In this document: one piece after another, positions 1 through 54,411 of the stretch
How positions within the stretch are numbered: the first letter of the stretch is position 1
Layout of the letters: the number at the start of each line of letters is the position of its first letter
From: a virus
Reading direction: 5' to 3' (one strand)
IMG/VR virus record: IMGVR_UViG_3300034812_000489
Coordinates: 1-54,411 of that record
Length of the DNA: 54,411 nt
Notes under the pieces: model-generated
Seen by the model: only the letters and a program-made list of their open reading frames with translations
What the model was told of the DNA's origin: nothing
The model's database searches: none
Made by a program: the position numbers and the translations under genes

Positions 1-66
1 TTGTAAAGCAGAAAGTAAAACTCCAATCTCTTGAACATTCAGTGACACTTTCTTTTCCTGAGTCAT
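1..66 (-). CDS. small conserved phage protein, 3' part cut by window edge
   Basis: Only the first 22 codons are inside the window, starting at an ATG (64-66) and reading MTQEKKVSLNVQEIGVLL and on. The phrase resembles the start of a small conserved cyanophage protein of unknown role. A TATAAT box lies about 27 bases upstream. No function is assigned; the stop is beyond base 1. Confidence 0.5.
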   Translation of the reverse strand, partial: MTQEKKVSLNVQEIGVLLSALQ

Positions 67-93
67 TCTACTCACTTAAACTCTACATCACTA

Positions 94-102
94 ATTATAC
101 CA
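94..102 (-). promoter_or_regulatory. extended -10 promoter (TGG-TATAAT)
   Basis: On the minus strand the sequence reads TGGTATAAT, an extended -10 match, upstream of the gene starting at 66 and just past the stop of the gene at 103-315. I see no good -35 at 17 bp. Confidence 0.45.
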
Positions 103-315
103 CTAACCACACTCCATATCATGTTGTGCTTGAACGTACATTAAAGTCTGTAAATTTTCAATCGCTGTTTGCATTGCTGCCCTGGAATATCCTGCTGCAT
201 AAGGATAACCCTGCTCCTTTGGATTCTCTGGTGCGGTATTACAAACATTGATGGCATCTTGTAATCCTTCAATGATAGTCTCAATGTCAAACTTGCTGAT
301 TTTATTCGTGCACAT
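103..315 (-). CDS. conserved phage hypothetical protein (70 aa)
   Basis: Small soluble, mostly helical protein with a central Gly-Tyr-rich stretch (about residues 36-44: GYPYAAGYSRA) of the type seen in conserved cyanophage hypotheticals. It starts at ATG 315 inside the last codons of the upstream 52-aa gene, so the two are probably translated together. No enzyme motif is visible and the function is unknown. Confidence 0.65.
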   Translation of the reverse strand: MCTNKISKFDIETIIEGLQDAINVCNTAPENPKEQGYPYAAGYSRAAMQTAIENLQTLMYVQAQHDMECG

Positions 316-460
316 TGAGAAGATCCTCCTGCTGTTTGCGAAGAAAAGAAATGGTTTCGTTGATGTCGTTGACTTCTTGGAGAAGTTTCAACTTACGCTT
401 TGACAGTGCAATAATGCTTTTTTCAAGTTCATTAACGTGCATTTCAAGTTGTGGTGTCAT
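302..460 (-). CDS. short coiled-coil hypothetical protein (52 aa)
   Basis: Begins MTPQLEMHVNELEKS and is a near-continuous amphipathic helix with heptad-like Leu/Ile spacing and many Lys/Glu, so it is probably a coiled coil. Its start ATG shares one base with the TGA of the upstream gene (TGATG at 458-462), and its 3' end overlaps the next gene by 14 bp, the usual packing of this gene string. Function unknown. Confidence 0.65.
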   Translation of the reverse strand: MTPQLEMHVNELEKSIIALSKRKLKLLQEVNDINETISFLRKQQEDLLNVHE

Positions 461-741
461 CAAACCATCTCCTGCTGTTGTAACATAACCTGCTCTTCAG
501 TTACTTCATCCACACACTCTTGAATCACCTGATAGATGTAATCAATGTTGCCTACATCATCAAAGATACGGTCAATGACTTCAGGATCTTCTACATTGTT
601 TTCATAATCAATCTCACCATCTTCATCCTTCAAATGGCAATCTTCCTTGGTGTAAATCCATGCCGCACAGTATGCAGTTTCTCCCTGTTGTTCAATGAGA
701 GTGTTGACGCGATCTTTCAGTTGTTGGAGTGTGTAGTTCAT
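460..741 (-). CDS. conserved cyanophage hypothetical protein (93 aa)
   Basis: Begins MNYTLQQLKDRVNTLIEQQG and is strongly acidic in the middle and C-terminal half (KDEDGEIDYENN, then repeated DDVG and DEV). It resembles a conserved small cyanophage protein of unknown function. The start is a TGATG overlap with the preceding gene at 739-743. There are no membrane segments or metal motifs. Confidence 0.75.
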   Translation of the reverse strand: MNYTLQQLKDRVNTLIEQQGETAYCAAWIYTKEDCHLKDEDGEIDYENNVEDPEVIDRIFDDVGNIDYIYQVIQECVDEVTEEQVMLQQQEMV

Positions 742-932
742 CAGTTCAGAGGAGAAATTTCGTAGGATGTGAAGTTAGGATAGGTTTTTTCTACCCATTT
801 AGATAACTTTGTGTTCTGTGATTTGATCCCCTTTTGTGTTGTTGGTCGCGTTGGCATTGTCTTGTAAAATGTGATGATGTTTTCATCATCAGTTGTAACT
901 GAGATTGAATAAGTTGCAGTCGTTGTTTGCAT
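741..932 (-). CDS. hypothetical protein (63 aa)
   Basis: Starts at ATG 932, overlapping the TGA of the upstream gene by one base. Sequence MQTTTATYSISVTTDDEN suggests an N-terminal beta strand region, and a Lys-rich C-terminal half follows. Part of a four-gene overlapping run (1174 down to 302). Function unknown. Confidence 0.65.
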   Translation of the reverse strand: MQTTTATYSISVTTDDENIITFYKTMPTRPTTQKGIKSQNTKLSKWVEKTYPNFTSYEISPLN

Positions 933-1174
933 CAAACAAGTGCCTCCATCTTAATACCTTTCTCAGCAAATGCGTCAGCAACAATACCACACAGAGCAGT
1001 AACTTCAAAGTCACTTAACTCCCACAATTCGCCAGCAATCTCAATTTGTTCCTGAATCTGTTCGGAAACAGTCAGCATTGCAGTGATTTGTTCTTGATTC
1101 ATTTCAACAGTGGTAGGCATTTCGTTTTCCCAGAAGTCAACCCAGTCGGCAGAAGTAGCAGTGGTGATAGTCAT
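932..1174 (-). CDS. hypothetical protein (80 aa)
   Basis: Acidic, helix-rich protein beginning MTITTATSADWVDFWENEMP. The C-terminal part (FEVTALCGIVADAFAEKG) looks like an amphipathic helix. It starts 2 bp after the upstream gene's stop and ends in a TGATG overlap. No recognised domain. Confidence 0.65.
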   Translation of the reverse strand: MTITTATSADWVDFWENEMPTTVEMNQEQITAMLTVSEQIQEQIEIAGELWELSDFEVTALCGIVADAFAEKGIKMEALV

Positions 1175-1176
1175 TT

Positions 1177-1392
1177 TCAGTTCCTCATGAGATTAGGAGA
1201 CCACATTGTGATGTATTGTTCTGGTGCTTGTGGCATACCATTGAAGGTATCTAACCATTCACCATACTCTTCATACAGAGCACGAATGTTACCTACGTCT
1301 TCGAGTCGGTCACCCTCAACGTAAGTTTCACACAATGCGATAATGTGTTCGCATTGTTCTTCAATCATTTCAACCCGTTGGTCGTCAGTCAT
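1177..1392 (-). CDS. hypothetical protein (71 aa)
   Basis: Begins MTDDQRVEMIEEQCEHIIAL; acidic and helical with no recognised domain. The start codon is preceded by no Shine-Dalgarno sequence but by the repeated promoter-leader element at 1393-1419, which places a TATACT box 21 bases upstream of the ATG. It is likely the first gene of the overlapping run down to base 103. Confidence 0.65.
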   Translation of the reverse strand: MTDDQRVEMIEEQCEHIIALCETYVEGDRLEDVGNIRALYEEYGEWLDTFNGMPQAPEQYITMWSPNLMRN

Positions 1393-1419
1393 TGGTTTGT
1401 TTGAACTGAAGTCAGTATA
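1393..1419 (-). promoter_or_regulatory. repeated promoter-leader module, copy 1
   Basis: Minus strand: TATACT, then GACTTCAGTTCAAACAAACCA, then the ATG of the gene at 1392. The same block occurs upstream of five other genes (starts at 1658, 1831, 2258, 3899, 4141), with 21-22 bases between the -10-like box and the start codon. There is no conserved -35 and no Shine-Dalgarno. Confidence 0.7.
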
Positions 1420-1445
1420 GAATGAAATGGAGCGTGGTGGCGGTG

Positions 1446-1463
1446 CCTTGTGCCAGTCTGTCA
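1446..1463 (-). other. 3'-end element with TGGCACA core, copy 1
   Basis: Directly after the TGA of the gene at 1461-1658 the minus strand reads CAGACTGGCACAAGG. Near-identical words follow the stops of genes ending at 7163, 8042 and 16209, each time just before a hairpin, so it is probably part of a transcript-end signal. Confidence 0.4.
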
Positions 1464-1658
1464 GTTGTCCTCAAAGTCAGGGATTCGTGCCAGTGCTTCA
1501 TCAGAATAGCGAGCACCATTGTCAGCAGCAATCTGCCATGCTTCACGTCCAGCAGAAGGACCGAAAAGGGCATCAATGGCACTGTCTACGCCTTCGTAGA
1601 CTGAACGCTCTACCCAGACGCGGGAGCGGTCACTGAGTCGGGATGCGGGAGAGAACAT
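1461..1658 (-). CDS. hypothetical protein (65 aa)
   Basis: Begins MFSPASRLSDRSRVWVERS, with an Ala/Gly-rich middle and an acidic end (ARIPDFEDN). Preceded by a divergent copy of the promoter-leader module (1659-1685). Its stop is followed by a TGGCACA element. No recognised domain. Confidence 0.6.
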   Translation of the reverse strand: MFSPASRLSDRSRVWVERSVYEGVDSAIDALFGPSAGREAWQIAADNGARYSDEALARIPDFEDN

Positions 1659-1685
1659 TGTTTTGTTTGAACTGAGTGAATTGTA
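1659..1685 (-). promoter_or_regulatory. repeated promoter-leader module, copy 2
   Basis: Minus strand TACAAT, then TCACTCAGTTCAAACAAAACA, then ATG. The -10-like box is 21 bases from the start codon, the same as copy 1, and the CAGTTCAAACAAA core is preserved. Confidence 0.65.
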
Positions 1686-1690
1686 GCAGA

Positions 1691-1831
1691 TCAGTAGTCG
1701 GTGTTGCCGTTGATGTAACCTTCTACATCAAACTTCTCTTCCTGCTGCATCTCAGGAATGTCATAGATTTCAGCAGGCATCTCCATGATTTCCTGGAGAA
1801 CGGTGTCCATGTAGTCGTTGTAGGTGTCCAT
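1691..1831 (-). CDS. small acidic hypothetical protein (46 aa)
   Basis: Encodes MDTYNDYMDTVLQEIMEMP and on, ending GNTDY. It is rich in Asp, Glu, Met and Tyr. Support comes from a full promoter-leader module immediately upstream (1832-1858) and the absence of any competing frame. Function unknown; possibly a small early host-interaction protein, an inference only from its size and promoter. Confidence 0.6.
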   Translation of the reverse strand: MDTYNDYMDTVLQEIMEMPAEIYDIPEMQQEEKFDVEGYINGNTDY

Positions 1832-1858
1832 TGATTTGTTTGAACTGAAGTTAGTATA
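1832..1858 (-). promoter_or_regulatory. repeated promoter-leader module, copy 3
   Basis: Minus strand TATACT, then AACTTCAGTTCAAACAAATCA, then ATG. It is nearly identical to copy 1, with the same 21-base spacing. Confidence 0.7.
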
Positions 1859-1877
1859 GGGTCAAATGGGAGCAGAA

Positions 1878-2258
1878 TCAGGCAGCATGTGCCAGTTCCC
1901 GAACTGTCAGTGCAGGTCCACCAAAAATCATTGTTTCATGATTAGGATCAGGAACATTGATACCTGCTTGTTTGAAACCATAATAATGACACCTTGAACG
2001 ACGTTCAATAATATCAGTAGCGAATAATTCATCCCGATAAACAGGAGTTGCAGAAATGAAACCATCAATAGACTTTTTCATCGCACTGATTACACGCTTA
2101 TCACTACTATATCCAAAAGATATTCCAAATTGTTTGCCACTTTCTGTTTCAATAATCCAAGAGACTTCAATAGCACGAGGATCACTCATATCAGGAGTCT
2201 TGTAGTAAAAATCACTGTGAGTGATTGAATGGATCCCGTGATAGATTGAATGAGGCAT
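1878..2258 (-). CDS. hypothetical protein (126 aa)
   Basis: The frame is open further upstream, but the promoter-leader module (2259-2286) fixes the start at ATG 2258 (MPHSIYHGIHSITHSD). The protein has alternating beta-like segments (EVSWIIETESGKQFGISFGY) and a Cys/Tyr-rich patch (SRCHYYGFKQ). No family recognised. Confidence 0.65.
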   Translation of the reverse strand: MPHSIYHGIHSITHSDFYYKTPDMSDPRAIEVSWIIETESGKQFGISFGYSSDKRVISAMKKSIDGFISATPVYRDELFATDIIERRSRCHYYGFKQAGINVPDPNHETMIFGGPALTVRELAHAA

Positions 2259-2286
2259 TGCCTTTGTTTGAACTGAACTTAGTGTA
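2259..2286 (-). promoter_or_regulatory. repeated promoter-leader module, copy 4
   Basis: Minus strand TACACT, then AAGTTCAGTTCAAACAAAGGCA, then ATG, with 22 bases between the box and the ATG. It sits directly downstream of a stem-loop (2287-2304), so a transcript end and a new start are packed together. Confidence 0.65.
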
Positions 2287-2304
2287 GGGCAGGCAATGCT
2301 GCCC
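2287..2304 (-). terminator. stem-loop between transcription units
   Basis: Minus strand GGGCAG-CATTGC-CTGCCC, a 6-bp GC-rich stem with a 6-nt loop. It lies after the gene ending at 2314 and before promoter-leader copy 4. There is no U tract, so termination is plausible but not certain. Confidence 0.4.
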
Positions 2305-2313
2305 CAGTGGTCG

Positions 2314-3207
2314 TCAGGGACGGTTTGCAAACCGTCCATGCTTAAAATTATATTGTGAGAACTGCTGACGGTTCACTAATTTGTAAGAACCATATTCATT
2401 AGACAAAACATAACCTTCAGCAACAATATACTTCTTACCAAGATAAGCAAAAGGACCATCATTGGCACAAAGTGACAATTTGTCCATCTTAATCGTCCAT
2501 ACAAGTTTCCAAAAACGCATCAAGTTCACGTCACAGTCGGCAGCGATGGCAAGTGCCTCCGCGTCCAGTTCGGCACCGATTTTTACGAAAGTGTTAATGA
2601 CCTTCTCAATCTGTCGTGCTTTACTATCACTTACAAACTCACACATTTGTGACATTTGCCTTGCAAAGTTGATAATATCTTCAAACGAATCATCTTCACA
2701 CCACGCATCAGGTTTAACGAACAGCACATCTTTATTGCTCTTAGGTGCAAGAACCATACAAGATGCTACAGCATCACGAAGATCATTCTCCGCAACATAT
2801 ATTGTATGTGGTGCTACGATAATACTTTCACGAACAAGTTCTGGAAAAACATACTTAACTGCATTAGGTTTATATGTGTCATCTCCACCATAACCAATAA
2901 AATCGCCTTGAAAAATACAATCAGTGCGTGGCAGACAATCAAAACAATCGTGGAGAATATCCCTTACTTCACCTTCATAATGCACATCAATCTCTTCATG
3001 AGAGTGTGCAATACGAATCTTTCTCTTGTTGAATACTGCTTTTGTACCAACAAAGAATGTACCAGTCGCAGGATCAGTTCCCCACACAATCGCAGGGCAT
3101 CCATCCATCTTCACAGAAACGTATGCTGATTCAGTGAACCAATCAAGGACAGAAAGGTCGCCCGTGAGAATAGAATCTTCAGGATGTTGCAAGTGGAGAT
3201 TTTTCAT
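2314..3207 (-). CDS. KxDG nucleotidyltransferase-like protein (DUF6267-type, 297 aa)
   Basis: Start chosen at ATG 3207 (MKNLHLQHPEDSILTGDL), which leaves a 1-bp gap to the upstream stop; a further-upstream start would overlap that gene. Residues 31-40 read SVKMDGCPAI, matching the K-x-D-G adenylation motif of covalent nucleotidyltransferases (DNA/RNA ligases, capping enzymes). FVGTKAVF follows about 15 residues on, and near residue 100 IFQGDFIG is placed where ligases carry motif III/IV. Marine phages encode a family of about this size with a KWDGxPA motif. Ligase-like activity is an inference; the motif IV acidic residue is D rather than the usual E, so it could be catalytically altered. The C-terminal codons form a perfect palindrome. 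Confidence 0.65.
   Translation of the reverse strand: MKNLHLQHPEDSILTGDLSVLDWFTESAYVSVKMDGCPAIVWGTDPATGTFFVGTKAVFNKRKIRIAHSHEEIDVHYEGEVRDILHDCFDCLPRTDCIFQGDFIGYGGDDTYKPNAVKYVFPELVRESIIVAPHTIYVAENDLRDAVASCMVLAPKSNKDVLFVKPDAWCEDDSFEDIINFARQMSQMCEFVSDSKARQIEKVINTFVKIGAELDAEALAIAADCDVNLMRFWKLVWTIKMDKLSLCANDGPFAYLGKKYIVAEGYVLSNEYGSYKLVNRQQFSQYNFKHGRFANRP
2318..2337 (-). repeat. perfect 20-bp palindrome at the end of a coding region
   Basis: The last codons of the gene at 2314-3207 form a perfect inverted repeat with 10-bp arms GGACGGTTTG / CAAACCGTCC. As RNA it would fold into a strong hairpin ending 4 bases before the stop codon. Confidence 0.8.
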
Positions 3208-3208
3208 A

Positions 3209-3409
3209 TCAAGAAAGAATGTGGATGTAATCAATAGAATTAACGCACCAACCTGTAGATGCAGTAATCTCTTCTACAAGATCTTCACTATCATCAGCAT
3301 CCCAAGTTGTTGACAAAACCTCATCAATAATCTCCTGTTTTTCTGTTACAGGAAACTCACCGATGCTATCATCAAAATCAAAATCAATTTCAGTAACACG
3401 AAACTTCAT
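3209..3409 (-). CDS. conserved cyanophage hypothetical protein (66 aa)
   Basis: Begins MKFRVTEIDFDFDDSIGEF; acidic, with a conserved-looking tail SEDLVEEITASTGWCVNSID. It resembles small cyanophage proteins that end in a WC-x-N motif. It overlaps the upstream gene by 4 bp (ATGA), indicating translational coupling. Function unknown. Confidence 0.75.
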   Translation of the reverse strand: MKFRVTEIDFDFDDSIGEFPVTEKQEIIDEVLSTTWDADDSEDLVEEITASTGWCVNSIDYIHILS

Positions 3410-3669
3410 TTGCCCACTCCATAATCGTTTGCAGTTGCTTCCAGAGCACCAATATCTGTCATTGGTTGTGGTGACTCAGGCATCAAATCCATCAGGGTTT
3501 CTTCACCATAATACTCCAGAATCTCCTCCTTCACATCATCTTCATCCCAATCCTTAATGTTTTGTTCAATACTCTCAACAGCAAATGTGATTAGCGTATC
3601 CATATCCATACCCTCAACAATCATCTCAGCGTAGTTAAGTTTGAACTGGTCAAGTTGCTTGGAATTCAT
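3406..3669 (-). CDS. conserved cyanophage hypothetical protein (87 aa)
   Basis: Acidic helical protein with an EMIVEGMDMDTLITFAVES core, then DEDDVKEEILEYYGEE, a pattern I associate with a conserved cyanophage family. Starts at ATG 3669 and ends coupled (ATGA) to the next gene. No catalytic motif. Confidence 0.75.
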   Translation of the reverse strand: MNSKQLDQFKLNYAEMIVEGMDMDTLITFAVESIEQNIKDWDEDDVKEEILEYYGEETLMDLMPESPQPMTDIGALEATANDYGVGK

Positions 3670-3704
3670 GATAAGAATGGGATGAAGTTACAAGAAAAAG
3701 TGAA

Positions 3705-3899
3705 TCAAATCAGGCAGGAATCGACTGCTTCCATAACATCACCGTATTCACCGACGATGTTACCGTGAATATCACGAATGTAAGCATAAGAGTCGGATTC
3801 TTCGTGCATAGAGTAACAAATGTCCATTGCACGATCCAGATCGGTCATCTCCTCACTCTCACCGAGAGCAGGACAGGCAACGTAGTAAAGGTTGGTCAT
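3705..3899 (-). CDS. hypothetical protein (64 aa)
   Basis: Begins MTNLYYVACPALGESEEMTD, then an ID-like beta hairpin (YAYIRDIHGNIVGEYGD). The promoter-leader module directly upstream (3900-3926) fixes the start. Function unknown. Confidence 0.65.
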   Translation of the reverse strand: MTNLYYVACPALGESEEMTDLDRAMDICYSMHEESDSYAYIRDIHGNIVGEYGDVMEAVDSCLI

Positions 3900-3926
3900 T
3901 GGTTTGTTTGAACTGAAGTTACTATA
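3900..3926 (-). promoter_or_regulatory. repeated promoter-leader module, copy 5
   Basis: Minus strand TATAGT, then AACTTCAGTTCAAACAAACCA, then ATG, with 21-base spacing. The box overlaps the region just past the stop of the gene at 3929. Confidence 0.7.
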
Positions 3927-3928
3927 GG

Positions 3929-4141
3929 TCAGATTGCCGCCAGTTGGCGACGGCGGAGGACAGTTCCGTAAGTGGATGCCTGGTCATCGTAGAATCCCTC
4001 TACCATGCCATCCACGCCACGCCACAAGGAAGCAACCTCACGGCACTCCTTTGCAACATACATCAGTTCAGCAACGGTCATTGACTTTGCCTTGTTCTCC
4101 CAGTTTTGGAAGTCTTCAGCAGTGGCGTGGCGGCGAATCAT
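3929..4141 (-). CDS. hypothetical protein (70 aa)
   Basis: Begins MIRRHATAEDFQNWENKAKS, mostly helical, with a basic end (RRRQLAAI) whose codons can fold into a short hairpin just before the stop. The start is set by promoter-leader copy 6. No recognised domain. Confidence 0.6.
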   Translation of the reverse strand: MIRRHATAEDFQNWENKAKSMTVAELMYVAKECREVASLWRGVDGMVEGFYDDQASTYGTVLRRRQLAAI

Positions 4142-4169
4142 TGCCTTTGTTTGAACTGAAGTCAGTATA
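4142..4169 (-). promoter_or_regulatory. repeated promoter-leader module, copy 6
   Basis: Minus strand TATACT, then GACTTCAGTTCAAACAAAGGCA, then ATG, with 22 bases between. It lies immediately downstream of a hairpin (4175-4191) that follows the methyltransferase gene. Confidence 0.7.
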
Positions 4170-4174
4170 ATCGT

Positions 4175-4191
4175 AGAAACCCCACCAGGGG
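4175..4191 (-). terminator. short hairpin with T-rich tail after the methyltransferase gene
   Basis: Minus strand CCCC-TGGT-GGGG followed by TTTCT. The stem is only 4 bp, but its position (17 bp after the stop of the gene at 4208, just before a new promoter module) supports a weak terminator. Confidence 0.4.
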
Positions 4192-4207
4192 ACGCTGTAG
4201 TGGACAG

Positions 4208-4720
4208 TTAGGCTACTGGCACATACATATGCCCATACTTGCCGAAAATCTCCTTAAATCGCTCTTTGTCTTTTCCTAGGTAGATGATGGCAGACTGAAA
4301 TGGTGCAGCACTCGCAGCAGCACCAAAACGCAATCTTTTGTTTACAGCAATCCACGGATATTTTGCTACAGAGTTCCACCATTTCGTAGAAACATCCAAC
4401 TTAATGAGAAGAACCATTTCTTTTGCATTTCCACATTCATACTGCTGTGCAGCATATGGCACCCATTCCTTACTATTAGAATATGGGTGATTCATAAAAA
4501 CACTATCAGCAATCCATTCGTGTGCTAAACCATTTGTTTCTTCAGTATAAACTTTCTTCGCAGGTACGTTACCATTATCTGCATCATCCGAACAGGGGTC
4601 AAGGTCAACAGAACCGCCGAAGAACTTAACAACATCACCAACAAATTCAACAGGTGTATTCCAGGTATCTTTACGATTACCTGTGTTTGCAGTCAACGCT
4701 TGAAGTGCAGTTACACTCAT
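4208..4720 (-). CDS. phage Dam-like DNA N6-adenine methyltransferase (170 aa)
   Basis: Matches the phage-type DNA N6-adenine methyltransferase family by layout. W20-NTP near the N-terminus, VDLDPCSD (residues 38-45), then NGLAHEWIADSVFMNHPYSN, where NHPY at 77-80 stands in place of the family's catalytic NPPY/DPPY tetrad, then a motif with SKEW and a hydrophobic LLIKLDVSTKWW. Length is usual for the family. The enzyme would transfer methyl from S-adenosylmethionine to adenine in DNA. Its ATG overlaps the TGA of the MutH-like nuclease gene (ATGA), so the two are translationally coupled and look like a nuclease-methylase pair. The P-to-H change in the catalytic motif is odd and could alter activity. 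The target site is not deducible here. Confidence 0.8.
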   Translation of the reverse strand: MSVTALQALTANTGNRKDTWNTPVEFVGDVVKFFGGSVDLDPCSDDADNGNVPAKKVYTEETNGLAHEWIADSVFMNHPYSNSKEWVPYAAQQYECGNAKEMVLLIKLDVSTKWWNSVAKYPWIAVNKRLRFGAAASAAPFQSAIIYLGKDKERFKEIFGKYGHMYVPVA

Positions 4721-5310
4721 TTGAGAACCTCTTTTCCGAAACTTGGTGTTAAGTAAAATGCCATATACTTATCCTTCAACTCAACTCCATTATAGCACAG
4801 TGGTTTATAGTTACCATACCTATCCTTTCCTGCTTTAGTACGAATTTGCAGAACTTTATTGGGTCCGTTGATAGTATGAAGTGTGCCACCATTCACATAT
4901 GCGCTCTTAATTTGTGCAGAAATATATCCGTAATCTTCTGCCAGTTGTTGATAATGAAGTGAGTCAAGTTCTTCATTCACAATTTTCACACCCATATACT
5001 CATTATCACGACTGAAACCAACATAAACAGTTTGTGCAAGTTTCAATCCAACTTTACTCTCTTCAAACTCCAACGAATTGTCAATAATATCTGGAAGACA
5101 ATGATTCAACATCGTGACGGCAATACTCTCACCAACAGTGAAAGATTTAATCTCACCATCACTAAGATCGGTCAGATTGCTGCTGTTAGCAACACCCAGC
5201 GCAGTCTCCAGAAGTTGACCACGTTCACCCTTATTTTTGCCAGGTTTCTGAAAACCACTGAAGTCAGTAGTTTTCAACCTAGCGTAGACTTGATTGGTTG
5301 ACAGTTTCAT
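4717..5310 (-). CDS. MutH/Sau3AI-like restriction endonuclease-fold protein (197 aa)
   Basis: Start chosen at ATG 5310, which overlaps the upstream stop by one base; a GTG one codon earlier is the alternative. Near the N-terminus KNKGERGQLLETALG is followed by LTDLSDGEIKSF. This has the order and spacing of the MutH/Sau3AI catalytic core (GQLLE, then D, then E-x-K; about E35, D48, E53, K55 in this numbering). Length is close to MutH and far shorter than the duplicated Sau3AI. Known family members cut at GATC. Downstream and coupled is a Dam-like adenine methyltransferase, so either a small GATC-type restriction-modification pair or a degradative nuclease with self-protection is likely. No MutS or MutL gene is in the window. 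Confidence in the fold is moderate to good; the specificity is inference. Confidence 0.7.
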   Translation of the reverse strand: MKLSTNQVYARLKTTDFSGFQKPGKNKGERGQLLETALGVANSSNLTDLSDGEIKSFTVGESIAVTMLNHCLPDIIDNSLEFEESKVGLKLAQTVYVGFSRDNEYMGVKIVNEELDSLHYQQLAEDYGYISAQIKSAYVNGGTLHTINGPNKVLQIRTKAGKDRYGNYKPLCYNGVELKDKYMAFYLTPSFGKEVLK

Positions 5311-5477
5311 CACCAGATTTCCGTGAAACGCTTGTGGGTTGCTTTGGTCATTCTACCTTCTTTGAGCATGTTGTCACACACATTGCAGAAGACTTGAAAC
5401 TTTTCTTCACGGGTGAGAGTGTCTGCGTATTCGCAGTTTTTCATGATCCTGAGCATGTATGCTTTGTTGGTGATCAT
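5310..5477 (-). CDS. small basic hypothetical protein (55 aa) leading the nuclease-methylase operon
   Basis: Encodes MITNKAYMLRIMKNCEYADT and ends KATHKRFTEIW. It has two Cys (FCNVC) in a C-x-x-C arrangement near the middle, possibly a metal or redox site, though only one pair exists. Its TGA overlaps the next start (TGATG), so it is co-translated with the MutH-like gene. Function unknown; a regulator or accessory role is only a guess from position. Confidence 0.6.
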   Translation of the reverse strand: MITNKAYMLRIMKNCEYADTLTREEKFQVFCNVCDNMLKEGRMTKATHKRFTEIW

Positions 5478-5501
5478 TGGTCTCTGTTGATTACTCCGTA
5501 A

Positions 5502-5978
5502 TCATACAGCAGGACACAGACGGTTGGTGAACTCATGGGACACTTTCTCGACTGGCACACCAAAATTATCAGTCATCCACCAATCATATAACCTTTCTTC
5601 TTCCTCTCGTGCCTCAATTTCATGTGGTTGATGCTCATAGTCCCAATTTTCCACAGGTTTTTGTGAATAACACAATTTTCCACTCTTAAAATGCAGGGAA
5701 CCACGGACCCACTGTCTCAGGTGAACCAATTCATGCAGAAGAGTCTTAGTATAAGTTTCCTTGTCCATATCTGATTGAAGTTCAATCAAAAAGTGACGTG
5801 GGCGATAAGTCTTACCCACGACATCACAATAACCAACAACTTGCTCACGTTTCAATCCCTTGTGAATAATATCAACAGAGATTTTGTGGCGTGGAAGGAA
5901 GTTATTCAGAAACCAAGAGGTAACATCCTCACAGAGGATTTTAGAATAACCGTATCCAGAATGGTAAATGTTAGACAT
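5502..5978 (-). CDS. SprT-like zinc metallopeptidase (158 aa)
   Basis: Residues 82-86 are HELVH in the context KTLLHELVHLRQWVRG, the HExxH zinc site of SprT/wss1-type metallopeptidases. A Glu-rich helix about 40 residues later (HQPHEIEAREEEER) can supply the third ligand. The N-terminal half is a mixed alpha/beta region typical of the SprT-like domain. Start chosen at ATG 5978 (MSNIYHSGYGYS) with a G-rich stretch upstream; a TTG 21 bases earlier is the alternative. SprT-like proteins act on DNA-protein crosslinks or other substrates; which one here is unknown. Common in T4-like cyanophages as a putative peptidase. Confidence 0.75.
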   Translation of the reverse strand: MSNIYHSGYGYSKILCEDVTSWFLNNFLPRHKISVDIIHKGLKREQVVGYCDVVGKTYRPRHFLIELQSDMDKETYTKTLLHELVHLRQWVRGSLHFKSGKLCYSQKPVENWDYEHQPHEIEAREEEERLYDWWMTDNFGVPVEKVSHEFTNRLCPAV

Positions 5979-6036
5979 GTGCCCCAGTGGAGAAACCAAA
6001 TGAATGATGAAACAAATAAGAGTTTTTCTTTAGAAG

Positions 6037-6645
6037 TCAAGATGTATGTTCAAGGAAGTGAGTAATGCAGAACTTTCCATTTTTGGTTTGGGTGTCGTTC
6101 TCCAACATTTTAACAGGTGTTGACCGATGATTCAGCATAGACGGAAATACAATGATACGATTATTCACACATTCAACTTGAATCTGATGATCTGTGAATT
6201 GTAAATCTCCACCTTCAAACTTTTTAGGTTCTCTATAAAAATAAGTTACTACAGTAAATCTACATGTATCTTGATGGGCAGGATATTCATTAGTGTCTTC
6301 ATAATATAAAATGTGCGTATGATGATTGTTGATTGAATCCAGATTAAAATACCAATGTGGATGATTATGAATTATAGAATAACCATCTGAAAATAATCTA
6401 TCAGATATTGTTAATATACTGGAGTGTTGTCTCTTTCTATAAAAATCCTCAAGATACAAACAACCAACATTTTTTATATTTTTATCATTCTCTGATGCAC
6501 CAGACTTATCCTTGAAAGGAGGAATTAACCTCCTTTCAGTGCAAAGATAATCAAGTTCTACCATGATTTCAGACTGCTCATCCTTATCATAGAATCCATC
6601 TATGACAACAAATGGTATTCTTTCCTCATGGTATTTTACTTCCAT
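6037..6645 (-). CDS. 2OG-Fe(II) oxygenase (202 aa)
   Basis: Double-stranded beta-helix oxygenase of the prolyl-4-hydroxylase-like type. Metal ligands H124-Q-D126 lie in YPAHQDTCRF and H173 in MLNHRSTP; the family hallmarks YREPKKFEGGDLQF and RIIVFPS are between them. The 2-oxoglutarate-binding position, usually Arg, is Lys191 (NGKFCITHF). It would hydroxylate an unknown substrate (protein side chain or nucleobase) using O2 and 2-oxoglutarate. It resembles the gene at 17374 more than the others in this window (shared YFY-REPKK phrase), suggesting paralogues. Confidence 0.8.
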   Translation of the reverse strand: MEVKYHEERIPFVVIDGFYDKDEQSEIMVELDYLCTERRLIPPFKDKSGASENDKNIKNVGCLYLEDFYRKRQHSSILTISDRLFSDGYSIIHNHPHWYFNLDSINNHHTHILYYEDTNEYPAHQDTCRFTVVTYFYREPKKFEGGDLQFTDHQIQVECVNNRIIVFPSMLNHRSTPVKMLENDTQTKNGKFCITHFLEHTS

Positions 6646-6652
6646 TTAACCC

Positions 6653-7093
6653 TCAGTTCTTGTAAAGATAACCACCTGCCCAATCACAATGCTCATAAAC
6701 CCACTCACGCTGTTCAATAATTCGCAAGTCAAAGCGTACACCTTTGGCAGGAGACTTGTATGATGCTGCCTTGTAAACTTCACCAGTCTTCTTATCAACG
6801 AAGCAGTGAACAGAACGGTTTCCACCATCAGTAATCATAACAATTTTATGATACTTACGACCAGTCTCCATTTCAAACTTATACTTCTCACCATTGCGAA
6901 TTTTTTCAATCTGCTTCTCATGAAACTCTTTCTCACTATTATTAGTGGCAAAGAACTTCTGACGACGAATTGCTTCATCGATATAGTTATGCTCAAGAGC
7001 AATACAGAGCATTTCAGACCATTCTTCTACATTGTGCATAAGTTGTTTGCGAGCGTCAGCAGTGGCGCAGTAGTCAGCAAATGAAGCAGTCAT
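6653..7093 (-). CDS. conserved cyanophage hypothetical protein (146 aa)
   Basis: N-terminal helical region (MTASFADYCATADARKQL), then a well-defined C-terminal phrase KYHKIVMITDGGNRSVHCF-VDKKTGEVYKAASYKSP that I recognise as a widespread conserved cyanophage domain of unknown function. The start is supported by a TATAAT box 21 bases upstream with a leader resembling the repeated promoter module. Confidence 0.8.
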   Translation of the reverse strand: MTASFADYCATADARKQLMHNVEEWSEMLCIALEHNYIDEAIRRQKFFATNNSEKEFHEKQIEKIRNGEKYKFEMETGRKYHKIVMITDGGNRSVHCFVDKKTGEVYKAASYKSPAKGVRFDLRIIEQREWVYEHCDWAGGYLYKN

Positions 7094-7120
7094 TGGTTGA
7101 TTGCGAATGAACGTATTATA
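7094..7120 (-). promoter_or_regulatory. promoter with divergent repeated leader, copy 7
   Basis: Minus strand TATAAT, then ACGTTCATTCGCAATCAACCA, then ATG. The 21-base spacing equals that of copies 1-3 and 5, and TTCA.TTC.AA.CAACCA is shared with the other modules, so this is probably a diverged member. Confidence 0.6.
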
Positions 7121-7127
7121 GGGGCAT

Positions 7128-7147
7128 AGAAGGACACCTAAGCGTCC
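7128..7147 (-). terminator. hairpin terminator after gene ending at 7163
   Basis: Minus strand GGACGC-TTAG-GTGTCC (one G-T pair) followed by TTCT. It is preceded by the TGGCACA 3'-end element and followed at once by a new promoter (7115-7120). Confidence 0.5.
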
Positions 7148-7165
7148 CTGTGTGCCAGTTTGTCA
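7146..7165 (-). other. 3'-end element with TGGCACA core, copy 2
   Basis: Starting at the stop codon, the minus strand reads TGACAAACTGGCACACAGGG and runs straight into the terminator stem. Confidence 0.4.
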
Positions 7166-7453
7166 AGTGGTTGATGTGAAGTCTTTGTCCCATTCTCTGA
7201 ACTGCACAATTTCATTGTGCCGCCAGATTCCAGGAAAAAACATTTTGATAACATCAAATCCAAATTCCTCATTGATACTCATCCCCGCCAATCTGGCAAG
7301 TCTGCAAAATCCTGGTGCGTATCCTTTAGTAAGATTAAACTTACCAGTTTCCTTGGCATACTTATACCAACTGCGATAGACTGTTCGGTCTACTGTTGGT
7401 TCCGCAATCTCTTCGCGGATAAACTGTTCGACAACTTCAGTAGTAATTTTCAT
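7163..7453 (-). CDS. hypothetical protein (96 aa)
   Basis: Start at ATG 7453, sharing one base with the TGA of the upstream gene. Begins MKITTEVVEQFIREEIAEPT; basic and aromatic, with YAPGFCRLARLAGMS and a C-terminal FFPGIWRHNEIVQFREW. No family recognised. It is the last gene of its unit, followed by the TGGCACA element and a hairpin. Confidence 0.65.
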   Translation of the reverse strand: MKITTEVVEQFIREEIAEPTVDRTVYRSWYKYAKETGKFNLTKGYAPGFCRLARLAGMSINEEFGFDVIKMFFPGIWRHNEIVQFREWDKDFTSTT

Positions 7454-7881
7454 CACTTATCACTCATAGAACCAGCAGGGATCTCAACCTTTTCAGGTTG
7501 CTTATCATCTTCAAACTGGTTCATCTTTGTGCAGACCCATTTGTTATTGACTGTCCAAATGTAAGCATACTCTTCATTGTTCTCCTTTTCAAGGAAATCA
7601 AAGATGCTTTCATCATATCGTGGTGCATTACTCTCCAGAGACTCACCACGCGAAGTATAGTGAAGAGGACCAGATTCTTCCAGAGTTTCATTGTTCCAAC
7701 CTGCATTAGTCCAGGTGCAGGACATATCACCACCGTCAATCAGTTCTTTTACCTTTTCGACGGTGTTGTAGTGATCCCGAAGAACGCGACCGTTGAACTC
7801 AGGATAACCATCATAGTGGCAGTAGACTGACAGGACGCTGTTGTCCTGAAGTTGGATGCCGATGCGGGAACGGGTGCCCAT
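7453..7881 (-). CDS. conserved phage hypothetical protein (142 aa), CHYDGYPE family
   Basis: Begins MGTRSRIGIQLQDNSVLSVY, continuing CHYDGYPEFNGRVL and KVKELIDGGDMSCTW, a pattern of a conserved family found in cyanophages and other phages. The acidic and aromatic residues around YCHYDGYPE could form a binding pocket, but no activity is known to me. Ends coupled to the next gene. Confidence 0.75.
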   Translation of the reverse strand: MGTRSRIGIQLQDNSVLSVYCHYDGYPEFNGRVLRDHYNTVEKVKELIDGGDMSCTWTNAGWNNETLEESGPLHYTSRGESLESNAPRYDESIFDFLEKENNEEYAYIWTVNNKWVCTKMNQFEDDKQPEKVEIPAGSMSDK

Positions 7882-7991
7882 GATTAAGAAAAAAGTGTAA
7901 GAGAGGCGGAGAGCAGTTTGTCGCTCCCTCTTACTGTTTGCCTCTCGTGGTTGTTGTGTCGGGTCTCCCCTCCACTCATCTAATATACATG

Positions 7992-8017
7992 AAAAAGGGG
8001 GGTCTCAAACCCCCCTT
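7992..8017 (-). terminator. strong intrinsic terminator
   Basis: Minus strand GGGGGG-TTTGAGA-CCCCCC-TTTTT: a 6-bp all-GC stem, 7-nt loop and U tract. It ends the unit of the gene at 8042-8275. The stretch 7882-8041 holds this terminator and the TGGCACA element; I see no gene there. Confidence 0.85.
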
Positions 8018-8044
8018 GTGCCACTTATTCAACTGTCACACTCA
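8014..8044 (-). other. 3'-end element with TGGCACA core, copy 3
   Basis: After the TGA at 8042-8044 the minus strand runs through AATAAGTGGCACAAGG into the G6 arm of the strong terminator. Confidence 0.45.
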
Positions 8045-8275
8045 GTCATCATAAACCAGACATTCGGGTTCTGATGGGTTCTGGTCACAATATAGTTCAA
8101 GTGCAGTGGGATCGTGATGGTCACCCTGCTCAATTTCTTCTTTATTATGCTCCACATACTCTTCTAAGTCGTGCAATTCGCCTTCAATATGGCGGCGCAT
8201 TTGTGGAGATACTGTAGGATCGTGAAGGATTTCTTTATCCTTTGCGATATGTTGTTCGATGCTATCCATTAGCAT
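8042..8275 (-). CDS. conserved cyanophage hypothetical protein (77 aa)
   Basis: Begins MLMDSIEQHIAKDKEILHD and continues SPQMRRHIEGELHDLEEY to an end PTALELYCDQNPSEPEC. I recognise this as a very widely conserved small cyanophage protein of unknown role. ATG 8275 is preferred because an upstream in-frame start would overlap the previous gene, and because a late-type AATAAATA box sits about 20 bases upstream. With its own promoter and terminator it looks like a monocistronic late gene. Confidence 0.8.
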   Translation of the reverse strand: MLMDSIEQHIAKDKEILHDPTVSPQMRRHIEGELHDLEEYVEHNKEEIEQGDHHDPTALELYCDQNPSEPECLVYDD

Positions 8276-8295
8276 ATTTTGTAAAGCGATGTTAC

Positions 8296-8303
8296 TATTT
8301 ATT
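8296..8303 (-). promoter_or_regulatory. late promoter motif AATAAATA
   Basis: Matches the NATAAATA late-promoter motif described for marine T4-like cyanophages, 20 bases upstream of the start at 8275. It lies in the last codons of the upstream gene. Confidence 0.5.
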
Positions 8304-8493
8304 CTTCTAAAGCGCCACCAGTACGCCAAGGACGTGGGTTTTCGTGTGTATTCTTTAACTTTTCAACCATAAAATCGGCAAGTGCTTCCATTCTTTCAGG
8401 ATGAATTGCTACGATTCCCGATTCTTTTAGGGCAATTTCCATGCTTTGCTCTTCAATTTTACTAAGTTTTTTACCGTTTTGAGGAAGAGTCAT
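8299..8493 (-). CDS. hypothetical protein (64 aa)
   Basis: Begins MTLPQNGKKLSKIEEQSMEI; helical, ending PRPWRTGGALEE. AGGACAAGAACTC precedes the ATG and supplies a Shine-Dalgarno (AGGA). No recognised domain. About 90 bp of non-coding AT-rich DNA separate it from the upstream gene. Confidence 0.6.
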   Translation of the reverse strand: MTLPQNGKKLSKIEEQSMEIALKESGIVAIHPERMEALADFMVEKLKNTHENPRPWRTGGALEE

Positions 8494-8582
8494 GAGTTCT
8501 TGTCCTGTACTAATGTATTTTAGCGTTACCGCGTAAAATTAGTTAGCAACTTAAGATTTTCTTTGGGATTGCGTTACAATTC

Positions 8583-8810
8583 TCAATCACCAGTAAAAAA
8601 TGGACCAAACTTTCCACTACTTCCATCTTCACGATCTTCGAGCATATCCATAATTTCATCAAACTTTTTACACTGCTCCATATCTAATAAAAGTTGTGCA
8701 AGTTGCTTAACAACTAAAGGTTTCTCATTAACAGCAGCAGATTTAATTGCTGCTCTCATATGTGATTCTGCTTCTAAAAGATAATCTAGAGTTTGCTTAG
8801 ATAGTGCCAT
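8583..8810 (-). CDS. hypothetical protein (75 aa)
   Basis: Helical protein (MALSKQTLDYLLEAESHMRA) with an acidic DEIMDMLEDREDG region and a short GPFF tail. Its ATG overlaps the TAA of the upstream gene by one base. Function unknown. Confidence 0.65.
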   Translation of the reverse strand: MALSKQTLDYLLEAESHMRAAIKSAAVNEKPLVVKQLAQLLLDMEQCKKFDEIMDMLEDREDGSSGKFGPFFTGD

Positions 8811-9061
8811 TAAAGTTCTGTATAATCTGGGATTTCAAAAGGATTTGTTCTAGTTAGGTCATTACGATCATAATCATAGTAATATGATGAATGTTGCAAT
8901 TTTTCGCCAGTTGCTGTAAGGTCAAAAGAATAATCTTCTGTTGGTGCATTGCAACGAACAATATCAAGTTTACTTAGAAGTTTTTTACCTTTACGAACTT
9001 CTAATTGATGTTCTTCAATATGCTCTTTAATTACTTTTTCAACCTTCTGATAGAGGTCCAT
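8810..9061 (-). CDS. hypothetical protein (83 aa)
   Basis: Begins MDLYQKVEKVIKEHIEEHQL (charged helix), then a Tyr/Asp-rich region SSYYYDYDRNDLTRTNPFEI. Overlaps the 3' end of the 58-aa gene upstream by 23 bp. No family recognised. Confidence 0.65.
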   Translation of the reverse strand: MDLYQKVEKVIKEHIEEHQLEVRKGKKLLSKLDIVRCNAPTEDYSFDLTATGEKLQHSSYYYDYDRNDLTRTNPFEIPDYTEL

Positions 9062-9215
9062 TTACATCCATTCGGACTGCTTCTTCAATAATAGCAGTAA
9101 TTTCTTTACTTGTCAAATTATTCAAGAAACTCCATTTAGGATTTTCTTTATCCCATTCAAGAGTGAAAGTTTTATCTTCATTTTGAGTAATTTTCAAACC
9201 ATCATCTACATCCAT
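9039..9215 (-). CDS. conserved cyanophage hypothetical protein (58 aa)
   Basis: Encodes MDVDDGLKITQNEDKTFTLE followed by WDKENPKWSFLNNLTSKEIT, a pattern I recognise as a conserved small cyanophage family. It overlaps both neighbours slightly (14 bp upstream, 23 bp downstream), as is usual here. Function unknown. Confidence 0.75.
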   Translation of the reverse strand: MDVDDGLKITQNEDKTFTLEWDKENPKWSFLNNLTSKEITAIIEEAVRMDVNGPLSEG

Positions 9216-9384
9216 CTTTCTTAAACTGTTTACGACATTTTTTAACTTCTTTAAGTTCCTCTTTAATCATCCGATAAGCATCTTCAGATGATAATCTGTT
9301 TGAAAACTCCAAAGCACAGATAACTTCAACACGAGTGCCAAAGTGTTTCAGTGCCTCTTCAAAACAATTTAGTTCTTCGTACAT
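9202..9384 (-). CDS. conserved cyanophage hypothetical protein (60 aa)
   Basis: Helical protein MYEELNCFEEALKHFGTRVE continuing to EDAYRMIKEELKEVKKCRKQ with a basic C-terminus. It resembles conserved small cyanophage proteins. Overlaps both neighbours by about 15 bp. Function unknown. Confidence 0.7.
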   Translation of the reverse strand: MYEELNCFEEALKHFGTRVEVICALEFSNRLSSEDAYRMIKEELKEVKKCRKQFKKDGCR

Positions 9385-9638
9385 TGTTCTAATTCACCCC
9401 GAAGTTTATATATCTCACGTTGAATAGTAATCATCTCGGTTTGCAAACGACTGATTTTTTCGTCATGTGCTTTAATCCACTGCTTGTAAATGATTTCATC
9501 TAACTCATCATCAAAATGATCAGGAAGATTATATCTCTCTATTGCCCAGGATGGGGGTGTTGATGTTTTCCAGGGATACAACGCATACTCAATTTCCATC
9601 ACAACACCCCATAACCAAATATGAAACTTACGAATCAC
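9369..9638 (-). CDS. hypothetical protein (89 aa)
   Basis: Starts at ATG 9638 overlapping the upstream stop (ATGA); an internal ATG at 9599 (MEIEYALYPWKTS) is an alternative. The first 14 residues are hydrophobic and aromatic (MIRKFHIWLWGVV). The C-terminal half (SRLQTEMITIQREIYKLRGE) has coiled-coil spacing. No recognised domain. Confidence 0.6.
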   Translation of the reverse strand: MIRKFHIWLWGVVMEIEYALYPWKTSTPPSWAIERYNLPDHFDDELDEIIYKQWIKAHDEKISRLQTEMITIQREIYKLRGELEQCTKN

Positions 9639-9928
9639 AACTTACCACTAACGACGCCATCATTGATAACACGAGTATAATCTTGAAGTGTGCCATCTTG
9701 CAAACATTTCAGATGCCAACGTGAAATAATTAAACATCCTTCATATTCTTGAGCAGTAATAAAATGTGCTCCCAATGGATTTTTTAAGATACTGGTATGT
9801 AATCCAAAACGTGTTTTTTTGATGTAAAACGCATCATCAATCCATTCTACATCATCAGGAATATCCTTCTCAATAGTACCACCAAGAGAATCTTCCAATC
9901 GTGGTTTTCGTTGTGCCTCAGAGTTCAT
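9635..9928 (-). CDS. hypothetical protein (97 aa)
   Basis: ATG 9928 (MNSEAQRKPRLEDSLGG) is chosen because it gives only an 11-bp overlap with the previous gene; the frame is open further upstream. Contains EWIDDAFYIKKTRFG and a beta-like FITAQEYEGCLIISRWHLK. Function unknown. Confidence 0.65.
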   Translation of the reverse strand: MNSEAQRKPRLEDSLGGTIEKDIPDDVEWIDDAFYIKKTRFGLHTSILKNPLGAHFITAQEYEGCLIISRWHLKCLQDGTLQDYTRVINDGVVSGKL

Positions 9929-10223
9929 ATGCAGCCCATTGTCTGTTAGTTTTAATTGCAACTGTTCCCGCTGGCGCATCATCAGGAGAATCAATTACAG
10001 GTGCTCCATCATCATTCAATTCACGAATGAATCCGAAAGGTCCAATTTTACCCTCTTCTTCAGAGCGTTTTTTTATAACAACGCTACCAAGACTTTCCAT
10101 AATTTTTAGAATGTCTTCTGCTCTAGCATTGTCACCAAGTTCTTTAGCAATCCAAAAGTATTTGTCAAAGAACTCTTTACCATACTTTTCGTAGTCTTCA
10201 ACTGTTATTGGTTTGTCTTTCAT
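9918..10223 (-). CDS. hypothetical protein (101 aa)
   Basis: Begins MKDKPITVEDYEKYGKEFFD; a helical N-terminal half is followed by GPFGFIRELNDDGAPVIDSP and TNRQWAAYEL. No family recognised. Overlaps the upstream 56-aa gene by 26 bp. Confidence 0.65.
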   Translation of the reverse strand: MKDKPITVEDYEKYGKEFFDKYFWIAKELGDNARAEDILKIMESLGSVVIKKRSEEEGKIGPFGFIRELNDDGAPVIDSPDDAPAGTVAIKTNRQWAAYEL

Positions 10224-10368
10224 GAGGTCGCTTCAGATTAAGGTTTGCAATTTGTCGTTCGGTTTGTTTAATTGTCTTTTGAAGTTGTGCCACAGCAGCA
10301 GTAACTTCTGGCGTTTCTTCCCACTCCCAAGTATCACCTTTATTGGATACAAATTGTCTGGTAGTCAT
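10198..10368 (-). CDS. conserved cyanophage hypothetical protein (56 aa)
   Basis: Encodes MTTRQFVSNKGDTWEWEETP, then a Gln/Lys-rich helix (AQLQKTIKQTERQIANL). The opening phrase looks like a recurrent cyanophage motif. Its ATG overlaps the TGA of the membrane-protein gene (ATGA). Function unknown. Confidence 0.7.
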   Translation of the reverse strand: MTTRQFVSNKGDTWEWEETPEVTAAVAQLQKTIKQTERQIANLNLKRPHERQTNNS

Positions 10369-10475
10369 GAATAAAACTCCCTAGCGTTTTTAAGTGTGGT
10401 AAGCAAGTGCATGTTACCTTTGAAGTATCCTAGCACAATAACACTCAATGTGGCAAGTATCACCCCAAGAAACAT
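10365..10475 (-). CDS. short single-pass membrane protein (36 aa or up to 80 aa)
   Basis: One clear transmembrane helix (MFLGVILATLSVIVLGYF) followed by a basic, Asn-containing tail ending NAREFYS. The frame is open back to ATG 10607, which would add an acidic, Thr-rich 44-residue N-terminus but would overlap the conserved end of the previous gene by 110 bp. ATG 10475 avoids this and is used here, without a clear Shine-Dalgarno. The stop is coupled to the next gene (ATGA). Role unknown. Confidence 0.5.
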   Translation of the reverse strand: MFLGVILATLSVIVLGYFKGNMHLLTTLKNAREFYS

Positions 10476-10497
10476 AAGAGATGGGATGATAGGATCT

Positions 10498-10890
10498 TTA
10501 GGTAAGGTTGTCGATGGCGTAACTTCCTCTTCTAAGTTTATATCTGGCGATGTGTTTATCTCTGTGTTGTTCACACTCGAAGTGACAGACTCGTTTGTCT
10601 TTTCCATCTTGATACTCTAATCTAAAAGGAAATGCTGAAAATGGGTGCAACTCACCAATCGGAAGTTCCTTCCTCTTGAATGTAGGTTTCTTCGTGGCAG
10701 TTTTTCTTACCGAAGGTTTCTTCACAGGTGTTGATGAAGGTTTCTTCGCTTTGGTTGTTGTTTTTGCCTTGGGTTTGCCAGGTGCCGTATTCTTCTGGCG
10801 CGTAGAAGTAGTCTTTGAACTCTTTGCCTTCGCTTTCGGAGTTGTAGTATTTGTCCCAGATGCCTTCGTAGAGGTCTTTTTTGTCGGCAT
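10498..10890 (-). CDS. basic low-complexity protein with conserved C-terminal domain (130 aa)
   Basis: Residues 1-75 are Lys/Thr/Ala/Pro low complexity (repeated PKAK, TTKAKKP, KKPSVRKTATKKP), like histone H1 tails or bacterial histone-like tails that bind DNA non-specifically. Residues 75-130 form an ordered domain (LHPFSAFPFRLEYQDG, CHFECEQHRDKHIARYKLR) with C-x3-C/H residues that may bind zinc; this part resembles conserved cyanophage hypotheticals. DNA or RNA binding is an inference from charge. Coupled to the cupin gene by TAATG. Confidence 0.65.
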   Translation of the reverse strand: MPTKKTSTKASGTNTTTPKAKAKSSKTTSTRQKNTAPGKPKAKTTTKAKKPSSTPVKKPSVRKTATKKPTFKRKELPIGELHPFSAFPFRLEYQDGKDKRVCHFECEQHRDKHIARYKLRRGSYAIDNLT

Positions 10891-11360
10891 TACTCTCCAA
10901 TGTCATGAATTACAGGTTGTTCGTGGACAAGTACCCGATAAAGTTCGGGATTGTTTCCAGCACTTACAGGGATAAACTCTGTGTCTGGATCAAATTCATC
11001 ATCTCTAACTGCTTGATTGATTACAATAGAACCATCGGCACCTGAGATGCTACGATGATATGTTCCGATAGGAACTACCAGTGCTCCACTCTTACGGTTC
11101 ATGTGAACAATATGGTAGGGAAACTTCCAATCAAAGTTCACAAGTTCAAAAGTTCTTTCACCTGAGAGGACACGATTATGGTCCACTTGATGATGGTGGA
11201 TATAGAACTGTTTTGCACCGATGACATCATCTGGTGGTGATACTGCTGGTCCTTCATGTACCACAAGATCAGATGCGTTTGAATCATCTACACTAATGTC
11301 ATAGAACACAACATCGGGAGTCTCACGAAACACCCGATGCTTACGAAACTGAACACTCAT
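10890..11360 (-). CDS. cupin-fold protein (156 aa)
   Basis: Carries both cupin signatures. Motif 1 is GAKQFYIHHHQVDHNRVLSG (His55-57 and His61 as metal-ligand candidates). Motif 2 is SGALVVPIGTYHRSISG (P97, G99, H102, the P-x-G-x2-H pattern). A single cupin barrel of this length usually binds Fe, Mn or Ni and may act as an isomerase, dioxygenase or sugar-binding protein; nothing here decides which. Both ends overlap neighbouring genes by 1-4 bp, so it sits inside a tightly coupled operon that also holds a 2OG oxygenase gene. Confidence 0.7.
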   Translation of the reverse strand: MSVQFRKHRVFRETPDVVFYDISVDDSNASDLVVHEGPAVSPPDDVIGAKQFYIHHHQVDHNRVLSGERTFELVNFDWKFPYHIVHMNRKSGALVVPIGTYHRSISGADGSIVINQAVRDDEFDPDTEFIPVSAGNNPELYRVLVHEQPVIHDIGE

Positions 11361-11572
11361 TTGAATCCTTTAGTCTCCTTTTTATCTAGCACTTCAATGT
11401 GTGAGAGAAATGCACTTCTTTGAAACCATGTCATTTGAACTGTTTCCCAGTTATCAATCACAATAGATTCACCAGATTTAGACACAATCTTATAATTATG
11501 CCTATCATAGATTTCATCAGACGATTGTGTAAAATACTGAGGGTCGTCTGGAGTAATTAGTTTAGGAGTCAT
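11357..11572 (-). CDS. conserved cyanophage hypothetical protein (71 aa)
   Basis: ATG 11572 (MTPKLITPDDPQYFTQSSDE) is preferred over one three codons upstream. Continues IYDRHNYKIVSKSGESIVID and ETVQMTWFQRSAFLSHIEVL, which I recognise as a conserved cyanophage protein of unknown function. Coupled to the cupin gene by ATGA. Confidence 0.75.
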   Translation of the reverse strand: MTPKLITPDDPQYFTQSSDEIYDRHNYKIVSKSGESIVIDNWETVQMTWFQRSAFLSHIEVLDKKETKGFK

Positions 11573-12119
11573 TAAATTCAAAATTAAAGTTGAATGATAA
11601 AGTTTTTCTTACCTCTTTACTTTTATGGGGATTTACACCATGATAGAAGTTACTGGGGAAGAATATCATATCACCAGCACTAATGTCAGTAAGTACCTGA
11701 GTATCATTGTAATTAAGCACCTTTCTCACATTTGAACTTAAAAAACAACTAAATCTATCTCTAAAGTAAAATTGAGAGAAATTTTCTCCATGATTCATAA
11801 AGAATACGGCAGACATATCACTCCTAACATGTTCATGCACTTCCTGATGTGAGTATTCATTATAGACGTTAATCCACGGATCAAATAGAAAGAAACTACC
11901 TTTGTGATTTAACTCATTTGCAAGTTTAATCATTGATGGTGTCAGAAGTTCAACTACATCTGGAGTTGAACTTAATGGGATTCTATCAACAATGCAATTT
12001 TTTCCCCACTTAAACACATCATTGTCGATTTCATTATTCTCATCAAGAAAAGAAATTAGTTCATCAGCATTTGGTGCTCTAAAATGAATGTAAAACTGGG
12101 TGTCAAATAATTTTTTCAT
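11562..12119 (-). CDS. 2OG-Fe(II) oxygenase-like protein (185 aa)
   Basis: Resembles the phage and bacterial 2OG-Fe(II) oxygenase family that has a W/F-x-N-VY stretch and an H-x-H motif. WINVYNEYSHQEVHEHVRSD gives H95-E-H97, GDMIFFPSNFYHGVNP gives H160, and R171 (VRKTLSFNFNF) is the likely 2-oxoglutarate anchor. The usual H-x-D carboxylate is replaced by a second His, as in the gene at 16711. Substrate unknown. Coupled to the upstream gene (ATGA). Confidence 0.7.
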   Translation of the reverse strand: MKKLFDTQFYIHFRAPNADELISFLDENNEIDNDVFKWGKNCIVDRIPLSSTPDVVELLTPSMIKLANELNHKGSFFLFDPWINVYNEYSHQEVHEHVRSDMSAVFFMNHGENFSQFYFRDRFSCFLSSNVRKVLNYNDTQVLTDISAGDMIFFPSNFYHGVNPHKSKEVRKTLSFNFNFEFNDS

Positions 12120-12388
12120 TCACTATCTTGAAGTGCTTTCATCGTGTATTGATGCCCAGATTCAATAACATTGTCATGTAAATTTGCAATATCTTGAAGA
12201 CCTTCTATAGAATACCATGGTGCTGTTTCCCAGTCAAATCCTTCACCAAAGGTGTTGTCTGCATTAACGATATACCAATGACAAGATGTATCAGGGACAT
12301 CAACGGCACAGTTAGTCCAATCATCATCCCATTGTGGAACTTGCACCCACAAAGTAACGGCAAAGAGAATACTTAGAATAAAATTCAT
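12116..12388 (-). CDS. conserved cyanophage protein with N-terminal signal or anchor (90 aa)
   Basis: Starts with a hydrophobic segment (MNFILSILFAVTLWVQVPQW) that looks like a signal peptide or membrane anchor. Then follows a conserved-looking WDDDWTNCAVDVPDTSCHWY, with two Cys that could form a disulfide if exported, and GEGFDWETAPWYSI. Similar small proteins occur in cyanophages; role unknown, envelope location inferred. Confidence 0.7.
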   Translation of the reverse strand: MNFILSILFAVTLWVQVPQWDDDWTNCAVDVPDTSCHWYIVNADNTFGEGFDWETAPWYSIEGLQDIANLHDNVIESGHQYTMKALQDSE

Positions 12389-12585
12389 TAAGAGAGCTTA
12401 AATTTATCCTTAAGGTCCAATACTTTATTTACCTCATTTACAGCAGTAGACATTCTTGCAGAAAGAATGTCCATCATATCACCATAGATAACTTCGTTTT
12501 CAACACAATCATCAAAATAATTATCTAACGCCTCTTTCAGGTATCTTTTCCGATGCCACTCTGGTGAATAGGGTTTGTAGTCCAT
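12388..12585 (-). CDS. conserved cyanophage hypothetical protein (65 aa)
   Basis: Begins MDYKPYSPEWHRKRYLKEAL and continues as an acidic helix (YFDDCVENEVIYGDMMDIL). The first gene of a long overlapping run (12585 down to 10198), preceded by a consensus promoter at 12608-12636. No Shine-Dalgarno is obvious. Function unknown. Confidence 0.7.
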   Translation of the reverse strand: MDYKPYSPEWHRKRYLKEALDNYFDDCVENEVIYGDMMDILSARMSTAVNEVNKVLDLKDKFKLS

Positions 12586-12607
12586 GATGTAGGTCTATTA
12601 TGATGGT

Positions 12608-12636
12608 ATTATAGCACTATGGATTACGTTTGTCAA
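12608..12636 (-). promoter_or_regulatory. consensus sigma70-type promoter
   Basis: Minus strand TTGACA (12631-12636), 17-bp spacer ending TGC, TATAAT (12608-12613): a perfect -35/-10 pair with extended -10, 23 bases upstream of the ATG at 12585. It should be recognised by host RNA polymerase and drive the operon from 12585 downward. The -35 lies in the last codons of the preceding gene. Confidence 0.85.
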
Positions 12637-12784
12637 TGCCCAAAGAATCAAGATATTCTAACCACCAATCAGCATCTTTTATGTATCTCCAGTTAGGAAC
12701 CTTTTCACCGCGTTCTATCACATAATACTGATAAAGTGCATCATCGATAATCTGTGCGACTTGTAAATTCTTCTTCCTCCTCAT
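12617..12784 (-). CDS. hypothetical protein (55 aa)
   Basis: Reads MRRKKNLQVAQIIDDALYQY then RGEKVPNWRYIKDADWWLEY: a basic N-terminus and a Trp-rich C-terminal half. In-frame ATGs at 12796 and 12847 would lengthen it but increase the overlap with the upstream membrane-protein gene. The real start is uncertain. Function unknown. Confidence 0.55.
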   Translation of the reverse strand: MRRKKNLQVAQIIDDALYQYYVIERGEKVPNWRYIKDADWWLEYLDSLGIDKRNP

Positions 12785-12950
12785 CAACGTCTGCATATGG
12801 GTTTTCCACATATGGTCCGTGTGGTTTTTTGGATTCTGCTCTGACATAATTCTTTTCGTCGTTGACAGCTGAAATCCATAATGAAAGTTTCATAAAAATC
12901 CAAATCAATGCCAACGGAGTGAAGCAACCAATAAGGATTACGGATTTCAT
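12741..12950 (-). CDS. small membrane protein with acidic cytoplasmic tail (69 aa)
   Basis: N-terminal transmembrane segment (VILIGCFTPLALIWIFMKLS), then a polar tail with KKPHGPYVENPYADVDEEEE. The tail phrase recalls small conserved cyanophage membrane proteins. Coupled (ATGA) to the glutaredoxin gene upstream. Function unknown. Confidence 0.65.
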   Translation of the reverse strand: MKSVILIGCFTPLALIWIFMKLSLWISAVNDEKNYVRAESKKPHGPYVENPYADVDEEEEEFTSRTDYR

Positions 12951-13180
12951 AATATATTATTGTTCTTAAAATAGTTCAATGTTTCTTTCAATCCACCAAT
13001 GTGTCTAAAACCAACATTCACTTGTGGATATTCTGCTTCTTTACCAAACTCCTCAACAAAACCTCTTTCAGAAAAGTGCTGATTTAATTTATACACATGA
13101 ATCTGAAAATTTAGTTTTTCTAAAAGAACCTTAGCGCGTTCACACTCTTGGTTGCCGTTAGAATAAATTACTGCATCCAT
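12947..13180 (-). CDS. glutaredoxin-like protein (77 aa)
   Basis: Thioredoxin-fold glutaredoxin by pattern and length: VIYSNGNQECERAKVLLEKL at the active site, an EEFGKEAEYPQV segment with the cis-proline P52, and a C-terminal HIGGLKETLNYF helix. The active site has only one cysteine (C13, N-Q-E-C in place of C-P-x-C), so it is monothiol and keeps the second Cys position rather than the first. T4-like phages use glutaredoxin to reduce ribonucleotide reductase; a role in another thiol exchange is possible given the missing nucleophilic Cys. Confidence 0.8.
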   Translation of the reverse strand: MDAVIYSNGNQECERAKVLLEKLNFQIHVYKLNQHFSERGFVEEFGKEAEYPQVNVGFRHIGGLKETLNYFKNNNIL

Positions 13181-13320
13181 TACTTTTTCTCCTCGTATTC
13201 GATGACGATTCTTTTGTAGTCTTTACCAGTATGATCTACACAGGTGATGTGAACTAATTTACCACCTAATGCGTCTGCTATTTCATGTAATTTGCTCCAA
13301 GGAATTTGCTTTTCAGTCAC
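13180..13320 (-). CDS. hypothetical protein (46 aa, GTG start)
   Basis: Encodes (M)TEKQIPWSKLHEIADALGGK then VHITCVDHTGKDYKRIVIEY. GTG 13320 is chosen because GGAGG lies 4 bases upstream, a strong Shine-Dalgarno, and it overlaps the previous gene by only 8 bp; the upstream ATG would overlap by 71 bp. No domain recognised. Confidence 0.6.
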   Translation of the reverse strand: MTEKQIPWSKLHEIADALGGKLVHITCVDHTGKDYKRIVIEYEEKK

Positions 13321-13630
13321 GTTGCCTCCAATCATCAGGTTTATCACGTTGAAACCAATCAACGATTTCATCAGCACCATCAAACCCCGTTCTGTGATTG
13401 GATGGGTCGGGGTCTCCTAATCCCATCTTATTCATAAAATCATCCATACTTCCCTCCTGAATATCAGGATTAGCAGCGGCACGACGTGCCTTTCTAAGCA
13501 TTTCACGAGCAGAAGTATTTGCCTTAGACAATTTTTCTGCCCAAATCATATCATCAAGTTTTACCTCTTCTCCGTTAGCAATACATTTGCAAATGAACTC
13601 TAACCGAAGACGATATTGCGTAGATAACAT
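13313..13630 (-). CDS. conserved cyanophage hypothetical protein (105 aa)
   Basis: Begins MLSTQYRLRLEFICKCIANG then MIWAEKLSKANTSAREMLRK and ARRAAANPDIQEGSMDDFM, which I recognise as a strongly conserved cyanophage protein of unknown function. It has a helical, basic N-terminal two-thirds and an acidic tail. No enzymatic motif. Confidence 0.8.
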   Translation of the reverse strand: MLSTQYRLRLEFICKCIANGEEVKLDDMIWAEKLSKANTSAREMLRKARRAAANPDIQEGSMDDFMNKMGLGDPDPSNHRTGFDGADEIVDWFQRDKPDDWRQRD

Positions 13631-13634
13631 ATGT

Positions 13635-13880
13635 TTATGTTTCTTTGTCTTTATTTATTTCTTCCACCAATTCTTTTGCCAAGTGCATAGAATGACGGTA
13701 TATAAAGTATTTTACCACAGGATTCTTAGGATTATTCAATAACCACCACCAGTGGCGTCTAATGTTAGTAGATACTAACTTCAGTACATACACGAAAGCG
13801 GCAGCAACATTTTCATCTGTTAGAATGAAGTATGCTACTACCGCAAATGTCCCAAATAGGACTATGTGAGGAGAATCCAT
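13635..13880 (-). CDS. small conserved membrane protein (81 aa)
   Basis: Hydrophobic N-terminal helix (HIVLFGTFAVVAYFIL), a second weaker one (NVAAAFVYVLKLVST), then a Trp-rich basic stretch (RRHWWWLL) and a charged tail. Likely inner-membrane. Its ATG shares one base with the upstream TAA. Function unknown. Confidence 0.7.
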   Translation of the reverse strand: MDSPHIVLFGTFAVVAYFILTDENVAAAFVYVLKLVSTNIRRHWWWLLNNPKNPVVKYFIYRHSMHLAKELVEEINKDKET

Positions 13881-14059
13881 TAGTGAAACTCCCGATTCCT
13901 TCTTTCATCCAAATATCTGACAATTTCATCTCTCCATTCCATCAACTCATTAAAACACTCTTGATTGTGAGCACATTGACGAAGTTGATGATCTGGTTTG
14001 AGAACACTCTCATAAAAGAGACCAAGTGCATCGCGTCGTTTTTCGTGTTTATCGGTCAT
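13880..14059 (-). CDS. hypothetical protein (59 aa)
   Basis: Encodes MTDKHEKRRDALGLFYESVL then DHQLRQCAHNQECFNELMEW, ending RYLDERRNREFH. A His/Cys cluster (C-A-H-N-Q-E-C) could bind metal but is not a known motif. Overlaps both neighbours (ATGA upstream, TAATG downstream), which supports it as a real gene. Confidence 0.7.
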   Translation of the reverse strand: MTDKHEKRRDALGLFYESVLKPDHQLRQCAHNQECFNELMEWRDEIVRYLDERRNREFH

Positions 14060-14283
14060 TTTTTTGACTTCTTTTTAATGGTTTTCCTTTGGTTGTTGAT
14101 AAAATCAACGGATTGTTTGTAAGTGTTAAGAGTTACTACTTGACTGCCATTATGTATAATGACGAACTTCTTTCCACAAGGAATTGCAGCCCAGAGTCCA
14201 TCATTAGTTACATAACCTAGTGGATGTTTGGGTTTAGGATCAAGAATAGTAGGAAATGGAATAAAAGGTTTAAGAAATCCCAT
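14056..14283 (-). CDS. conserved hypothetical protein (75 aa)
   Basis: Starts at ATG 14283 (MGFLKPFIPFPTILDPKPK). The core GLWAAIPCGKKFVIIHNGSQ and VVTLNTYKQSVDFINNQRK form a beta-rich fold with a basic C-terminal tail (KTIKKKSKK). It looks like a nucleic-acid-binding small domain, but this is only from charge. Coupled on both sides. Confidence 0.7.
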   Translation of the reverse strand: MGFLKPFIPFPTILDPKPKHPLGYVTNDGLWAAIPCGKKFVIIHNGSQVVTLNTYKQSVDFINNQRKTIKKKSKK

Positions 14284-14423
14284 CAAAATACAGCGGTGAC
14301 GCTTACAATTTGAGCACCAGGATTACGGGCAGTGGCAACATTTTTAGCATCCTGATAGTCGCGAGCAATGACAACCTCTTCAAACAAGGTGCCTGCTTTG
14401 AATAGTTGGACTTTGCACTTCAT
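14283..14423 (-). CDS. conserved cyanophage small protein (46 aa)
   Basis: Encodes MKCKVQLFKAGTLFEEVVIA then RDYQDAKNVATARNPGAQIV, which I recognise as a strongly conserved short cyanophage protein. AGGA sits 9 bases upstream of the ATG as Shine-Dalgarno, and a TATAAT extended -10 lies a further 20 bases up. It heads the overlapping run down to 13313 or beyond. Function unknown. Confidence 0.8.
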   Translation of the reverse strand: MKCKVQLFKAGTLFEEVVIARDYQDAKNVATARNPGAQIVSVTAVF

Positions 14424-14447
14424 GGTTGGTTTCCTTTCGGTGTTTTA

Positions 14448-14456
14448 ATTATAGCA
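14448..14456 (-). promoter_or_regulatory. extended -10 promoter (TGC-TATAAT)
   Basis: Minus strand TGCTATAAT between the nuclease gene (stop 14461) and the gene starting at 14423. The hexamer 17 bp upstream (CATCAG) is a poor -35, so it relies on the extended -10. Confidence 0.6.
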
Positions 14457-14460
14457 GAGA

Positions 14461-14985
14461 TCAGAGAGATCTGATGAAGGACAGGTCAAAATCTTCAGAT
14501 TCCTTAAAGTAATCCCGTGTCTGCTCGCGACCTTCAAGAAAATTAAAACCTGTTAGAAAGAAGTCAGACACTTCAGGATCGGCACTTGCAGTCATCACCG
14601 CACCATTATCTTTGAAATTATAAAGTTCAGAGGAGGGGATGCAACATGCTTTACCTCTCTTCACATCAGTAATGATAAAGTAATCAGCAAGTTTATCTTC
14701 ATAGTCTTTAGCAGCACGACGATTTTTAAGAATCAAAGATCTCACAGAAATCTGCGATTTGTTCTTGAATTGAGTGACCTTTGACTCATAAGTTGTGCCG
14801 CCAGGACCAATCAAATCAACACCAGGAAGATTGACACGAGTGAGAAGTCCATTACTGTACTCAGCATATGCTTTCTCTACAAGTTCTCCTGCTTTAGGAA
14901 AGCGTAGATTATTATCAGTGTAGTCCTGAAGCGTCTCTAACAGTTTGGAGAGACGATCCAATTCAAATGTGTTGAAGTCAATCAT
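14461..14985 (-). CDS. PD-(D/E)XK nuclease-like protein (174 aa)
   Basis: Shows the restriction-endonuclease core order: a helix with E37 (GELVEKAYAEY), then LPGVDLIG (D57), a short hairpin, and TYESKVTQF (E67, K69), that is E...D-x9-E-x-K. It continues with a positively charged helix (SLILKNRRAAKDYEDK) and a hydrophobic strand (LADYFIITDV). Its ATG overlaps the helicase stop (ATGA), so helicase and nuclease are made together, as in type I/III restriction or helicase-nuclease systems. Alternatively it might act in phage DNA processing. The nuclease call is from motifs alone and I do not recognise a named family. Confidence 0.65.
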   Translation of the reverse strand: MIDFNTFELDRLSKLLETLQDYTDNNLRFPKAGELVEKAYAEYSNGLLTRVNLPGVDLIGPGGTTYESKVTQFKNKSQISVRSLILKNRRAAKDYEDKLADYFIITDVKRGKACCIPSSELYNFKDNGAVMTASADPEVSDFFLTGFNFLEGREQTRDYFKESEDFDLSFIRSL

Positions 14986-16142
14986 CGGCGTACAACTGAA
15001 ATAGCAGGTTCACCCTGTTGGAACACAGTATCAACAACCGCCTGAACAGACCTGGCGGTGCCGATACCAACCTTATCATACACTGGCACACAGACCAGTC
15101 CAAACGTCTTGTGACAGTTTCCAAGGCGGATTACACGACCGATTGACTGACTGATACCAATATAGTCCATATTACGCATAAACAGAACTGCTTCAAGACC
15201 CTTGACATTGATACCCTCGGAGAGAATAGAATGGTGCATAATTACGAAACGAGTATCATCCTGTCCCCACTGATTCAGAGTCTTGAAGAACTCCTCACGG
15301 GAAACTTTGACACCGTTGATGACAGCACCAGTCTTTGACGTGATATACATCCAGTTGTAACCACGTTGTTTCAACTCGTGGCAGAAATCACTTTGTGATA
15401 CCATACGCACAATCTGCTTTGTAGAACGTGCAGCAATCAGGATCTTATTGAGGGAGTTTGCATCAATAGTATCCAACAAATTCTTGTCATCAGACTGTTT
15501 CAAATCACCTTGAGGAAGTTGCTGAATCACAACTTTGGGAGGAAGAATGTAACCTTCTTCAACCAACTTAGGTGCAGGAACATTGCAGATAACCTGCCCA
15601 TACACCGCACCATCATTCATCCCAGGTTTGAAGATAGTAACAGAGTGCTTTGGAGTTGCAGTAAAAAAGTAGCAACGGTCAGCAGTGTTACTGAAGTGCT
15701 CAGTAGCAGGAAAAAAGTTACGTTGCACAGAATTGTGTGCTTCGTCAAAGTAGATACAATCGACATTGATACCAGACTCCTGTACTTTATGTAGAGAATG
15801 ATAGGTGGTAAAGATAAGTTGATTGCGATATGCTTGACGATGCCAGTTTGCAATCAATGCAGGTTTTGTGCTGCTAAAGTGTTCAGTCTCACCACTGTGA
15901 ACGTGATAAACGGCAGCATCATCAATCAATTCCAGAAATTCTTTGCAGAGTTGTTCTGCAAGCAGGATACGAGGAGCAACCACAACAATCGTGGTAGAAC
16001 CATCAGCATCAATCTGACGCTTTGCATCTTCAATCATACAAATGGTCTTGCCACCACCCGTAGGGATGATAACCTGACCTTTGTTGTACTTTTGCATCGC
16101 TTCCAGAGCATTTTGCTGATGGGGGCGAAGGGTGATGGTCAC
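14982..16142 (-). CDS. superfamily 2 DEAD/DEAH-box helicase (386 aa)
   Basis: Complete SF2 motor. Q-motif-like RPHQQNAL at the start, Walker A PTGGGKT (27-33), motif Ia VVVAPRILLAEQL, DEAH (133-136), motif III TATP (161-164), motif V-like ILSEGINVKGLEAV and motif VI QSIGRVIR (332-339). The RPHQ start and overall plan match the ResIII/UvsW class of ATP-dependent DNA translocases; it is much shorter than T4 UvsW and lacks an obvious extra N-terminal domain. Next to it, translationally coupled, is a PD-(D/E)XK-like nuclease. It could unwind or translocate DNA for recombination-dependent replication or feed the nuclease. A promoter-like TGCTATAAT lies 24 bases upstream of the ATG. Confidence 0.9.
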   Translation of the reverse strand: MTITLRPHQQNALEAMQKYNKGQVIIPTGGGKTICMIEDAKRQIDADGSTTIVVVAPRILLAEQLCKEFLELIDDAAVYHVHSGETEHFSSTKPALIANWHRQAYRNQLIFTTYHSLHKVQESGINVDCIYFDEAHNSVQRNFFPATEHFSNTADRCYFFTATPKHSVTIFKPGMNDGAVYGQVICNVPAPKLVEEGYILPPKVVIQQLPQGDLKQSDDKNLLDTIDANSLNKILIAARSTKQIVRMVSQSDFCHELKQRGYNWMYITSKTGAVINGVKVSREEFFKTLNQWGQDDTRFVIMHHSILSEGINVKGLEAVLFMRNMDYIGISQSIGRVIRLGNCHKTFGLVCVPVYDKVGIGTARSVQAVVDTVFQQGEPAISVVRR

Positions 16143-16165
16143 GGTTGCCTTTTGAACTTGACGTA

Positions 16166-16174
16166 ATTATAGCA
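16166..16174 (-). promoter_or_regulatory. extended -10 promoter before the helicase-nuclease operon
   Basis: Minus strand TGCTATAAT, 23 bases upstream of the helicase ATG. A TTGACC exists upstream but at only 13 bp, so the -35 is poor. The palindrome 16182-16200 covers the -35 region. Confidence 0.6.
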
Positions 16175-16181
16175 TGGTGTG

Positions 16182-16200
16182 ATGGGTCAACGTGACCCAT
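16182..16200 (-). terminator. hairpin/palindrome upstream of the helicase promoter
   Basis: Perfect 8-bp arms ATGGGTCA / TGACCCAT around a 3-nt loop. It follows the stop and TGGCACA element of the gene at 16209 and precedes the helicase promoter. There is no U tract; it may terminate transcripts or be a repressor site. Confidence 0.45.
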
Positions 16201-16211
16201 GTGCCAATTTA
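16196..16211 (-). other. 3'-end element with TGGCACA core, copy 4
   Basis: From the TAA stop the minus strand reads TAAATTGGCACATGGG and enters the hairpin at 16182-16200. Confidence 0.4.
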
Positions 16212-16736
16212 CCAACCGTCCATCTTACTGAATTTAATTGCTACAGTCCATCTCCATCGGTCACGAAACGACGTTGCTCTGTGTAGGATGGTGGCATCAA
16301 AATAAACCATCCGATTTGGCACAGGCATCACACCAATCATGTCACCCTTATAGTAGAATTGAGTTTCTCCACCATCATTGATGTCCCAGTCTGCACTTGG
16401 TACATAGTATAAGAATGTAAGATCTTCACTATTTGTACTATCAGTGTGAAAATATGGATTTTCTCCTGGTGCAAATGAGTTGACATACATCCGATACAAT
16501 TTTAAGTTCGGACACAAATGATTTGTATTTTCCAAGAATAAATCATAAATCCACCGATTACTTTCTTTTACAGGTGTATCTTCATAATCATAAATCTCAT
16601 GAACCATTCCTGTTGGAATAAATTTCTTATCATCTCTTTCTCCCCAATAGTAATCAGCACCACTACAATACTTAACAACATTCAAGTAATCATTAGGAAT
16701 AAAGAAATCATCAATTACTTCTAGTGTCTTCTCCAT
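16209..16736 (-). CDS. 2OG-Fe(II) oxygenase (175 aa)
   Basis: Complete 2OG oxygenase signature: H97-T-D99 in ENPYFHTDSTN, H152 in ATILHRATSF and R162 (RWRWTVAIKF) for 2-oxoglutarate, with DGGETQFYY between them as in prolyl-hydroxylase-like enzymes. Acts in the infected cell on an unknown substrate. It is the last of four consecutive oxygenase-like genes; its start overlaps the previous gene by 26 bp. Confidence 0.85.
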   Translation of the reverse strand: MEKTLEVIDDFFIPNDYLNVVKYCSGADYYWGERDDKKFIPTGMVHEIYDYEDTPVKESNRWIYDLFLENTNHLCPNLKLYRMYVNSFAPGENPYFHTDSTNSEDLTFLYYVPSADWDINDGGETQFYYKGDMIGVMPVPNRMVYFDATILHRATSFRDRWRWTVAIKFSKMDGW

Positions 16737-17328
16737 ATCTGGTTACCGATATATTAAATGATAGTGTAATTCTAGGATAGGATGTTTTCTTACCAGCAGG
16801 AACAGAATGTTGTAGATAAGAAGGAAACATCAATAAATCTCCTTCACGAATCTTTGGAACGTAAATTTCTCCCCAGTTGTTAGAATCTAGTTCAAGACTT
16901 AGATTACGAAGTTGTGATAATGGATCTTTAAATTCTGGTGGATTATGATCTCGTTCGTCATAACACAGAAAATGAATAAAAGAAAAATGTGTTTGATTGA
17001 ATATCCCACCTAGATGGTCATGTTCTTCTTGATATTCACCATTTAGATAAACATTATACCATATATTTTTAATATCTAGTTCTACTTCTCTATCAAAAAT
17101 CTCAGTGATAGAATCTAGATAAGTTTTTTCTAGTAGAGATTTATTGTCTTGAATAATACTAGATTTTTCAGTAAAAGAAGTCAGTATTTTATTGGTAATC
17201 CAAGTCTCAGGTATCTCAAGATTCTCAACACTATTGAGAATATCTTTAACCAAGATACTCTTTAGTAGATTATTATTTTCTACTTGTGTTTGGAATAATG
17301 TTACCGGAAAGAGCTCAATACTTCTCAT
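16711..17328 (-). CDS. 2OG-Fe(II) oxygenase-like protein, H-D-H type (205 aa)
   Basis: N-terminal ELFPVTLFQTQV opens the protein as in the putative 2OG-Fe(II) oxygenase family PF13759. IKNIWYNVYLNGEYQEEHDH gives H103-D-H105, GDLLMFPSYLQHSVPAG gives H174, and RITLSFNIS gives R186. Where classical members have H-x-D this one has H-x-H, like the gene at 11562. Probably an oxygenase of unknown substrate; the altered ligand set may change chemistry. A 45-bp AT-rich gap precedes it. Confidence 0.75.
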   Translation of the reverse strand: MRSIELFPVTLFQTQVENNNLLKSILVKDILNSVENLEIPETWITNKILTSFTEKSSIIQDNKSLLEKTYLDSITEIFDREVELDIKNIWYNVYLNGEYQEEHDHLGGIFNQTHFSFIHFLCYDERDHNPPEFKDPLSQLRNLSLELDSNNWGEIYVPKIREGDLLMFPSYLQHSVPAGKKTSYPRITLSFNISVTRYGEDTRSN

Positions 17329-17373
17329 CTATCAACCTTAACAAAGATATTCTACTGATATTTCAGTTTTATG

Positions 17374-18036
17374 TCAAGTCTGCTTTCCGAATCCGAAGAA
17401 TGATGTAATAGCATAACGACCATAACCCTCAAAGTAGTCAGAATTTGCTATACTTACCTTTTTAACACCATGTTTTACCCAACCTGGAAAGATTATTGTT
17501 GAGTTATTTTCACAATCAAATTCATAATCATATTCTGGAAAATATAATTCACCACCTGTATATTTCTTGGGTTCTTTATAAAAATAGGAAAATGCTAAAA
17601 AATTCATACTAATATCAGTATGGGGATCATAGTACTCACTGTCATGATAATATCTAACCTTTGTAACATCCCACGTTGACTTGGATGCTCTAGCACAACA
17701 AGGATGTAATGTTTCAAGAACACTTAAAATATCTGGATCAAATACTTTTCTATTGACAGTTAAAATATTTGATAATTTTCTATAGTTTGGTTTATCTTTT
17801 CCTTCATGATTAAGATAGATATCATCTAAAAGCAATGCTTTAGCATTTGTATAGTCAGGAACTCCATAATAATCTTTAGCAGAAAGTAATTTTCCTGGTT
17901 TTGTATAAAACTTTAACTCTTCCCAAATTAAATCCAACTCCTCTTGATTATAAAAATTACGAATAATTAAGTGTGGAAATGGATTATAATGTGCTTCAAC
18001 ATTTACAGTTTCCATAGGATAATTTCTCAATTTCAT
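17374..18036 (-). CDS. 2OG-Fe(II) oxygenase (220 aa)
   Basis: ATG 18036 (MKLRNYPMETVNVEAHYNPF) is chosen because it makes an ATGA overlap with the previous gene; the frame extends 8 codons further. Metal ligands H139-T-D141 (YYDPHTDISM) and H189 (GWVKHGVKK), with R207 (GYGRYAITSFF). The segment between (SYFYKEPKKYTGGELYFPEY) is classic for phage prolyl-4-hydroxylase-like enzymes. Substrate unknown. Confidence 0.85.
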   Translation of the reverse strand: MKLRNYPMETVNVEAHYNPFPHLIIRNFYNQEELDLIWEELKFYTKPGKLLSAKDYYGVPDYTNAKALLLDDIYLNHEGKDKPNYRKLSNILTVNRKVFDPDILSVLETLHPCCARASKSTWDVTKVRYYHDSEYYDPHTDISMNFLAFSYFYKEPKKYTGGELYFPEYDYEFDCENNSTIIFPGWVKHGVKKVSIANSDYFEGYGRYAITSFFGFGKQT

Positions 18037-18614
18037 TCTTCGTTTTGTAACCATGCCCATGTTGTGGCAAGATATTTGGTGCCACCAATAGGGGGATTTC
18101 CTCTATGAGTGTGTGTAAATTCGCATGGGAATATTAAAACACTACCTGTTTCTGCTCTTTCTCTTTTGTTATAATATAAAAACTCTGTTTCTCCTCCCTC
18201 AAATTCATCATTTAGATAAACTTGCATTACTAATTTTCTACCAGTAGTAAAATATTCTCCACTTTCATAGTGCCAATTATGAAATCCTGTTCCTGGATAT
18301 ATTTTTTTGACTTTGCAGTCATATGCTAGGAATTTTGATCTATCTAAAACACTATACATTTTCAGATAGTGTTGAAGACATGTACCAAGTTTGTTCAATA
18401 ATAAACTTGTTACAGTACAACCATTTTCTAAAGAATAATCTAGATTATTTGCAAAGTTAAAAACCAGATGATCTTGAATGTGACGTGGACTACCTTCGTC
18501 TGTAGTTTTAGAAAGTTGTCCAATATTATGCAAAAATTCTATTTCATCTATTATTCTCTTACACTCCCCCATGGAGTATACGTCAGTATACCTTTGAATA
18601 AAATCGGGTTGCAT
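18033..18614 (-). CDS. 2OG-Fe(II) oxygenase-like protein, H-x-E type (193 aa)
   Basis: The C-terminal half matches prolyl-hydroxylase-like oxygenases: FHNWHYESGEYFTTGRKLVM, then LNDEFEGGETEF, GSVLIFPCEFTHTHRGNPP and a final GGTKYLATTWAW. The first metal ligand pair is H115-Y-E117, with Glu replacing Asp; H168 or H170 is the distal ligand and K180 the likely 2-oxoglutarate contact. It starts 22 bases after a late-type CATAAATA box, so the oxygenase cluster may be expressed late. First gene of the four-gene cluster. Confidence 0.8.
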   Translation of the reverse strand: MQPDFIQRYTDVYSMGECKRIIDEIEFLHNIGQLSKTTDEGSPRHIQDHLVFNFANNLDYSLENGCTVTSLLLNKLGTCLQHYLKMYSVLDRSKFLAYDCKVKKIYPGTGFHNWHYESGEYFTTGRKLVMQVYLNDEFEGGETEFLYYNKRERAETGSVLIFPCEFTHTHRGNPPIGGTKYLATTWAWLQNEE

Positions 18615-18635
18615 AATAAAAATTCAATTTTTTAT

Positions 18636-18643
18636 TATTTATG
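18636..18643 (-). promoter_or_regulatory. late promoter motif CATAAATA before the oxygenase cluster
   Basis: Fits NATAAATA and lies 21 bases upstream of the ATG at 18614, overlapping the stop region of the polyglycine adhesin gene. Confidence 0.6.
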
Positions 18644-19700
18644 CTACGGTTCCAGAACTATATTGTCCTTGTGATTGTCCCTGCCAACCTTGACTTTGAA
18701 CACTGTTACCACCCGTTCTTATCCAATTTCCACCAGCACCTCCACCTCCACCTTCACCTTCTTGCTTATTACCAGAACCATCACCGCCAGTTTGTCCAAC
18801 AGCGCCTGCTACTCCGCCTCTTCCACCATGACCAGCGTATGCCTCACCATCATTAACACCACCGCCACCACCAGCAGCTCCTTGTCCCTGCGATGTGACC
18901 GTTCCCTGCTGACCCCCACCGCCACTAGCGTATCTTCCATCACCAGTGCCACCTTCTCCACCATCACCAACAGGTAGTCCGAAACCACCTCCTCCACCTC
19001 CTCCACCCGCTTTGCGGTCATTACCTCTATCTTCTTGTCGTGCGGCACCACCACCGCCACCACCACCGCCACCACCAGCAGCGATTGCGCCATTACCACT
19101 AGTTAAAATAGTTGTTCCGTTGGAGTATTGAATACCAATCGCGGATGATCCCGGAGATCCCGTTTGTCCAGTTTCACTTCCACCATCACCGCCACTTCCA
19201 CCAGTTCCACCTTTACCTCTAATATATCCTTCATTCCCAACATGAACTCTTAAATCAGTATTACCTTGCCAGTTACCAGTTTTAAATGCACAAACATCCT
19301 GTGATTGTTGTGCACCTGAACTTCCTATAGTTTTATTAACATGAATCCATACTTTACTTCCAGTAGTTTGTTGAGGTGGAGCTTTGAATTCACCTACACA
19401 CTCTGACTGAGGATGTCCTTGTTTTTGATATCTTTGTTTTCCATTCTCTGGTAAATGCTCTGTACCACCACTATAATAATTTACGACAATATTCAGTTTT
19501 TTGCCATAAAAGTCTGACATTCCAATAGCACCAGATTGAGGCATACCTTCATCTAATGGCATATTTGACATTTCACCATAAGATTCACTGACTCTATAAT
19601 TGCCTAATGAAACTCCAGCAGTACTGCCGTTTGAATCACCAAACTCATTTTTTATTTCGGAAAAAGAAATAGAACCTTGATTACTATTTTTTATTGCCAT
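18639..19700 (-). CDS. polyglycine tail-fibre tip adhesin (gp38-like, 353 aa)
   Basis: N-terminal about 60 residues (SISFSEIKNEFGDSNGSTAG ... GAIGMSDFYGK) are a conserved cyanophage particle-protein start. A beta-rich middle (YYSGGTEHLPENGKQRYQKQ) follows. Residues about 160-335 consist of Gly runs (up to ten in a row) alternating with short polar loops, like the polyglycine-II helix sandwich of T-even adhesin gp38, which binds the host receptor at the fibre tip. It directly follows the 691-aa fibre-like gene with a one-base overlap. No gp38-type accessory is visible. Gly-rich loops are likely sites of host-range variation. Strong compositional bias is expected from this fold. Confidence 0.75.
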   Translation of the reverse strand: MAIKNSNQGSISFSEIKNEFGDSNGSTAGVSLGNYRVSESYGEMSNMPLDEGMPQSGAIGMSDFYGKKLNIVVNYYSGGTEHLPENGKQRYQKQGHPQSECVGEFKAPPQQTTGSKVWIHVNKTIGSSGAQQSQDVCAFKTGNWQGNTDLRVHVGNEGYIRGKGGTGGSGGDGGSETGQTGSPGSSAIGIQYSNGTTILTSGNGAIAAGGGGGGGGGGAARQEDRGNDRKAGGGGGGGGFGLPVGDGGEGGTGDGRYASGGGGQQGTVTSQGQGAAGGGGGVNDGEAYAGHGGRGGVAGAVGQTGGDGSGNKQEGEGGGGGAGGNWIRTGGNSVQSQGWQGQSQGQYSSGTVA

Positions 19701-21775
19701 CAGTGTAAATTCTCCCAGGCAGTTCCTGTATAAACTTGCAGTTTATTTGTCGTTGTATTATATATTGTTGCACCCGAAACAGTGGTTAATCCCGCTCTTT
19801 CATCAGTACTAATTTTTGGTGGAAGCATAAATCTCATCTTTGCAACATCTGATTGCTCTACTGTAAAAATTTCAGTTCTACCAACACCAACTGAGGAGAA
19901 GTCAACAAGAGATTGTAGTGCTGTTGTTCCAACACCAACCGCACCCAGTCCAGCAGTTCGATCTAGTGCAACAATTGTGAACTGTTCATCAGTATCTGAA
20001 TTATCAGGATTTGTCCTCAGACTGGTAGTTCCGATACCAATCTGACCACCGTTAGTAACGAATACTCTATCATCAGAATCACCAATAATAAGTTTACCAG
20101 AACTTATTGGATTTGATGTAGAAGCAGATCCTACTGCTAATATTTCTTGTACATGTATGAACTCTGAATCAACGCCATCTATAGAATTATTACTATTTGC
20201 TTCAAAAATTCCATTAAATTTTTTTGCAGTAATAATGCCCGTTGCCTCAATGTTAGTAACATTAATAGATTCTATTGAAAATGTCGAAGCAGAGAGAGTT
20301 CCATCAACATTTAAATTCTGCTCAAATGTTGCGTCATTTGTAAACTTAGAAGATCCAGTAACGTGAAGTCTTACTTCTGGTTGAGTATTACCAATACCTA
20401 ATTTACCATCATAGGTAAGCGTCATCAATTCAGTAGATGTTTTATGGAACCAGTGGAAATCTCCAGTTTTAATCCCTATTGGAGCAGATTCTTGAGCATC
20501 TAAGTAATAATTAAAATTGCCATAACCATGATTTATTAAGTCAAATGATGCTTCTGTGCTATAATCAAATAATCCAATATTATTTCCATATCTAAGTTGC
20601 CCATTATGTCCAGTATTGTCTACAGAACTTCCAATAGAGATAGTAGATGTGTTAGATTCATTATAAACTTTTACATTTCCACCATAAACTGAAAGTTTAT
20701 CCGGTGGTGCTGTAGTTCCAATTCCAACATCAGTATTAGCAACAAGTCTTGTGGATACAGTTGCAACACCAACTGTAAGATCGTCAATATCTACATCAGA
20801 ATCAGTAGTAAGACTTTGTGCTGTAGTAGCAGTAGCAACAAGACTTCCAGTTACAGTTAATCCATTGCTGAATGTAGATGCTAAAGAAACAAGTACAGAA
20901 TCTGCTATAATAGTATCTGTGGTAATTTCTGTTGCACTAATTGATGTTACTGCAATGCCAGGACTATCAACCAATCCTTTTGCTGTGGTGGCAGTAGCAA
21001 CAAGATCTCCAGTTACAGTTAATCCACTGCTGAATGTAGATGCTAAAGAAACTAGTGCAGAATCTGCTACGACATTATCAGCATCAAGTTTAGTTACAGT
21101 TACTATACCAAGACTTTGATTAGAATCTAATGCGCTGGATGAAATAACTGGAAGTCTGGAAGCAGATATTGTTCCAGAAGAAATATTATTTGCGTTTAAT
21201 AAAGTTAAGTCTGAACCGATACCAGCAAATTTGCCTGATGTGGTAACACCAGTAATCAGAACATCACCATCAGAACTTATACCCACACCACCAGCAAATC
21301 CTTCAACGGAAATATCTTGATTTCCAGCAACTTGGAAGGTAAATGCAGGAACTATAGTTCCAACTCCTACATTACCCGCAGCATAGATTGAAGTATATCC
21401 AACACCAGAATCAACATCTATCCATTGAGATGTTGGAAGATTCAGTAAGTTTCCACCATCACCAAAGTATGTTACAATACCAGAATCAGCACCTGTGATA
21501 ATACCAGAAACAATACTGACACCACCACCAACAACAGAACCTATGGTGGTATTTAAGTTGATAGTTTCAATGGTAGCAGAAGTTGCTTCTAAACTTTCTA
21601 CGAAGATAGTGCCGCAAGATGCAAAACCAACAATTTTGGCATTGCCATTTACATGTAAGGATTCTGTCGGAAGCGTTGTACCGATTCCGACCAAACCTGT
21701 AGGAGTTACATTTAGATTATCATCATCAACTTGAACACCATTACGAAAATTAAACTGCTTTCTGATATTCGCCAT
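19700..21775 (-). CDS. repeat-built tail-fibre-like structural protein (691 aa)
   Basis: Begins MANIRKQFNFRNGVQVDDDN and is made of many VGIGTT-x-P...L-x-V-x-G-N-A repeat units typical of cyanophage trimeric fibre proteins. It contains a nearly duplicated block (ATTAQ/ATTAKGLVDS, SALVSLASTFSSGLTVTGDL) around residues 215-330, and ends with a knob-like segment ATIYNTTTNKLQVYTGTAWE that recurs at fibre tips. It probably forms a thin trimeric shaft with a C-terminal tip. Located between the 1949-aa and the polyglycine proteins. Short beta-repeats make exact homology hard to place. Confidence 0.8.
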   Translation of the reverse strand: MANIRKQFNFRNGVQVDDDNLNVTPTGLVGIGTTLPTESLHVNGNAKIVGFASCGTIFVESLEATSATIETINLNTTIGSVVGGGVSIVSGIITGADSGIVTYFGDGGNLLNLPTSQWIDVDSGVGYTSIYAAGNVGVGTIVPAFTFQVAGNQDISVEGFAGGVGISSDGDVLITGVTTSGKFAGIGSDLTLLNANNISSGTISASRLPVISSSALDSNQSLGIVTVTKLDADNVVADSALVSLASTFSSGLTVTGDLVATATTAKGLVDSPGIAVTSISATEITTDTIIADSVLVSLASTFSNGLTVTGSLVATATTAQSLTTDSDVDIDDLTVGVATVSTRLVANTDVGIGTTAPPDKLSVYGGNVKVYNESNTSTISIGSSVDNTGHNGQLRYGNNIGLFDYSTEASFDLINHGYGNFNYYLDAQESAPIGIKTGDFHWFHKTSTELMTLTYDGKLGIGNTQPEVRLHVTGSSKFTNDATFEQNLNVDGTLSASTFSIESINVTNIEATGIITAKKFNGIFEANSNNSIDGVDSEFIHVQEILAVGSASTSNPISSGKLIIGDSDDRVFVTNGGQIGIGTTSLRTNPDNSDTDEQFTIVALDRTAGLGAVGVGTTALQSLVDFSSVGVGRTEIFTVEQSDVAKMRFMLPPKISTDERAGLTTVSGATIYNTTTNKLQVYTGTAWENLH

Positions 21776-21792
21776 CTCTTAGGGATGCTTTT

Positions 21793-24700
21793 CTAGTTAT
21801 TTAGTCTATCTTCAAGAGCAGAAATTTTATCGGAGAGTTCCTTAACTGCTTCAATCAGAAGTGGGACAAGTTTTTCATACTTGACCGAAAGGAATTCTTC
21901 TTCCCTATCGGTGACGATAGGTTTAACTGCCTCTGGAAGAACTTTTTGTACTTCTTGTGCAGAAACACCAAGTTGTCTTCCAGGATTATCGCCCAAATCA
22001 AGAATTTTATTACCAACTTCATTCCATTCAAAAGTAAATCCAGTAAGTGAATTTACTTTATCAAGAGCACCAGTAATATTAATCTTGTTAGTCTTTAGTT
22101 TATCGTCAGAAGCAGCAGCAGCAAATGCAATAATATCTCCTCTAACTCTAAGTTCTGATCCTGCTGCGTTACTACCTGGAGTTACATAATAGCGATCATT
22201 CGCTCTTAAATCATAATTACCAGTGTCATGATTGCTAGCGAAAGTTAGATAATATGTGCCAGCATTGGTAGTGTCAGTTATCTTAATTTGAGAAGCAGTA
22301 CCAGTTAAGTCACCGGTTACATCTCCAGTTAAAGGACCGTAAAAATTTGATGCAGTTACTGAATTTATACCAGAAATATCAGTTGCATCATCACCTACAA
22401 TATTTCCATTAGCATTGATATCTAAAGAAACAGTTAATTTATCAAGTGTTGTATCACCATCAACATCAAGATTACCACCAACTGACAGATTTCCAGCAAT
22501 ACCCATACCGCCGTCTAATTGAACGGCACCAGTGTTTACATCACCAATTGTGTTATCTTGATTACTTTCAAATGTAGTAATACCAGAAACTGTTAGTTGA
22601 TCGTTAATATCAACTGTTCCTCCATTAGAATCAAGAACTAGCTTACCAGTTGCTGTGGTTACTGTGTTATTAGTTGAACCAATTATAATCTCATCAATAT
22701 GTGCTTCACTCCATGGTAAAGCACTAGTACCAAGATATGCACCTTCATCAGTATCAGGAACAATACCTGTCTGGAATGTTGCAGCTTCTTGAACATTTAG
22801 TGTTCCATCAATATCAGTATTTCCACAAACATATAAATCTGAACCAATACCAACACCACCCTTCACTCTCAGAGCAGCATTAGAATCATCACAGGATGTT
22901 GCATTATTAGAGCTTCTGAAGTCAACAGTGTCAGTGACTCTCAACTTATCATTAATAACCAGTTGAGCATTAAATCTAGTATCAGCATTAAAGGTTACAG
23001 GACCATCAAACTGCGATAAGATTTGCTGTGATGAACCACCTTCAACCAGAATTCTTTCCTTAACAATTACTTCATCAAAGACAACACTGAGTCTGTTTGG
23101 ATCTTCACCAGTAATTGTTGGAACCGGAACATCAAATACAGTCTGTTCACCAGACTGTGAAGAATACTTGGTGTTTCCAATATAGAAGTCACCGTCACTG
23201 TCCATACCAGTGTAGAGAACAGTACCACAAGATGTTTCTTGAGATTGTGATAAGAACTCTTCATCTTCAGTCAAGGTCTTGACTTGAACCTGTGGCAGAC
23301 CCGTTGAGTAGTTACCAGGTCCATAACCAAGATATTCAAACGTATGACCAGAAGCACGAAGAATAGATGGTCTATGGAATTCAATAGGAAGCAATTTAAT
23401 CTTCTTAACTACTGAATTTTCAGCATGTGATTCAATGAGCGTACCCATTGCACCACGAATGACTTGAATTTCATCAGTACCTGTTCCAGAAAGAGCATTG
23501 CTCCTAATTCTCATGATTTCATTATCTACTTGAATATAACATCCAAGTGGGAATCTCACAGGAACATCTTCTAATGGATATGGTGCTGGAGATGGACGAT
23601 AAATTTGGAATTGTTCTTCTGTTGTAATATCACTTGTAATTTGAATCTGCTCATTATCATAGAATACAAGGTTTCTAGCACCAAAGTTTTCACCAGATGC
23701 ATCTGCTGATGCATCGTTGGCAGACATGCCATGCTTTAGAATATAGAAGAAATCAGTTGTGGAAAGTTCCTTATCAGTTTTTGCCTCAAATACTTGGCGA
23801 TTAATTTTGGCAGAAACTGTAAAATCACCAAGATTATTATTTTGATTATCAAGGATTCTAAAGCTATTTCCTTTTAAGAGTCCATGCCTTACTTCAGCAC
23901 CACCTGCGGCGGTAGTAAATCTAGTAATACCTGTTGCCGCAGTGTAACTCACCTGAGTTACTTTCATTGCAATACCAAGATTCAGTACAATCTGACCCTT
24001 AGCAGATATTGGGTCACCAGCAGTCTTAGCAATAGAGACTGCTGTTTTGCTATTGATAGTAGAATTAATACGGAAATATCCACCAGCAGTGGTACCAATA
24101 CCAGTGACTTGAACGTAGTTATGCTCCGCTGTTGAAATACCAGCAATGTTGGTAGTTACGTTTGCGTTGGGTGAACCACCAATATGACTACTATCAAAAT
24201 ATAATGTTTCACCACTAGTATATCCAGAACCACCTTCTACAATAGAGGCAGCAGTGACTGCACCACTACTAACAGTAACATCAGCAGTTGCACCATCCCA
24301 AACAGCAGAGGCAGGTGCAGAATTGTCATTGAACAATCTTACATTTCTGTAAGTGCCATCAACGTGACCACTACCACCAGAAAGATTATTATATTTTACA
24401 AGTTTATTTAAATCATGTTGTCTATCAAATGTTAAAGTCTCTGCGGGTGTTGTTCCACTTATACTGCCAATTTTAAATCCGACACCAAAGGTGTCTAAGA
24501 ACATATCAGTATTCTCTCTAGTGAGACTTCTCTTCAGGTCATTAGTTACAACATCACCAAGAGGAAATCTCTTAGCAAAGGTTTTTGCTGCTGGTGGATT
24601 ATCCTCAAAGTTATCTCTATCTAACTGTGGATAGAGGTTTGTTACATTCTGACTGTACTTATCATTAACAAATTCTTGTGGCAATGATGCATCAGCATTC

Positions 24701-27642
24701 AACGCATACAGATAATAAATGCCATCATCTACATTTTTTACATAACTCTTGATTGTCTCTACACGATAGATGTAATAGTTTTTCTTAACATCTTTTCTTG
24801 TAAATCTGGGAAGTTGATTTGATGCAGTATCAGTATCATTTGTAATTGTTCCTGGATTATGAGAAGTTCCAAAAACATCAGTGCTATCAAATGAAAATAC
24901 TTTATCGTTAGTTACTGTCTCAACAGTAAATGTGCCATTATAACCAATATTCTTTGTACCAGGTGTATTAGTTGTACTGGTTACGTTCTCAACGAAAATC
25001 TTATCGTTGACTTTCAATCCATGTGGTTTCTCTGATCTGATTTCTATTGTAGATGTACCAGAGTCAAAAGTACAAGAACTAATGAATCTAACATTACGAT
25101 TGAAATCATAGTCATTAGTATCAATGCTAATAGCATTAAAGTCGGAGTCTTGTCTTACATTTGTAGAACTAGAGTCTTGAAGAACAAATCCTGGAATAGG
25201 ATCTCTTCCGTTAATAAGATTCTTTGGAACAACATAACGAATCTTGTAAAGTTTCTCATCCAGACTTCTCTCATCCTCTATTCTCTTAAAATAAGAAATT
25301 TCTGTATCAGGAACTTGTAGTGTTTTAATATATGCTTCTAAAGCACTGTCCGCATCAGTATGAATACACCATTGTCCCACATTAGGATCAAATTGGAGTG
25401 GATGACCAAGTTCACCTGCTTTCTTATCAGATACCCTACTTTCAACTCTAAGTTGTTCTCCACCATAATTTACAAGAGTAACTTCATCTAATGCTTCTGC
25501 ATTAGTTCTTGAAGATGCAAGTTGAATTTGTGTTGAGGCAAGATTTGTATTTTTAGCGTTTGTGACCGCAAAATAGACCACATTTTCTTCAAGACCCTCT
25601 GGTAAGTCACCAGTTTCACTAATGATTCTAACTGATTCACCATTCTGTAAATTGTGAGCACCAACAGTGTAAACTGTCCCCTCTGTATTATTTTGGAGAG
25701 TTACATTATCATAACGCTTGACTGAAGAATCAGTTCCATCAACTTGAGTATTAGATGCAGTAATAGGACCATTAGTCATCAAAACTCTGGCACTATTGCC
25801 ATCAGCATCTAGATAAATTCTTTCACCTTCTCTTGCACCAATTCTGTAACCTTGAGAAATTACTGGGGGTGGAATATCTTCGTTAGTATATCCTAAGAGA
25901 TATAGATGTTCATTTGCTGTACTCTTAATTTTATCAACATCAAACTGAACCCATTCAACATTAATTTCTCCACCAGTAATTGCTTTAGGTGCAACAATGG
26001 AAGTTACATAACCCTTATCATCCTTATCAAATGCATCTGGCTTGAATCCGTCTGCTGCCAATGAGAATTGACCAAAGTTGGAGTTAGAGTTGGTAATGGA
26101 TGCATCACCACCACTTGCTGCTTCGAAGTGTTTGTGGAATCCAATAGCAAAGACTGAAACAATCTGAACAACGGCATCGTTGGTCATCTTGATATGAGTT
26201 GTCTTCCAACCTTCTCTATAAACAGCATCAGAATCTAAGTGATAAACAAATTTATCGTTAGTTGCTGATGATTCTGAAGAAAGTTTAGAACCGGTTACTT
26301 TGGTGATACCGATACTATCAAAAGTCCGATTTGATGGATTATATTTAACGAATGCCCGATCATCTTTTTGGAGAGATACAGCAGTAAACTGTGCAACAAC
26401 CATTGAACGGAAACCATCTGCCTTGCTTCCATCGGCGTGCATACCCTGCATACCAAAAACAGAACGTAAGGAGATATTAAAGATATATGGTGATGCACCA
26501 GTTACGGTATCAGTTTCAATAGTGGCAGTTGCATTTGCACCTGGTGCAAGACCAGCACCAGGACCAGCAGGTAAGTTCGCTCTTACATTAGATAATGAAT
26601 ATGTGAATACTTTATCACTTATAATTTTCGTAACTTTCGTGGAAATATTATAATCACTTACATTGATTCCACGAATTTTGACGGGTGTTCCAGCACTGAA
26701 TCCATGCGGAATTGATGTAGTAACAGTAACCACACTACCAGGAGTTGCACCATCTCCAGAAATGATAGACGAAATAGTAATTGGGTCAGCAGCAAATGCG
26801 CCAACAATTTCCCATTCAGGTCTTTGTTTTGCAAACGAATTTGGTTGTGTTGGATATTTTTGATCAATATCTTTATTGCCAGCTGCTTTGTTATATGCAT
26901 TACTCAACTTAGCGTAATACATATCAAGATCTGTCAGATCATAACCAGTTGGAAGATTGACACCATCAGCATACTCAAAGCAAGTGAGTTTATGGTGAGA
27001 GAATGTTGGTTTTGAACGATTATTAGAAGAAAAATCAACAGGATCGGTATATACAGTTCCGCTCTCATCTCCATCAAAGATAGAGAATTGCCAGAAATAG
27101 CAGGCACCAGTAATTCTAAAAATAGCACTGGATTTTACAGTTTCATCCGTTGGGTTTGGAACATACTTTGGTCTAATCTTAGTCTTTCTTAAGTCAAGAC
27201 CAACAATAGAGGTACCACGAGGTATAATAATACCACCATTAATACTATTAAACTTGTGAAGAATATTATTTTCTTGTGTTAAATCAAAATTAGAATCTAG
27301 TGTTAGTGTTAATTCACTACCAGCAAAAGATTCTGCTCCACTGGGAGATACAGTTGTAGGGGTGCCACCAACACTTTTAATTGCATATCCAGGTCTATTA
27401 TCAATTAGGTGTTCCCCAGGATATAAAAGAATTGTGGTTTTTTCAGTTATATCATTATTATCGCCCCTTAAATATGAAAATCTTGCGGATTCAATTAGTG
27501 CCCTTTGAATAGTTTTAAAGGGTTTTGTTAAGGAGTTACCCGCATTCTCGATACCATCAGTAGCATCAAGGTCATTCGGATTTACATAAAGAATACGACC
27601 TTCTGTATTCTTGATAAAATTCTCTAACTTATTGAGTGGCAT
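21793..27642 (-). CDS. giant fibre/spike protein with beta-helix and C-terminal S74 autochaperone (1949 aa)
   Basis: Residues 1-600 include GRILYVNPNDLDATDGIENA and a right-handed beta-helix-like region (TIQRALIESARFSYLRG, LYPGEHLIDNR) with a pectate-lyase-type start, as in the 1100-aa protein at 45223. The middle is short beta-repeats (several TVSGITTFESNQ-like units). The last about 105 residues begin at SDDKLKTNKI and include FTFEWNEVG, QLGVSAQEVQKVLPEAV and YEKLVPLLIEAVKELSDK, the peptidase S74 intramolecular chaperone of endosialidase type. In this family the chaperone drives trimerisation and cuts itself off before the Ser (S of SDDKLK). A late promoter motif lies 33 bases upstream. Confidence 0.85.
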   Translation of the reverse strand: MPLNKLENFIKNTEGRILYVNPNDLDATDGIENAGNSLTKPFKTIQRALIESARFSYLRGDNNDITEKTTILLYPGEHLIDNRPGYAIKSVGGTPTTVSPSGAESFAGSELTLTLDSNFDLTQENNILHKFNSINGGIIIPRGTSIVGLDLRKTKIRPKYVPNPTDETVKSSAIFRITGACYFWQFSIFDGDESGTVYTDPVDFSSNNRSKPTFSHHKLTCFEYADGVNLPTGYDLTDLDMYYAKLSNAYNKAAGNKDIDQKYPTQPNSFAKQRPEWEIVGAFAADPITISSIISGDGATPGSVVTVTTSIPHGFSAGTPVKIRGINVSDYNISTKVTKIISDKVFTYSLSNVRANLPAGPGAGLAPGANATATIETDTVTGASPYIFNISLRSVFGMQGMHADGSKADGFRSMVVAQFTAVSLQKDDRAFVKYNPSNRTFDSIGITKVTGSKLSSESSATNDKFVYHLDSDAVYREGWKTTHIKMTNDAVVQIVSVFAIGFHKHFEAASGGDASITNSNSNFGQFSLAADGFKPDAFDKDDKGYVTSIVAPKAITGGEINVEWVQFDVDKIKSTANEHLYLLGYTNEDIPPPVISQGYRIGAREGERIYLDADGNSARVLMTNGPITASNTQVDGTDSSVKRYDNVTLQNNTEGTVYTVGAHNLQNGESVRIISETGDLPEGLEENVVYFAVTNAKNTNLASTQIQLASSRTNAEALDEVTLVNYGGEQLRVESRVSDKKAGELGHPLQFDPNVGQWCIHTDADSALEAYIKTLQVPDTEISYFKRIEDERSLDEKLYKIRYVVPKNLINGRDPIPGFVLQDSSSTNVRQDSDFNAISIDTNDYDFNRNVRFISSCTFDSGTSTIEIRSEKPHGLKVNDKIFVENVTSTTNTPGTKNIGYNGTFTVETVTNDKVFSFDSTDVFGTSHNPGTITNDTDTASNQLPRFTRKDVKKNYYIYRVETIKSYVKNVDDGIYYLYALNADASLPQEFVNDKYSQNVTNLYPQLDRDNFEDNPPAAKTFAKRFPLGDVVTNDLKRSLTRENTDMFLDTFGVGFKIGSISGTTPAETLTFDRQHDLNKLVKYNNLSGGSGHVDGTYRNVRLFNDNSAPASAVWDGATADVTVSSGAVTAASIVEGGSGYTSGETLYFDSSHIGGSPNANVTTNIAGISTAEHNYVQVTGIGTTAGGYFRINSTINSKTAVSIAKTAGDPISAKGQIVLNLGIAMKVTQVSYTAATGITRFTTAAGGAEVRHGLLKGNSFRILDNQNNNLGDFTVSAKINRQVFEAKTDKELSTTDFFYILKHGMSANDASADASGENFGARNLVFYDNEQIQITSDITTEEQFQIYRPSPAPYPLEDVPVRFPLGCYIQVDNEIMRIRSNALSGTGTDEIQVIRGAMGTLIESHAENSVVKKIKLLPIEFHRPSILRASGHTFEYLGYGPGNYSTGLPQVQVKTLTEDEEFLSQSQETSCGTVLYTGMDSDGDFYIGNTKYSSQSGEQTVFDVPVPTITGEDPNRLSVVFDEVIVKERILVEGGSSQQILSQFDGPVTFNADTRFNAQLVINDKLRVTDTVDFRSSNNATSCDDSNAALRVKGGVGIGSDLYVCGNTDIDGTLNVQEAATFQTGIVPDTDEGAYLGTSALPWSEAHIDEIIIGSTNNTVTTATGKLVLDSNGGTVDINDQLTVSGITTFESNQDNTIGDVNTGAVQLDGGMGIAGNLSVGGNLDVDGDTTLDKLTVSLDINANGNIVGDDATDISGINSVTASNFYGPLTGDVTGDLTGTASQIKITDTTNAGTYYLTFASNHDTGNYDLRANDRYYVTPGSNAAGSELRVRGDIIAFAAAASDDKLKTNKINITGALDKVNSLTGFTFEWNEVGNKILDLGDNPGRQLGVSAQEVQKVLPEAVKPIVTDREEEFLSVKYEKLVPLLIEAVKELSDKISALEDRLNN

Positions 27643-27674
27643 CTTATTCTGACAACCATTGTATTTCTATGTTT

Positions 27675-27682
27675 TATTTATC
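27675..27682 (-). promoter_or_regulatory. late promoter motif GATAAATA before the 1949-aa gene
   Basis: Fits NATAAATA, 32 bases upstream of ATG 27642, at the end of the preceding gene. Confidence 0.55.
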
Positions 27683-27989
27683 CCCTTAAATCTTCTTCAT
27701 CAAAATATGACAGAAGGTCATCTGGTAATACTTCGGGGTTAGAAATATCAATATTGTCAAAGCAAGGATGGCATCCTTCCATGATAAGATAATTAGAACC
27801 TCTATAAACGTCCTCTACTTCAAAACTTCTATTTCCGTTTGCTTCTCTAACTAAATCCTGGTCCCATAGATGACCATCTGGCATCTCATCAAAAGTAAAA
27901 GGGATATCATTCAAGAAGTACATCTTTACAACAATTTTCTCGTCGTTGTACCACACAAAAGATGAACCAACTTCAAAAGTGTTCTTCAT
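27678..27989 (-). CDS. hypothetical protein (103 aa)
   Basis: Acidic protein beginning MKNTFEVGSSFVWYNDEKIV, with CHPCFDNIDI (C-x-x-C) and an acidic tail. GAAG precedes the ATG as a weak ribosome site. It lies between the tRNA cluster and the giant fibre gene. No family recognised. Confidence 0.65.
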   Translation of the reverse strand: MKNTFEVGSSFVWYNDEKIVVKMYFLNDIPFTFDEMPDGHLWDQDLVREANGNRSFEVEDVYRGSNYLIMEGCHPCFDNIDISNPEVLPDDLLSYFDEEDLRG

Positions 27990-28013
27990 GATACTTCTTT
28001 TTTAGGTATTTAG

Positions 28014-28098
28014 TGCGAGTGGGGGGACTTGAACCCCCACGGGATTAACTCCCAACAGATTTTAAGTCTGGTGCGTCTACCGATTCCGCCACACTCGC
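28014..28098 (-). tRNA. tRNA-Leu (anticodon UAA)
   Basis: 85-nt class II tRNA. 5' GCGAGTG pairs with 3' CACTCGC plus discriminator A. The anticodon loop CTTAAAA contains TAA. A variable arm (TTGGGAGTTAATCCCGT) and a T-loop GTTCAAGTC are present. No CCA is encoded. It reads UUA codons, which are common in this AT-rich DNA. Confidence 0.9.
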
Positions 28099-28103
28099 TT
28101 AGG

Positions 28104-28176
28104 TGCTTCCTGAGAGGATCGAACTCTCCTTAGGCAAATTATGAGTTTGCTGCATTCACCAGATTGCTAAGGAAGC
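28104..28176 (-). tRNA. tRNA with CAU anticodon (elongator Met, or Ile2)
   Basis: 73-nt tRNA. Acceptor GCTTCCT / AGGAAGC, anticodon loop CTCATAA (CAT), T-loop GTTCGATCC. CAU could be elongator methionine or, after lysidine modification, AUA-reading isoleucine; the neighbouring UAU tRNA-Ile favours Met. No CCA is encoded. Confidence 0.85.
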
Positions 28177-28179
28177 AAA

Positions 28180-28251
28180 TAGGACTACTGGGAATTGAAC
28201 CCAGTTCACACCGTTATAAGCAGTGGGCATTAACCAATATGCGATAGTCCC
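28180..28251 (-). tRNA. tRNA-Ile (anticodon UAU)
   Basis: 72-nt tRNA. GGGACTA pairs with TAGTCCT (one G-T at the first pair), anticodon loop CTTATAA (TAT), anticodon stem CACTG/CGGTG, T-loop GTTCAATTC. It reads AUA directly, a codon that bacteria usually read with a modified CAU tRNA. Confidence 0.85.
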
Positions 28252-28262
28252 AGATGATGAAA

Positions 28263-28436
28263 TTACTGAGCTTCGTTATTTTGCTCTGTGTATATTCGCA
28301 CAATTTCATCATCGGCAGGCATCATTACTGCTGCCTGTCCATCTTCTTTGACTATACCTATTGTTTCTCCATTTTCAACTCTTGCGAAGAGTTCATCAAA
28401 GTTTTTTTCCCATTCCTCAATTGTAAATACTTCCAT
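28263..28436 (-). CDS. Phd/YefM-like antitoxin (57 aa)
   Basis: Encodes MEVFTIEEWEKNFDELFARV followed by ENGETIGIVKEDGQAAVMMP. This matches the Phd/YefM DNA-binding antitoxin core (strand, helix, then RVENGE-x-IGI... G-x-AAVMMP), although the usual C-terminal toxin-binding part is short. Such proteins repress their own operon by binding a palindrome and neutralise a toxin. Here no adjacent RelE/Doc-like toxin is visible, so it may be an orphan regulator or act on host toxins. Its ATG shares one base with the TGA of the 65-aa gene, and both follow the palindromic promoter at 28642-28686. Three tRNA genes follow on the same strand. Confidence 0.7.
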   Translation of the reverse strand: MEVFTIEEWEKNFDELFARVENGETIGIVKEDGQAAVMMPADDEIVRIYTEQNNEAQ

Positions 28437-28633
28437 CAAATCTCTCCTGCTACTGTTAAATTTGCATATTCAATCTGATCATCATTAAGATGAGAAGTGC
28501 AAACTTCTAGCACATTCATAAACTGCTCAGCAGTTTCACATTTTACCATTTTTTCATCTCCTGCATCGCTGAAGAGGAGAAAAGAACGAGTACAGACATC
28601 AATGACGACGCCAGCAACATAAGTTTCGTTCAT
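28436..28633 (-). CDS. hypothetical protein (65 aa) co-transcribed with the antitoxin
   Basis: Begins MNETYVAGVVIDVCTRSFLL and continues with a helical EQFMNVLEVCTSHLNDD segment. No toxin fold (RelE, Doc, PIN) is apparent. First gene after the palindromic promoter and coupled by TGATG to the Phd/YefM-like gene. Could be a partner of the antitoxin, but that is only positional inference. Confidence 0.65.
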   Translation of the reverse strand: MNETYVAGVVIDVCTRSFLLFSDAGDEKMVKCETAEQFMNVLEVCTSHLNDDQIEYANLTVAGEI

Positions 28634-28641
28634 GTGCTTGT

Positions 28642-28686
28642 CTTGACTACCCAGATATTATAACGTATTTGAGGTGGGTAGTCAAG
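28642..28686 (-). promoter_or_regulatory. promoter inside a perfect 12-bp inverted repeat
   Basis: Minus strand TTGACT (28680-28685), 17-bp spacer, TATAAT (28657-28662). The arms CTTGACTACCCA and TGGGTAGTCAAG (28675-28686 and 28642-28653) are perfectly complementary; one arm contains the -35, the other lies at the expected start site. This is ideal geometry for autorepression, consistent with the Phd/YefM-like product downstream. It could also fold as a hairpin at the end of the upstream transcript. Confidence 0.8.
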
Positions 28687-28690
28687 GGTG

Positions 28691-29167
28691 TTACTGAAAT
28701 GTAAATTCAAACCACTCAATTGTTTCAACATACGTGTTACCATTGGAGTCATCACCCTGCCAAGTCTGACTCTGGTTATGATTTTTCTTAAAAACTTTTA
28801 TATAATATTCACTATAATTTGGAACAAAGAACTGAAGTTCAATTCTAAGTTTATCTGCTGAATTTGTTCCATTATCTCTAAATCTAGCAACTTCCACGTC
28901 ATCTACATATGCAATCGCATAAGATCCAGAAATATCATTAGTAGACAAACCTCTAGCAACTCTGTCTATCCCCGGTACGGCACGAACAAGAATTAATTTA
29001 CCTGTATTATTTGTGTATATTCTTTTTGCCTGTTCTATGTCAGTATCACTAGTATCTCTATAAAGTCTATTACTTGTTTCATCACTCCAGGTTCCGCCAA
29101 CAGCAAATGGTGTAATATCAAAAGTGATATTAGTCCAGACTCCATTTTTTCTAAGATGTACTGCCAT
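28691..29167 (-). CDS. structural protein paralogue 3 (158 aa)
   Basis: Begins MAVHLRKNGVWTNITFDITP and shares its plan with the two genes before it: a short start (K-x-NG-x-W), a segment ending TNNTGKLILVRA, RFRDNGTNSADKLRIELQFF (also in paralogue 1 as VRDNGTADAENLYL), and a final Phe-rich WFEFTFQ. Probably a virion decoration or fibre-tip protein. Coupled to the paralogue upstream. Confidence 0.7.
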   Translation of the reverse strand: MAVHLRKNGVWTNITFDITPFAVGGTWSDETSNRLYRDTSDTDIEQAKRIYTNNTGKLILVRAVPGIDRVARGLSTNDISGSYAIAYVDDVEVARFRDNGTNSADKLRIELQFFVPNYSEYYIKVFKKNHNQSQTWQGDDSNGNTYVETIEWFEFTFQ

Positions 29168-29646
29168 TATTGTAATTGAAATTTAAATTCTGACCAAGCA
29201 AATGTTTCTACAGCGTTTGGATAAGTTGTATTATCTGACCAATGATTATCATCAGAATCATACAATTTAATTATGTAACTATATCCAACAGGTACAAAAA
29301 ATTGTGGATTTAAAAACAAATATTGTGTGTTTATACTACCGTTATCTCTAATGTTAGCAACTTCAGTAGTTACATTTTGTGGAGAAGTTATTGATGCAAG
29401 AATGTAACTTCCTGCAATAAGTTCCTTTGCATTATTGCCACTACCAATTGATGCATTTCTATCTATACCTATTGTGGCACTAACATGAATAAGTTTGGTT
29501 GTATTATTTGTATATGATGTATTAGCAACTTTTTCGGTCGTTTCACCAGGTCCATAATACTCATAACTACCCGTTACAGTATCAGAAATTCCTGTAGGAT
29601 TTGCAACTAATTTCCAAGTGTTTCCTTCTCTAACTCTTATTGGCAT
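29167..29646 (-). CDS. structural protein paralogue 2 (159 aa)
   Basis: Begins MPIRVREGNTWKLVANPTGI; parallels paralogues 1 and 3 (TSYTNNTTKLIHVSA, NIRDNGSINTQYLFLNPQFF, VPVGYSYIIKLYDS, ending AWSEFKFQLQ). Beta-rich, no catalytic motif. Tandem duplication is the simplest origin. Confidence 0.7.
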   Translation of the reverse strand: MPIRVREGNTWKLVANPTGISDTVTGSYEYYGPGETTEKVANTSYTNNTTKLIHVSATIGIDRNASIGSGNNAKELIAGSYILASITSPQNVTTEVANIRDNGSINTQYLFLNPQFFVPVGYSYIIKLYDSDDNHWSDNTTYPNAVETFAWSEFKFQLQ

Positions 29647-29655
29647 TTTATTTCT

Positions 29656-30567
29656 TTAGGTTCCAAAAGGTTTAAGTCTCCATGCAATGCCTGCAGGATT
29701 GGTATCCCAAGCATTTGAATTTGGACTATTAGTTACGGTTACAACTAATGTATGCGACCCAATACTTACATTTGATAATGTAACAGAGCTAGGTGGATCA
29801 TTTGTCCATGTTGCATCAGCTTCAACAGCTGATGCAACTTGTGTTCCATCAAAAGTTATGCTTCCAAAATCATCTATACCATATTCTAATGTATAATCAC
29901 CTGCTTTTGTGATATTTATTGTATATGTTGTTGAATATGCTTGACTAAGTGTTCCAACATTTCCAGGTTCATGCCATACTGCAAACTCCTCCATAAAATC
30001 TGACCATCCATTCGTCACAGAATTGGAAGCATTGATTATAGCTGTTGAGGGTGCTTTACCACAACGCTGAAAATTATTACTATTAGAATCTAATGAAGTA
30101 AAATTATGATCTGGAGTTTTCAAATTAATACCAAATTCATTCCAAGAAAGTGTGGAAATTCTACTATTATTACCCCAATCAGATAAACTGCTATTATACA
30201 GTTTTACAATATACTTACATGATGGTGGAACAAAAAATCTTACATTTAGATAAAGATTTTCTGCATCTGCTGTTCCATTATCTCTCACTCTAGATATATT
30301 AGTATAGTTTGAAAGATTTGTTCCAGTTTCACCTGGGTCAGATACATATACCCAAGCACTACTACCTGCTGTTACGCCATTACTATCATTACCAATTGTC
30401 TTAACCCTAAAAATTGCACTTACATAGATTAATGATGCTCCATTAGTATAATACGTATCATGCTGTTTACTGGTAGTTGTCCAAGATCCATCAAGACCAT
30501 CAGGAGAAACTGTGCTGTTAATTTCTAAATCAACCCATTCACCATCAACTCTAATTTTAGTTCCCAT
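29656..30567 (-). CDS. structural protein paralogue 1 with added C-terminal domain (303 aa)
   Basis: The first about 150 residues are the shared module (MGTKIRVDGEWVDLEINST, TNGASLIYVSA, VRDNGTADAENLYLNVRFF, VPPSCKYIVKLYNS). An extra C-terminal beta-sandwich-like domain follows (TINITKAGDYTLEYGIDDFG, GSHTLVVTVTNS), reminiscent of carbohydrate-binding jelly-roll domains. It has a late promoter motif 18 bases upstream and probably leads this three-gene unit. Likely a receptor-interacting tail component; the sugar-binding idea is inference. Confidence 0.7.
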   Translation of the reverse strand: MGTKIRVDGEWVDLEINSTVSPDGLDGSWTTTSKQHDTYYTNGASLIYVSAIFRVKTIGNDSNGVTAGSSAWVYVSDPGETGTNLSNYTNISRVRDNGTADAENLYLNVRFFVPPSCKYIVKLYNSSLSDWGNNSRISTLSWNEFGINLKTPDHNFTSLDSNSNNFQRCGKAPSTAIINASNSVTNGWSDFMEEFAVWHEPGNVGTLSQAYSTTYTINITKAGDYTLEYGIDDFGSITFDGTQVASAVEADATWTNDPPSSVTLSNVSIGSHTLVVTVTNSPNSNAWDTNPAGIAWRLKPFGT

Positions 30568-30584
30568 TATAATTTTTTTTCTTA

Positions 30585-30592
30585 TATTTATT
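30585..30592 (-). promoter_or_regulatory. late promoter motif AATAAATA before the paralogue trio
   Basis: Fits NATAAATA, 17 bases upstream of ATG 30567. It lies about 23 bases from the start of the plus-strand gene at 30615, so the two transcription starts are back to back. Confidence 0.55.
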
Positions 30593-30614
30593 TAAGTATA
30601 CAAGCGAAAGTGTA

Positions 30615-30995
30615 ATGTTAAAAGGATTTCATGTTTGTACAAATAGCAAATTTTGTGGAGATTGGAGTATCAATGGTAATAATTGTGTAATTGATTTATT
30701 TTATTTGAAACCTTTTCTCTTTGATGAACGTTTGACAACAATAAAGCACTCAGAAATTGCATATAAAGGAATTTCCAATCAAAAAAGATATGAAAAATGT
30801 GATACATCATTTCCAGGAATAGTTTGTGAATGTGAAAATCCACTCAATTTAAAATATAGATTGATAGATGGAAATCACAGAATAGTAAAAATGAAAAATA
30901 ATAACATATATGAAAGTTTATTTTACGTAATTAAGAGGGAGGAGTTTCTAGACTCCCTTCTTCACAACCACCGAATAATCGAAAACCAAAACTAA
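30615..30995 (+). CDS. ParB/sulfiredoxin-like protein, the only plus-strand gene (126 aa)
   Basis: The C-terminal part reads YRLIDGNHRIVKMKNNNIYE, matching the DG-x-HR motif (residues 83-90) of the ParB-N/sulfiredoxin fold that binds and hydrolyses nucleotides in ParB, Srx and related nucleases or kinases. The rest (GFHVCTNSKFCGDWSI) carries several Cys. Codon content and clean frame support a real gene even though it reads against all neighbours. Its last 65 bp overlap the end of the minus-strand oxygenase-like gene, giving convergent overlapping transcripts. No clear Shine-Dalgarno. Function unknown. Confidence 0.65.
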   Translation: MLKGFHVCTNSKFCGDWSINGNNCVIDLFYLKPFLFDERLTTIKHSEIAYKGISNQKRYEKCDTSFPGIVCECENPLNLKYRLIDGNHRIVKMKNNNIYESLFYVIKREEFLDSLLHNHRIIENQN

Positions 30996-31518
30996 ATCTA
31001 TCACAATCACTTCCTACACAGTGCCAGAAATATGGTTTTTGTGCTCTATTTTTAAACTTTCTAATAGTAAATCCACAATCATCATAATCTGTTACAACTT
31101 TCTCCCCATCATAATATCTAAAAAATGAAACACCTGTTGAATATGTAACATAAAGTGTATCAGATGGTGTACTACAATTTGTATGCCATCCCATATATCC
31201 AGTCTTAGGATAATAAAAAAATCCACTTGTTCTTATCTTCCTATTTGGAAACAATGATTTTATTATCGGTTTTATTCTAATAGCATGTTTTCTTGGAAAA
31301 TGGACTAAATTTTTATTACCTGAAGTGTCAAGAATAAGATTCTTTGATTTAATCGAAATTAATTTTTCTTCGGAAATTTCATTCTCCCATTCAGGAAAAA
31401 ATTTAGATTCACCTTCTCCATCTCTTCTAACAAAATAATTTATTTCATCAAAGTTTATATTATCTTCTAATTGTTTTTGCAGAGATGCTGTTACTTTTAT
31501 TCTGGATGCTCTGGCCAT
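30931..31518 (-). CDS. 2OG-oxygenase-like protein with H-x-N motif (195 aa)
   Basis: Resembles marine-phage proteins with a GYMGWHTN motif: SGFFYYPKTGYMGWHTNCST gives H112-T-N114, GVSFFRYYDGEKV follows, and YFWHCVGSDCDRFSFGFRLF gives the distal H166 and R174/R180. The usual Asp ligand is replaced by Asn, as happens in some oxygenase-fold proteins that bind iron by two His only (aspartyl hydroxylase and halogenase types use Gly or Ala). Activity is therefore uncertain: hydroxylase, halogenase-like or degenerate. Located next to fibre genes and overlapping the plus-strand gene. Confidence 0.6.
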   Translation of the reverse strand: MARASRIKVTASLQKQLEDNINFDEINYFVRRDGEGESKFFPEWENEISEEKLISIKSKNLILDTSGNKNLVHFPRKHAIRIKPIIKSLFPNRKIRTSGFFYYPKTGYMGWHTNCSTPSDTLYVTYSTGVSFFRYYDGEKVVTDYDDCGFTIRKFKNRAQKPYFWHCVGSDCDRFSFGFRLFGGCEEGSLETPPS

Positions 31519-31862
31519 GTGACATTACGAGGTTCTGATATATTTGCAGGTAAATCGCGTAGTTCTTGTCTATATTTTTGATATGAACTCTTAATTCCTA
31601 CAGGAATGTCTCCTAATTGTGACCAATCAGTTTCTGCTAAAAGCCCATTTCTCATATTTCTTAGACCCTGCCAACGTTCAGCAGTTGTGTAAATATCTGT
31701 CTTTACAAAATTTCCTCCGACATAACTATCTCCTATTCCTATGTTAGTAGTATCTAAAAGAATTGCGATAGAACCATCTGGAGGAGACCAGTTGTTAGTA
31801 TCTCCATCCCATTCTACTACATTAGTAATTGTTTGATTTTCTATAATTGCATAATTTGCCAT
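31497..31862 (-). CDS. tail-fibre assembly chaperone-like protein (121 aa)
   Basis: N-terminal MANYAIIENQTITNVVEWDG (the I-x-N-x-V-x-NVIEWDG pattern of fibre-assembly proteins) and C-terminal RNGLLAETDWSQL ... QKYRQELRDLPANISEP match the phage tail assembly chaperone family (PF16778-like). A strong Shine-Dalgarno (AAAGGAGG) precedes the ATG. It follows the 1131-aa fibre gene, the usual order for a dedicated chaperone. Confidence 0.8.
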   Translation of the reverse strand: MANYAIIENQTITNVVEWDGDTNNWSPPDGSIAILLDTTNIGIGDSYVGGNFVKTDIYTTAERWQGLRNMRNGLLAETDWSQLGDIPVGIKSSYQKYRQELRDLPANISEPRNVTWPEHPE

Positions 31863-31876
31863 TTTAATTACCTCCT

Positions 31877-34800
31877 TTAACCATATTCATAAACAATAAC
31901 TATACCGGCAGTTCCAGAATTTCCAGAACCTGCAGAATACGAAACATCATCTTGATTATCAGCCGAATATCCATATGCACCATCACCCCCATGACCTCTA
32001 TGTTGAAAGTGTGATGATCCTCCAGCAGCAGGAGTAGATTCGCTATTCAACCCACCAATAACTCGTGTACTAGCTCCACTCATTCCAGTCAAATTGGACT
32101 GTCCATTTGTTGCAGTTCCTCCTGCACCACCACCAGTAGCAGTTGATCTTCTTCCACCACCACCTGTTATTGTAGTACCAGTGCCACCAGGATTGAATGT
32201 GGTATCTCCACCATGACTACCATTATTGAGATTCCAATCACTACTACTAGCACTACCACCAGAACCTCCACCACCTATCGTTATAGAGGCACTGCTGCCC
32301 ATTTGTGTAGAATTATATGCACGGATAGCAGTGCCCCCACCACCTGCACCACCAGTAGGTGTACCACCACCAGAACCTCCACCACCTCCAGTTGCATAAA
32401 CAATAAAATGTGTAGCACCACTAGTTGGAGTATATGTAGTGTTACTAGTAAATTGTCTGACCTTTAATTGTGACAGTCCACCAGAGGAAGGAGTAGTCCA
32501 AGTAACATTTGCGCTAGAACCACCAGAAGTTAATACTTGACCTGGCGTTCCATAATTTGCTCCACTAAGACCAATTTGTCCAGCAGATCCAATACGAAGT
32601 CTTTCTGAAAATGTTCCATCATTATTTTCATTAGCAAAAAGGAAATTATTTGCATTATCTGTTCCTACATATACATCATATGGACAGTTATTTCCAGCAA
32701 ATTGAAGGACGTAGTTATTATTTGTACTTTTTATATTTGCAAGTACGTTAGTCCCAAGAACGTCCAATTTATATATTGGGTTATCAGTTCCAATACCAAC
32801 CAAACCTAAATCAGTAACATTAAAAGAACTATTACCTGTACCTACTTGCAACCTATTATCAGGTTGTGTTGTTCCAATACCAACGCCTTGTCTTAAAATT
32901 CTAAACTGTGCTACACCACCATCATCAGGATTTAAAAATGAATCATTATTGAAATCATATGATTCATAATCTTCAGGTGTATCAGCTGATGGTGATGATG
33001 ATCCAGAAAAAATTCTCAGGAGAATAAGTCCATCACTAAACTGATTGAACGTACCATCTCCATCAATATCATGGGCACCATTTCCAATAGTGATTGTTGC
33101 ATTTGTTTGAGTGCCTGTTGGATTTTGATTTATTGTTATTGCACCAACTTGAATAGATTCAATAAATGATCCTGCAGGAATATCCGTTCCACTAACAGAA
33201 GCACCAATACCTAATACCTTAGTGGATGTAGAAGTAGTAACTCCTGATATACTTTTTGATGCTGCACTATAAGATGTATTAGTATTTTCTATACTATCAT
33301 ATTTCGACATAAACTGTCTAATTGATGTATGGTCATTTCTAGTTGCTCTTGATGACCATACATTCGTTTGAGTGCCAATTAGTGAAGAATCAGCAGTATT
33401 AGCGTAATATCTAAAGAATAATAATGCGTCTGTATATGAAACTATACCATCACCATCTAAATCAAAAATATCATAATTATCCCAACAATAATCATAAACT
33501 AAAGCATCTGTATTTCTTGTTGCATTATTGGGTACAATGCCGCTGGTAATTTGAGTCCCAATCTGAGAACTCAATTGTCTGGTGTAACCACTAGGTGTAT
33601 ACCATTCAAATACTTGTGTGGGTTGAATTACAAGAAAGTCGTTTACACTACTATCTTTAACACTAACAAAACCGTCAGACTTTATACGGAGTCTTTCTGT
33701 ACCCTCTGTTGTAACTTTAAAGTGACCATCAGAACCTGTGTCTACAACTTCTGCTGATGTATTTCCTTGAGTTATTTTATTAGTGGAACCAACACCACTA
33801 GTCTTATATGAAATATTAATTTCACCATTTGTAAAGCTTTGACCACTACCAGTATGGTTAGCAAGCACTCTTATTCTGGTTATTTCAGCATTATTACTGA
33901 TTGAATCTAAATTACCATAAGTTTGACATGCACTACTACAATCTTCGCAATCGTTAGAATTATTGTATCTTTTAAATTGTCCAATCTGAGTATAAGTCTT
34001 AGATGGACTTGTTTTAAACAGATTGATAATCATGGAACCAGTAAAACGGTTACCGGCAGAATCTGTATCATTGACATTATGAATTGGGAATCCATCACTA
34101 GCAGAAACATCAGTAGTCCCATTTTCCGCTTCAGAAGAAGCATAATATCCAGTGTTAATCCAACCAGAACTTGTTCCCAATTGTACTAACAGATGATTAG
34201 TATCATCTGAGATTCCAACCTCACTGAGCATTAATGTAATTTCTTTTGCACCTGCAGGAATATCAGTAAATTCTACTGATGTTCCAGTTGCCGTTTTTGG
34301 TGATAATAATTCAATTCCACCACCACTAGAACCAGAACCACTTGTTGCACTGTGCTTGATGATATAGCAGAGAGCATAATATGGTGGAAGGTTTTTATTG
34401 GTTCCAACTACTCCTCCCGATGCATTTCCTGTTGTAGATGGTAACACTCCGTCATTAATCGCACTAGGACCTCCGGTTACACTATTGGGATTTCCTTGTG
34501 AATTTGACCTATCATTATATGAATGAGTGTGTGAAACAACAACAGCATCCTTACTTCCACCAGTTGTTGTTGCAGAACCAGTTATTGATGTTGTTGGGAG
34601 TACGACACTATTAATTGTAGCATCAGCATCGGCACCAATAATGAATCTGTTTGTTAAATCAGGTACATTAGGACCAGTGATTGCTTGAAGTTCTGATGTT
34701 GATGCTGCAGAACCATCGCAGAGTTGATATCCAGTTGGAATAGTTGCTACTGTTCCAGACCAAGCAATAATAGTACCTACAGGTTCTCCTCCACCACCAG

Positions 34801-35272
34801 AACCACCAGAAACAGTCTGCCATGTAGGAGCACTAGATGAACCATTAGAAGTTAATACTTGACCAGAGGTTCCATAGTTAGCACCACTAAGACCAATTTG
34901 TCCAGAAGGTCCGATCGCAAATCTTTCTACACCACCAGTAGAATCTACAATTCTAAATCTACCCGAATCAGAACTTGATGATCCATAAACATCAAGTTCA
35001 AAAGCAGCAACATCATCTGCTGCTCTATTGAATACTATAGACCCACCTTCAATAGAATTATCTTGTCTATGTATTTTTGGACCACCAATATCAACAGAAA
35101 ATTTTTCCGCAGCATCAATTTCTACAGTGAATTTAGATTCAGTTGCAGTATCAATTATTTCTGCTTTTGAATTTCCTTCAGAAATCCTATCTGTAGTACC
35201 AACACCAACACCACCACTACTAGGAGGTGTGAATTCTACCCATTGTCCATTATGCCGTACTTTTATGCCCAT
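31877..35272 (-). CDS. tail fibre with collar domain, dockerin-like calcium loops and glycine-rich tip (1131 aa)
   Basis: Residues about 162-312 form a phage tail-collar domain (VGTIIAWSGTVATIPTGYQL, CDG, VPDLTNRFIIGAD, LPPYYALCYIIKHS). Residues about 595-795 contain three dockerin/EF-hand-type loops: DLDGDGIVSYTD, DIDGDGTFNQFSD and DFNNDSFLNPDD, each followed by a hydrophobic helix. The last about 190 residues are a Gly-rich receptor-binding tip, ending GTAGIVIVYEYG. Fibre repeats (GIGTT-x-P, SGQIGLSGANYG) fill the rest. A host-adhesion fibre, likely calcium-stabilised. It shares collar, repeat and tip blocks with the 2205-aa protein at 37608. Confidence 0.85.
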   Translation of the reverse strand: MGIKVRHNGQWVEFTPPSSGGVGVGTTDRISEGNSKAEIIDTATESKFTVEIDAAEKFSVDIGGPKIHRQDNSIEGGSIVFNRAADDVAAFELDVYGSSSSDSGRFRIVDSTGGVERFAIGPSGQIGLSGANYGTSGQVLTSNGSSSAPTWQTVSGGSGGGGEPVGTIIAWSGTVATIPTGYQLCDGSAASTSELQAITGPNVPDLTNRFIIGADADATINSVVLPTTSITGSATTTGGSKDAVVVSHTHSYNDRSNSQGNPNSVTGGPSAINDGVLPSTTGNASGGVVGTNKNLPPYYALCYIIKHSATSGSGSSGGGIELLSPKTATGTSVEFTDIPAGAKEITLMLSEVGISDDTNHLLVQLGTSSGWINTGYYASSEAENGTTDVSASDGFPIHNVNDTDSAGNRFTGSMIINLFKTSPSKTYTQIGQFKRYNNSNDCEDCSSACQTYGNLDSISNNAEITRIRVLANHTGSGQSFTNGEINISYKTSGVGSTNKITQGNTSAEVVDTGSDGHFKVTTEGTERLRIKSDGFVSVKDSSVNDFLVIQPTQVFEWYTPSGYTRQLSSQIGTQITSGIVPNNATRNTDALVYDYCWDNYDIFDLDGDGIVSYTDALLFFRYYANTADSSLIGTQTNVWSSRATRNDHTSIRQFMSKYDSIENTNTSYSAASKSISGVTTSTSTKVLGIGASVSGTDIPAGSFIESIQVGAITINQNPTGTQTNATITIGNGAHDIDGDGTFNQFSDGLILLRIFSGSSSPSADTPEDYESYDFNNDSFLNPDDGGVAQFRILRQGVGIGTTQPDNRLQVGTGNSSFNVTDLGLVGIGTDNPIYKLDVLGTNVLANIKSTNNNYVLQFAGNNCPYDVYVGTDNANNFLFANENNDGTFSERLRIGSAGQIGLSGANYGTPGQVLTSGGSSANVTWTTPSSGGLSQLKVRQFTSNTTYTPTSGATHFIVYATGGGGGSGGGTPTGGAGGGGTAIRAYNSTQMGSSASITIGGGGSGGSASSSDWNLNNGSHGGDTTFNPGGTGTTITGGGGRRSTATGGGAGGTATNGQSNLTGMSGASTRVIGGLNSESTPAAGGSSHFQHRGHGGDGAYGYSADNQDDVSYSAGSGNSGTAGIVIVYEYG

Positions 35273-35291
35273 CTTATATTATTCTTTCCTG

Positions 35292-35299
35292 TATTTATT
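35292..35299 (-). promoter_or_regulatory. late promoter motif AATAAATA before the 1131-aa fibre gene
   Basis: Fits NATAAATA, 19 bases upstream of ATG 35272. Confidence 0.6.
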
Positions 35300-35300
35300 G

Positions 35301-35855
35301 TTATGCTGTAATTTCAACAAGAGTCATCCAAGATTGTGGTGCCGATGCTGTAACACCAGGGGTTGGATCAACATAATTTGAATATACAACACCTTGACCA
35401 CCAAAACAAGAGAGTTCTGTTGAATATGTTAAAGTACCAGTTGTACCTGGACTATCCAAATATTCTACCCTAGATCTATGATAATAATTGTCGGAAACAG
35501 TAGTATGTGAATGATAAAGACCAAAATCATATGGACCAGAACTAGTACTATTACCACTATTAGAAGTTACTGGTGTGTAAATTACTTGAGTACCTCTTTT
35601 TATTCTTATACCATGAAGTGTATATACATCAGCATTTTGAGTGGTATGATATATTGAATGTTCAAATGAAACCATAATTTTATTGGATGCTGATCTAGGT
35701 GTGATGGATGCCTGTAGACCAGTGCTTACATAAGTTGATGTGCTTGCGCTTACTGTTCCGGTATGAACAGCACGCACAACCTGAACAATACCTCCCATAG
35801 CATTGCTCTGTAAACCATCTTGTGGTTCTATTCTATCTACCTTGATTGTACTCAT
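35301..35855 (-). CDS. small fibre-tip-like structural protein (184 aa)
   Basis: N-terminus STIKVDRIEPQDGLQSNAMG then GGIVQVVRAVHTGT, and LQASITPRSASNKIMVSFEH: a cyanophage fibre-tip family also seen in the gene at 36167 (GGGGGIVQVVSNTKTDTAS, TPKSSSNKILILVQ). A Tyr/His-rich loop region (GLYHSHTTVSDNYYHRSRVE) is a candidate receptor contact. Probable beta-sandwich trimer. Confidence 0.7.
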   Translation of the reverse strand: MSTIKVDRIEPQDGLQSNAMGGIVQVVRAVHTGTVSASTSTYVSTGLQASITPRSASNKIMVSFEHSIYHTTQNADVYTLHGIRIKRGTQVIYTPVTSNSGNSTSSGPYDFGLYHSHTTVSDNYYHRSRVEYLDSPGTTGTLTYSTELSCFGGQGVVYSNYVDPTPGVTASAPQSWMTLVEITA

Positions 35856-35876
35856 TATGCCGAATGCTCCTTTACC

Positions 35877-36170
35877 TTATGAATAAGTTCTACTTTTTAT
35901 TTCTGCTACCTTTGCTTCCCACACAGATTTCTCAATTTCACCTCTTTGATACTTAAAGAATAGAGGATCTGATTCATTTATATAATCTTGATGCCTTCTC
36001 ATTTTTTTATAAGCAACAATTCTTGCAGCATCTATCTCTGCAGCAGCTGCATTAACTGCATCAATATCTATAGATATTTTATTTCCCTCAGCATCAAATG
36101 CACCAAGACTATCATCAATCCTGACGGCATTTGTATGAACTTGATATATTGCTTCGTGATTATAACTCAT
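35877..36170 (-). CDS. hypothetical protein, fibre-associated (97 aa)
   Basis: Begins MSYNHEAIYQVHTNAVRIDD, then SLGAFDAEGNKISIDIDAVN, and ends as a charged helix. The VRIDDSLGAFDAEG segment is frequent in small phage proteins beside fibre genes, suggesting a chaperone or connector. ATGA-type overlap with the 176-aa gene. Function inferred from position. Confidence 0.6.
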   Translation of the reverse strand: MSYNHEAIYQVHTNAVRIDDSLGAFDAEGNKISIDIDAVNAAAAEIDAARIVAYKKMRRHQDYINESDPLFFKYQRGEIEKSVWEAKVAEIKSRTYS

Positions 36171-36697
36171 GCCGATACCTCCATTAATGTTATTGAAGAA
36201 GCTGTGCTAGCATCATAACTTGATGTATCCAAGTCGGCACCATTTCGATTTATATAAACTATATAACTACTATATGATGCCATTTGTATTTTATATGTAA
36301 CTTGTGATGTGGTTGCCGGAGAATCCAAGAATATCATATTTGCCTGGTCGGCATTGTAGGTGATTGTGTTCCCATAAGTTTGACTGACTTCTGTAGTTGC
36401 TCGTGGTCGGTTACCATCAGCATCACCAATATGGATAGCAGTACTATCTCTCATCAATCTGGCCTTCATACTATATCCAACACTAGAACCAATATTTGCT
36501 TGTACTAATATTAAAATTTTATTACTAGAGGATTTAGGGGTAATGGTTGCTGATAATCCCACATCTCCAAAAGTAAGTCCACTAACACTTGCAGTATCAG
36601 TCTTTGTATTTGATACTACTTGAACAATACCTCCTCCACCACCAGTAGGTACACCAGTTGTTGGTACAATACTATCTACTCTAATTTGCGAAGTCAT
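36167..36697 (-). CDS. small fibre-tip-like structural protein (176 aa)
   Basis: Paralogue of the gene at 35301: TSQIRVDSIVPTTGVPTGGG, GIVQVVSNTKTDT, SATITPKSSSNKILILVQAN, MARLMRDST-like strand pattern, ending ASSITLMEVSA. Probable beta-sandwich decoration or tip protein. Confidence 0.7.
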   Translation of the reverse strand: MTSQIRVDSIVPTTGVPTGGGGGIVQVVSNTKTDTASVSGLTFGDVGLSATITPKSSSNKILILVQANIGSSVGYSMKARLMRDSTAIHIGDADGNRPRATTEVSQTYGNTITYNADQANMIFLDSPATTSQVTYKIQMASYSSYIVYINRNGADLDTSSYDASTASSITLMEVSA

Positions 36698-36698
36698 A

Positions 36699-37064
36699 TC
36701 AAGAAGGTTCAGTAGGCCAAGTAACAGAAGTAAGATCTAAGTTATAACTAGCATCTAAGGTTGGAGTTGCTGTAGAAGGAAGGTCACGAAGTGCTTGCCT
36801 ATAAGTAGACCACTCTGAAGAAAGTGTAAGGTCTGATGATGCTCTCCAATCAGTCTTTGCAATTCTTCTATCTCTCTCTTCTCGCAGAAGTTTCATTGCT
36901 TCTGCATTATCTAATTCTGTGATTTTAGCAGTAATTGCTGCTTGAGTTGGTTTATCTTGTCCGTGACCATCAATCCACTCCAAACCAGAATACGAATCAC
37001 CACGAAGCACCCATTCTGCTCCTGGTGTAAGTACTTGTAATGCTGATGGAATATCGTACTTCAT
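36699..37064 (-). CDS. tail-fibre assembly chaperone-like protein (121 aa)
   Basis: C-terminal ALREERDRRIAKTDWRASSD-like pattern (KLLREERDRRIAKTDWRASS) and WSTYRQALRDLPSTATP are the hallmark of phage tail assembly chaperones (PF16778 type). The N-terminal half has LTPGAEWVLRGDSYSGLEW. A late promoter motif lies 22 bases upstream. Likely serves one of the neighbouring fibres. Confidence 0.8.
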   Translation of the reverse strand: MKYDIPSALQVLTPGAEWVLRGDSYSGLEWIDGHGQDKPTQAAITAKITELDNAEAMKLLREERDRRIAKTDWRASSDLTLSSEWSTYRQALRDLPSTATPTLDASYNLDLTSVTWPTEPS

Positions 37065-37085
37065 AATGATTTTTATTTTTATTTT

Positions 37086-37093
37086 TATTTATG
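37086..37093 (-). promoter_or_regulatory. late promoter motif CATAAATA
   Basis: Fits NATAAATA, 21 bases upstream of ATG 37064. Confidence 0.55.
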
Positions 37094-37598
37094 TTTCAAT
37101 TTCCATTATGGTCAGAGTTGATATATGACCATATCCAGTATAATTGAATCTTGTATCATTAGTATCCCAACCAGCACCCATGAGATTAAACGTCAATACA
37201 GTTCCAGCAGCAGCAGTTGATGTATATACAGTAGACCTATTAAGATTAGCACCTGGATAAGCATTAGTTCCCCAAGAATCACCACTACCACCATCAACAC
37301 CTTGAATACGTGTTTCAACTCCCCCAATTGTTACAGAAAATCCAAGATTAGCGCGACTGCTATCACTTGCATCCCAAGCATGACAATATGCTGTTAAAAA
37401 ATATTTACTATTTGTAGCAAGAGCAGTGTGATTTACACTATGAATAGTATAGTAAGTTTGTGCTGCTGTAGTTGCCATTTGTGTTGTACCTTCACCATAA
37501 CTAACCTTAATAATAGTTCCGGGAGGAGCATCAGTCCAAGAACCACCAAGATTGAGATTTCCTGTAGCGTTTATGTTTGATACATTAAGAGTTCCCAT
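37089..37598 (-). CDS. small fibre-associated structural protein (169 aa)
   Basis: Begins MGTLNVSNINATGNLNLGGS, the same N-terminal module used by cyanophage fibre tips, then a beta-rich body (NSKYFLTAYCHAWDASDSSR, GVETRIQGVDGG) ending HISTLTIMEIET. A strong Shine-Dalgarno (TAAGGAGG) lies 6 bases before the ATG. Virion role inferred from family resemblance and position. Confidence 0.7.
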   Translation of the reverse strand: MGTLNVSNINATGNLNLGGSWTDAPPGTIIKVSYGEGTTQMATTAAQTYYTIHSVNHTALATNSKYFLTAYCHAWDASDSSRANLGFSVTIGGVETRIQGVDGGSGDSWGTNAYPGANLNRSTVYTSTAAAGTVLTFNLMGAGWDTNDTRFNYTGYGHISTLTIMEIET

Positions 37599-37607
37599 AT
37601 TACCTCC

Positions 37608-40600
37608 TTATACGACAGTGAATGTTGTTCCTGTTGGGACAGTCAAAGTAACATTATTTCCAATGGTGTATGGACCAAATATACCAACGTTTTTGTTTGC
37701 AGGTAATGTCTTGGAACTATTTAAGGTGGTATCATTTTCGAAGAATCCTTGACCAGCATCAGTACCCTCAGAACCACCACTAGAACTACTACCACCACCT
37801 TCGGTCTCATAATAAACGGTTACCTCTCCAGAATCAAAAGTTTGTGCTGTGTATCCCGAACCACCAGGTGTATAAGTTTGTATTCTAAGTTTATCAAGAG
37901 CATTCGTTAATTGTATACTACCAGCACCATGAGAAATTTGCCCAGTTGATTGGTTGCTATGACCTACATGAGAAATAGTCCACTTATTTCCAGTTATATT
38001 TACTAATTCTATATTGTAAGAGTAATCATCGGTATCATTAATATGAGAACCCAAACCATAAAAATAAGTAGTTCTTGATGCATCTGATGTCTGGTCTCGA
38101 AGTTCATAACTTGATTCATATCCAGACTGAATATATCCACTACTATCACCAACTTCCATATTAAGGAAGCCAATATTACTAGTTCCATTAAAATTGGCTC
38201 TATGTATAGATACTGTGATTTTCTTGGCAGTAGACGGAATATTGGTAAATGCTGCTGCAGTACTAGAAGTGGCATCTACTGTTCCAAGTTTTACTAAAGA
38301 ACTACCACCAGAACTACTAGAACCACCACCACTACCTTCGGTCTCATAATGAACAGTTACATATCCATTCTGGTTCCCCTGGGGTCCACCGGGGGAAAGA
38401 TATCGACCATTTTGAGTTTTTATTCTTAGTTTATCAAGTGCGTTTGATAGTGTTATACTACCACCACCATGGATTGATTTATCAGTACTATCTCCACCTT
38501 GATGTGAAATAGTCCAACTGTTTCCAGTTACATTTACTAATTCTATAGTAATGTTATAGTCATAAGAAATACTTGTATCATCAGCAAGTCCATAAGCAGT
38601 AGTTAGTTGATTTCCACCTAGATTACCAGCAACATCTACACTATCAAAAGCTGATTGATATCCACTGTTAGCATATCCACTACTATCACCAACCTCCATA
38701 ATAATATCATCACTAGTACCATCTAGAGTATTGTAACCAAACCTATACAGAGATACGGTGATTTTCTTGGCAGTAGATGGAATATTAGTAAATGCTGCTT
38801 CCGTTATTGAAGATGGTGTATCGATTGTTACTGTTCCATGTTTTACTAAAGAACCACCACCAGAACTACTAGAACCAGCACCACCAGTAGTATTAGTATC
38901 ATACCAAATATCACCATCACAAACATCTACTGTTGGTTCTGTGGATCCTATATAACGTTTTCCAAATGCATTACTCGTAGACCCAATTCCTATTGTAGCA
39001 ATTCCGGCAGAAATTGTCACTTCAATCGGATTACTACACCCATATTCTGTTCTTGGCGTATTATTATCCGCATATTGTTTTACATCAATATCTGTTAAAG
39101 TTCCACTACCACTAGCACCACTAGTTTGGTCTGCCCAAGTAACACCTGCACCAGCACCACCAGAAGTTAATACCTGACCAGGAGTTCCATAGTTAGCACC
39201 ACCAAGACCAATTTGTCCATTAGATCCAATACGGAATCTTTCTGTACCCTCAGTTGTAACCTTAAAGTGCCCATCAGTTCCAGTATCAACGACTTCTGCT
39301 TCTGTGTTTCCTTCTGTAATTTTATCGCTACTAATGCCGACATTGCCACTATCAGTTGCACTATGCTTGATAATATAGCAGAGAGCATAATATGGTGGGA
39401 GGTTATTATGTGCTTGTCCACCACCTTGAGATGATATTGAAGAAGAAGTTGATACCTCGTAAACTGAACCAGTATTCCAACTAAAATCTGGACTTGCACT
39501 GCTATCTCCTATCCAATAATAATCACCATTACTAAATGGATGATTATGAGATGGCATCTCATCAACTGTTAATGTATGAGTAGCAGCACCACCAGTAGAA
39601 CCAATACCAATACCAGGATATGTATTATCACCTCCATCAGTAGCACCAATAATAAATCTATCTCTTAAGTCAGGAACATTAGGTCCTACAATATCTTGAA
39701 GTGCTAATGATTGTACTGAAGTACCATCACAAAGTTGATATCCATTAGGAATACTTGCAACTGAACCAGCCCAAGCAACAATAGTTCCTACAGGATCTGA
39801 ACTAAAATTAGATCCACTACCAGCACTAGTATCATACCAAATATCACCATCACAAACATCTACAGTTGGTTCTGTGGTTCCTACATAACGCTTTCCGTAT
39901 GCATTACTTGTAGTTCCAATTCCAATCGTTGCAATTCCAGCAGTAATTGTTACATCAATTGGATTACTGCATCCATACTCTGTTCTTGGCGTATTATTAT
40001 CCGAATATAGTTTTACATCAATATCTGTTAATGTACCCGATCCACTATTTGCAGCATCAATGGTAAAACTATCACCGTTGTCGGTAAGAGTAATATTATT
40101 TCCTGCAGTAATAGTAACAATACCAGTATTATTATCACTACCTACCAGTTTTATTTTTATATCAGTACCGTCTGCTTCCGTTTCTAAATCATACGTTGTG
40201 TTTGTATCTCCACTACCAGATTCTAAAATAACAATTTCACCACCCATATTTGGATGAGAAGTACACTGATAATATAATGTAGGAGGAGCATCAAACTGAA
40301 CATTCCAAGTTAAAGTACCATTCTGTATATCATTATTAACAATTCCATCATTATATTGTGTTCCAGCAGATCCATTTGCAGTGCTCTGAATCCTAAAAGG
40401 ATGAGCATTCATATTATTGGTAAACTTGTACTGCTGACCTCTAACCAGATAGATTTTTGGATCATTCTCTGCACCAATTAAACCTGGACCAGTGAATGTA
40501 TAATGATTAATTCCATTAGCACCTAATATCCATTCTGATGTGTATGTCGATATACCTGCAGTATGTGCATATCCAGCAACCTCAGCATATTGAGAATTAC

Positions 40601-43600
40601 TTGATGCATTTAATGTATCATCGGTAATCGTTAATCCATTTCCTAAAGTTAAGTAAGTTAACTTCTCTTCACTATCATCGTAAAAAACAATTTTATCGGC
40701 ACCAGCATCAACAGCATCAATTTGAGCAGTATCAACTTTTAATACATCACTAGCACTAACGGCAATACCAATTCCAGCACCAGCAACAGCATCAATGGTA
40801 AGTTGTGTACCAGAGTTTCTTGTAACTGTAATATTAGAACCACCAGTGATTGTAATATCATCATTGGTAGTTCCATCACTTAATCTAATTGCAGGATCAT
40901 CATTATTACCAGCAGTTTGTTCAACAGTTAAATCGTAAGTTTTACCTGCGTCACTATCTACACTAATAGTAGTATTATCTATCGTTAATCCACTTCCTGC
41001 AGTCAAGTAAGTTAACTTGTTTTCACTATCATCATAGAAAACAATCTTATCGGCACCAGCATCAATACCACCAATATTACCATCAACTGCATTTAATATA
41101 TCACTAGCACTAGCAGCAATACCAACTCCAGCACCATTAACAGCAGAAATAGTAAATCCAGTCGAATCTGCAGGGTCAATAGTAATATTAGAACCAGCAG
41201 TAACTTTGATGGAAGAAATTCCTGTTCCACCGTCAGTCAGCACAATTTTAGCATTGTCACCATCATCTGCCGCTTCTATTGTATATCCAACCCCAGCAAA
41301 AGTGGATATATCTTTCCATTCTGGTGCTTCACTAGTATTGTTGTAAGTGAGAACCCTATTATCTGCATCAGGTTCTCCAAGGAATGTGGTTACTCCTGGA
41401 CCAGTTTGATATGGTATGCTTCCTGCTGCACCACCTGAAAGACTATTTGCTACTCCTGCAGTTAAGTCCGTTGCACTCACCCAAGATGGTGCTGAACCTT
41501 GATTATACTGAAGTAATTGACCAGTTACACTTCCATTGGCAATAAATTGTGTTGTATCAACATCACTTTGATAAGGAATTTGATACGCACCACCACCTTT
41601 TAAGTTAGTTGCTATACCTGCATTATCTGCATATTCTGCAACAGTTGCTATACCTGCAGTATGTGCGTATCCAGCAATAGTTGCTATACCTGCAGTATGT
41701 GCGTATCCAGCAATAGTTGCAAAACCGACACTAGCATCAGCAAAGTTAATATCAACATTAGATGCTGCTGTTAATCTTCCTTTACTGTCAACAGAAAATG
41801 TTCCAACTTGAGTTCCAGATCCATAATCACCTGCTGATACAGCAGTATCTGCCAGTGTTGCTGCTGCAGTTACATCTTCATGACCTTTGAAGTCAACATT
41901 CCATGTAATATCACCTGTTGCCTCAATATTTCTAGAATTAGTTAATGAATCGGCAGTTGCAACATTAGCATTGCCAAAATTAATATTAGTACTTGTAACT
42001 CCAGTAACTCTACCTTTATCATCTAATGTTAAGGATACTAATTTATTATCTCCACCATAATCTCCTGCACCAGGACCAACGTCCTTTAGGGTGAGTGCAA
42101 ATCCTACATTTTCAGTTCCATCAAAAGTTTTTCCTACTGCAACAATATCATCATTGGTACCTTCACCTAAAGTAAATGTTCTAGGTGTTTTTAATTTGTT
42201 AGCAATATCAACACTAGCATCAGCAAAGTTAATATCAACATTAGATGCTGCTGTTATTCTACCTTTAGTGTCAACAGTAACAATACCAACTTGAGTTGAA
42301 GAACCATAAGTTCCTTGTTCGACACCAGTAGTTGTTAATGTAAGTGCGAATCCTACATTTTGAGTTCCATCAAAAGTTTTTCCTACCGCAACAACATCAG
42401 TTCCAAAAGAAATTTCTCTAGGAGTTTCTAACTTCTTAGCAATATCAGCAGTTCCTTGGAAAGCACCATTAAACGTAGTTGCATAAACATTATTCCATCT
42501 TAGATTAGCAGATCCTAAATTCACACCATTATTAGTTTTAGGATTAATATCACTAATTACACGAGAACCAAAAGATACAGTATCAGAATTTACATCATTA
42601 CCAAGTGTTGTATTACCATTTACTGTAAGATTTCCAGAAACAGTAACATCATCAGGTAAACCAATTGTTAAAGTAGTTCCATTACCTACAGTTACAATTT
42701 CATTTGTGGTTCCTTCAATTTTAAACGTCTCACTATCAAGATCAACGGAACCATTTCCACTATCTCCCGCAAAGTCTAAATCTTGAGCGGTAATTTGATT
42801 ATCTACATATGCCTTAATTGATTGCTGAGTGGCAAGTGCGGTGGCACTATCAGATGACATGTCATCTTCATCAAGTATTGATGTGATGCTGACCGTTGGA
42901 TTTGTCCCTACTTTTAACGTATCAGTTGTTGTAATTCCTTGAATATCTAAAGAGGTATTAAAAGTACCAGTGTTTGCTGTTAAATTATCAAAGGTTAAAT
43001 CATCTTTGATGTATAAATCACCACCAACATAAAGGTCTCCTCCAGTTGTTGTGATACCAGCATTACCGGCAAGTGTTACTGCAACACCAACAGAGGGTCC
43101 AAGTACATTTAAGTTTCCTGTAGCGTCAACTTGTAATTCACTACTAAAAGTTGCTATACCAGATACACCTAAATTATCAAGTTCCGTATGACCATCTACA
43201 TCTAAATCTTTTTTAGCTTCAATTATATTATCAAAAGTTGCAATTCCTGTAACTTTGAGTTCATCTAAATCCGCTAAACCATCTACTGTTAATTTTTGAT
43301 CAACATCTAAATTCTTTTCAAATGTTGAATTTTGGGTTACGGTTAAAGTATCAATATTGACACCACCACTAAAGGTAGATACTCCAAGAACATCCAATAA
43401 TTGTGTCGGTATTGTGCTTCCGATACCAACACGATCATTATTAAAATCATAATAAAACTTTTCTGCTCCGTCTACAAGACCAGCAGTATTATGAAACTGA
43501 ATTTGACCTATAGTTCCACCGGCACCAGAAATTACTGATTGTGGTGTAACCCACAAAAGACCACCAGTTGCAGTTTTTACTATTAAATCTCCCGTACTAC

Positions 43601-44225
43601 CAGGTTGATTATTAGAATCATAAATTGTTCCTGTGATTCTAAAATTTCCATCAAGATGTAATCTCTGAGTTGGATCTATAGTTGAAATACCAACAAAACC
43701 GTTTAAGTCTGTTGTTACAAATGTTCCTCCCGTTCCTACAGTTATTCTATCACCAGCAGCAAATAATCCATCATTAAAAGTAAATCTAGTATCTGTGGCA
43801 AAATCATCACTACTTTTGAATAATACTGAATTATTATTTCCAGGAGGTGCAACTGTTATTGTTGCAAGAGTACCTACACTAACACCTTCAATATAAGGAT
43901 CTGCTACAGCAGTTATAGAATTACCAATAAAATCAAGTTGTGTAATACTACTAGCAGTACCAACAAGTTCACTTTCTTCAAATACACTAATTGATCCAGG
44001 AATAATACCTCCCTGAACAGGAATCCAATATCGATTTATTTGATTATCATCACCAATAATAGATATTATTTGATATTGTTCTCCAGCAGGAATATTAGGA
44101 GTACCTCCAGGAGGAGGATTACCTAAATTTGGTTCAGAATCACCTGGAGACAAATATCTATATCTATCGGTAGTTAATCCCGATTGGGGAGTTTTTTTAT
44201 AGCGACCTGAGATATATCTAGACAT
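37608..44225 (-). CDS. giant tail fibre with cupredoxin-like and tail-collar domains (2205 aa)
   Basis: A modular fibre. Shaft regions of VGIGTT-x-P and TVSGNLTVNGNTTL repeats; two nearly identical blocks of about 65 residues with GADKIVFYDDSEEKLTYL around 40590-41130; a 12-residue repeat AGYAHTAGIATI (41608-41715). Residues about 1235-1335 form a cupredoxin-like domain: YLVRGQQYKFTNNMNAHPFR, then YYQCTSHPNMGG, giving His, Cys, His and Met ligands. Residues about 1475-1625 are a phage tail-collar domain (GTIVAWAGSVASIPNGYQLC, VPDLRDRFIIGA, LPPYYALCYIIKHS). C-terminal knob blocks (SLVKLGTVDATSSTAAAFTN and a near copy) are duplicated. The largest protein here and the most likely primary adhesin. 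Follows the 329-aa structural gene by 6 bp. Confidence 0.85.
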   Translation of the reverse strand: MSRYISGRYKKTPQSGLTTDRYRYLSPGDSEPNLGNPPPGGTPNIPAGEQYQIISIIGDDNQINRYWIPVQGGIIPGSISVFEESELVGTASSITQLDFIGNSITAVADPYIEGVSVGTLATITVAPPGNNNSVLFKSSDDFATDTRFTFNDGLFAAGDRITVGTGGTFVTTDLNGFVGISTIDPTQRLHLDGNFRITGTIYDSNNQPGSTGDLIVKTATGGLLWVTPQSVISGAGGTIGQIQFHNTAGLVDGAEKFYYDFNNDRVGIGSTIPTQLLDVLGVSTFSGGVNIDTLTVTQNSTFEKNLDVDQKLTVDGLADLDELKVTGIATFDNIIEAKKDLDVDGHTELDNLGVSGIATFSSELQVDATGNLNVLGPSVGVAVTLAGNAGITTTGGDLYVGGDLYIKDDLTFDNLTANTGTFNTSLDIQGITTTDTLKVGTNPTVSITSILDEDDMSSDSATALATQQSIKAYVDNQITAQDLDFAGDSGNGSVDLDSETFKIEGTTNEIVTVGNGTTLTIGLPDDVTVSGNLTVNGNTTLGNDVNSDTVSFGSRVISDINPKTNNGVNLGSANLRWNNVYATTFNGAFQGTADIAKKLETPREISFGTDVVAVGKTFDGTQNVGFALTLTTTGVEQGTYGSSTQVGIVTVDTKGRITAASNVDINFADASVDIANKLKTPRTFTLGEGTNDDIVAVGKTFDGTENVGFALTLKDVGPGAGDYGGDNKLVSLTLDDKGRVTGVTSTNINFGNANVATADSLTNSRNIEATGDITWNVDFKGHEDVTAAATLADTAVSAGDYGSGTQVGTFSVDSKGRLTAASNVDINFADASVGFATIAGYAHTAGIATIAGYAHTAGIATVAEYADNAGIATNLKGGGAYQIPYQSDVDTTQFIANGSVTGQLLQYNQGSAPSWVSATDLTAGVANSLSGGAAGSIPYQTGPGVTTFLGEPDADNRVLTYNNTSEAPEWKDISTFAGVGYTIEAADDGDNAKIVLTDGGTGISSIKVTAGSNITIDPADSTGFTISAVNGAGVGIAASASDILNAVDGNIGGIDAGADKIVFYDDSENKLTYLTAGSGLTIDNTTISVDSDAGKTYDLTVEQTAGNNDDPAIRLSDGTTNDDITITGGSNITVTRNSGTQLTIDAVAGAGIGIAVSASDVLKVDTAQIDAVDAGADKIVFYDDSEEKLTYLTLGNGLTITDDTLNASSNSQYAEVAGYAHTAGISTYTSEWILGANGINHYTFTGPGLIGAENDPKIYLVRGQQYKFTNNMNAHPFRIQSTANGSAGTQYNDGIVNNDIQNGTLTWNVQFDAPPTLYYQCTSHPNMGGEIVILESGSGDTNTTYDLETEADGTDIKIKLVGSDNNTGIVTITAGNNITLTDNGDSFTIDAANSGSGTLTDIDVKLYSDNNTPRTEYGCSNPIDVTITAGIATIGIGTTSNAYGKRYVGTTEPTVDVCDGDIWYDTSAGSGSNFSSDPVGTIVAWAGSVASIPNGYQLCDGTSVQSLALQDIVGPNVPDLRDRFIIGATDGGDNTYPGIGIGSTGGAATHTLTVDEMPSHNHPFSNGDYYWIGDSSASPDFSWNTGSVYEVSTSSSISSQGGGQAHNNLPPYYALCYIIKHSATDSGNVGISSDKITEGNTEAEVVDTGTDGHFKVTTEGTERFRIGSNGQIGLGGANYGTPGQVLTSGGAGAGVTWADQTSGASGSGTLTDIDVKQYADNNTPRTEYGCSNPIEVTISAGIATIGIGSTSNAFGKRYIGSTEPTVDVCDGDIWYDTNTTGGAGSSSSGGGSLVKHGTVTIDTPSSITEAAFTNIPSTAKKITVSLYRFGYNTLDGTSDDIIMEVGDSSGYANSGYQSAFDSVDVAGNLGGNQLTTAYGLADDTSISYDYNITIELVNVTGNSWTISHQGGDSTDKSIHGGGSITLSNALDKLRIKTQNGRYLSPGGPQGNQNGYVTVHYETEGSGGGSSSSGGSSLVKLGTVDATSSTAAAFTNIPSTAKKITVSIHRANFNGTSNIGFLNMEVGDSSGYIQSGYESSYELRDQTSDASRTTYFYGLGSHINDTDDYSYNIELVNITGNKWTISHVGHSNQSTGQISHGAGSIQLTNALDKLRIQTYTPGGSGYTAQTFDSGEVTVYYETEGGGSSSSGGSEGTDAGQGFFENDTTLNSSKTLPANKNVGIFGPYTIGNNVTLTVPTGTTFTVV
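40220..40530 (-). other. cupredoxin-like domain coding segment inside the 2205-aa fibre
   Basis: Encodes about 100 residues in the order GINHYTFTGPG, IYLVRGQQYKFTNN, AHPFRIQS, LTWNVQFDAPPTLYYQCTSH, PNMGGEIVI. The ligand set His (AHPF), Cys-x2-His-x2-Met (CTSHPNM) equals the type 1 blue copper loop of amicyanin (C-T-P-H-P-F-M). Distances between the first His and the Cys are longer than in classic plastocyanin because of an inserted loop. Confidence 0.75.
41608..41715 (-). repeat. 36-bp tandem coding repeats in the 2205-aa gene
   Basis: Two perfect 36-bp units (41644-41679, 41680-41715) and a diverged third (41608-41643), encoding the 12-residue AGYAHTAGIATI. Tandem arrays like this change length by slippage. 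Confidence 0.8.
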
Positions 44226-44231
44226 TTATTA

Positions 44232-45221
44232 TTACGTAGTGCTATTCTCTAAGATACTCATAATTAATTCCATTTGTAGTGGAGCCACATTACCTCCACT
44301 TGGAGAGACACCGACATTTACAGTAAACTTATCATTATCTATTTTTGTTACAGTCAGATTCTGACCAGAAGCAGGATCTGTTGTTCTAGGGTATGTATGC
44401 ACGCTTAAGTATCTATCCATACTACACCTAAATGATAAAGAATTATCTGCTATACTTATCGTATTTCCATTTGATAGTCCATGTCCAGCGATTGTTAATG
44501 TTAAAACTCCTGTAGCACCATCATAAGTTACTGCTGTTGGAGGATTCATTGTAGCGGGTGTGCCTGTAGTATTTGTAATAGCATTTGATGTTGCACTTAC
44601 AAATTGGTGTTGAGCAGGTACATATGTGTGAGGAATACCATTAACTATACCTGCATCAATAGTAAATGTTTTTGATGTTCCTACATTATTTACAATACTA
44701 TCAACGATAAAACTTCTTTGTGGTTCTGGAAAAACACTTGTAGTTATACCTGAATTATATGACCCGCAATCAAAGACAATATTGCTCAGTGTTACTTCAT
44801 CATTAACATTAAATCCATGATTGTTTATTGTTGTTACAGTAGCAATACCTGATGAATTATCGTAATCTACATTTGTAATTGTCGTTACTCCTGATTGAAC
44901 TCCATTGATAATAACGGAATCTTTTATTCTTGCATCTCTTTGAAGAACTAGTCTGCCATCAATTATCACTAAAGCATCGTTAGGTGGAATTTCACCATTC
45001 TTTATAACTCTAATATTTCTAGTATTACCCTTTGTCTTAGATGCTTGACTTTCTCTTCTATGCGTAAAAGTCATTGTTGGGTATGTATTTACCCCAACAT
45101 TAGATACTGAAGCATATAAGATAATTGAAGAAACTCCTGTAGGTGCAGTATAAACTGTCTGCTCCCCAGGAGAAACTGGAACAGCAATCGTGATAAACTT
45201 ATTAAGTGGTGCAACTGCCAT
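44232..45221 (-). CDS. virion structural protein (329 aa)
   Basis: Begins MAVAPLNKFITIAVPVSPGE and contains VYTAPTGVSSIILYASVSNV, a motif seen in cyanophage structural proteins placed beside the large fibres. Beta-rich (TITNVDYDNSSGIATVTTIN, NNHGFNVNDEVTLS). No catalytic motif. Position between the 1100-aa and 2205-aa genes, with 6-bp and 1-bp gaps, suggests a connector or tail decoration component. Confidence 0.7.
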   Translation of the reverse strand: MAVAPLNKFITIAVPVSPGEQTVYTAPTGVSSIILYASVSNVGVNTYPTMTFTHRRESQASKTKGNTRNIRVIKNGEIPPNDALVIIDGRLVLQRDARIKDSVIINGVQSGVTTITNVDYDNSSGIATVTTINNHGFNVNDEVTLSNIVFDCGSYNSGITTSVFPEPQRSFIVDSIVNNVGTSKTFTIDAGIVNGIPHTYVPAQHQFVSATSNAITNTTGTPATMNPPTAVTYDGATGVLTLTIAGHGLSNGNTISIADNSLSFRCSMDRYLSVHTYPRTTDPASGQNLTVTKIDNDKFTVNVGVSPSGGNVAPLQMELIMSILENSTT

Positions 45222-45222
45222 A

Positions 45223-48200
45223 TTATCTCAACGCAAGTATAAGTGGTGTAACCTCTGCCTGTATTGCTTTACTAAAGTCTCTTCCTCTAACTGTGGATGT
45301 GGTTTGATCGACCTGAATTCCTGCACCGATATCAAAGTTTCCTTTTTGATCTGTTGAAGTAAATGGAATTTGTGCTCCTTTACTAACAACAACCTCATTC
45401 TCTTTTATTGGAATAGCACCTTGGAAAGGTAGTGATGTATTTATACTGGTACCTGAACCAACGTATTCAAAAGAATGTGAGCTGGTTAGAATACGACTAA
45501 TTCTTTGCAGGGTAAAAGGGTCATCCTCAAATAGTTCATAAGGAACAAATTCATTAAAAGTCATTGTAGTTATTCCAGTATTAATGATAGGTTCAGTTGC
45601 TTCGGAGATTGTGAAATAAATTGGTTCCATAACTGCATTTGCAAGTGCAGTATTACCATCAATATCTACTACAATATTTTGTGTAGGAAGATAGTTTCTT
45701 CCAGAATTAATAACATCAATTTCAGTTAAAATTCCATTTTCATCAATAGTTGCACTTGCTTCTGCAATAATACCCTGTGGTCCCTTTGGTTCAAGAGTTC
45801 CATCATTATCCCTAATAGTAACTGTTGGTGGAACTGCAGCAGAAAATCCTCCAGGAGAACCAATAACTTCAATGCTTGAAAGTTCTTGAAGTGGTGCTGT
45901 TATTCTTCCAGTTGCTTGTTCTGCTGCAGGAACATCTGGATAGTTTGCTAAGTTAATTTTAAAATATAATGCTTGCCCATCAAATGGTCTTCTAACTATA
46001 TCACTTGAATCAGTAACTCCCTTACCAACAACTACATCAGAATTATCTCCAGGAACAATATCCGCATTTACTTTACCAGTAAATTGTGTTGCGCCAAGAC
46101 CAACAGCAACTAATCCAAAATTACCAAATGATGAGTTGGAGTTTGTAAGATCGCATTGTGCTCCAGTATCGGCGTAGATTGCAATATCATTATTAATTGT
46201 AAAGATAGAAACCAACTGAGCATATGCATTGTTAGTCAGAGATACACCAATCCCCGCTTCATTATACTGAGTAAAGGAATCACAGACCATTGATTTTAAG
46301 TCTGCTCCAGGAATTACTGTTCCTGTAAAATTCGCTATTGCATCATCACCATTAATTCTCATACCAATACTTCCGGTCATAAAATTGGTACAGTTTCTAA
46401 CGTATGGAGATCTCCAACGTTTTGTAGGACCTTCGTCTGCTGGACCAGCAGCAGTATATCCACTATTTGCTGTCACTCCAGTTATCGGGAATGCAACTGC
46501 ACCTGCACCACTATGGTCAACAAAAATATTGTCACCAGCAAAATTTAAATTCTCAATCAGACATCCTCTTCTGACCCAGAAAACATCTAAATTTGTATTT
46601 TGTGGTTCAATAGTAACAAGTCTTAAATCCTCTCCAGTAATTGATACATCTCTTTGAAGACCAACTGGATTATTCTCAACATATCTTCCAGGACGAATCT
46701 TAATTGTATCTCCAGGTAGAGCAACCGTCGCTGCAGCACCAACTGTTGCTTTAGCATCACCCTCTAATAACCCACTGTTAGAATCATCACCACTTTTTGA
46801 AACCCAAATAGTTTTCTTTGTTTCAACACCTGATGGTCTCCAAGATACACCAGCACCGACAGATGCTAAACGATAATCTTTCCCATTAACTCCAGTTTGT
46901 TGATTTATATCAATTATTGCATTCTCAAGTTCTAATGTATTTTCTAACTTAGTTTCTTGACCAACAAAAAGTTTCTTACCAATTGCAGCACCACCAACCA
47001 CCTGTAATGCTGCCGTAGCATCAGATGCAGTTGCATCAGTTTCAGATTCTACTTTAGTTTCGTTACCAACAAAAAGTTTCTTGCCGATGGCAGCACCACC
47101 AACCACCTGTAATGCTGCCGTAGCATCAGATGCAGTTGCATCAGTTTCAGATTCTACTTTGGTATCTCCACCGATAAAAAGTTTCTTAACTATTCCAACG
47201 CCACCATCAATTTGAACTGATGCATTTGTAGTGCTAGTGGCGTCTGTTTCATCATTAAATGTTGATACTCCATCAACATCAAGAGTGCTATTAAGAGTGG
47301 TAGCACCATCAACATCAAGAGTGCTATTAAGAGTAGTAGCAAGATCAACATCGAGAGTGTCATTAAGTGTTGTAGCACCATCAACATCGAGAGTGTCATT
47401 AAGTGTTGTAGCACCATCAACATTTAACGTTCCGTTTATATCTAGATCAAACTGTGGATTATTTTGTTTGATTCCAACTCTAGTATCCCTATAAATTGGT
47501 GCATCATCTCCAGAACCATTAAATCCCCAAAGATCATTGGTAAATATGGTTGCAAGTCCAGTAACTGTCTGTGGATGTCTAGCAGTTGGAACAAGTGTAT
47601 CAGTTCCTTTTCCAAGACTATTTAATTGGACAAAATTTAGAATTGAGAAGGATTGTCCAGCACCAACTTGACCCCCTTGTCCTGGAGTTGGTACAAAGAC
47701 ACCTTCATCCTGTAGGAAAATACCTTCTTGGAACGCAGGTTCAAATGGTACCCAAGTTATACCATTTTCATCTTTACTTAAGAAATTACCAGAAAGACCT
47801 TTTAGATTTCTAGAGTCATAAATTTCTTTCTGAATAGAAATACTTCCATTAATATCTAATTTTATTGATCCATCATTATTAAAATTTGCCGGAACTGTTG
47901 TTCCAACACCAACTACTCCTTGATCAGTAATTACGATACTGTCATCTCCAGAAAGAATCTGAACTTTTTCTAGGGGTGCGGTTGTTCCTATACCAACTTT
48001 ATCCGTTCTAGTGTCTGCTGTGAATAATGTTCCACCTACACCAACATCAAAACTTCTTTTTACTAAAAGATCTTTGGCGATAGAAACACTTCCGTCAATA
48101 TCAAGTTTTAATGAACCATCATCAGTAAAATCAACAGGTGTCGTTGTTCCTATACCAACTACTCCCTGATCAGTGACTACAATAGTATTATTTCCACTTA

Positions 48201-48525
48201 GTAGTTGAAATTTTTCTACTGGTGCCGTTGTTCCTATACCAACTCTTTCCGTACTAGCATCAGCAGTAAATACAGTTCCACCTACACCAACATCAAAACT
48301 ATTTCTTACTAAAAGATTTTCAAAATCTAAAAAACCTTTAACAGTTAGATTTTCTTCAATAGTTACATTACCAGCAAAAGATGAATCACCCGAAACGTTT
48401 AAGTCTCCACCAATTGTTACATCTTTATCAAACGTTGCACTACCACTTACATCAATATCCTTATAAAAATATACTTTAGCGGCAAAAGTATGCTCAAAAC
48501 TAGTTTTATTATTGAATAAACTCAT
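45223..48525 (-). CDS. repeat-rich fibre with pectate-lyase-like beta-helix (1100 aa)
   Basis: Residues 1-560 are short beta repeats (VGIGTTAPVEKFQLLSGNNT; then TLNDTLDVDGATTLNDTLDV units). From about residue 568 the sequence KTIWVSKSGDDSNSGLLEGD continues ATVGAAATVALPGDTIKIRP and GRYVENNPVGLQRDVSITGE, a beta-helix start like the 1949-aa protein, typical of spike or fibre proteins. It ends with an EFVPYELFEDDPFTLQRISR and SSHSFEYVGSGTSIN region. Two families of DNA repeats (47267-47432 and 46960-47169) build the shaft. It overlaps the following gene by 4 bp. Confidence 0.8.
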   Translation of the reverse strand: MSLFNNKTSFEHTFAAKVYFYKDIDVSGSATFDKDVTIGGDLNVSGDSSFAGNVTIEENLTVKGFLDFENLLVRNSFDVGVGGTVFTADASTERVGIGTTAPVEKFQLLSGNNTIVVTDQGVVGIGTTTPVDFTDDGSLKLDIDGSVSIAKDLLVKRSFDVGVGGTLFTADTRTDKVGIGTTAPLEKVQILSGDDSIVITDQGVVGVGTTVPANFNNDGSIKLDINGSISIQKEIYDSRNLKGLSGNFLSKDENGITWVPFEPAFQEGIFLQDEGVFVPTPGQGGQVGAGQSFSILNFVQLNSLGKGTDTLVPTARHPQTVTGLATIFTNDLWGFNGSGDDAPIYRDTRVGIKQNNPQFDLDINGTLNVDGATTLNDTLDVDGATTLNDTLDVDLATTLNSTLDVDGATTLNSTLDVDGVSTFNDETDATSTTNASVQIDGGVGIVKKLFIGGDTKVESETDATASDATAALQVVGGAAIGKKLFVGNETKVESETDATASDATAALQVVGGAAIGKKLFVGQETKLENTLELENAIIDINQQTGVNGKDYRLASVGAGVSWRPSGVETKKTIWVSKSGDDSNSGLLEGDAKATVGAAATVALPGDTIKIRPGRYVENNPVGLQRDVSITGEDLRLVTIEPQNTNLDVFWVRRGCLIENLNFAGDNIFVDHSGAGAVAFPITGVTANSGYTAAGPADEGPTKRWRSPYVRNCTNFMTGSIGMRINGDDAIANFTGTVIPGADLKSMVCDSFTQYNEAGIGVSLTNNAYAQLVSIFTINNDIAIYADTGAQCDLTNSNSSFGNFGLVAVGLGATQFTGKVNADIVPGDNSDVVVGKGVTDSSDIVRRPFDGQALYFKINLANYPDVPAAEQATGRITAPLQELSSIEVIGSPGGFSAAVPPTVTIRDNDGTLEPKGPQGIIAEASATIDENGILTEIDVINSGRNYLPTQNIVVDIDGNTALANAVMEPIYFTISEATEPIINTGITTMTFNEFVPYELFEDDPFTLQRISRILTSSHSFEYVGSGTSINTSLPFQGAIPIKENEVVVSKGAQIPFTSTDQKGNFDIGAGIQVDQTTSTVRGRDFSKAIQAEVTPLILALR
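46960..47169 (-). repeat. 105-bp tandem coding duplication
   Basis: Two adjacent copies, 105 bp apart (46960 and 47065), nearly identical and encoding 35-residue units with the phrase KLFVGNETKVESETDATASD. A diverged third unit follows up to about 47230. A recent duplication within the fibre shaft. Confidence 0.8.
47267..47432 (-). repeat. 36-bp tandem coding repeats
   Basis: Four to five near-identical 36-bp units (12-residue ATTLNDTLDVDG) in a row. Slippage here would lengthen or shorten the fibre by 12 residues per unit. Confidence 0.8.
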
Positions 48526-49124
48526 GCTTTAAGTTCTCCAATAGCTTTTTTTGCAATAGCAACTGCGGCAGCAGAACCAACTCCACCAGCACCAGCAGAC
48601 GCGGCAATAGCAATACTTTCTGCATCAAGACCAGCATATACTTGATTCAAGAAAGTCTTTAGATTAGTTTCTGTTGCGATACACTTAGGTCCATAAGAAT
48701 GTGGTGCTTCACAATATGCCTCTTTTGCTTTAATATCAAATTTATCACCAACATCAAAGAGCACATTAGCTCCCGCTTTGAATGTAATATCTGTCTTAGA
48801 TTCCATAACAATGTTATTGCCAAGGATTCTGACATCACCATTTTCCATGGCAGTAATAAGAACACTACCTTTCATACCAGTAATGCAAATATCTACACCA
48901 CCTCTTTCAGTATTTTGACCTCCAATAATCTCAATGGTTCTATCATTATAGAGACGAAATACTCCACCCTCGGTCATTCCCATCAAGGAAACATCACCTT
49001 GATTATTATTGCCGTAAATATCATAAACTGATTCACCATTAAATCCCGTCTGGGGATTTGCAGCTTCAATCCTGAATTTAGGACCAAGATTGATATATTG
49101 TCTACCTTCCCAATTATTTGACAT
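48522..49124 (-). CDS. beta-helical baseplate spike-like protein (200 aa)
   Basis: After a start MSNNWEGRQYINLGPKFRIE come short, regularly spaced beta strands (GGVDICITGMKGSVLITAME, NGDVRILGNNIVMESKTD, ITFKAGANVLFDVGDKFDIK), the pattern of the triple-stranded beta-prism of T4 gp5 C-terminus. An Ala-rich C-terminal helix follows. With AGGAGG 9 bases before the ATG, translation should be efficient. Position directly after the gp5-like hub suggests it supplies the membrane-piercing spike; similarity is structural pattern only. Confidence 0.55.
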   Translation of the reverse strand: MSNNWEGRQYINLGPKFRIEAANPQTGFNGESVYDIYGNNNQGDVSLMGMTEGGVFRLYNDRTIEIIGGQNTERGGVDICITGMKGSVLITAMENGDVRILGNNIVMESKTDITFKAGANVLFDVGDKFDIKAKEAYCEAPHSYGPKCIATETNLKTFLNQVYAGLDAESIAIAASAGAGGVGSAAAVAIAKKAIGELKA

Positions 49125-49146
49125 TTCTAGAACCTCCTAATAATAT

Positions 49147-51723
49147 TTAGTATCCGCCACCACCGGATGGAGGTGAAGATGGGGGAGGTGTTGGTGGTGG
49201 TGTAGGAGTTGGTGTAGGAGTTGGTACTGGTGCTGAGGGAGTTTGAGTTTCACCATCACTAGTGCTAGGTGTTGTAGGGGTGGTACTAGATGTAGTTGTA
49301 GGAGTACCTCCTCCAGTTACCTGTTGTATTTGAGTAGTTGTACTAACTATTTGTTGTGGAGAACCAAGACTTTCTTCTGGAGAATCATAAATGTATTGAT
49401 GAGGTGTAGATACGTGTGTAGCACCCACCATTTTTCTTCCATTTGTTGGATGTACATGGAATGGTCCATAATATTTTTCACCATTGACATATCCAACAAA
49501 ATCATCATCCTTAGAAATACAATCAATGACCTGTTTAACTTGACCTTGAGGTGTGATAGGTCTCTTCTTAATTCTAGGTGCTATCTTGGCACCACTTCCA
49601 GTAATAGTGTTAACTGTATATTCAAGTGATTCAGTAAAACTAGGATATTCATTATTGATTCTGGGAGCAATCTTAGTTATTGCGCCAGTATTGTCAATCT
49701 TAATATCATATTCGTTTCCAGCACTATCAGTAATTATATCCTCATCTTCATAATTTTCTCCACCATCAATAATAATGGGTCCTTTTTCATCATCAAGAAT
49801 AAAGTCATCGTCAACTGGAATATTTTTATCTGGTGTATAATTTTCACCCTCAGTAACAATGTAAATGTCAGTTATTTGTTGATAGGTAGGAGAATCTGGA
49901 TCATAATCAATAACTGATCTTGCTGTGGCACCATAACCTTCACCACATTCATCAACAAGTTCAACAAATGGTGGGAAAGTATATCCACCACCACCATTAA
50001 CAAGATCTACACCAATCACACTACCTGTAAGTCCTTGTCCACCTTGAGCAACCTGAACAATTGCATTTGCAATGCCACCAACACCTTTGATTCCACCACC
50101 AAAAATTTTAACTTTTGTGCCACCACATCCACCAAGTTCTGGTGGTCCTGCGTAACACTTACTCAGAGGACTTTCAAATCCTGGTGTTGATACACTTGGA
50201 TTCATAAAATCAAAATATCCTAATGATCCAGTGATGGAAGCAATATCTTGAACCAAATCAATTGGCAGCGCAGATAAATCCTGAGCAACCGCTAACGCTT
50301 CATTTGCAGTATTTAAAATTTCATCTACAGGAACACCATCCTCATCACTAAATCCTTTTCCAATTACCCACTCATCTGATGCAAGGTCAAATTCTGGTGC
50401 AATCTGATTACATCCAAGTTCTTGTGCAATACCTAAGATTGCACTACCCGTTCCACCTAACCAAGTACCGATGTCAAATCCCATTAGAATTTTATCGACA
50501 CCTGCCATCAAAGGTCCAAGGAAACTTGTCACACCACCGATAATGTGATTCATTAAAGCACCAACAACCTGGTCTCCAATACATGAAACAAAATTTGTAA
50601 CATTATCAGCAACACTCTGAAGAACTCCTTTAATTACATCTCCAATACCTGCTATAACTTTATTAGCAATACAAGGTATTGCATCCGAAATTTCCTTTAC
50701 TGGACCAATGAGTGTTGCTTGTGCAATTATTCCTGCAGTATCTGCCGCTGGATCGCTTCCTGTTGCAGCAAAAACTACTGCATATACAGAATCATATAAT
50801 GCTTGAAGACCAAAATTTAGAGTTGGTACAAGAACATTCGATAAATTTGTAGTTATATCTTGAATCATACGAGCACTGCCCTTCTGAATATTGGCAGTTT
50901 GAGTATCAATTAATTCAAATAATTGTTGCTTCTTTTTTCCTACAAATTCATTTGCACCATTAACAGCACCTTGAATGCTTCCTGTAATTTCTGCTACACT
51001 CTTAGTAAAATTATCAACATCATTCTTTATTCTTGCAACAGCACTATCTTCATTAGCATTTGCAGCAGTAACTTTTTTACCAATAGCACGACTTGAAGAA
51101 ACTTCTTTTGTAGTTGCTGCCTTTTCTTTTGCTTGTGCTTCTGCTAAAGCGGCGTCTTCTGCCGCAAGAACTTCATCAGTTTGAGTAGAACTTTCTGCCT
51201 GTTTATTCAGTTTATCGGCAGTTTGTTTATCAACTGAACGTGGTGCTTTTTGTGCTGTTGTGGTCTGTTCGTTTGCTTGATTTGGTACAATAACTCCACC
51301 AGCTGCAGGTTTGATTCTGCCTGTAAATCCAGTGAACGGTTCAAATGGATTCTTGTACGTTGATGATGGAACCTGGTCTGTTCTACCAAAAACACCAAGA
51401 ATTGCAGGTTGCTGTGCATCATCACCATCAAGGAAGAAACCAAATACAGTATCACCAGGTGCAATCTTTACAGACGTAGCTCTATTTGAAGCACCAGAAC
51501 CATCAGTACAACCAAGAATTGCAATCGCCCAAGGCAAATCTTCATCAGGAAGTTCAACAGTAGTATATGGATGATAACCAAAAATACGAACTTTGAAACG
51601 ATTTCCCCATCCGCCACCATTTGCTTGATTACCTTGTGCAGAAGCAGGAGCAGTCTGTCCAATCCACCATCGGAATCCGTCTCTACCAATAAAATTAGTT
51701 TTTAGTAATGACTCCTCTAACAT
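49147..51723 (-). CDS. gp5-like baseplate hub with OB fold, lysozyme domain absent (858 aa)
   Basis: N-terminal about 120 residues match the OB fold of T4 gp5: FKVRIFGYHPYTTVELPDED, LPWAIAILGC, GDTVFGFFLDGDDAQQPAIL and GVFGRTDQVP. T4 gp5 has its lysozyme next, but here a hydrophilic, Ala-rich, coiled-coil-prone region (165-270) follows instead, then a long beta-rich body with Gly-rich stretches and GPFHVHPTNGRKMVGATHVS near 750. The last about 50 residues are Pro/Thr/Ser/Gly low complexity. Overlaps the upstream hub gene by one base. Baseplate hub role from family; the lysozyme is encoded separately. Confidence 0.8.
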   Translation of the reverse strand: MLEESLLKTNFIGRDGFRWWIGQTAPASAQGNQANGGGWGNRFKVRIFGYHPYTTVELPDEDLPWAIAILGCTDGSGASNRATSVKIAPGDTVFGFFLDGDDAQQPAILGVFGRTDQVPSSTYKNPFEPFTGFTGRIKPAAGGVIVPNQANEQTTTAQKAPRSVDKQTADKLNKQAESSTQTDEVLAAEDAALAEAQAKEKAATTKEVSSSRAIGKKVTAANANEDSAVARIKNDVDNFTKSVAEITGSIQGAVNGANEFVGKKKQQLFELIDTQTANIQKGSARMIQDITTNLSNVLVPTLNFGLQALYDSVYAVVFAATGSDPAADTAGIIAQATLIGPVKEISDAIPCIANKVIAGIGDVIKGVLQSVADNVTNFVSCIGDQVVGALMNHIIGGVTSFLGPLMAGVDKILMGFDIGTWLGGTGSAILGIAQELGCNQIAPEFDLASDEWVIGKGFSDEDGVPVDEILNTANEALAVAQDLSALPIDLVQDIASITGSLGYFDFMNPSVSTPGFESPLSKCYAGPPELGGCGGTKVKIFGGGIKGVGGIANAIVQVAQGGQGLTGSVIGVDLVNGGGGYTFPPFVELVDECGEGYGATARSVIDYDPDSPTYQQITDIYIVTEGENYTPDKNIPVDDDFILDDEKGPIIIDGGENYEDEDIITDSAGNEYDIKIDNTGAITKIAPRINNEYPSFTESLEYTVNTITGSGAKIAPRIKKRPITPQGQVKQVIDCISKDDDFVGYVNGEKYYGPFHVHPTNGRKMVGATHVSTPHQYIYDSPEESLGSPQQIVSTTTQIQQVTGGGTPTTTSSTTPTTPSTSDGETQTPSAPVPTPTPTPTPPPTPPPSSPPSGGGGY

Positions 51724-53042
51724 CAGTTCTCTTTGTTATTTGTTCCGTATTGACCAAATGTATCTCTAATCAACTTTGCAGAGGTATATGACCCCTCTGC
51801 ATTGAATTGATGGCATAACTCTTTAATCATATATAGACCACTTTGCTCCTGGTCAAATTCTTTTTCTTTTTTTGTTGAAGTAACTGGAAAAGAACATTCA
51901 ATAATATCACCTGCCCTCAAATTAGTATTTGAAGGAATAGTAATTGTTAAGGTCTGTGTGAATAGACTATTATATCTAAGTAATGATTGTGATTGATTTT
52001 CAAGTGGGTCTGCATTCAAATCTTTTTTCACATCTTTTTCAATAGTTCCTCTATCTAAAATACCAGTAATCATCCTTGTTGGAATTTCTCCTAAAGTCTT
52101 ATCAGAGGTCTCACTAATCTTTGGCAATTTCAATTTTTTGCCCAGATTTTTTACTTTACCATAATCGTCAATAGTAAATCTTCTTTTCTCTGGTGGAGTT
52201 ACTCTAAATGTAAGTGGATCAAAATATGCACGATGAGAACAATAAGAACCCAGTCTTAATTTTTCAAGCATATTTTGATTTCTATTAGTAACATATGCCA
52301 TTATAATTTTATCTTCACCAAATACAGACCCAACGTGTGCATTACCATCGGTAACTGTTGTATAATAGAATCTATCTTTTGGTTCCTGAGTAATTAATTT
52401 ATCAAGAGATTTAAATTTGTATCCGTCTTGAGTTTGATAGAACACATAACCAGCAATACCAGATTCTGGTGCTGCCTTGGATGCTAACCAAGTAAGTACG
52501 GTGAAAGGTTTTCTCATATTTCCAATGAAACCATACTTATTAGAAGTCTGGTCAGAATCAATTGGTTTTCTTGTTTGAATAAGTTCCGTCAAAATTGATT
52601 CTACAGAACCAGATATTGGTGAAGAAGATGGATATTTCTTTACTACTCTTGTCGTTTCATTTGTAATCGCTTCTCTAGAACAAAGATTAAGAACAAATGT
52701 CTCAACTTGAGGTTCACTGATAATATTTGTTATACTTGAGACATACAAATAATCATCAGTATTTTTTGAAAAGTTTAATCCAGGACTTTCTGCATTACCT
52801 TTAATATTGAGAGATACTCTTTCTCCACCTCTTAATGGAAGTCCTTGATAAATTCCTTTACCATCAAAGGCATTACCAGTAGTGGTAACAATAATCTTTG
52901 CTGTAATCGTTGGTGAAAAAATGTCTTCATAATAATTTATAGACTGGACACCAAGTCTTAAATCAGCACTCTGGGATTTATCGTTAGATTCAATGAGTAC
53001 TTCTATGTATTCTGATGGATCTGACGCTTTTTTACTTGGCAT
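51723..53042 (-). CDS. gp27/gpD-like baseplate hub protein (439 aa)
   Basis: Begins MPSKKASDPSEYIEVLIESN and has the beta-rich architecture of T4 gp27/phage late-control gpD proteins: VQSINYYEDIFSPTITAKII, RGGERVSLNIKGNA, NYVSSITNIISEPQVETFVL, a long loop, then a C-terminal LRAGDIIECSFPVTSTKKEK and LYMIKELCHQFNAEGSYTSA. Its position just ahead of the OB-fold gp5-like protein matches the T4 hub pair. Forms the ring onto which gp5 trimer sits. One-base overlap with the next gene. Family call is moderate since sequence identity in hub proteins is low. Confidence 0.65.
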   Translation of the reverse strand: MPSKKASDPSEYIEVLIESNDKSQSADLRLGVQSINYYEDIFSPTITAKIIVTTTGNAFDGKGIYQGLPLRGGERVSLNIKGNAESPGLNFSKNTDDYLYVSSITNIISEPQVETFVLNLCSREAITNETTRVVKKYPSSSPISGSVESILTELIQTRKPIDSDQTSNKYGFIGNMRKPFTVLTWLASKAAPESGIAGYVFYQTQDGYKFKSLDKLITQEPKDRFYYTTVTDGNAHVGSVFGEDKIIMAYVTNRNQNMLEKLRLGSYCSHRAYFDPLTFRVTPPEKRRFTIDDYGKVKNLGKKLKLPKISETSDKTLGEIPTRMITGILDRGTIEKDVKKDLNADPLENQSQSLLRYNSLFTQTLTITIPSNTNLRAGDIIECSFPVTSTKKEKEFDQEQSGLYMIKELCHQFNAEGSYTSAKLIRDTFGQYGTNNKEN

Positions 53043-54411
53043 TATGTATATTCTAACTCTCTAAGAAGATTATTTGTGATGAAACTATTTAACTCATTTA
53101 CGACAACAGTTTTTGTTCCACCATTACCTCCACCACCAGACATTACTACTGCAGGCGATTGAGATTGCTGTCCTCCCACAGGAATTGGTACAGGGATGAC
53201 AGAACCTTTATTTCTGGAAGTTGCAACCGTACTACCAATATCATTCATACCTATTCCCTCTAAAGAAGGACCACCGCGACCACTAAGATCTGGTATTTGT
53301 CCTGGTTTTCTATCAATTTGAGCAGCAGAAAGCATAATTAATCCAACGTATGGATCTGGTGATGTATTGCCACCGTAGTTTGTAGAACCTTTTTCTGTTG
53401 ATGCCTCCAAGTGAATATGTGGTCCTGTAGACTTGCCAGTGCTACCAGTAACAGCAAAAGAAGTTCCTGCTGGAATAGCACCAGACTTGATAATGATTGA
53501 ACTATTATGTGCAAATCTAAGTTGAACACCAACCGAAGGCACCCATACGTCAATAACAAGACCATATCCAGGATCATCCTTTGTCCCAACAACTTCACAA
53601 TCAGCTCTTAATGCAATATAAAGACCAGCAGCACATCCAATATCAAGACCACCATGAGGTTTTGTTCTAAAGTTTTCAAAAGCACCTTTAATTGATGTGA
53701 TTGTTGCTGGAGCACCTAATGCACTTACATCTTCTCCTTTAGTAAATCTTTTACTTAAATCTAGTTTTCCTGTTTGCCCAAACTGTTTGAATGCTGCTTC
53801 AACGTCTTCTGGTGCAATAGTAGCTTTATTGCCATTGAATCCTCTATAATAACTTTGACCCCTCTGAACAGACTGCACGTATCCTTGTTGATCTGCTAAT
53901 ACTGGAATACCAGCAAATTCCATTGCAAGAAGACTTGCTGCCCTAATAGGATCATTTATAATCATATCGGCAGTTATTCCTCTACCCTTAATCAAAGATA
54001 TTGCAATTAAATCTTGATTCTCTTCATTAAATAAATCTTTTTCTGGATCCAATCCAGCATTAACTGCTTGCTGAATGGGATTTGTTAATTGATATTTGCC
54101 AATTGCACCAGTGCCACCATTTTCACCCTTTGCATTTGCTGCTTCAGCAATCGTCATATTTGTTAGATTATCATTCTTATCGTTTGGTGCAATAGAAGTA
54201 TATCCACCCTCAGCACTTCCAATTAAATTTAAGATTGGTCCATATTTTCCTGCCGTAGCAGCATCACCAGAAGTACTACGATTATTATTGTTATTGTTAT
54301 TATTAGAAACAAACATGCTTCTCATAATAGCAAGTAAATCAAAATCTCTCAAGTTTGTTATTCCCTTCTGCAAATCCAAAAACATACTATTGACTGCATT
54401 TTCAACATCAG
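53042..54411 (-). CDS. baseplate/tail cell-wall hydrolase: lysozyme-like plus M23 peptidase (447 aa or longer, partial)
   Basis: Residues about 50-190 (from ATG 54385) are a muramidase or transglycosylase domain of the phage lysozyme type: LIGSAEGGYTSIAPN with a catalytic Glu, TGAIGKYQLT, and RGITADMIIND. Residues about 235-345 are an M23 (LytM) zinc endopeptidase: HGGLDIGCAAG (H and D ligands near 242), then GSTGKSTGPHIHLEAS (H-x-H near 320). The M23 zinc ligand set is complete. The frame stays open to the window edge, so ATG 54385 may be internal. This separate enzyme likely replaces the lysozyme missing from the gp5-like protein, degrading murein during tail penetration. Confidence 0.8.
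   Translation of the reverse strand, partial: DVENAVNSMFLDLQKGITNLRDFDLLAIMRSMFVSNNNNNNNNRSTSGDAATAGKYGPILNLIGSAEGGYTSIAPNDKNDNLTNMTIAEAANAKGENGGTGAIGKYQLTNPIQQAVNAGLDPEKDLFNEENQDLIAISLIKGRGITADMIINDPIRAASLLAMEFAGIPVLADQQGYVQSVQRGQSYYRGFNGNKATIAPEDVEAAFKQFGQTGKLDLSKRFTKGEDVSALGAPATITSIKGAFENFRTKPHGGLDIGCAAGLYIALRADCEVVGTKDDPGYGLVIDVWVPSVGVQLRFAHNSSIIIKSGAIPAGTSFAVTGSTGKSTGPHIHLEASTEKGSTNYGGNTSPDPYVGLIMLSAAQIDRKPGQIPDLSGRGGPSLEGIGMNDIGSTVATSRNKGSVIPVPIPVGGQQSQSPAVVMSGGGGNGGTKTVVVNELNSFITNNLLRELEYT

Follow-up and report, generated by a model that had tools for sequence, protein, structure and literature searches.

A cupredoxin-like domain with a putative type-1 copper site inside a cyanophage tail fibre

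The fibre gene and its surroundings

The window, that is, the whole stretch of DNA analysed here, is a virus record of 54,411 bases whose few nucleotide matches to named phages are all to the Prochlorococcus phages P-SSM2 and P-SSM5. Its tail region lies on the minus strand and comprises, besides several genes for fibres and for fibre assembly, a homologue of the baseplate hub/lysozyme (PHROG 1922, E 1e-115). One open reading frame of this region, assigned through PHROG and weak Pfam matches, encodes a structural protein of 2205 aa in which the following parts are recognised:

37608..44225, minus strand: tail fibre or baseplate-type structural gene (2205 aa)
40686..41285, minus strand: shaft repeats preceding the cupredoxin domain, approximately residues 981-1180 (repeat self-comparison)
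40212..40553, minus strand: predicted cupredoxin domain, residues 1225-1338 (AlphaFold2, Foldseek and profile comparisons)
40035..40211, minus strand: shaft repeat after the cupredoxin domain, residues 1339-1397
39384..39788, minus strand: tail-collar/gp10 C-terminal-like region, residues 1480-1614 (Pfam PF07484 and PF21939, weak)

Residues 787-1335 of the fibre align with positions 86-410 of the 412 in the PHROG 677 profile (E 1.1e-26), including its C-terminal domain; this family carries the database annotation 'baseplate wedge tail fiber protein connector' (gp9-type). PHROG 8469 (tail fibre) also matches (E 1.2e-16), and the Pfam families Collar (E 1.2e-4) and Gp10_C (E 1.4e-4) both fall slightly under their curated cut-offs. 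The T4 gp9/10-like N-terminal domain (PF07880) was not found in the fibre by a Pfam search at E <= 1.

The cupredoxin domain is internal, with 1224 residues before it and 867 after. Residues 981-1062 resemble residues 1092-1180, and both resemble the repeat that follows the domain (identities of 44-50%, E as low as 1e-19), this last repeat being 44-47% identical to residues 1092-1153 and 981-1033; beyond it come the Collar/Gp10_C-like sequence and two C-terminal repeats of ~170 residues. The first-pass annotation of this DNA had envisaged a metal-carrying fibre tip. That picture is poorly supported, since the same shaft repeat stands on both sides of the domain and, in gp9, the domain is part of a connector. 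A scan of the window found no further cupredoxin copies.

Elsewhere in the window, positions 21793-27642 encode a 1949-aa tail fibre with a C-terminal intramolecular chaperone (Peptidase_S74, Pfam E 3.1e-13), and two tail-fibre-assembly-like genes (31497-31862 and 36699-37064) each lie beside a separate fibre gene. This pairing suggests several alternative fibres in one phage.

Predicted fold and putative ligand residues of the embedded domain

A cupredoxin pattern had been noted at 40220-40530, and it corresponds to a real domain of slightly wider extent, with hundreds of homologous phage records and a confident structural model. The AlphaFold2 model, built on an alignment of 73 sequences and replacing a single-sequence model (pLDDT 62), has eight strands and a mean pLDDT of 93.9. 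As the structure check proposed beforehand had anticipated, its fold is of the cupredoxin type, and the top PDB matches in Foldseek are type-1 copper proteins, namely rusticyanin (E 3.7e-5), CueO, copper nitrite reductase, amicyanin and plastocyanin; the best matches are without exception cupredoxins or domains of cupredoxin type (probability 0.99-1.00). The TM-scores are moderate (0.4-0.55), which indicates a distant member of the fold that is a copy of none of these PDB entries.

Taken by itself, the sequence of the window domain is suggestive. Pfam Copper-bind (PF00127) gives E 0.04 and 14.8 bits against a cut-off of 21.2, NCBIfam amicyanin (TIGR02657) gives E 1.5e-4 and 22.1 bits against a cut-off of 110.2, and a PDB sequence search with the domain alone returns nitrite reductases and amicyanin at E about 0.3-1.2. 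With relatives included the signal becomes clear: a 16-sequence profile reaches copper nitrite reductase at 5e-5, plastocyanin at 0.0016 and amicyanin at 0.0049, and the 73-sequence profile reaches them at 3.9e-6, 2.2e-5 (2plt) and 5.3e-4, respectively. The second of the P-SSM2 fibre copies clears the Copper-bind cut-off on its own (23.3 versus 21.2 bits), and hhalign of the domain profile against six plastocyanins from phage genomes gives E 8.6e-7. In that comparison with phage PetE both His ligands and the Cys are in register and the Met is one loop insertion apart; the HMMER alignment to plastocyanin shifts the first His by two residues. PF25489 (At5g54830-like) was considered as the family to which the domain belongs: weak matches to it occur in 22 of the 73 sequences, and a PF25489 search of five MAG genomes and 14 controls gave no matches. 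Model and profiles together argue that residues 1225-1338 are a genuine member of the cupredoxin fold, and we class the domain as a cupredoxin fold with putative type-1 ligands that scores below the amicyanin and plastocyanin family cut-offs. It is not an exported soluble electron carrier like those proteins, being an internal domain of the fibre.

The motifs AHPFRI (residues 1274-1279, window 40389-40406) and QCTSHPNMGG (residues 1320-1329, window 40239-40268) lie in the translated fibre where they had been reported, and together they supply the four putative ligands, which correspond to His51, Cys97, His100 and Met103 in domain numbering:

40401..40403, minus strand: His1275 (AHPFRI), putative first copper ligand; invariant in 73/73 sequences, codons CAT 53 and CAC 19
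40263..40265, minus strand: Cys1321, putative copper thiolate ligand; invariant in 73/73, TGT 61 and TGC 11
40254..40256, minus strand: His1324, putative second His ligand; invariant in 73/73, CAT 48 and CAC 24
40245..40247, minus strand: Met1327, putative axial ligand; invariant in 73/73 and outside the search seeds

Alignment and model bear out the claim that these residues occur in type-1 order: in the AlphaFold2 model H51 comes before strand 53-56, C97, the sole Cys of the domain, ends strand 92-97, and H100 and M103 lie in the loop preceding strand 104-110. His1275 aligns both with the His of phage plastocyanin and with HPFHI of CueO.

A survey of cyanophage fibres for C-x2-H-x2-M, also proposed in advance, found the motif conserved throughout the 73 sequences. 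Across this set, which extends down to 25% identity, the ligands make up four of only eight wholly invariant positions, with positions 99, 101 and 102 between them in the loop being variable. At the two His positions and at the Cys, each of the two synonymous codons occurs, and the invariance is therefore not due to recent common descent. The search seeds overlapped the ligand motifs and may have biased this count; the ligands are nevertheless kept in the 12 rows without the QCT seed and in the 25 without the HPF seed. A profile with the ligands masked recovered 107 distinct domains bearing all four (about 108 if one Cys misaligned by the program is counted), three tandem copies in which nearly all ligands are lost, and no clear intermediates, the other rows being fragments. 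Such all-or-none retention is what a metal site would predict. The foldable copies without ligands also imply that the beta-sandwich itself has no need of these residues. Two of the three ligand-less copies are in L071 (4718-7216), which has a ligand-bearing copy in the same frame, and one is in L026 (3218-6211), which has an intact copy in the same protein.

A divergent second subfamily, found through S-TIM54 in a search seeded mostly on parts other than the ligand motifs, has C-x2-H-x2-M in 56 of 60 distinct hits; of the other four, three have C-x2-H-x3-M and one is a fragment. On marine virus contigs (L112:2938-3276 and L125-L204) the second, divergent viral subfamily reads 'HPLRFSTT...THGGG...LYYYCVNHxxMGG', with the same His / Cys-x2-His-x2-Met pattern.

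Because phage fibres are long and repetitive, a chance motif in a fibre repeat was considered. The full pattern H-x(35-60)-C-x2-H-x2-M arose in 0 of 20,000 shuffles of the fibre (C-x2-H-x2-M alone arose in 8), and this, together with the hundreds of homologues and the confident model, refutes the idea and leaves it a negligible probability.

Occurrence in cyanophage tails

The domain was found in 342 phage records at E <= 1e-5, a count that includes many near-identical isolates. Nearly all are cyanophages, named for Synechococcus (267), 'Cyanophage' (51) or Prochlorococcus (19), with a few others; as a rough yardstick, the T4-like baseplate gene gp8 is present in about 459 records under the same three names. 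In many T4-like cyanophages, and in most of those that carry it, the domain forms the C-terminus of gp9, the connector between baseplate and fibre. It corresponds to the C-terminal end of PHROG 677 (profile positions 302-410 of 412, E 2.3e-36) and forms the final ~100 residues of the gp9-type connector in S-SSM5, S-ShM2, S-RIM12 and P-RSM6; the S-SSM5 protein joins a T4_gp9_10_N domain (PF07880) at its N-terminus to the cupredoxin at its C-terminus. The window fibre resembles the end of this family, but differs from the 408-aa connector in that the domain is embedded in 2205 residues with Collar/gp10-like parts. The podoviruses P-SCSP2 and P-GSP1 carry the domain close to the N-terminus of proteins from the tail region, and in P-SSM2 two copies occur within one protein. 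A fold search of viral models with the domain returned chiefly cyanophage fibre and gp9 proteins. The word 'cupredoxin' is absent from the annotations of the domain-bearing proteins examined, which are labelled 'baseplate wedge tail fiber connector', 'tail fiber' or 'hypothetical'.

A cellular origin was considered for five hits in GTDB MAGs and rejected, as clear phage baseplate-type genes are present on four of the contigs (L096-L099) and a tail-fibre-like protein is encoded on the fifth (L100); they look like phage contigs binned with bacteria.

Copper, structure and alternative readings

Amicyanin (TIGR02657) and plastocyanin (PF00127) share with the fibre domain the Greek-key beta-sandwich, the His...Cys-x2-His-x2-Met order with amicyanin spacing, a Gly two residues past the Met, and weak but consistent profile matches. 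The loop CTSHPNM was said to differ from the amicyanin loop CTPHPFM at two non-ligand positions only, which is correct. Unlike these proteins, however, the fibre domain has no signal peptide and sits inside a multi-domain virion protein made in the cytosol, has H-P-F at the first ligand where they have P-H-N, and carries extra N-terminal strands (WILGANG...YTFTGPG). CueO, with its type-1 domain of a multicopper oxidase, and rusticyanin are the best fold matches, and the HPF-x-I motif of CueO aligns on HPFRI; the fibre domain differs from them in being single, without trinuclear centre ligands and with a shorter Cys-His-Met loop.

We consider it probable (roughly 0.6) that the domain is a cupredoxin fold with an intact type-1 site, carried as a mobile module in the tails of marine cyanophages, where it would serve as a rigid adaptor or joint with room for one copper. 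To judge from the pattern of its ligands, copper could be held; the position in a connector or fibre shaft favours the adaptor or joint role, which on that ground is the most likely one. The domain as a whole is most likely a structural or adaptor module with the capacity for a single copper ion in each chain. In the assembled fibre or baseplate the compact beta-sandwich would provide the rigid element, and a single copper ion in each chain would lock the His loop and the Cys-His-Met loop together. A fibre, like other tail proteins, folds in the cytosol; free copper is very scarce there, and we know of no route by which the fibre could obtain it, which counts against this reading. Since no signal peptide precedes the domain, the fibre would probably be made in its apo form and acquire copper at or after cell lysis, or in sea water.

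The scarcity of copper during folding would also suit a cupredoxin-fold scaffold that holds another metal (zinc or iron) or none, its conserved residues being kept for folding or contact. Copper-free cupredoxin folds exist, factor V is present among the Foldseek matches of the domain model, and ligand-less copies have been retained in L071 and L026. Such a scaffold would not readily explain why invariance falls on precisely the four type-1 ligands and not on their loop neighbours 99, 101 and 102, which vary, nor why copies lose the ligands together and not singly, and we regard it as possible but unlikely.

An active use of the site would go further, through copper or redox sensing, binding of a host cupredoxin or metal-uptake receptor, or a change of fibre shape at a copper- or redox-active surface. 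The site is intact and strictly conserved, the hosts depend on plastocyanin, and a free PF00127 plastocyanin-type gene, in one case annotated PetE, is present in 7 of the 9 domain-bearing phage records checked, so that the same phages encode a blue-copper-type protein; cyanophage petE is an auxiliary plastocyanin gene whose product is a free protein (PMC3037559). This product has a signal-peptide-like N-terminus, whereas the fibre domain belongs to a structural protein and is no more than a distant relative. Iron-binding HxH motifs have been described in the tail fibres of T4 (gp37) and alterophage R22Y, and fibre iron has been proposed to exploit receptors (PMC11705849). In both cases a marine or T4-like phage has metal-ligand residues in one of its tail fibres, but the HxH motifs pair histidines for octahedral iron, whereas the cyanophage domain is a separate fold with a putative Cys-His2-Met site. 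Against active use, the domain occupies no receptor-binding tip, being internal in the window fibre and the last domain of the gp9 connector; the analysis yielded no pointer to the host cupredoxin partner or metal-uptake receptor that had been suggested earlier, and the literature searched contained no link between copper and phage fibres. We therefore judge active use decidedly improbable. The broader proposal that the virions of a large share of T4-like marine cyanophages carry type-1 copper in connectors or fibres and use it, for example as a copper- or redox-dependent lock on fibre deployment, appears rather unlikely.

We found no report of a cupredoxin or copper site in phage tails in the literature searched, which covered few subscription papers, and a copper-type domain in this location is provisionally novel. 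If copper is bound by the adaptor module proposed here, many T4-like cyanophages of the ocean would be metalloparticles that contain copper in the part linking baseplate and fibre; to judge by the literature searched, theirs would be the first such site in any phage tail, and it would widen the iron-in-fibre idea to a second metal. Even without copper, a fold is now named for a widespread and unexplained domain of cyanophage gp9. Related domains are also present in phage proteins that carry a subtilisin-like or S8 peptidase annotation (S-H9-1, S-BM3 and ACG-2014e/h), and the predicted structures of 'beta-sandwich proteins' named for Pithovirus and Marseillevirus match the fold of the domain.
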